This document shows positions 1 through 21,010 of a DNA stretch of 21,010 bases, piece after piece. The position numbers and the translations under genes were made by a program. Under the pieces are notes generated by a model that did no database searches, was not told where the DNA came from, and worked only from the letters and a program-made list of their open reading frames with translations. The DNA is taken from positions 1 to 21,010 of the IMG/VR virus record IMGVR_UViG_3300001472_000031; one strand, given 5' to 3'. Numbering within the stretch: the first letter of the stretch is position 1; each line of letters opens with the position of its first letter. Origin of the DNA: a virus.

Positions 1-1533
1 ACCGTATGTACCGTCTAAGAAAGCGTTAGCGTCTTCTTGCGCTATGCCGGTGGCCCCGTTAGTAGATCCCTCGTCGCTATTATTTGAGGCTGAAGTATTA
101 TTAGTTAACTCTAAAACAACAGACTCAGTTTTTTCATCGAACTCTTTATTTGAAAGATCATAATATTGTTTCTTTTCCTCTTCCGTCATATTTGAAGTTT
201 TCGAATTAATATGTTCTGGTTCGGTCAAAGCGCTACTAAGCTTTACAATGCGACTTCCGTTTTCATCTTCTCTGTAGGCGTAATGTGCATCCTCTGATAG
301 CTTTGTATCAAGCGCAAGATTTCTCGACTGCATTTCACTTATGTCGTAGGTGACTGTTTCTCCTTTGGCATTTTTGTATGTAAAGGAATTAGTCTTTGCG
401 ATATATTTCGCCATCTCCGCCGGTGTTGACCAATTTTCTGGGTCGGCTTTCACCTTTTCCGCAGCGGTTTTGACGTCGGCCGTGTCCGCACTGGCTATGA
501 CGTTTTTCACATTACTGAGTTTAATACCTCTGGCGTAATTGGTCGCCTGAAGTGCGCCGAAAGCTAACGGGTTGGTTAGAAGCAACGAGGCATTCATAAT
601 CGTAGTCATCAGCGTATCATTGTCACCGTCTATGCCGCCCTCAAGCCCTTTAAGGCCAGCTTTACTTATTTCCTCTTGGGATATGTGATTGTCGCCAGCG
701 CCTTTGCCGTCATCACCACCCGTATCTAAATGTAGGAAATTTCCTTGCCCCCAAGAATCTCCACTCGCCCCCATGCCGCCACCATCCCAAGTATCGGTCA
801 AGTCGTCGTAGCCAGTGATGCGGGTAAACGTAGACAAGGCATCAAGCTTTTCTTTTTCATCCTTCTTATCGCTGTCTAAAGCCCTGCTGTCATTTTTCCC
901 TACAGTTTCCCTGTATTCTTTGTGCGTACCAGAGAAATATTCTGACCCAGAGCCGCCCTTACCCCCGCCGTCAATCGCGTCTGTGAAGCTGTCAAATCCA
1001 AAGAAGAATTCGCGCAGCCCTGTCTGTGGGTTGATCGTACCAGAGCCGCCCATTTTCTTGAGCATTTCTACTTCTTGAGGATTTACGTGAACGACTTCAG
1101 TATCGCCGTATCTTCCCATTTCAGAAAGGTCTTGCGCGGTTTCTTTAATATCTGATCTTGCACTCATAAACTCTCTGTTGTCGTAGGTTGGTTTTGGAGG
1201 TGGTAGGAAGTTTCCGTCAGCATCGTAGAAATTACCCTCGCCATCCCTCATCATGTTCGTCATGGAACCAGCAGATTGCAAAGGATACATGTGGTCTATT
1301 TCGATTTGCTCGCGTGACATTGGCCTAGCCCTTGGGCGTAATTTGCTACTTATTTCCCTCGCAAAGCCACCTTGTTTCACTTCTGGATTATTGGGGCCAT
1401 CGTTCCATCGGAGCATACTTAAAAAACCTTGCCACTGTTCTTCCGTGTAGTCAGCTTGATCGAAGGTTGGATTAACCACCTTTCGACCTTTCGGCACTAC
1501 TGGCCCTCTGTAGTATTTATTAAAATCAGACAT
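1..1533 (-). CDS. Large tail-associated or internal virion protein, partial (C-terminus beyond left edge)
   Basis: I read this frame by hand: it is open for all 511 codons from the ATG at 1533 to the first base of the window, so the C-terminus is missing. The start overlaps the stop of the preceding 511 aa fibre-like gene by 8 bases (ATGTCTGA), which supports it. The protein is hydrophilic and rich in Gly, Asp, Lys and Glu. Residues about 149-178 carry a motif of the form NPxExxxLKxxGGSGxINPxTGLxEFFF, which I recall from large minor structural proteins of short-tailed phages, usually close to tail genes. Residues 185-305 are Gly/Asp-rich, with stretches loosely like calcium-binding loops (DxGGDDGKGAGDN, then DGDND). 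A short hydrophobic patch lies near residues 309-331. Its place at the end of the tail block suits an internal or tail-tip protein. The exact role is unknown. Confidence 0.85.
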   Translation of the reverse strand, partial: MSDFNKYYRGPVVPKGRKVVNPTFDQADYTEEQWQGFLSMLRWNDGPNNPEVKQGGFAREISSKLRPRARPMSREQIEIDHMYPLQSAGSMTNMMRDGEGNFYDADGNFLPPPKPTYDNREFMSARSDIKETAQDLSEMGRYGDTEVVHVNPQEVEMLKKMGGSGTINPQTGLREFFFGFDSFTDAIDGGGKGGSGSEYFSGTHKEYRETVGKNDSRALDSDKKDEKEKLDALSTFTRITGYDDLTDTWDGGGMGASGDSWGQGNFLHLDTGGDDGKGAGDNHISQEEISKAGLKGLEGGIDGDNDTLMTTIMNASLLLTNPLAFGALQATNYARGIKLSNVKNVIASADTADVKTAAEKVKADPENWSTPAEMAKYIAKTNSFTYKNAKGETVTYDISEMQSRNLALDTKLSEDAHYAYREDENGSRIVKLSSALTEPEHINSKTSNMTEEEKKQYYDLSNKEFDEKTESVVLELTNNTSASNNSDEGSTNGATGIAQEDANAFLDGTYG

Positions 1534-3061
1534 TCGTAATTACCGCCGCTAGTGCTATTTCGATATCGGTTACGCTCGATGCGGAAGACACGGTGAACTC
1601 TATTTTCTTTGAGAGCGTCGTCGCGTCTACCGTAATAGACGATGACAAGTTTTGTTCTGTGAGAGTTGAGCTTGCCGCTATCGTGTCTCCTGCTGCTATG
1701 CCACCTAGCTTAAGGCGCACGTTGCATGTACCGCTTGTTGTTTTTACAGCGATAGCGTCAATGCGCACGGTCTGCTTGAAGGCTCGCGTGACAGTGTAAT
1801 CACCGTCTGGAATCGACCCATCCTTGGAAAAGTAGAATGAGCGAGTAGCAAATATTGTAGGCAACTGAGCAACGGGAAGTAACCCTTGAGCATCTAGGGC
1901 AGCTACACCCGATGCCGCGCCAATAAAAGTTTGTGGAATAAGTGCGGATACGTCCACTGCTGCGAACTCTAGCCCACCACCCGTAGAGTTTACGCGCAGT
2001 TGTTGTAACGCGTTAGCGGAAGTAAACGCTGGGATGCCTGTGTCTGGGCTTGTCAGAAGCCAACCTGTCCCGTTGTAGAATTTAAGTACATTCGGTGACG
2101 CAGATGTATCAACCCAGAAGTCACCAGCATTTGCGCTTGCAGGCGTTGACGCGCTTACATAAACTCTGCCCCTGTTGGCGAGTGTCGTAGCCAAGTCTGC
2201 AATCTTTGCTTGTGGTATTCCTGCGTCCGCGATTGCTAGTTTGGAGAATGGTATGAAGCCGTTAGCGTCAGTAAACGCGTCTTCGGTCATCAACCCCGAA
2301 ACTTTGACAGAGTTAACGTCTTCAACGCGAAGTAATGAAATTATATCTCCTGCGCTTAACGCAGATGTAAACGTAACTGTCGATGAGGCAGGATTTGTTG
2401 TGTAGTCGTTTGTAGAACCTTCGCGCTGCATGACACCATTCCGGTAAATCATAATGGTCTGACTTGCCGTATGCACATAAGGGAAAACAGCTTGGTTCGC
2501 ATTGGACGTAATGTCCGTTCTGCTAAAGCCAGAAGTGTTCGCGCTCTGAACCTTGAATATGGAAATAACATCTCCTGCGGATGCAGCAGACCCTAACGTT
2601 ATTGTGTCAGCACTTGTGCTTGCAGTAATAGTCGCCGCAGCTTGAAGCGCCCCGTTCTTGTAAACAAGAATAGCATCCGTAGAGATGTGAGAGTAACTAA
2701 ATACAGTTTGCCCAGCCGTAGCGGTGAAGTCTTGCCGACCAGAGAATATTGGCGCACCAATCGTTCCTACGTCAACGCCACTTGCCCCACGTAATTCAGC
2801 AGTTGTAGCAAGGTTTATCCAACCAGAATTCGCGTCAGTATATGTACCCACACGATACTGCAATCCGTTCGTATTATCGTTCCGAAGCTCGACAACTCCT
2901 GTCACCGTACCCTCAGTGTTAAACAGCTTTTTCATAAGCTCGGATAACGTATTGTCACCAAGCTCGGCAGAGTTGACGTATCGAACAATGTTCTCAATGT
3001 CAGCGCCGATGTTACCACTGCTTGTGTGGTTGTTCGGGTAAAGAATTTTCAAACGTGCCAT
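1526..3061 (-). CDS. Tail fibre-like structural protein (511 aa)
   Basis: This is a probable virion fibre or tail appendage. Residues about 5-88 form an N-terminal module that resembles the N-terminus of the 420 aa fibre at 13144-14406 (shared L..LM.K.FN..G, then LQ[YF]RV, then W...A). Two tandem beta-rich repeats follow at about 109-172 and 181-246, each with Q.VF.Y.H, then I.[VY].[KR]NG..Q, then SAGD.IS. Residues about 300-335 hold a GDFWVDTS...LKFYNGTGW element, common in phage fibres. The C-terminal 110 residues form a separate Ser/Thr/Ala-rich beta domain that may bind the receptor. The start is 2 bases after the stop of the gp10-like gene, with AAGGA as ribosome binding site. There is no enzymatic motif. 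Fibre function is inferred from architecture and position. Confidence 0.85.
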   Translation of the reverse strand: MARLKILYPNNHTSSGNIGADIENIVRYVNSAELGDNTLSELMKKLFNTEGTVTGVVELRNDNTNGLQYRVGTYTDANSGWINLATTAELRGASGVDVGTIGAPIFSGRQDFTATAGQTVFSYSHISTDAILVYKNGALQAAATITASTSADTITLGSAASAGDVISIFKVQSANTSGFSRTDITSNANQAVFPYVHTASQTIMIYRNGVMQREGSTNDYTTNPASSTVTFTSALSAGDIISLLRVEDVNSVKVSGLMTEDAFTDANGFIPFSKLAIADAGIPQAKIADLATTLANRGRVYVSASTPASANAGDFWVDTSASPNVLKFYNGTGWLLTSPDTGIPAFTSANALQQLRVNSTGGGLEFAAVDVSALIPQTFIGAASGVAALDAQGLLPVAQLPTIFATRSFYFSKDGSIPDGDYTVTRAFKQTVRIDAIAVKTTSGTCNVRLKLGGIAAGDTIAASSTLTEQNLSSSITVDATTLSKKIEFTVSSASSVTDIEIALAAVITNV

Positions 3062-3063
3062 AT

Positions 3064-4581
3064 CTATTTTTCCTTGTGCGTTAGAAAGGCGAAAGAGATA
3101 ATTGTCATCTCGCTCTTTGTGTCGGTTTCTTCCGTTCGGAAGCGTAGTCGAACGCCTCGGAATACGTGGTTAAAAGGGAAGCTAAAGTCGTGGGACAGCG
3201 GCATGTCACCCCACCGTGGATCACCTTCAAGCCTTTCGAGGCTCACCTCTATAGACGCCATGTCTCGGTCTTCTTCATCAATCGCGTCCACAAAGAACCG
3301 GCCCTTGCCGAAAGCTTGTACTATTAAAGTGTGACATCGTTTGCTCGAAAGAAAGTCGCCCAACCATAGAACAGGCGTTTCAGCTACAAACTTAGACCTT
3401 CGTAATTCGGACAAGCCAGTATCTACATCAGAGGTAGCGGTAAGGCTCTCATACAAGCCATCACTCGTTCCAAACATTAAACGACCACCTAAAAACGTAC
3501 CGCATCTAGGGAGCAAGCTACTACCAGTCTGAAAGTTTACTTTTTCGTAACCGTTTCGGAAGTTCATAGAAAGACGCTCGGACTTGCCGCCGCGTAGCTT
3601 GAAGAAGACATGGTAAGTTTGAGTATCGCTGTCGTAAACGGCAGAGATATCATTGAAGTTTTCAACTTGCTTCAAGAGGTCTTGGTAATAACGCTCCATG
3701 TCGTCACTAAGGGAAGCCTCAGATATTGTTATGCCGTTTTGCTCGCTGCGCATGATAGAGTGGATACCGCGACGTGAGCAAAAGATAAGGTCGGAACCAG
3801 CGTTTACGATTGTGTTGTGCGATATGCAGCCGATGCGTAAGTTAGCCCGACTGTCTAGCGACCACTGCTTGAAGTCAGGGTCAAGAATATAGACAAGCGT
3901 TTGATCGTTCGTAAATATAGCTAGTCTGTTAGCCTCAAAAGTGCCAAGCCCCGTAATTTCATCAGCCGTTCCGATTAGATTAGATATGTCAATGAAGCCA
4001 GCTTGCGATGCTTCGTCTGAAGATGGTTCTTCATTAAGAAAAATATCAGGACTATCTACCCTACTGAGTTCAACCACACGCGGCCTGTCTTTGAAACCTG
4101 CTACGACCAAGCGCCGTTGCACAGCCACACCGAACGCCGGTTGCACAGATGCCGTGGAAGTTGAAAACTCAAAACCATCGTACCTATAACTTTTTGCTCC
4201 TTGTGAGAAGATTTGCACCTTACCCTCAAAATTTGTCATGGAGACAACAGCGTTTTTCTCATATGCTGAAGTGATCTTGTGTCCACGGTCAGATGTTAAA
4301 TGAGTAGCGCTTGCATCTTCTTCCGCCCAGACAAGACCATTGCGGTTGTAAAAGCGTGCTGTTTTTATTGTCGATCTGGTAGAACCATTGTGTAAAAAAA
4401 ACGATGGATCACGAGATAATTGACCTCTGTAATCAACCTGACCGTTTTCAACTAGCCAGAAGTGTTGCTCTTCTTCGCCTTCCATAGACGTAATATCACG
4501 CGAACGATCCATGCCGCGAAAACTGTAGTAAGATTTCGCGTTAGATTTTATAGCAATGGGAGCGTAAGAAAGTCTGCCCAT
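3064..4581 (-). CDS. P22 gp10-like tail nozzle / DNA stabilisation protein (505 aa)
   Basis: This is likely the hub that extends the portal-adaptor channel and plugs packaged DNA, as P22 gp10 does. The body is repetitive beta sequence, consistent with the gp10-type propeller. Residues about 150-182 (QRRLVVAGF, then VELSRVDSPDIF), 217-232 (NRLAIFTNDQTLVYI) and 248-275 (RIGCISHNTIVNAGSDL followed by IFCSRRGIHSI) follow the pattern I recall from gp10 relatives, where the last segment reads roughly as G.I...SIV..G.DL.F.S..GI.S. The ATG lies one base after the stop of the adaptor gene, and the fibre gene begins 2 bases after its stop, so adaptor, nozzle and fibre are made as one unit. The C-terminal 150 residues are less recognisable. 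No database search was run. Confidence 0.8.
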   Translation of the reverse strand: MGRLSYAPIAIKSNAKSYYSFRGMDRSRDITSMEGEEEQHFWLVENGQVDYRGQLSRDPSFFLHNGSTRSTIKTARFYNRNGLVWAEEDASATHLTSDRGHKITSAYEKNAVVSMTNFEGKVQIFSQGAKSYRYDGFEFSTSTASVQPAFGVAVQRRLVVAGFKDRPRVVELSRVDSPDIFLNEEPSSDEASQAGFIDISNLIGTADEITGLGTFEANRLAIFTNDQTLVYILDPDFKQWSLDSRANLRIGCISHNTIVNAGSDLIFCSRRGIHSIMRSEQNGITISEASLSDDMERYYQDLLKQVENFNDISAVYDSDTQTYHVFFKLRGGKSERLSMNFRNGYEKVNFQTGSSLLPRCGTFLGGRLMFGTSDGLYESLTATSDVDTGLSELRRSKFVAETPVLWLGDFLSSKRCHTLIVQAFGKGRFFVDAIDEEDRDMASIEVSLERLEGDPRWGDMPLSHDFSFPFNHVFRGVRLRFRTEETDTKSEMTIISFAFLTHKEK

Positions 4582-4582
4582 G

Positions 4583-5071
4583 TCAGTCCTTGTACGTGTA
4601 CGATGTTGTTACTGTTGTGCCAGTGGATGACTTGACTGTTGTACGTGACATGTCGCTCTCTGGCGTTACGTCCGTAATAATCATTTGGTAGCCTTTGTTA
4701 CCGTTGGCCCGTTCGTGAAGAATGTCTGTGATGCCAGCTTGGTAGAGCTTGAGCATAACCATAGCTTTCTCACTGCCCTGTTGAAGCAAGTAGTGCGCAG
4801 TCAAACCGTCGATCATAATAAGGTCTGGAACTGCGCGGTTTTCCGTAACATCGTTATAATAGTCGAGGTCGCCGCCCGTCCAATAAGGATGGCGGCGTAC
4901 GTCTTCGATGACACGGTTAGCGAGTTCGATGAACATCATCATCACTTCGCCGTCTACGCGAGCAGGGCTAAAGTTACCTGAACGAACCAGTGCGCTGCGA
5001 ACCAAGTTCTCTAGGGGAGTATGACTACCTTGCCCAGCCGCAAATGGTTTAGCTACACTGACCTCCGCCAT
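4583..5071 (-). CDS. Head-to-tail adaptor, P22 gp4-like (162 aa)
   Basis: This is a probable head-completion or adaptor protein that would bind the portal ring and seat the tail. Residues about 21-60 (LVRSALVRSGNF, then FIELANRVIEDVRRHPYW) are followed by DYYNDVTENRAVPDLIM at about 68-84 and DGLTAHYLLQQGSEKA at about 88-103. This layout of helices broken by a YY..T..R.IPD-type loop and then a GL.AHY..QQ helix fits gp4-type adaptors, and the length suits the family. The start codon overlaps the stop of the 106 aa gene (TAATG). The gp10-like gene follows directly, the usual order for this pair. The C-terminal 25 residues are Thr/Ser-rich and probably disordered. Confidence 0.8.
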   Translation of the reverse strand: MAEVSVAKPFAAGQGSHTPLENLVRSALVRSGNFSPARVDGEVMMMFIELANRVIEDVRRHPYWTGGDLDYYNDVTENRAVPDLIMIDGLTAHYLLQQGSEKAMVMLKLYQAGITDILHERANGNKGYQMIITDVTPESDMSRTTVKSSTGTTVTTSYTYKD

Positions 5072-5391
5072 TAGTCTTTATCCTCTACGATACGACCAGT
5101 CCAAGTGAAGTGATGAAGGGCCATCGCATCTTTCATATCAGTAGGTATTTTCCAGCGCACATACTGACGAGCAGCGTCCCAAGTACCGCTAAAGCGGTCG
5201 TCGTTGATCTGCACATCAAAGACTGAAGTTTCTTTGTCAGACGAAATATACCAAGTGAACGCAGGGGCAGGCGGGGCCTTTGCCTTTGCTTTTTTAGGCT
5301 TTTCATCTTCTACCCAAGCTTCGTTTTCGGGCGTGGCTGGGTCGTCTTTTACAAAGTGACCGTCTTCTGTTCTTGCGCGCTTACGTGCCAT
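5071..5391 (-). CDS. Small Lys/Pro-rich protein, probably structural (106 aa)
   Basis: I do not assign a function. The N-terminal 45 residues are charged and probably disordered (MARKRARTEDGHF, DDPATPENEAW, then KPKKAKAKAPPAPAF). The remaining 60 residues look like a compact beta domain (YISSDKETSVFDVQINDDRF, then W...R.YVRWKIP). Short proteins opening with an Arg/Lys run and a TPENEAW-like stretch are, as far as I recall, frequent beside capsid and adaptor genes of marine phages. A GGAGC ribosome binding site lies 4 bases before the ATG. The stop overlaps the adaptor start, so production of the two is probably coupled. Confidence 0.75.
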   Translation of the reverse strand: MARKRARTEDGHFVKDDPATPENEAWVEDEKPKKAKAKAPPAPAFTWYISSDKETSVFDVQINDDRFSGTWDAARQYVRWKIPTDMKDAMALHHFTWTGRIVEDKD

Positions 5392-5442
5392 GTTAGCTCC
5401 ATGAGATTTAATATAATTATTTATGGATGTTTTTGATGGCCT
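5392..5442 (-). other. Short AT-rich intergenic segment upstream of the 106 aa gene
   Basis: This stretch lies between the GGGACGAC element and the 106 aa gene. On the minus strand it is strongly AT-rich, containing ATAAATAATTATATTAAA, and could hold a -10-like sequence (TATATT). I see no convincing -35 at the right distance, so I do not call a sigma-70 promoter. Confidence 0.35.
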
Positions 5443-5452
5443 AGTCGTCCCT
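5443..5452 (-). promoter_or_regulatory. GGGACGAC element, copy 4 (candidate phage promoter)
   Basis: On the minus strand this reads AGGGACGACT. It lies between the stop of the Cys-rich gene and the start of the 106 aa gene, about 50 bases upstream of that start. The same ten bases occur at 14561-14570 and 16607-16616, and nine of them at 7626-7634, all in the transcribed orientation. The sequence directly downstream is AT-rich. A promoter role is inferred from recurrence and position only. Confidence 0.4.
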
Positions 5453-5470
5453 GCTTACCGCAGCTTAGTT

Positions 5471-5728
5471 TCAGAAGCCTTGCTGAATACCACGTAATAT
5501 CTCGTGGATACTTGGCTTCTTAGCCTTGCGTGAGTACGGGCATTGAAAAGTCTTGACGCACTCGCGGAAACTGTTGGTCGGAAAGTGCGTATAGAATGTT
5601 TTGTTCGGGCCGCGATAAATGCAATGTTTGGTTCCGTGTACGTCAAGCCGTTTCCACAGGTGACAGGTTACTGTTTCTGGGTCTAGCAAGCCTGCTAGGG
5701 TCATCGAAACGACGAGGACGGGGATCAT
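5471..5728 (-). CDS. Small exported Cys-rich protein (85 aa)
   Basis: I chose the ATG at 5728 because it forms an ATGA overlap with the stop of the 158 aa membrane protein. A longer version from 5773 would overlap that gene by 49 bases for no visible reason. The first 14 residues are hydrophobic (MIPVLVVSMTLAGLL), like a short signal or anchor sequence. The mature part holds four cysteines at residues 22, 36, 57 and 63, which could form two disulfide bonds outside the cytoplasm. I recall small proteins of this layout (signal, C-x(n)-W, CIY) in many marine phage genomes, without known function. Pairing with a membrane protein directly upstream hints at an envelope role, possibly lysis or exclusion of other phages, but nothing shows which. 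Confidence 0.7.
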   Translation of the reverse strand: MIPVLVVSMTLAGLLDPETVTCHLWKRLDVHGTKHCIYRGPNKTFYTHFPTNSFRECVKTFQCPYSRKAKKPSIHEILRGIQQGF

Positions 5729-6201
5729 ACGACCATCGCAATGAGATACATACCGCATCCTAAAACCGCGCATATGCCTGTGGCTAACGCAAGAATAAGC
5801 GCGTTCTGCTGCATGTCCCGCTTAGCTTCCATTGCACGGTAGACTGTGCGCTCTCGCTCTTCTCTGATTTGCCTTCTGAGGTCTGTCATTTCCTTGTAAG
5901 TGTTCGGGCCGTAGCGCATGTTAAGCATGAATTTTAAGTCCTTTTCATGCTCCAAAAGGGCTTTGCGATGTGTAATAATTTGGAGTGCTTCTTGTTCAAT
6001 ACTCTCTGAGCCTTTGCCCATCTTTTCGTGCAGCTTGGGCTTCTTTCTTTGGCTCTCAGCTTTGGCTACGTCTGAGCATGCTTCGTAGAATGAACCCAAC
6101 GACTTTGAGACATCGTGCAATTCGCGGCCAGCGCCGATCAATTTTTTTGTAAGCGTAAAGGCGCTCTGAGCGGCAGCAAATGCGCTGATGGGATCAATCA
6201 T
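5725..6201 (-). CDS. Helical protein with C-terminal membrane anchor (158 aa)
   Basis: The function is unknown. The first 20 residues (MIDPISAFAAAQSAFTLTKK) form an amphipathic Ala-rich segment of a kind I recall at the start of many phage proteins near capsid genes. Residues about 40-125 are highly charged and probably helical or coiled-coil (KKALLEHEKDLK-like and LRRQIREERERT stretches). Residues about 133-158 are one clear transmembrane segment (ALILALATGICAVLGCGMYL). A strong ribosome binding site, AAAAGGAGG, lies 5 bases before the ATG. The gene follows the terminator behind the capsid gene and is coupled to the exported Cys-rich protein. A tail-anchored coiled coil next to an exported small protein could suit a lysis or envelope function, but no holin family is recognisable. 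Confidence 0.75.
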   Translation of the reverse strand: MIDPISAFAAAQSAFTLTKKLIGAGRELHDVSKSLGSFYEACSDVAKAESQRKKPKLHEKMGKGSESIEQEALQIITHRKALLEHEKDLKFMLNMRYGPNTYKEMTDLRRQIREERERTVYRAMEAKRDMQQNALILALATGICAVLGCGMYLIAMVV

Positions 6202-6257
6202 TGTCGCCTCCTTTTCTCCTGTGCTTCCAAGGTAAGAGGGTCAGGGCGAAACACATG

Positions 6258-6289
6258 AAAAAAAGGGGCGCAGTATAGAACGCGCCCCT
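6258..6289 (-). terminator. Intrinsic terminator after the major capsid gene
   Basis: On the minus strand an 8-bp perfect stem (AGGGGCGC with GCGCCCCT) encloses a 10-base loop and is followed by seven T residues. It begins about 20 bases after the capsid stop codon. This would end or reduce transcripts coming from the capsid gene, so capsid message could be more abundant than that of the tail genes downstream. Confidence 0.88.
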
Positions 6290-6311
6290 CTCAACATCTT
6301 GAAACTGAGGG

Positions 6312-7478
6312 TTAGCCGAGTGTAGTCCAGTTTTTGATGTATGTGTGTGTTTTGCTCTGGGTCATTTCCAAACCGCACTCAGTCAAGTATTCGTGTTTGA
6401 TTTGGTCGGCATCTGGCGCCTGACGATCCCGTAGGAGCTGGGTGTCTCGACCATCAAGGTAACGATACTTCAAGTGTGGGAAGTCAATGATGATCATTGC
6501 ATCGTCCATGCCAGGAATTTGGCGGAACTGAGGATGCAAATGCACCATCAAATCACCTGCGAACGTGTGGTACTGAGAGATTGAAATACCATAGGTATTG
6601 TCAATCACTGTTGGTTGCCACCGGTTCTTACCGATCTTCTGTAAGTGACCTGCTGTCTTTGCACCCACAAACGCAATCTTCTGGTTCGAACCGAACGCAA
6701 AGATGCTTTCAATCAGAAAACGGTCGAACTGATCTTCTGTCATCGTTGAGGATGCAGAAGCACGGTCGATTACGTTGGTGATGTTGTTTACCAAACCGCC
6801 TGTGAAGCGAGTTGGCTGCGAAGACGAGCCGTTTGCTTCGTGACGCTTGCCAAAAAACATCGCCCTCTCGATATCCTGCATGTGAAGTTTAAGAGCTTTA
6901 GTAGCTAGTTCATCTTCCTTGTCACCAGTACGCAAGTTTGTTGCAGACAAAGTATTTGAGAGGCCATAGGAAGTCCGAAAAATTTGCGTGTAGTTGTAGT
7001 CAACGCTTGCATCGAACGAGATGGCTGTGGGGCTAGTTGCCCCTTCCTCAAAAGCCGAACCAGAGATGAACAAGTTGGCGTCATCTGCGATTTGGTGTGA
7101 TGTACCACCGATGTTACGCTCGACTGTAAGGCCAGTAGCCGTACTGTCTGCGGTACACCGCATGACTTCACCCGTTGCTGCGTTCACAAGCATAGTGCCT
7201 TTGACCGCAAACAAGTTGTCGTTTCCAGCATCAACAGTAATAGCTGTTGTTGATGTAGAAGAAATCGCACCATTGACCGTAAGTTTACGGTCGGGGAGTT
7301 CGTCTTTGAACAGGCGATATTCGGGATCGTCTGTCGCCTCAGATGATGTCATTGATAACAAAGCATTTAAGGGTGCCGAGCCGTTTGGCTCAAGAAGAGT
7401 GTATAATTCTCTGTAGTTTTTAGGGCGGAAGTCACTGTCAAATTGACCGGTTCCGCGCAGTCCTTGAATAGCAGCCAT
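6312..7478 (-). CDS. Major capsid protein, SU10/DUF5309-like (388 aa)
   Basis: This forms the icosahedral shell. The sequence follows the pattern I know for the SU10-type HK97-fold capsid family: an N-terminal arm (residues 1-60), a beta-rich insertion at about 65-145 ending GTSHQIADDANLFISGSA, then the diagnostic core at about 161-212 (YTQIFRTSYGLSNT, NLRTGDKEDELATKAL, then KLHMQDIERAMFFGKR). The C-terminal third (PQFRQIPGMDDAMII, then YLDGRDTQLLRDRQAPD) resembles the end of the fold. The length is normal for the family. The ATG is preceded by AGGAGG at a 5-base spacing, among the strongest ribosome binding sites here. The gene lies between scaffold and terminator and has its own 181-base upstream region, so high expression is likely. 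Confidence 0.9.
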   Translation of the reverse strand: MAAIQGLRGTGQFDSDFRPKNYRELYTLLEPNGSAPLNALLSMTSSEATDDPEYRLFKDELPDRKLTVNGAISSTSTTAITVDAGNDNLFAVKGTMLVNAATGEVMRCTADSTATGLTVERNIGGTSHQIADDANLFISGSAFEEGATSPTAISFDASVDYNYTQIFRTSYGLSNTLSATNLRTGDKEDELATKALKLHMQDIERAMFFGKRHEANGSSSQPTRFTGGLVNNITNVIDRASASSTMTEDQFDRFLIESIFAFGSNQKIAFVGAKTAGHLQKIGKNRWQPTVIDNTYGISISQYHTFAGDLMVHLHPQFRQIPGMDDAMIIIDFPHLKYRYLDGRDTQLLRDRQAPDADQIKHEYLTECGLEMTQSKTHTYIKNWTTLG

Positions 7479-7659
7479 GATGGCCTCCTATATTAGATTA
7501 CAAAACTAGGCGGCACAAATAAGTCTAAACGGAATTCACGTATTAACTTTTCGTCCCAACAAAACGTCATTCGGCTTGCGCGGAATTGTGTCTTACTGGC
7601 AGTCTGAAATATAAGTGTCAGGGCTGTCGTCCCTCTTTTAAAAAAAAGGGACGATTTTT
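7479..7659. other. Intergenic region between scaffold and capsid genes
   Basis: These 181 bases hold the hairpin at 7627-7661, one GGGACGAC element directly after the scaffold stop, a second partial copy (GGGACGA on the minus strand, 7551-7557) and the strong AGGAGG site of the capsid gene. I see no convincing sigma-70 promoter. The length, in an otherwise compact block, suggests a control region for capsid expression. Confidence 0.5.
7626..7634 (-). promoter_or_regulatory. GGGACGAC element, copy 3, upstream of capsid gene
   Basis: On the minus strand this reads AGGGACGAC, then AGCC. It sits just after the scaffold stop and about 150 bases before the capsid start. It also forms one arm of the hairpin at 7627-7661, so the match could partly reflect hairpin formation. 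It has the same orientation as the other copies. Confidence 0.35.
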
Positions 7660-7661
7660 TT
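7627..7661 (+). terminator. Hairpin with T-tract, oriented as a plus-strand terminator
   Basis: On the plus strand TCGTCCC pairs with GGGACGA across an AT-rich loop that can extend the stem (TTTT with AAAA, one C/A mismatch), and seven T residues follow. That is a typical intrinsic terminator, but it faces opposite to all nearby genes. Read on the minus strand, the hairpin starts right at the scaffold stop and has no trailing T-tract. It may block antisense transcription, or act in scaffold/capsid message as a processing or stability hairpin. Confidence 0.55.
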
Positions 7662-8673
7662 AGGTGACGCGACGGTCTTGTGCGCGTTGGGTCAAACGAT
7701 TTAGCATATCGTCACCGCCAGCTTGCCCGCCAGATGATGTCGGAGCCGTCGTATTTGTCTCCGTAAACGCCGCACGTTTCTCTGAGAAAGATTTTAACCG
7801 TTCAAATTCACCAGAGTTCTTTTCGTTCTGAAACGCCTTCATAACTTTACGAGTTAGGTTAAGGTTAGCAAAGTCTTCGCCCGTATAACCCATCTGCATA
7901 GCGTAGTCTGAAAACTCAGGCGCCATTTCGTCAGGAAGCTTTAGCTCCTGCTGAACTCTGTCTAAGTTCGTAGCTACTCTTTCTTTGTAGCTCTGGTTGG
8001 ACTGGTCGTTTGCTTGTCTCTGGACTTGCTGGCTAACTTGCGCCTGCTGCTTTCCAGCCTGCATAACTCTGTTCATCAGCTTAGTTTGCATAGCCATCTG
8101 CTTCTTTAGGCCCTCGATCTCCGCGTAACTCTCACGAAGTTTCGGTGGAAGAGATATAGCGTTTGAATCTTCGTATTTACGAAACTCTTCTTCTAGCTCC
8201 GCAGCTACGTTTCCGCCCTGTTGCGCGTTAGGGTTTGCTTGGCCCTGACCAGCAGGAGGTTGTGCGCCCTTGCCGAATTGGGCGTTCTTTGTGAACGCTC
8301 GCTTTAACGAACCGTCAATAAGAGCTTTGGCTTGCGATGGGTTCATATTGCCCTTCGCCATTATCTCATCGACGTAGCCGTACACCTCTGCGTTTTGGGA
8401 ATGCTTGTTGTTTAAAGCCGCGTAACGATCTCGCGTACCCTTGATTTGGGCGGCAGTCATAGTCTGGTCGCCTACTTTAAAAAACTCAACGGATTGATCG
8501 CGCTCACGATCACCCTCGGTAATCGGTGAAGCAACCTCTTGAGCTTTCTCCATGTTCGTCGTTGGGGCCTCCTCAGGCTTAGGAGCTTTCGCTTGCGGTG
8601 CCTGTGGTTGCGGTGCTTGGCCTTGCTGTGGGCCAAGTTTCTTTTCTGTAATTCGCTGTAGAGGATCAGCCAT
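7660..8673 (-). CDS. Scaffolding protein (337 aa)
   Basis: This is the probable internal scaffold that guides capsid assembly and is then released. Composition fits: highly charged, rich in Gln, Ala and Lys, low in hydrophobics. A Pro/Gln/Ala-rich disordered N-terminus (residues about 15-40) is followed by long predicted helices, including a Gln-rich coiled-coil stretch around residues 185-230 (KKQMAMQTKLMNRV, then QAQVSQQVQRQ). It stands directly before the capsid gene, the usual place for a scaffold. I chose the ATG at 8673 because GGAG lies 7 bases upstream and the start overlaps the previous stop by 8 bases (ATGGCTGA). An in-frame ATG at 8724 would add 17 residues lying inside the previous gene. 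No protease motif is visible. Confidence 0.82.
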   Translation of the reverse strand: MADPLQRITEKKLGPQQGQAPQPQAPQAKAPKPEEAPTTNMEKAQEVASPITEGDRERDQSVEFFKVGDQTMTAAQIKGTRDRYAALNNKHSQNAEVYGYVDEIMAKGNMNPSQAKALIDGSLKRAFTKNAQFGKGAQPPAGQGQANPNAQQGGNVAAELEEEFRKYEDSNAISLPPKLRESYAEIEGLKKQMAMQTKLMNRVMQAGKQQAQVSQQVQRQANDQSNQSYKERVATNLDRVQQELKLPDEMAPEFSDYAMQMGYTGEDFANLNLTRKVMKAFQNEKNSGEFERLKSFSEKRAAFTETNTTAPTSSGGQAGGDDMLNRLTQRAQDRRVT

Positions 8674-8881
8674 CGTATTCTCCATTTTCATGTAAGCGGC
8701 TTTCGCGGCTATTTGCATTTTCAAGATGCAGCTCGTTCTCCATTCGGAGCATGAGCCGTTGAGGTAAGTCGAGCAACTGTCTAGCTGCCCAGATCGCGCC
8801 CCGATTATAATCCATCTGTTGCTGGCTCATCTGAGGGCTGTCGGCCATAGTGAGAGCTAGTGATACTATCTCTTCCTCCAT
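8666..8881 (-). CDS. Small conserved-looking protein (71 aa from ATG; perhaps 96 aa)
   Basis: The product is unknown. Read from the ATG at 8881 it is an acidic helical protein whose second half (MDYNRGAIWAARQLLDLPQRL) resembles small proteins I recall upstream of scaffold genes in podoviruses. This ATG has only AAGG two bases away, a poor ribosome binding site. The frame stays open upstream to about 9008 and the 25 codons just before the ATG read like real protein (LKDLTALSKSKGWAQLHKV), in the style of this family's usual N-terminus. No ATG, GTG or TTG is available there. The best-placed unusual start is ATT at 8956, preceded by AAAGGG. The stop overlaps the scaffold start. Confidence 0.7.
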   Translation of the reverse strand: MEEEIVSLALTMADSPQMSQQQMDYNRGAIWAARQLLDLPQRLMLRMENELHLENANSRESRLHENGEYDG

Positions 8882-8943
8882 GACCTTGTGTAACTGTGCC
8901 CAGCCCTTGCTTTTGCTAAGAGCGGTTAAATCTTTGAGTTGAC

Positions 8944-9054
8944 TTAATGTAGTAATTTTGCAGTCCCTTTCTTGCCAGTACCAATGTTGGCAGGACCAAA
9001 CTTCTGCATGTTAGATACGGGGGTGGATTTTTTAGATCCCTTTTTCTTAGCCAT
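8944..9054 (-). CDS. Tiny Lys-rich protein (36 aa)
   Basis: I found this by reading the minus strand. The product begins MAKKKGSKKSTPVSN and ends GTGKKGTAKLLH, with 9 lysines in 36 residues. The start is supported by a textbook ribosome binding site, AAGGAGG, 6 bases upstream of the ATG. It is the last of a run of small basic proteins between the tail-chaperone and scaffold genes. Its function is unknown; such a charge suggests nucleic-acid or virion-interior contact. Confidence 0.7.
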   Translation of the reverse strand: MAKKKGSKKSTPVSNMQKFGPANIGTGKKGTAKLLH

Positions 9055-9065
9055 AGTCGGCCTCC

Positions 9066-9158
9066 TTACTTTTGAGTGCATGGACAGTTCGCATGCTTCA
9101 TGTTCCCGCTTTTCGTTTTCTTACCGATAGCTTTTACATTCTTAGAAACTTGCGCCAC
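9066..9158 (-). CDS. Tiny basic protein with C-terminal CPC motif, GTG start (30 aa)
   Basis: The frame reads (M)AQVSKNVKAIGKKT, continues KSGNMKHANCPCTQK and then stops. I chose the GTG at 9158 because AAAAAGGA lies 7 bases upstream and it follows the previous stop by 4 bases. The next gene's ribosome binding site overlaps its stop codon. It has two cysteines (CPC) and a His near the C-terminus, which might bind a metal. Small size and non-ATG start lower confidence, though the packing on both sides leaves room only for a short gene. Confidence 0.5.
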   Translation of the reverse strand: MAQVSKNVKAIGKKTKSGNMKHANCPCTQK

Positions 9159-9162
9159 TTTG

Positions 9163-9318
9163 CTATCCTTTTTTCTTAGCTCTTTTAGCTTTGTTCTTTT
9201 TACTGTTAGGAAAACCTGCTTTCATATTCTCGTAGGCTTTATTCGTAATGGTTGACTTAGACTTAGAACGTGAGGTTCCTGCCTTTTTTCGCTTGTTTAT
9301 GTTTTCCCAAAGGCTCAT
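9163..9318 (-). CDS. Small basic protein of the MSLWENINKRKKAGTSR type (51 aa)
   Basis: Read by hand on the minus strand, it starts MSLWENINKRKKAGTSR, has SKSKSTITNKAYENMKAGF in the middle and a Lys/Arg-rich tail ending AKRAKKKG. It contains 14 Lys and 3 Arg in 51 residues. I recall near-identical small proteins in many marine phage genomes, none with known function. The ATG follows the stop of the preceding gene with no gap (TAAATG), with AAGG 7 bases upstream. Confidence 0.8.
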   Translation of the reverse strand: MSLWENINKRKKAGTSRSKSKSTITNKAYENMKAGFPNSKKNKAKRAKKKG

Positions 9319-9429
9319 TTAATAACCTTTTTTTTTCTTCATAGTCTTGCCAGTTTTCTTAGCATAAGCCGCAGCTTTTTTCTTGCCTGCTGGGGTGTAC
9401 GCAAATTTCTTTTTTCCTACGGATGGCAT
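9319..9429 (-). CDS. Tiny Lys-rich protein of the MPSVGKKKFAYTPAGKK type (36 aa)
   Basis: The product starts MPSVGKKKFAYTPAGKKKA and ends KKTGKTMKKKKGY, with 13 lysines in 36 residues. I recall this as one of the commonest tiny proteins of marine phages, with no known role. An AGGAG ribosome binding site lies 6 bases before the ATG. Its stop is directly followed by the start of the 51 aa gene. The charge suggests DNA or RNA contact, or packaging into the virion. Confidence 0.8.
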   Translation of the reverse strand: MPSVGKKKFAYTPAGKKKAAAYAKKTGKTMKKKKGY

Positions 9430-9438
9430 ATCTTTCTC

Positions 9439-9702
9439 CTAACAATTCCACGCTCTGCGTGACCAATAGTTTGCACTTAGTTTATTAGCTTTTCCCTTGA
9501 TGCCGCCACTGCGAGCGCAGTAGCTTTTCTTTCGGGCAGGCTGGTCTTTCTTGATCGTCATGTTTGCATCGCCAAAGCGAATAATTTTTTCCTTGCCGTT
9601 AGCGCATGCCTTGACGACAAACTTCTTGCCGCCCGAAACCTGACGCTTCGGCTTGTTGCAGGGCATAGAAGCCTTCTTTGTTTTTGGCTTAGCCTTCGCC
9701 AT
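9439..9702 (-). CDS. Basic Cys-containing protein of the IRFGD..MTIKK type (87 aa)
   Basis: The core runs MPCNKPKR, KKFVVKACANGKEKIIRFGD, MTIKKDQPARKKSYCARSGG, then YWSRRAWNC. Four cysteines at 15, 33, 62 and 87, with many Lys and Arg, suggest a small nucleic-acid-associated or metal-binding fold. I recall a widespread phage and bacterial family with the layout K.IRFGD..M.I....P.R...(Y/F).AR...., then YW...W; its function is not known to me. The start overlaps the stop of the chaperone-like gene (TAATG). The conserved part begins near Met13, so the first 12 residues may be an extension. Confidence 0.78.
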   Translation of the reverse strand: MAKAKPKTKKASMPCNKPKRQVSGGKKFVVKACANGKEKIIRFGDANMTIKKDQPARKKSYCARSGGIKGKANKLSANYWSRRAWNC

Positions 9703-10001
9703 TAGACAGGCTCAGTGGGCCAAGTTACTTTTTCGTAATCAGGCCATTCCGCATCTGCTGTAGGCAAGTTGCGGAGATCCGATCTATAGGAAGCCCAAGC
9801 CTTTTTAGTTACGCTTGTAAGAGGACTGTCAGCCGCTTGCGTCCAATCAGAAGAGGCCAATAACGCATCTCGCATTGAACGAGAAGTTTTGGCTTGGGTG
9901 GCTGCCTTCCCATCGGAAATTTGCTTTTGGACCTCAGTTTCTTGCGCTTCTTCCGCGAGTGTCATTTCTCGGTACACACCGCCTTTATAAATCTTAGACA
10001 T
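9702..10001 (-). CDS. Phage tail assembly chaperone-like protein (99 aa)
   Basis: Residues about 40-97 match the pattern of the phage tail assembly chaperone family (Phage_tail_APC type): SMRDALLASSDWTQAADSPL, then KKAWASYRSDLRNLP, then a closing V.WP..P. In other phages such proteins lie beside fibre genes and are thought to help fibre folding or attachment. Here the gene follows the 298 aa fibre-like gene by 4 bases, in keeping with that. The N-terminal 35 residues are variable and helical. The family call rests on motif recognition only. Confidence 0.78.
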   Translation of the reverse strand: MSKIYKGGVYREMTLAEEAQETEVQKQISDGKAATQAKTSRSMRDALLASSDWTQAADSPLTSVTKKAWASYRSDLRNLPTADAEWPDYEKVTWPTEPV

Positions 10002-10005
10002 CTTA

Positions 10006-10902
10006 TTAACCCTCTTCCATCTGTACTTCGACTACGAGCTTGCCGTGATTAAAATTTCCACTTGTTGCGTAAAAACGAAAGCCACCTTCCATCGCAGTAG
10101 TCGAATTGTTAGTTGAGTAATTATTCCAACCACCATATTCTTGACTGGGCCAAGTGTTTGAACTGTTCTGGTACATAATTTGATACCAGCAGCCGCCACC
10201 CTTGTCCTTTTGGTTGCTCCCTGCAGACCCTTCGCGCCACGGTATAAAATTAATCTGCCCAGTTACCCCAGAACCGTAAGTGTAGTCGGTCTGCTTAATA
10301 TCATTCCCGTATGCCGGAAATCTCATCCAGCCTTGGTTGCTGTTGTGTTGTTCGCCATGACTGCCAGAGGTGCTTTCTTTGTAGTAATAGCTACATCCAA
10401 GGTATCCTGAACTTATAACGCTCCCACCGGAATTAAGCCCATAAAGATATATGTAGGTATCACCGCTACTGGCAATTTCGTACATTGTGAGGCGAACACC
10501 AGCGATTTTTGCGTAGGTGATGCCTGAGTTAATACTCGCCCACGTTAAGTCATACGTGTTGGTTGCAGATAACGTGTTAAAGTCGTAGGTCTTTTTGTAG
10601 GCTACGCTTGACGGCGGTGCGGCATATTCAAGAGCCGTTGCACCAGAGTTGACCGCAAGCGTTTGACCAGCCGTGCCTATTGCGGCTGGTAAAGCCGCAG
10701 GATTAAATTGTAGCTGCCCAGAGCCATCTGTCGTTATAGGCTTGTTTGCCGTCCCATCGGCTGCTGGCAGTTTAAGTGGCGAGTACGCCAATGTGCCAGT
10801 TCCGTTAGTTACGAGTGGGGCGTTTGCGCCGCCATCGGTCGAGGGCAAGGTAAATGTAGTACCCCCGTTTTTGGCGATCTGATCGACTATGATCTTACTC
10901 AT
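10006..10902 (-). CDS. Repeat-bearing tail fibre/receptor-binding-like protein (298 aa)
   Basis: This is a probable virion appendage protein. After a 18-residue opening (MSKIIVDQIAKNGG...) there are three back-to-back 26-residue repeats at residues 19-44, 45-70 and 71-96, each with LP..(D/I)G.A, a T/V.(D/N/S)G.G.L core and a Tyr/Phe near the end. Such repeats usually form the shaft of trimeric fibres. The rest is beta-rich and full of Tyr, Gly, Ser and Asn (YYYKESTSGSHGEQHNSNQG), like receptor-binding tips. Near the end GGFRFYATSGNFNHG resembles GFYFRPNSGTFEQG in the 217 aa protein next door, suggesting a related tip domain. Ribosome binding site AAGGA is 7 bases from the ATG. Confidence 0.8.
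   Translation of the reverse strand: MSKIIVDQIAKNGGTTFTLPSTDGGANAPLVTNGTGTLAYSPLKLPAADGTANKPITTDGSGQLQFNPAALPAAIGTAGQTLAVNSGATALEYAAPPSSVAYKKTYDFNTLSATNTYDLTWASINSGITYAKIAGVRLTMYEIASSGDTYIYLYGLNSGGSVISSGYLGCSYYYKESTSGSHGEQHNSNQGWMRFPAYGNDIKQTDYTYGSGVTGQINFIPWREGSAGSNQKDKGGGCWYQIMYQNSSNTWPSQEYGGWNNYSTNNSTTAMEGGFRFYATSGNFNHGKLVVEVQMEEG
10615..10848 (-). repeat. Three tandem 26-residue (78-base) repeats in the 298 aa fibre-like gene
   Basis: These bases code for residues 19-96. The three units are exactly 26 residues each, begin with LP and share the G.A / T.G.G / L.[YF] pattern. The DNA has diverged much more than the protein pattern, so the repeat is old and maintained for structure. Confidence 0.7.
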
Positions 10903-10929
10903 CTGTTTATCCTTTCAGTTGAGTGGGGG

Positions 10930-11583
10930 TTATGCCGCTGCCGCGCGGCGTTTTGTTCCGTAGATAGAAAAAAGGCTGTCCATGCCTTCTCCCTGCTCAA
11001 AAGTCCCGCTATTGGGACGAAAATAAAAACCATCTTGAGCCGCATTAGGGGTTGCAACAAAATGACTGTATCCCGTTTGGCTAGGCATCCCATAATTAGC
11101 CAACCCCTTGTAGAAATTACCTTGAAACGTTTTAGAAGAAGTGCTGTCTTGATCAGGATGTGGGAAGTAAATGTTCCACTCGATTGTGCCGTAGCTACTG
11201 CTGTCGTCTAGGTCAGTCATCATGTTGTTGCCATCTGATGTACGCATTTCACTGGTCCTGTTACTGGTAAACTCTTGGCTTCCGTATACGCCCTGCGTTG
11301 TCCAAGACTGTGCGGTCGTTCGTGTGTCGCCCACCATTCCGCCAAACCACATATAATCATTGTTGGCTGATAGCTTCACACGCGCGCCAAGAATTTTGAA
11401 ATGCCCGTAAGTTTTGGTGTCCAGATTTTTAAACTCAATGGCGCTTTTACCCGCACCGGAAACAACTGATATTGTCTCAATGTGTCTCTGAAGGCTAAAA
11501 GCCGCCTCTACATCTTCTAAAGAAAGACTTGCGGTTGATACCGCGCCGCCACTTAATGAGTTCAATCTTACTACGCGAGCCAT
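10930..11583 (-). CDS. Fibre- or receptor-binding-like structural protein (217 aa)
   Basis: No known enzyme motif is visible. The N-terminus (residues 1-45) is a short Ser/Leu-rich lead. Residues 50-90 (KNLDTKTYGHFKILGARVKL, then WFGGMVG) and the end (GFYFRPNSGTFEQGEGMDSL) follow a beta-sandwich-like pattern I associate with small marine phage tip proteins. The C-terminal motif is echoed in the 298 aa protein. Ribosome binding site GGAGG, 6 bases from the ATG, lies inside the last codons of the 515 aa gene. Position among fibre genes supports a host-attachment role; this is inferred. Confidence 0.72.
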   Translation of the reverse strand: MARVVRLNSLSGGAVSTASLSLEDVEAAFSLQRHIETISVVSGAGKSAIEFKNLDTKTYGHFKILGARVKLSANNDYMWFGGMVGDTRTTAQSWTTQGVYGSQEFTSNRTSEMRTSDGNNMMTDLDDSSSYGTIEWNIYFPHPDQDSTSSKTFQGNFYKGLANYGMPSQTGYSHFVATPNAAQDGFYFRPNSGTFEQGEGMDSLFSIYGTKRRAAAA

Positions 11584-11584
11584 T

Positions 11585-13132
11585 CTAAACCTCCACGAAC
11601 GTGACAGTTGTGTGGACAGTTGCAGCGGCGTCTTGGTTTTCAGCGTAAAGACAATCCCCCGATCCTAAGACCAGACCGTTTCTCTCGTAAACACCAATCG
11701 CAGAACCGTTCTCCAAAAGACCAGTCTGAGGAATGCTTGAAAAACCAGTTGTTTTTGCGAACAACGTGTCCTGTTGAGTGGACTGCAAAAACAATATTCT
11801 TTCACTACTGCCAGAGTTATCTACCGCCAGAAGCGTTGCGGATGGATACCCCATCTCAGAAGCAGTCTTCCAGTTGATAAGGTCTGTGGAATACAGAACG
11901 TCCCCTTGAACGGCGCTCTTGTAAGCAACCCAAAGCGATGCACCAATTCTCTCCGGTTGCGACGTCTTAACCGTTAAGGGGTGTGTAGCCGGCTCCTTGG
12001 TGCATACGGTATCAAAGTCCTTAACCGTGTAACCAGATACAAACATGTCTGGGTGGTCAAAAGACCATACGCCATTATTACTAGAGCTTGATTGAACGTT
12101 TAAATAATATTTGTCGGTTGTCGGATTGTACTTAATCCAGCTCAATGAGTGACCGCCAGCCGATGACAGATTAAACTCAAGACGAGCATGCCAAACTTCA
12201 CCTGTTGAAATTAAACTATTTTCGTTTTGAGATGTCGTAGTGTCTTTCGCATTTTTAATTGATGATGCACCGGCGGTGTAATTGCCGTTATTTCTCCATT
12301 GTCGCGCAGATATAAGACCGACCCTGTAACTATTATTTGAAGTTTTGCTGGTGCCAGTAGCAAGAACATAAACACCTCCGTCAGATTGGAGGTCTAAGGT
12401 TAAACCGTCGTTAACTTTGAAACTGTCTGGATTTGAGCTGCTACCCAAAGCGTATTGTAAACTGCCGCTTGATTGCGTGGCTTCATCAAAAGAAGGCGTG
12501 GTAATGCTACCATGAAACTGCCCGGCACCCATATATGCGCTTGTGCTAATACCGATTACAGTATCAGTCCAAATATCAGTAACAAAAAAACTATTGTAAT
12601 AATTGAAATTGTGGGAGCTTACGTAAGTTGAACCGCTAGTTGGACTAGAACCTTGAAGCCAATTAGGGAAATAAGACTTGTCAGCAGCTATATCACTGTA
12701 AAAATGGGGTTGGCTAGTTGCAATCAAGGCGCCATACGCGCTTGCTTTGTTGTAAGATTGAGGATTGGTTAAAAAATAAGGGTCGTACTGGGTGTATTTA
12801 TAATAATCGGCAGAATAGCTCGTTCCATTTACCCCAAGTCGGTGCTTGCTGGTGCCAACAACATTTTGCAGTCTGGTGACGCCGTTATCCCCAGAAGATT
12901 TTAAATCAAAGTCGCCAGTGTTTTCTGTGACAGTCTCCACCAAAGTTTTTGCGGCAGAAATGAAATTAAGAGGTCTAGTATTTGAGCTATCAATTAACAA
13001 AGATAGTTTCGGATTAACGGTATTGTCACTACTTATCGCATTAATCGAAACAACGACGGGGCCACTCGTTGTGTTTTCAAAAATATTTTGCGCTGTTTCC
13101 GGTGTGATGCTCGAACTTGTTCTACCAGCCAT
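11585..13132 (-). CDS. Unrecognised large structural protein, possibly receptor-binding (515 aa)
   Basis: I do not recognise a family. The protein is rich in Ser, Thr, Asn, Gly and Tyr, has almost no charged helices and appears all-beta. Residues 21-52 form a beta-sandwich-like lead (TTSGPVVVSI, then SLLIDSSN). Residues 412-425 (VLYSTDLINWKTAS) resemble the D..NW-type blade of sialidase-like or Asp-box propellers, and the region after it alternates strand-like segments (ATLLAVDNSG, then RILFLQSTQQD). No catalytic set can be named. AGGAG lies 8 bases before the ATG. It sits between two fibre-like genes, so a virion attachment role is the simplest reading. Confidence 0.7.
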   Translation of the reverse strand: MAGRTSSSITPETAQNIFENTTSGPVVVSINAISSDNTVNPKLSLLIDSSNTRPLNFISAAKTLVETVTENTGDFDLKSSGDNGVTRLQNVVGTSKHRLGVNGTSYSADYYKYTQYDPYFLTNPQSYNKASAYGALIATSQPHFYSDIAADKSYFPNWLQGSSPTSGSTYVSSHNFNYYNSFFVTDIWTDTVIGISTSAYMGAGQFHGSITTPSFDEATQSSGSLQYALGSSSNPDSFKVNDGLTLDLQSDGGVYVLATGTSKTSNNSYRVGLISARQWRNNGNYTAGASSIKNAKDTTTSQNENSLISTGEVWHARLEFNLSSAGGHSLSWIKYNPTTDKYYLNVQSSSSNNGVWSFDHPDMFVSGYTVKDFDTVCTKEPATHPLTVKTSQPERIGASLWVAYKSAVQGDVLYSTDLINWKTASEMGYPSATLLAVDNSGSSERILFLQSTQQDTLFAKTTGFSSIPQTGLLENGSAIGVYERNGLVLGSGDCLYAENQDAAATVHTTVTFVEV

Positions 13133-13143
13133 CTCGTATTCTC

Positions 13144-14406
13144 CTATATGTCGCCAAAGTAGGTCACGCGACCTGTTGACTGATATCTATTGCCGCCGCC
13201 TGCTGGCGCGTCTGCGAAGCCGTGAAGCGTCATGCCACTTGGAACCGTTACGGTTGCAGCGTCACCAACGTAAATAAATTGATACGCAGCATGGTTGCTT
13301 AGTACGGTATCGCTCTCAAAATAGTTGTAGTGGCTGTCGATGGTGTCGCTCTCGCCAACGTAGAGCGTGGCGTCCGTAGACATGCCTTGATATGTGCCGC
13401 TTATCGCCGTGTTGTTCGGTATTATCTCAATCGTTTTCCAAATATAATTTACGGCACTAGCATCTGGCACAACGTAAGCCGAAGCCGTACCGCCCGTAGC
13501 ACCGCCACTGCCCAAAGCACCGGCGTAGCCGATAAAGCCCATGCCCGAATGGGCTTGGCAGTATGCGTACAACATAGGTGCGTCTTGCTCTAACTTGACC
13601 TCTGTGTATGCGCCAGCTTGCCCAGCCGTTCCGACGACCGTTATGCCTGTGGTGTACGATGTCCCTGCTGGGGTGGCGTGTGTGCCATCGATCGTTTCGG
13701 AAAATCTGATTTGATGCCCAGCGTTTGATGCGTCTGATTGATCAAACCGGTAGAAGATACTCGGTAGTATGTTCGCTTTGCTTTCGACTGATCCGTCGAT
13801 AGCGTACTTGTTCCCGCTTGATGTGCTTTGGACTGTGACCGCGATAGAGAAGTCTTCGCGTAGGACTGCTCCACTTGTGTCAAAGACTGCGTTTACCCAT
13901 GCTGTGCCGTTGTAGAGCTTGAGTGCGCCAGAGCTTGTGTTGAAATAGACCGCACCAGTTTGGACGCCACTTGTACTTGGATCAGAGCTGTGTGGGCCTG
14001 CGAATACTGCCTGAATTTCACTAACGCGTGTGGAGGCTGTAGCGACATGGCCCAGAGCCGTTGTTGCGTGAGTAGACGCTGTGTTAGCGTGCCCTAGTGC
14101 CGTTGTCGCGTGGCCCAATGCCGTCGCAACTTGAGTGTTCATGCCAGCAACTAGCGTCGAGATGCCAGCTATGTCCTGCCAAGGACCACCCGTCACACGG
14201 AACTGTAAGCTTTCCTGCCCAGCCGTAGATACGAATTGAAATTCGAACGCCTCAATGTTTCCACTGGCGTTGAATATTTTAGCCATCAACTGATCTAGGC
14301 GTAAGCCACCGCGCTCTGCGTCTTCTAAGTACGTGTCAAGTAAATGCTCGCCAGTGGCGGCACTTCTAAAAGTAAGCTGCTCGGATGGAACTCTAGTCTG
14401 AGCCAT
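13144..14406 (-). CDS. Tail fibre protein with cupredoxin-like domain (420 aa)
   Basis: Residues about 10-80 form an N-terminal module resembling that of the 511 aa fibre near the left edge, probably the part that docks to the virion. Residues 94-128 are five 7-residue repeats (TALGHAT, TALGHAN, TASTHAT type), suggesting a trimeric shaft. Residues about 150-172 hold GAVYFNTSSGALKLYNGTAW, a common fibre element. Residues about 187-290 look like a cupredoxin fold: FDQSDASNAGHQIRFS, TSYTTGITVVGTAGQAGAY, then APMLYAYCQAHSGMG. His231, Cys283, His286 and Met289 give the full type-1 copper pattern. The C-terminal 120 residues are beta-rich. The ribosome binding site is weak (GGGGAT). Confidence 0.82.
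   Translation of the reverse strand: MAQTRVPSEQLTFRSAATGEHLLDTYLEDAERGGLRLDQLMAKIFNASGNIEAFEFQFVSTAGQESLQFRVTGGPWQDIAGISTLVAGMNTQVATALGHATTALGHANTASTHATTALGHVATASTRVSEIQAVFAGPHSSDPSTSGVQTGAVYFNTSSGALKLYNGTAWVNAVFDTSGAVLREDFSIAVTVQSTSSGNKYAIDGSVESKANILPSIFYRFDQSDASNAGHQIRFSETIDGTHATPAGTSYTTGITVVGTAGQAGAYTEVKLEQDAPMLYAYCQAHSGMGFIGYAGALGSGGATGGTASAYVVPDASAVNYIWKTIEIIPNNTAISGTYQGMSTDATLYVGESDTIDSHYNYFESDTVLSNHAAYQFIYVGDAATVTVPSGMTLHGFADAPAGGGNRYQSTGRVTYFGDI
14023..14127 (-). repeat. Five degenerate 21-base repeats coding Ala/Thr/His heptads
   Basis: Bases code for residues 94-128 of the 420 aa fibre: heptads of the form TALGHAT/TASTHAT with period exactly 7 residues. DNA units differ at synonymous and some other positions. 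Such heptads may set the length of a trimeric shaft and can change copy number by slippage. Confidence 0.75.
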
Positions 14407-14408
14407 TA

Positions 14409-14666
14409 TTATTCATCCCCAAGTTTCTCAGCAATCTGTTCTACACGACTGCGAGAGAGCTTTATTATTGACTGTATCTTGACTACGTGAGCATTGATTG
14501 TGTCGCGGCCCTGTTGATCCGCATCTCTTAGCTCTGATATTGCAATCTTTACCGCTAGTAAGTCGTCCCTGATTGGAGATAATTCCTCTTTGATCTTTGC
14601 GTCGATGTAATCTCTGACCTTCGGATCAATCGCAGAGGCTAATGCCTTGCTGTCAGCTAACGTCAT
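14409..14666 (-). CDS. Short coiled-coil protein (85 aa)
   Basis: The function is unknown. The sequence is almost entirely helical and charged, with heptad-like spacing from about residue 20 to the end (IDAKIKEELSPIRDDLLAVK, then ISELRDADQQGRDTI, then IIKLSRSRVEQIAEKL). The start shares ATGA with the portal stop, so it is coupled to portal translation; the fibre gene starts 2 bases after its stop. A small coiled coil between portal and fibre could be a minor virion or assembly factor. The gene contains one long copy of the GGGACGAC element. Confidence 0.72.
   Translation of the reverse strand: MTLADSKALASAIDPKVRDYIDAKIKEELSPIRDDLLAVKIAISELRDADQQGRDTINAHVVKIQSIIKLSRSRVEQIAEKLGDE
14547..14570 (-). 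promoter_or_regulatory. GGGACGAC element, long copy 2, inside the 85 aa gene
   Basis: On the minus strand these 24 bases match the intergenic copy at 16593-16616 at 20 positions, starting AGGGACGACTTACTAGCGG. It is about 140 bases upstream of the 420 aa fibre start. It is also coding (RDDLLAVK), so protein constraint could explain its presence. The core ACGACTTACTA recalls the ACGACTCACTA of the T7 promoter; this is an analogy only. Confidence 0.4.
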
Positions 14667-16576
14667 TTTTCGCCTTTCATCGGAACAAGGTTCCCTTTTT
14701 GGACTTCATTCTGGATGTTCTCTTGAGGCTGAACAGATGCGCCGCGCATCTTCTCCATCATTTGCATCTGCTGTGCTGGCGTTGGGCCTTGCGCAGCCTG
14801 CTCCTTGGAAATCTTGAATTGCTCTAAGTCGGATATGCCCATAGCGCGGATAGCCTCTTCGACTATCTTTCCGCTATTGTACTCCATGCTTAGTCCCGTT
14901 TGGTTCAGCATGCCCAGCATATTCATCCACGTTTCGGCATTCTTCGTAGGTTCGAGAGGAAGCGTACCGTCGATTACGAGGTAGTCGATCTCGCCCTGCA
15001 AGTCGGAGAGATTGAAGTCGAGGTAGTTGTCCTTGACCATATCAGTGAGTGAGCCTGTCGCATCACCGTCATTCATGCGTATTGATCCTTCGGTGGCGAA
15101 GAAATCTTGTATGTTCGAAGTCATCATTCGTACCATCGGGCGTACCGACGTTGACGATATGATGCGACTGAGTACGCCGAGGCGTTGACTGCCCAGTTGG
15201 GTTAGCCGCTGGATTTCTGTAGCTGTACGTACACCGCCTTCGGCTGTCGGCATTCCTTGCTGGGCATCTGATGCGGCCGATAAGCGCTGTTTTAATCCGC
15301 CCATAGCCTCTATGTCGCGCCAATGACCTGCGGTTACGTCAGGTATTTGCGAAATATACACGCCCTCATTGGGCTTAGAGCCAGGCAAAGTGCGTACAAG
15401 ACCGTGCGGGTTGCGGTCAATTAAGTCTCCAATGGCAACCTGCGTCGGGTCTACGAATATAAGGTTCGATAATGCAGCCTGCACGTTGTCGATCCGACTG
15501 CGTAGCAACCATGTGGCTATGTCGTGAAGCGGAAGAAGCAAATCGTAAAGAGACTGGCCGAAGGTCTTGTGGCTGTCGTGGTACAGACCACCAATTACTA
15601 CAGGAAATTGCTTGCCGTAAGGATTTAACTGGCATCTGATTACAACACTCTCGTCTAGGATCGTAACAACCATCCATAGCTGGTCGATCTGAGGAAGATT
15701 AACTTCGTATCCCGCAAGCCGTACCCAGCACTCGTCAACTACTCGGCTGTCACCAAGCGTAAATAAGGAACCACCGCTTTCCCTGCGGTTTCTGTCGGCT
15801 GGGTCGATAGATAATCCACGGCCAGCCTCTTTGTGCCAAGTGTGCCCGTCCCACCCGTTATTCGGCGCAGAAATTCTATTGCGCAACGCTGGGAACTCTC
15901 GCAACTTGGGGTACAGCCCAGATTGGAGGAGCGCGTCGTACGAGGAATAGTCTGCAAATATGATATACTGCATCCGTTCCCAGTCGCCCCACTGTACGCG
16001 GGGATCGTGGAAAACCCTTCGGGGATCGACGTTGGTGATGACGTTTGTTCTGTTCTTTTGTGACCATGTAACCTTCGTAGGGGCGTACCCGTAGCGGATA
16101 CAGTCAAGAAGATGTTGCGCAATTCGGGCCTCCCCTGCGGTTCGCCGCATTTGTTGATGAAGAAGGCGCTCAAGAATTGCTCCCGACTTGCGAGACTTCC
16201 TGTTCAAACCTTCTAACTGAAACATCGGATTGCGGCCCGTAAGCGCAGCCATAAGGTAGGTGAGTACGGTGTCGCTGATAGCGCGCGTGTCAGCTATTAC
16301 GGCTTTCTCGCGGAACTTTGTGGCATCTGGCTTAACGTACACATCGTGAGCGCGGTCAGCTTGCTTCCAATGACTGTAGCGTTGCGATACCCTGTCGTAT
16401 GACATCTGCATCGCTGACTTCGCGTAGCTCACAAGACGTTGCTCTTGCTCGTCCGTTAAGTCGATTGAGATGTCGTCGTATGACATCAACTTTTCGGCAT
16501 GATCAGACAGATCGACAACGATACCGTCATCGACTGGTGTGAATTCTGCGCGATAATTTACATTATTAATAGCCAT
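14663..16576 (-). CDS. Portal protein (637 aa)
   Basis: This is the probable dodecameric portal at the unique capsid vertex, through which the terminase pumps DNA and onto which the adaptor docks. Recognition rests on the pattern of podovirus-type portals: a helical charged N-terminal third with SHWKQADRAHDVYVKPD at about 67-83 and AVIADTRAISDTVLTYLMAA at about 91-110, then LLDCIRYGYAPTKVTWSQK, DPRRVFHDPRVQWGDWE, and PVVIGGLYHDSHKTFGQSLY before LLPLHDIATWLLRSRIDNV. The C-terminal 60 residues are Met/Gln-rich and probably form the barrel or a disordered tail. It lies 38 bases after the large terminase stop, the usual order. The gap contains the best GGGACGAC copy. Confidence 0.87.
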   Translation of the reverse strand: MAINNVNYRAEFTPVDDGIVVDLSDHAEKLMSYDDISIDLTDEQEQRLVSYAKSAMQMSYDRVSQRYSHWKQADRAHDVYVKPDATKFREKAVIADTRAISDTVLTYLMAALTGRNPMFQLEGLNRKSRKSGAILERLLHQQMRRTAGEARIAQHLLDCIRYGYAPTKVTWSQKNRTNVITNVDPRRVFHDPRVQWGDWERMQYIIFADYSSYDALLQSGLYPKLREFPALRNRISAPNNGWDGHTWHKEAGRGLSIDPADRNRRESGGSLFTLGDSRVVDECWVRLAGYEVNLPQIDQLWMVVTILDESVVIRCQLNPYGKQFPVVIGGLYHDSHKTFGQSLYDLLLPLHDIATWLLRSRIDNVQAALSNLIFVDPTQVAIGDLIDRNPHGLVRTLPGSKPNEGVYISQIPDVTAGHWRDIEAMGGLKQRLSAASDAQQGMPTAEGGVRTATEIQRLTQLGSQRLGVLSRIISSTSVRPMVRMMTSNIQDFFATEGSIRMNDGDATGSLTDMVKDNYLDFNLSDLQGEIDYLVIDGTLPLEPTKNAETWMNMLGMLNQTGLSMEYNSGKIVEEAIRAMGISDLEQFKISKEQAAQGPTPAQQMQMMEKMRGASVQPQENIQNEVQKGNLVPMKGEK

Positions 16577-16592
16577 AGTTATTTGTTACCCC

Positions 16593-16616
16593 CTTTGCGG
16601 TTAGCAAGTCGTCCCT
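16593..16616 (-). promoter_or_regulatory. GGGACGAC element, long copy 1, between terminase and portal
   Basis: On the minus strand it begins AGGGACGACTTGCTAACCGC, within the 38-base gap before portal. It overlaps the last two bases of the terminase stop codon. Copies occur at 14547-14570 (20 of 24 bases the same), 5443-5452 and 7626-7634. It is mostly noncoding here, which makes a regulatory role more plausible than for copy 2. Confidence 0.45.
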
Positions 16617-18252
16617 ACTCACCCCAGTTTCTCCATTCTGTTTTTGATGCGCCCGTCAGCCAAGCGTTAGCGTCCATTTGGGTAATGGGTGATGGCGTGA
16701 AGTAGTCGCCAGAGCTAGGCGTTCTGGCTAAGACATCCAGCCCAATAGAAAGAGCGTCTACTTGGTCGTCGTAGGTGCCCGATGGGAAGGTTTGGCACTC
16801 GTCGTAGAATGTATCGATCCAAGGCGCGTTCTCTGGCAGGAATACGCGACCACCCTCTATAAGTGGGAGGACTGCGTTGAGCCGTGATACTTTATCGCCC
16901 GATACTTTGTAGGGAATTACGGATACACCGCTTTCGCGCTTGAGTTCTTGGATAAGGGACTGACCGCTGGCCTTGTCTTCTATGTAAAGGCCGCGCAATC
17001 CTTTGCCGCGCCACTTATTGTTCAGCATTATAATGCGCCTCTTGAGTTCTGGGAACTCAAAGCGATCTCGGATGACGTCAACTAAGTAAATATCGCCCGT
17101 TGTGTCCATTCCGAGTACGCACATCACCGAATAATCGGACGTAGTTTTGGCTTTAAAGGCCGTATCCGCAGATATTACGAGGGTTGAGAAGGTTTCTGGC
17201 TTTAAATCGGACGGAAATGTACGCCACCAATGCGCTTTTATAATGTTCCCGCCCACAATATAGGGCGTTTGCTGGTATAATGAGGCAAATTCTCGTGGGT
17301 TTAGGCGCTCTCTGCGCTCTAAATCCTCCAAAGAGAAGCGTTCAGGCCACAATGCTTGCTTCTTTGTGCTATGAATATAGCGTTTTGAGGGGTTAACTTT
17401 CTGTAAATCCGTGCCTGACATGTAGTCTGGGTCGTCTTTTGGTAGGGATGCACGGCTCCTTTTGTCTGCCGTGCGCTTAGTTTCTATGGCAGGGAAGTTA
17501 ATATGATGCCACCGACCCTCATTCCAGTCGTCACTTTGCATAAGTCTGCCAGCCAAATCGTCTGGGTGCCAACGAGTTAGGATAACGATCTGAGCTGGCG
17601 GCACTCCATCTATGTCAGGCTGTAGTCGGGTGGATAGTGCGGAGACGTAATAGTTCCAAACCTTGTTGCGCTGGGTGGCGGATTCCGCGTCCTCGCGCGA
17701 CTTGAACGGGTCATCGAATAAGAGCAGATTTGCGGCCCGTCCAGAGGTGGTGCCGCCAATACCTATGAAGTATGCGGCTCCGCCGCTTGTCGTGCGCCAC
17801 TGGTCAACTGCGCGGCTGTCAGCAGACATCTCAAAGTCTGCGTAGGCTTGATCGGTTAAGGGGTCGTTTACGAGTTCTCGGACTTGGCGCCCGAAGTCTG
17901 TGGCGAGTTGAGAATTGTAGGATGTGGACATCAAAAAGCGACTAGGCTTCCGTGCCATGAAGTAGGACGGGAACAGGACTGAGCCGTAGGTGGACTTGCC
18001 GTGTCGCGGCGGCATGGTGATGAGAAGATTTCGGACAGGCATCTTCTTTGTCTTGCGCTTTTCAGTGTCCGACATGTTGAACTGGTTTGTAAGCGTGTTC
18101 CTCTCTAAAGCGTCTAAGGCTCTTATCATCGTCTTATGGAACGGAGGTATGAACCAGTTAGGATTGTGTAGCTTAACAAAGCCATCGAAGCTCTCTTCTG
18201 CCTTACGCAAGGCTAAGAGATGACGAGCAGCAGCTTGCGGGGTGAGGCTCAT
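16615..18252 (-). CDS. terL: Terminase large subunit (545 aa)
   Basis: This is the ATP-driven DNA packaging motor and genome-cutting nuclease. The N-terminal ATPase shows Walker A at about 79-88 (MPPRHGKST), Walker B at about 176-182 (LLLFDDP) and a coupling-type segment at about 223-236 (VILTRWHPDDLAGR). The C-terminal RNase H-like nuclease shows three acidic sites: ISADTAF near Asp362, YIEDKASG near Asp426, and YDDQVDAL near Asp495/Asp496. The order and length are normal. The start shares ATGA with the stop of the 75 aa gene. The only odd point is the insert around residues 256-300 rich in Lys, Ser and Asp, which I take as family variation. Confidence 0.95.
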   Translation of the reverse strand: MSLTPQAAARHLLALRKAEESFDGFVKLHNPNWFIPPFHKTMIRALDALERNTLTNQFNMSDTEKRKTKKMPVRNLLITMPPRHGKSTYGSVLFPSYFMARKPSRFLMSTSYNSQLATDFGRQVRELVNDPLTDQAYADFEMSADSRAVDQWRTTSGGAAYFIGIGGTTSGRAANLLLFDDPFKSREDAESATQRNKVWNYYVSALSTRLQPDIDGVPPAQIVILTRWHPDDLAGRLMQSDDWNEGRWHHINFPAIETKRTADKRSRASLPKDDPDYMSGTDLQKVNPSKRYIHSTKKQALWPERFSLEDLERRERLNPREFASLYQQTPYIVGGNIIKAHWWRTFPSDLKPETFSTLVISADTAFKAKTTSDYSVMCVLGMDTTGDIYLVDVIRDRFEFPELKRRIIMLNNKWRGKGLRGLYIEDKASGQSLIQELKRESGVSVIPYKVSGDKVSRLNAVLPLIEGGRVFLPENAPWIDTFYDECQTFPSGTYDDQVDALSIGLDVLARTPSSGDYFTPSPITQMDANAWLTGASKTEWRNWGE

Positions 18253-18476
18253 ACTGTCGGTTCTCCGTCGCTGGTCACGTCGGATCGGGTTTCGAGCTTG
18301 TCATTGCTAATATGCTCGCGTGACAATTCCTTCACTAGACGTGTTTGACATTCGATCTCTAAACCTTGCGCTTCAATTTCTTCAAACTGCTTGTTTAGTA
18401 GATCAAGTTGCTTTTGTTCTTCCGTCTTTTGAGGAAATTCAATTATGTGCTGGTTTGCGTATATCTGCTTTTTCAT
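18249..18476 (-). CDS. Small coiled-coil protein between terminase subunits (75 aa)
   Basis: The function is unknown. Residues about 15-55 are a charged helix with heptad-like spacing (QKQLDLLNKQFEEIEAQGLE, then QTRLVKELSREH). It shares ATGA junctions with both neighbours, the upstream small terminase candidate and the downstream large terminase. That tight coupling suggests a part in packaging, for example as a linker or cofactor of the terminase, but this is inference. It is too short to be a normal small terminase by itself. Confidence 0.72.
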   Translation of the reverse strand: MKKQIYANQHIIEFPQKTEEQKQLDLLNKQFEEIEAQGLEIECQTRLVKELSREHISNDKLETRSDVTSDGEPTV

Positions 18477-18811
18477 GCGTCTGCGTCCAAAGTGTCAGCG
18501 TCTATGATCTGATTTACGCCCGAAGCAATGCGCTCAAGCTCCTCACGCGACATCTTATCGGGGCTGTCTTGTAACGTGTGCTCGTGCTGCACGAACTGTG
18601 CAGTTAGGTCAGGCATTACCTTGTTTAGAAGGGCAGAAAAGACGCGGGCTTGGGTAGGCGACCACTCTTTATCGCCCATAACTACGGCGTGAGCCTCGTC
18701 TATTTGGTGCTCCACACGTTTGTATAGCCCAGAGCGCATGTTAGCGACCTGCATTGGTGTAAGTTTCTTGCCGTTGTGAGGGCTGATGCGGCCTTTTGGG
18801 TTATTTGGCAT
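18473..18811 (-). CDS. Terminase small subunit candidate (112 aa)
   Basis: This is the first gene of the leftward block. Residues about 15-32 (KLTPMQVANMRSGLYKRV) and 49-72 (EWSPTQARVFSALLNKVMPD) resemble segments I know from small terminases and related proteins, where TQ..A...LL.KV.PDL precedes a short acidic C-terminus with MSREELE. Small terminases bind the packaging site and stimulate the large subunit. Position just before the large terminase supports this, but no DNA-binding helix-turn-helix is clear. The ATG has TTAGGAG about 10 bases upstream, a rather long spacing. Alternative: a conserved packaging accessory protein. Confidence 0.65.
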   Translation of the reverse strand: MPNNPKGRISPHNGKKLTPMQVANMRSGLYKRVEHQIDEAHAVVMGDKEWSPTQARVFSALLNKVMPDLTAQFVQHEHTLQDSPDKMSREELERIASGVNQIIDADTLDADA

Positions 18812-19004
18812 TTAAAATTAACTCCTAAATTTTCAATTTTGCTCAGATTGGTCGCGGGGTCGGAAATGGCGATTGGCGAAAACCGGCTTTGGGGGTCGAG
18901 GGTAGCCCCCCCCATGTGCGGATTTCGTATTTTCGTAGATATAAGCCATTGATTTCGTTGAATAGTTGGTTTTCATACAGGAAACAGATCGCATGTAAGG
19001 GCTG

Positions 19005-19016
19005 GAAAACGTTTTC
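19005..19016. promoter_or_regulatory. Perfect 12-base palindrome, candidate operator
   Basis: GAAAACGTTTTC is its own reverse complement. A further GTTTTC half-site lies at 18969-18974. A two-fold symmetric site in a divergent promoter region is a typical shape for a dimeric repressor site, but no repressor gene is visible in the window. Confidence 0.4.
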
Positions 19017-19132
19017 AAACTTGCTTCAAGCGCGTTGGAACATGGGTGCGTAATAATCATTTCAGGATCTTACACGAGCGTGAATGCGTGGTCGTCCACG
19101 ACCGACGAACTTCGTTCTGGGAATTAACAGTT

Positions 19133-19154
19133 GTCCAGCCAAGGAAGGCTGGGC
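19133..19154 (+). promoter_or_regulatory. Leader hairpin upstream of the rightward Ala-rich gene
   Basis: GTCCAGCC can pair with GGCTGGGC around the 6-base loop AAGGAA (8 pairs, one G-U). It ends 17 bases before the GGAGG ribosome binding site and has no T-tract, so it is not a terminator. It may stabilise the 5' end of the message or be part of the divergent control region. Confidence 0.4.
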
Positions 19155-19178
19155 CTATGTTCACAAATGGAGGCCAGC

Positions 19179-19634
19179 ATGGCACGTACACAAACACAAG
19201 CGACTACACCTGCACCAACTTCACGCGACTGGGCGCATTCATATGCGACCGCGAAGTCCCCTGCGATTGCGGCGGCTCTCGCGGATGTGATCGCGCAGAA
19301 GGCCGAAACGTCCACGCGCAAATCGTGGGCGAACTTGAGCGCGTACATCAGCGCGGGAAAGACCGCGCATGTGAAGGCTTTCGCCATCAAGGACGCTGAC
19401 AAGCGCAAGGCTGCGTTCGCGGCTCTCGCGCCCAAGGCTGCGCCCAAGGCCAAGCCCATGACGCAAGCCGAACTTCTCGCGGGCCTGAGTTCAGGCGCGA
19501 TAACGCAAGCGCCTGCGAAAGCTCCTGCGGCTCCTGCTCCTGCTCCTGCGGAGGCGGCTGCACCTGCGCAAGAAGACTTCGCAACCGGTCTTGCAAGTGT
19601 GATCGCGGCTTTCATGCAGTCACGCAACGCATAA
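19179..19634 (+). CDS. Ala-rich early-arm protein with Pro/Ala linker (151 aa)
   Basis: I do not recognise a family. The start is set by GGAGG 5 bases before the ATG at 19179; upstream in-frame ATGs have no such site. Residues 15-82 look helical and basic (RDWAHSYATAKSPAIAAAL, then TSTRKSWANLSAYISAGK, then IKDADKRKAAFAAL). Residues 83-131 are a flexible Ala/Pro/Lys linker, and the last 20 (EDFATGLASVIAAFMQSRNA) form a second short helix. The layout, a small helical head and a tethered C-terminal peptide, suits a DNA-associated or host-interaction protein. The gene is visibly richer in G+C, with heavy use of GCG and CGC codons, than the rest of the window. It has its own terminator, so it is probably strongly and separately transcribed. 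Confidence 0.78.
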   Translation: MARTQTQATTPAPTSRDWAHSYATAKSPAIAAALADVIAQKAETSTRKSWANLSAYISAGKTAHVKAFAIKDADKRKAAFAALAPKAAPKAKPMTQAELLAGLSSGAITQAPAKAPAAPAPAPAEAAAPAQEDFATGLASVIAAFMQSRNA

Positions 19635-19645
19635 TCGCGCAAACA

Positions 19646-19671
19646 GCGTCCCTTCGGGGGCGCCTTTTTTT
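19646..19671 (+). terminator. Strong intrinsic terminator after the Ala-rich gene
   Basis: GCGTCCC pairs with GGGGCGC (one G-U) around a TTCG tetraloop and is followed by C and seven T residues. It lies 12 bases after the stop codon. It makes the 151 aa gene a separate transcript unless read through. Confidence 0.92.
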
Positions 19672-19737
19672 GGTTTTCGTTTCGTGCGCTCACCGAGCGT
19701 ATCAGCCGACAACCAGCCCAGCAAAATAGGAGACTAA
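19672..19737 (+). other. Short intergenic segment before the membrane protein gene
   Basis: This 66-base stretch between the terminator and the 74 aa gene should hold the next promoter if termination is efficient. I see only an AGGAG ribosome binding site near its end and no clear promoter. Confidence 0.35.
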
Positions 19738-19962
19738 ATGCGTACAGCATCAACGCGGCAGCTTGCCGTGCCCAATACCCGTTTGCGTGTAACAAACGCA
19801 ATTCTATGGGTTCTAACCCTCACCGTAACAGCACCTTTCGTTTCATGGATGTTCATCAATTTCATCCTCGGCTGCGGTGAAATCCAGTATTTGCCCAACG
19901 GCCAATGGCAGACCGGCGAGTGCTTCTACTTCCCACACACACAAAAAACAGGAGAATGGTAA
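19738..19962 (+). CDS. Small membrane protein (74 aa)
   Basis: AGGAG lies 5 bases before the ATG. Residues 1-18 are basic and polar. Residues about 19-45 form one long transmembrane segment (NAILWVLTLTVTAPFVSWMF, then INFILG), and the last 30 residues are polar with Cys46 and Cys62, which could pair outside the cytoplasm. By the positive-inside rule the N-terminus would be cytoplasmic. The function is unknown. The next gene starts on its stop (TAATG), so the two are coupled. Confidence 0.72.
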   Translation: MRTASTRQLAVPNTRLRVTNAILWVLTLTVTAPFVSWMFINFILGCGEIQYLPNGQWQTGECFYFPHTQKTGEW

Positions 19963-21010
19963 TGGGAGAATTACTTACAGCGCGCACGACTGCGTTTTTG
20001 AAGACCGAAGATATTTTCGTCACTGACGAGCGCGTCCAAAACGTCATTAACAAACTAGACGATGCGTACATTGCGATGGGCTACTCTGGCAGGCCAGAAG
20101 AAGACCACGAAAGAGAGCATTTCCTATTGCATCGCCGTGTCTTGTCAGATTGCCCAGACAGCAAGATCAAGCTCAACGTAGAAATCTACCGATTGGTTCG
20201 CAGTGTGGTTGACAGGGTTCGCATCCAACATGGGCTGAATGTTATGTACGGTCATTATTCAGAACTTTACGAAGACATACTTTCAATCTGCATACTGCAC
20301 GACCTTCGGCCATCAACAGTAAATCCGTTGCAACTATCGTACATACCAGACGTCATGTCCGAGAGCCGTGATCGTCGTGTTCGTGGCAAGCCTGCTAAGA
20401 TCATTCGCAAATTGTTTTCGTTGACTGACGAGCAAGTTGAGGAGTTCTTTCGTCTGTACGATGCGCAATACAACCCAATAGCGTTCACGTTGCGCCACGG
20501 TTGCACCGCAGCAGACTTCAAGTTCGCTTACGCTACGGACGACGACTTCGTGGGAGAGACAGACATATCTCACACGAGATTGCCAAGTGGTAACAGCTCG
20601 AAAGCTTTGTCGAACAGTTGCATGCGATACTGGAACAACTACATTGGAACTACGTGGCGAGACGAGGGCATGCACCCAGCAGAAATATTCGCAACAAAGA
20701 GCGAGTACATGCACATCGCGTACGCCGTAGATGGCAACAACAAAGTTGCCTCTCGCGCTTGTTACTCACCTACCGACAATGTGTGCAGTTCGATTTACGG
20801 CACAAGTATGAAGTCCGTTTACATCATAGACGATTTCTTCAAAGAGCAGGGCTACAATCCAAGTTTGTGCAGACGTGACTGGCCCAACTTCCAAGTTCGG
20901 CGCGTAGAATACGATTGCGACAGCAACACATTACACATGCCGTATCTCGATATGGACATCAGGCATTTCGATGAGCGAGGTGGTTTGCTTGTCATAGGTC
21001 ACGATTTTGA
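19962..21010 (+). CDS. Unrecognised protein, partial (349+ aa, continues beyond right edge)
   Basis: I translated this frame by hand: it is open from the ATG at 19962 to the last base, so the C-terminus is missing. GGAG lies about 7 bases upstream. The first 150 residues are helical and charged. Residues about 215-300 carry a more conserved-looking stretch: SKALSNSCMRYWNNYIG, then MHPAEIFA, then MHIAYAVDG, ASRACYSP and SIYGTSMKSVYIIDDFFKEQ. I recall a similar SCMR...HP...Y..R...YG layout in unannotated proteins of several large and mid-sized phages, with no known function. It holds many Cys and His, with no catalytic set I can name. Confidence 0.82.
   Translation, partial: MGELLTARTTAFLKTEDIFVTDERVQNVINKLDDAYIAMGYSGRPEEDHEREHFLLHRRVLSDCPDSKIKLNVEIYRLVRSVVDRVRIQHGLNVMYGHYSELYEDILSICILHDLRPSTVNPLQLSYIPDVMSESRDRRVRGKPAKIIRKLFSLTDEQVEEFFRLYDAQYNPIAFTLRHGCTAADFKFAYATDDDFVGETDISHTRLPSGNSSKALSNSCMRYWNNYIGTTWRDEGMHPAEIFATKSEYMHIAYAVDGNNKVASRACYSPTDNVCSSIYGTSMKSVYIIDDFFKEQGYNPSLCRRDWPNFQVRRVEYDCDSNTLHMPYLDMDIRHFDERGGLLVIGHDF

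What the first reader, a model, noticed from the sequence alone, without database searches (positions are those of the whole stretch)
13537..13848. Cupredoxin-like domain with complete copper-ligand pattern inside a tail fibre
Residues about 187-290 of the 420 aa fibre end in YCQAHSGMG and have an upstream NAGHQIRFS. Together His231, Cys283, His286 and Met289 reproduce the His / Cys-x2-His-x2-Met spacing known from type-1 copper proteins such as amicyanin. I recall similar YYC..HSGMGG domains in other marine phage structural proteins, so it may be a recurrent module. A copper site on a virion could serve receptor or metal capture, or the ligands may only stabilise the fold.
Basis: partly seen in the sequence, partly recalled or inferred. 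Interest (0 to 1): 0.75.

Follow-up and report, generated by a model that had tools for sequence, protein, structure and literature searches.

The report
Copper-protein domain in phage tail fibre
A marine phage tail fibre carries a small domain related to plastocyanin-type copper proteins, with all four copper-binding residues in place, and the same unrecognised module recurs in hundreds of marine phage surface proteins; whether it really holds copper, and what for, is untested.

Summary
His231, Cys283, His286 and Met289 lie at the stated places in a 420-aa minus-strand fibre gene (13144-14406), and Cys283 is its only cysteine. The domain is residues 183-297. AlphaFold2 models it well (pLDDT 88.5). 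All 50 listed VIA neighbours are copper proteins of the cupredoxin fold (best Z 9.0). Profile-profile comparison links it to plastocyanin/pseudoazurin, directly (91%) and through an intermediate phage type whose members partly pass Pfam's Copper-bind cut-off. It is a recurrent module: 208 phage records, essentially all marine, and over 500 viral contigs. Of 86 diverged copies, 77 keep His/Cys/His/(Met or Gln). The nine exceptions lose two or more ligands together but keep the core fold residues. This favours a working metal site over mere fold stabilisation. Metal identity, ligand distances and function could not be tested. The phage resembles roseophage CRP-810, whose fibre has the same N-terminal anchor but lacks this domain, so the module is swappable. 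Best reading: a metal-locked cupredoxin displayed on the fibre as an adhesion or structural module. Novelty: a known fold in an apparently unreported setting.

The parts
13144..14406 (-). 420-aa tail-fibre gene (P0001)
   Evidence: ORF; N-terminal 79 aa 50.6% identical to the CRP-810 tail fibre; order TerL-portal-small ORF-fibre as in CRP-810; PHROGs tail-fibre families match residues 110-297
14170..14406 (-). N-terminal anchor, residues 1-79, shared with the CRP-810 fibre
   Evidence: tblastn 50.6% identity, E 2e-12
14005..14163 (-). predicted helical (coiled-coil-like) stretch, residues 82-134
   Evidence: AF2 full-length model, helices 82-115 and 124-134; low overall confidence (pLDDT 57)
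13516..13860 (-). cupredoxin domain, residues 183-297
   Evidence: AF2 pLDDT 88.5, pTM 0.81; VIA best Z 9.0, all 50 rows cupredoxin-fold copper proteins; hhalign to plastocyanin/pseudoazurin
13714..13716 (-). His231, putative first copper ligand, just before a strand
   Evidence: position; aligned with the plastocyanin ligand His; invariant in A2
13558..13560 (-). Cys283, putative thiolate ligand, end of a strand
   Evidence: only Cys of the protein; aligned with the cupredoxin Cys
13549..13551 (-). His286, putative ligand in the Cys-x2-His-x2-Met loop
13540..13542 (-). Met289, putative axial ligand; Gln in two sublineages
   Evidence: aligned with the type C Met; Met/Gln distribution
13147..13515 (-). 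C-terminal part of the fibre, residues 298-420, no known fold assigned
   Evidence: pLDDT below 50; conserved in L002-L005

Best explanation
Residues 183-297 are a genuine cupredoxin domain carried as a swappable module in the body of a marine phage tail fibre, after an anchor and a helical stretch. SHOWN: predicted fold, homology to plastocyanin/pseudoazurin, ligand register, recurrence, and largely joint retention or loss of the ligands. INFERRED: the four residues bind one metal, most likely copper, in a type-1-like site with an amicyanin-length Cys-x2-His-x2-Met loop, and the metal clamps the ligand loops so that the end face of the sandwich is a rigid surface on the virion for adhesion or fibre stability. 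The lone Cys is then used as a ligand, not in a disulfide. Rough step probabilities: fold and homology 0.95, metal site 0.75, copper rather than another metal 0.65, rigid adhesion or structural role 0.4.
For: AF2 model pLDDT 88.5. VIA: three-domain Cu nitrite reductase N-domain Z 9.0 (rmsd 2.5, 97 aligned), rusticyanin 8.1, N. maritimus purple cupredoxin 7.8 (93 aligned of a 95-residue chain); all 50 rows are cupredoxin-fold copper proteins. hhalign: A1 vs plastocyanin-type set 91%, wider family 96.4%, column-shuffled and reversed controls under 1%; A1 vs phage type C 96.5% with all four ligands in register, type C vs plastocyanins 96.9%. Two viral members reach Pfam Copper-bind's cut-off (32.2 and 21.3 bits vs 21.2). 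77 of 86 diverged copies are HCHM or HCHQ; losses are joint (Fisher p 1.7e-10 for H1/H2, not corrected for relatedness) while core residues G, T, Y, F stay 100% in the losing copies. Parsimony gives 6 changes for His2 on the tree. 31 of 36 proteins with a ligand-losing copy also hold an intact copy; among single-copy proteins 319 are intact and 5 have a loss. CRP-810 has the same anchor and no such domain.
Against: Pfam and NCBIfam recognise nothing in the window protein itself above cut-off. No Foldseek PDB hit is below E 0.001. The direct A1 link weakens to 56% when one intermediate, L351, is left out, and to 6.9% when the Cys/His/Met tail is cut off. Tree-corrected sign tests have too few pairs to be significant. 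One small sublineage (L343-L345) loses only the Cys. The 31-of-36 count is dominated by one family of giant proteins. No ligand distances, no metal data, no functional data.
Confidence: 0.6

Rival explanations
1. The site is a metal-free relic: the fold is a cupredoxin, but His/Cys/His/Met only form a packing and hydrogen-bond network.
For: Virion proteins need no redox centre; ligand-less copies keep the fold residues, so an empty site is tolerated.
Against: Ligands are lost mostly together while the core stays, so they are not needed for the fold; Met is replaced by Gln in two sublineages, a known alternative axial ligand in cupredoxins (Gln ligand from general knowledge of stellacyanin); the lone Cys has no disulfide partner in its chain.
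Confidence: 0.17
2. The site binds another metal in the virion (Zn, Fe or other), used structurally, comparable to the iron-binding HxH motifs of phage tail fibres.
For: Apo-cupredoxins can take up zinc (general knowledge); iron is bound by HxH motifs in T4 gp37 and proposed in marine phage fibres (PMC11705849).
Against: The ligand set (2 His, Cys, Met) and fold are those of copper proteins; the site is no HxH array.
Confidence: 0.13
3. The site acts by chemistry: electron transfer or copper delivery, for example docking to host copper uptake or to a redox partner at the cell surface (a copper version of the Trojan-horse idea).
For: All intact ligands; cupredoxins usually are electron carriers (general knowledge); the module also occurs in bacterial secreted and surface proteins.
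Against: No partner gene or receptor known; the module sits mid-fibre and is absent from the related CRP-810 fibre.
Confidence: 0.12
4. Chance or convergent His/Cys/His/Met motif on an unrelated beta sandwich.
For: Pfam finds nothing in P0001 above cut-off; Foldseek PDB E-values above 0.001.
Against: Profile links with shuffled controls under 1%, intermediate members over the Pfam cut-off, all 50 VIA rows cupredoxin-fold proteins, conservation in hundreds of relatives.
Confidence: 0.03

Closest known systems
Plastocyanin/azurin family (Pfam PF00127), plastocyanin and pseudoazurin side
   Same: Fold, order and register of His...Cys-x2-His; related phage modules pass the Pfam cut-off
   Different: Different spacing between the first His and the Cys; Gln or Pro where many cupredoxins have Asn after the first His; ligand loop shorter than plastocyanin's; lies inside a virion fibre, not a soluble electron carrier
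Amicyanin
   Same: Cys-x2-His-x2-Met loop length (amicyanin spacing from general knowledge)
   Different: No specific sequence relation found; amicyanin appears only as a weak PDB match of the intermediate L351 (E 0.17 or more)
N-terminal cupredoxin domain of Hyphomicrobium nitrite reductase (2dv6)
   Same: Best structural match, Z 9.0, 97 residues, rmsd 2.5
   Different: 9% identity; part of an enzyme
Module in S-TIM5, pelagiphage and T4-like cyanophage structural proteins (PHROGs 30742, 27200, 693)
   Same: Same domain family; 32-54% identity to listed phage records; intact ligands in the copies read from S-TIM5, Baldr and 023Pt_psg01
   Different: Annotated only as tail fibre, baseplate, virion protein or unknown; not named as cupredoxin
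HxH iron motifs of phage tail fibres
   Same: Proposed metal sites on virions (PMC11705849)
   Different: Unrelated ligand set and architecture

Membership tests
Cupredoxin superfamily | Beta-sandwich fold like known cupredoxins | tested here: met
   AF2 pLDDT 88.5; all 50 VIA rows cupredoxin-fold copper proteins, best Z 9.0. Strand order itself was not inspected in coordinates
Cupredoxin superfamily | Detectable sequence homology to known members | tested here: met
   hhalign 91% (A1), 96.4% (family), 96.5% and 96.9% via type C; controls under 1%
Type-1 copper protein | His, then Cys-x(n)-His-x(n)-Met/Gln in the last inter-strand loop, in register | tested here: met
   H231 before strand 233-236; C283 ends strand 279-283; H286 and M289 in the loop before strand 291-295
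Type-1 copper protein | Ligands converge within coordination distance | not testable with these tools
   Model coordinates are not returned
Type-1 copper protein | Binds copper with Cys-to-Cu charge-transfer colour and small EPR hyperfine splitting | not testable with these tools
   Needs purified protein
Pfam PF00127 Copper-bind | Score over Pfam's curated cut-off | tested here: not met
   No PF00127 hit for P0001 or its domain; 6 of 43 close relatives match weakly; distant viral relatives L252 and L265 pass. So filed under the superfamily, not this Pfam family
Phage tail fibre | Fibre anchor and genomic place | tested here: met
   Residues 1-79 50.6% to the CRP-810 tail fibre; TerL-portal-small ORF-fibre order
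Phage tail fibre | Present in the virion | not testable with these tools
   Only annotation of relatives as virion structural proteins, e.g. S-TIM5

The most novel reading that the evidence does not exclude
Copper-loaded cupredoxin modules are a general part of marine phage tails and baseplates and take a direct part in host attachment or entry, through copper-dependent docking or redox switching, so that copper supply tunes infection.
Probability: 0.1. Interest if true: 0.88.

Novelty: new variant of a known kind. Interest (0 to 1): 0.62.

Why it matters
A module seen in over 200 marine phage genomes and hundreds of viral contigs, so far labelled only tail fibre, baseplate or unknown, appears to be a plastocyanin-like domain with an intact metal site. 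If it binds copper, marine virions carry stoichiometric copper, which bears on trace-metal cycling, virion stability and host recognition. It is directly testable with one small expressed domain.

Tried and rejected
Pfam, NCBIfam and PDB sequence searches with the window domain found nothing significant. Comparison with azurin-type sequences gave 3.5% only, so that branch gave no support. A full-length fold was mostly low confidence outside the module. Plasmids hold no relative. Literature searches for cupredoxin, blue copper or plastocyanin in phage fibres showed no report of this domain in the titles and abstract starts returned from the open-access library; subscription papers and preprints were not covered. 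The S-TIM5 paper was not held. Tree-based tests of joint ligand loss were underpowered. Considered and rejected: a disulfide role for Cys283 within the chain (only Cys in the protein) and phage plastocyanin as a photosynthesis gene (a different gene type; this is a domain of a fibre).

Full report
OBSERVATION. The window codes for a 420-aa protein on the minus strand at 13144-14406. The domain is somewhat longer than stated, residues 183-297.

CONTEXT. The window is the first 21,010 bases of a 44,637-base virus record. Residues 1-79 of the protein are 50.6% identical to the N-terminus of the annotated tail fibre of Roseobacter phage CRP-810. The order large terminase (16615-18252), portal (14663-16576), 85-aa ORF (14409-14666), fibre is the same as in CRP-810. 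The portal and capsid assignments rest on PHROGs; the terminase assignment is by reading and position. The rest of the record holds ORFs that by eye look like an integrase, a LuxR-type regulator, a primase-polymerase and a CobS/CobT-like pair; such genes are reported for CRP-810-type phages (PMC11288001). A CRP-810-like marine phage is therefore likely; the host was not tested. The CRP-810 fibre has the same anchor but no copy of the domain, and L005 has the domain with a different upstream part, so the module is exchangeable. No second copy was found in the record.

FOLD. AlphaFold2 with a 43-row alignment gave pLDDT 88.5 and pTM 0.81. Foldseek against the PDB gave no hit below E 0.001, but many of its top rows are laccases, rusticyanin and nitrite reductase. 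VIA-align shows cupredoxin-fold proteins in all 50 listed rows: 2dv6 Z 9.0 (97 residues, rmsd 2.5), rusticyanin 2cal 8.1, purple cupredoxin 5fc9 7.8 with 93 residues of a 95-residue chain. Single Z values near 8 would be weak alone; the uniformity of the list is the stronger point. H231 lies just before strand 233-236, C283 ends strand 279-283, and H286 and M289 lie in the loop before strand 291-295, the places that ligands occupy in cupredoxins (general knowledge).

HOMOLOGY. Plastocyanin- and pseudoazurin-type proteins were collected from genomes by Pfam PF00127. hhalign of the close family A1 against 22 of them gave 91.4%, and the wider family 96.4%. Twenty column-shuffled controls and one reversed control gave under 1%. 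His231 aligns with the plastocyanin ligand His, Cys with Cys, His286 with His. Without L351, a secreted Prochlorococcus protein over the Pfam cut-off (33 bits), the values fall to 56% and 92.9%; without the Cys/His/Met tail A1 falls to 6.9%, so the tail carries much of the signal. A phage type C, found in the same iterative family, bridges the gap: A1 to C 96.5% with all four ligands in register, C to plastocyanins 96.9%. Two viral members reach Pfam's own cut-off for Copper-bind: L252 with 32.2 bits and L265 with 21.3 against 21.2.

RECURRENCE. tblastn finds the domain in 208 of 50,697 phage records, cyanophages, pelagiphages, Methylophilales phages and a few marine or uncultured viruses; type C in 134, nearly all cyanophages. 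Viral contigs gave 481 and at least 563 relatives for two queries. BFVD has 56 structural hits below E 0.001, many named tail fibre, baseplate or virion proteins. Cellular copies are rare: 8 loci in genome contigs, some of which may be viral (L087 is also held as a viral contig), and 2 of 200 genomes of one bacterial phylum, a SAR86 surface protein with two copies and a pair of secreted proteins in another bacterium.

LIGAND CONSTRAINT. In 86 copies below 70% identity with the motif region present, 77 have His/Cys/His and Met or Gln; the five Gln cases fall into two places of the tree. Nine have lost ligands, and each lost at least two. Losses at the four positions go together (Fisher p from 2e-4 to 2e-10, not corrected for relatedness), while core residues (G29, T31, Y32, F34 in alignment columns) stay 100% in those nine. 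Parsimony on a tree built without the ligand columns gives 6 changes for His2, 6 for Cys, 4 each for His1 and Met/Gln; the tree-aware sign test had too few pairs. Proteins with a ligand-losing copy also have an intact copy in 31 of 36 cases, dominated by one giant phage protein family, while 319 single-copy proteins are intact and 5 have a loss. L343-L345 lost only the Cys. The pattern says that the fold does not need the ligands and that the ligands mostly matter as a set, as expected of a metal site.

MECHANISM. Shown: predicted fold, homology, register, recurrence, joint constraint. Inferred: one metal ion, most likely copper, bound by these four residues; the metal fixes the ligand loops; the domain then offers a rigid end surface on the fibre. 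Copper delivery, electron transfer or copper-dependent docking are possible but have no direct support. A different metal or an empty site is not excluded.

NOVELTY. The fold is well known. Searches of the open-access library showed no paper linking cupredoxins to phage fibres, though subscription papers and preprints were not covered. The nearest idea is iron bound by HxH motifs in tail fibres (PMC11705849). The finding is a new variant of a known kind: a cupredoxin used as a recurrent virion module.

Noticed in passing
L222, L224, L242 and relatives (viral contigs): Giant phage proteins, one type with a subtilase-like stretch, carry 3 to 5 copies of the cupredoxin module; one early copy has lost its ligands (YCYY or HNNY) while others are intact.
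   Followed up: partly
L083 1124-8299: A SAR86 single-cell genome has a very large RTX/cadherin surface protein with two copies of the module, one ligand-less (NSAM) and one intact.
   Followed up: partly
L413 and L415: A bacterial genome carries two neighbouring genes for short, apparently secreted proteins that each consist of little more than one intact module; Pfam does not recognise either.
   Followed up: partly
L351: Prochlorococcus apparently secreted protein of the plastocyanin family that resembles the phage type C module, a possible cellular source.
   Followed up: partly
window 1526-3061 minus: A second fibre-like protein shares a short N-terminal similarity with the fibre studied here (38% over 47 aa), perhaps a common virion anchor.
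   Followed up: no
L343-L345: One sublineage of the module has Cys replaced by Ser with the other three ligands kept.
   Followed up: no
BFVD hits A0A481Z7Q7, A0A481Z6J5, A0A481YVH3: Small beta-sandwich proteins of pithovirus- and marseillevirus-like giant viruses match the model structurally; their ligands were not checked.
   Followed up: no
window 10006-13132 minus: Three further proteins downstream of the fibre have no PHROGs match and may be further fibre or appendage parts.
   Followed up: no
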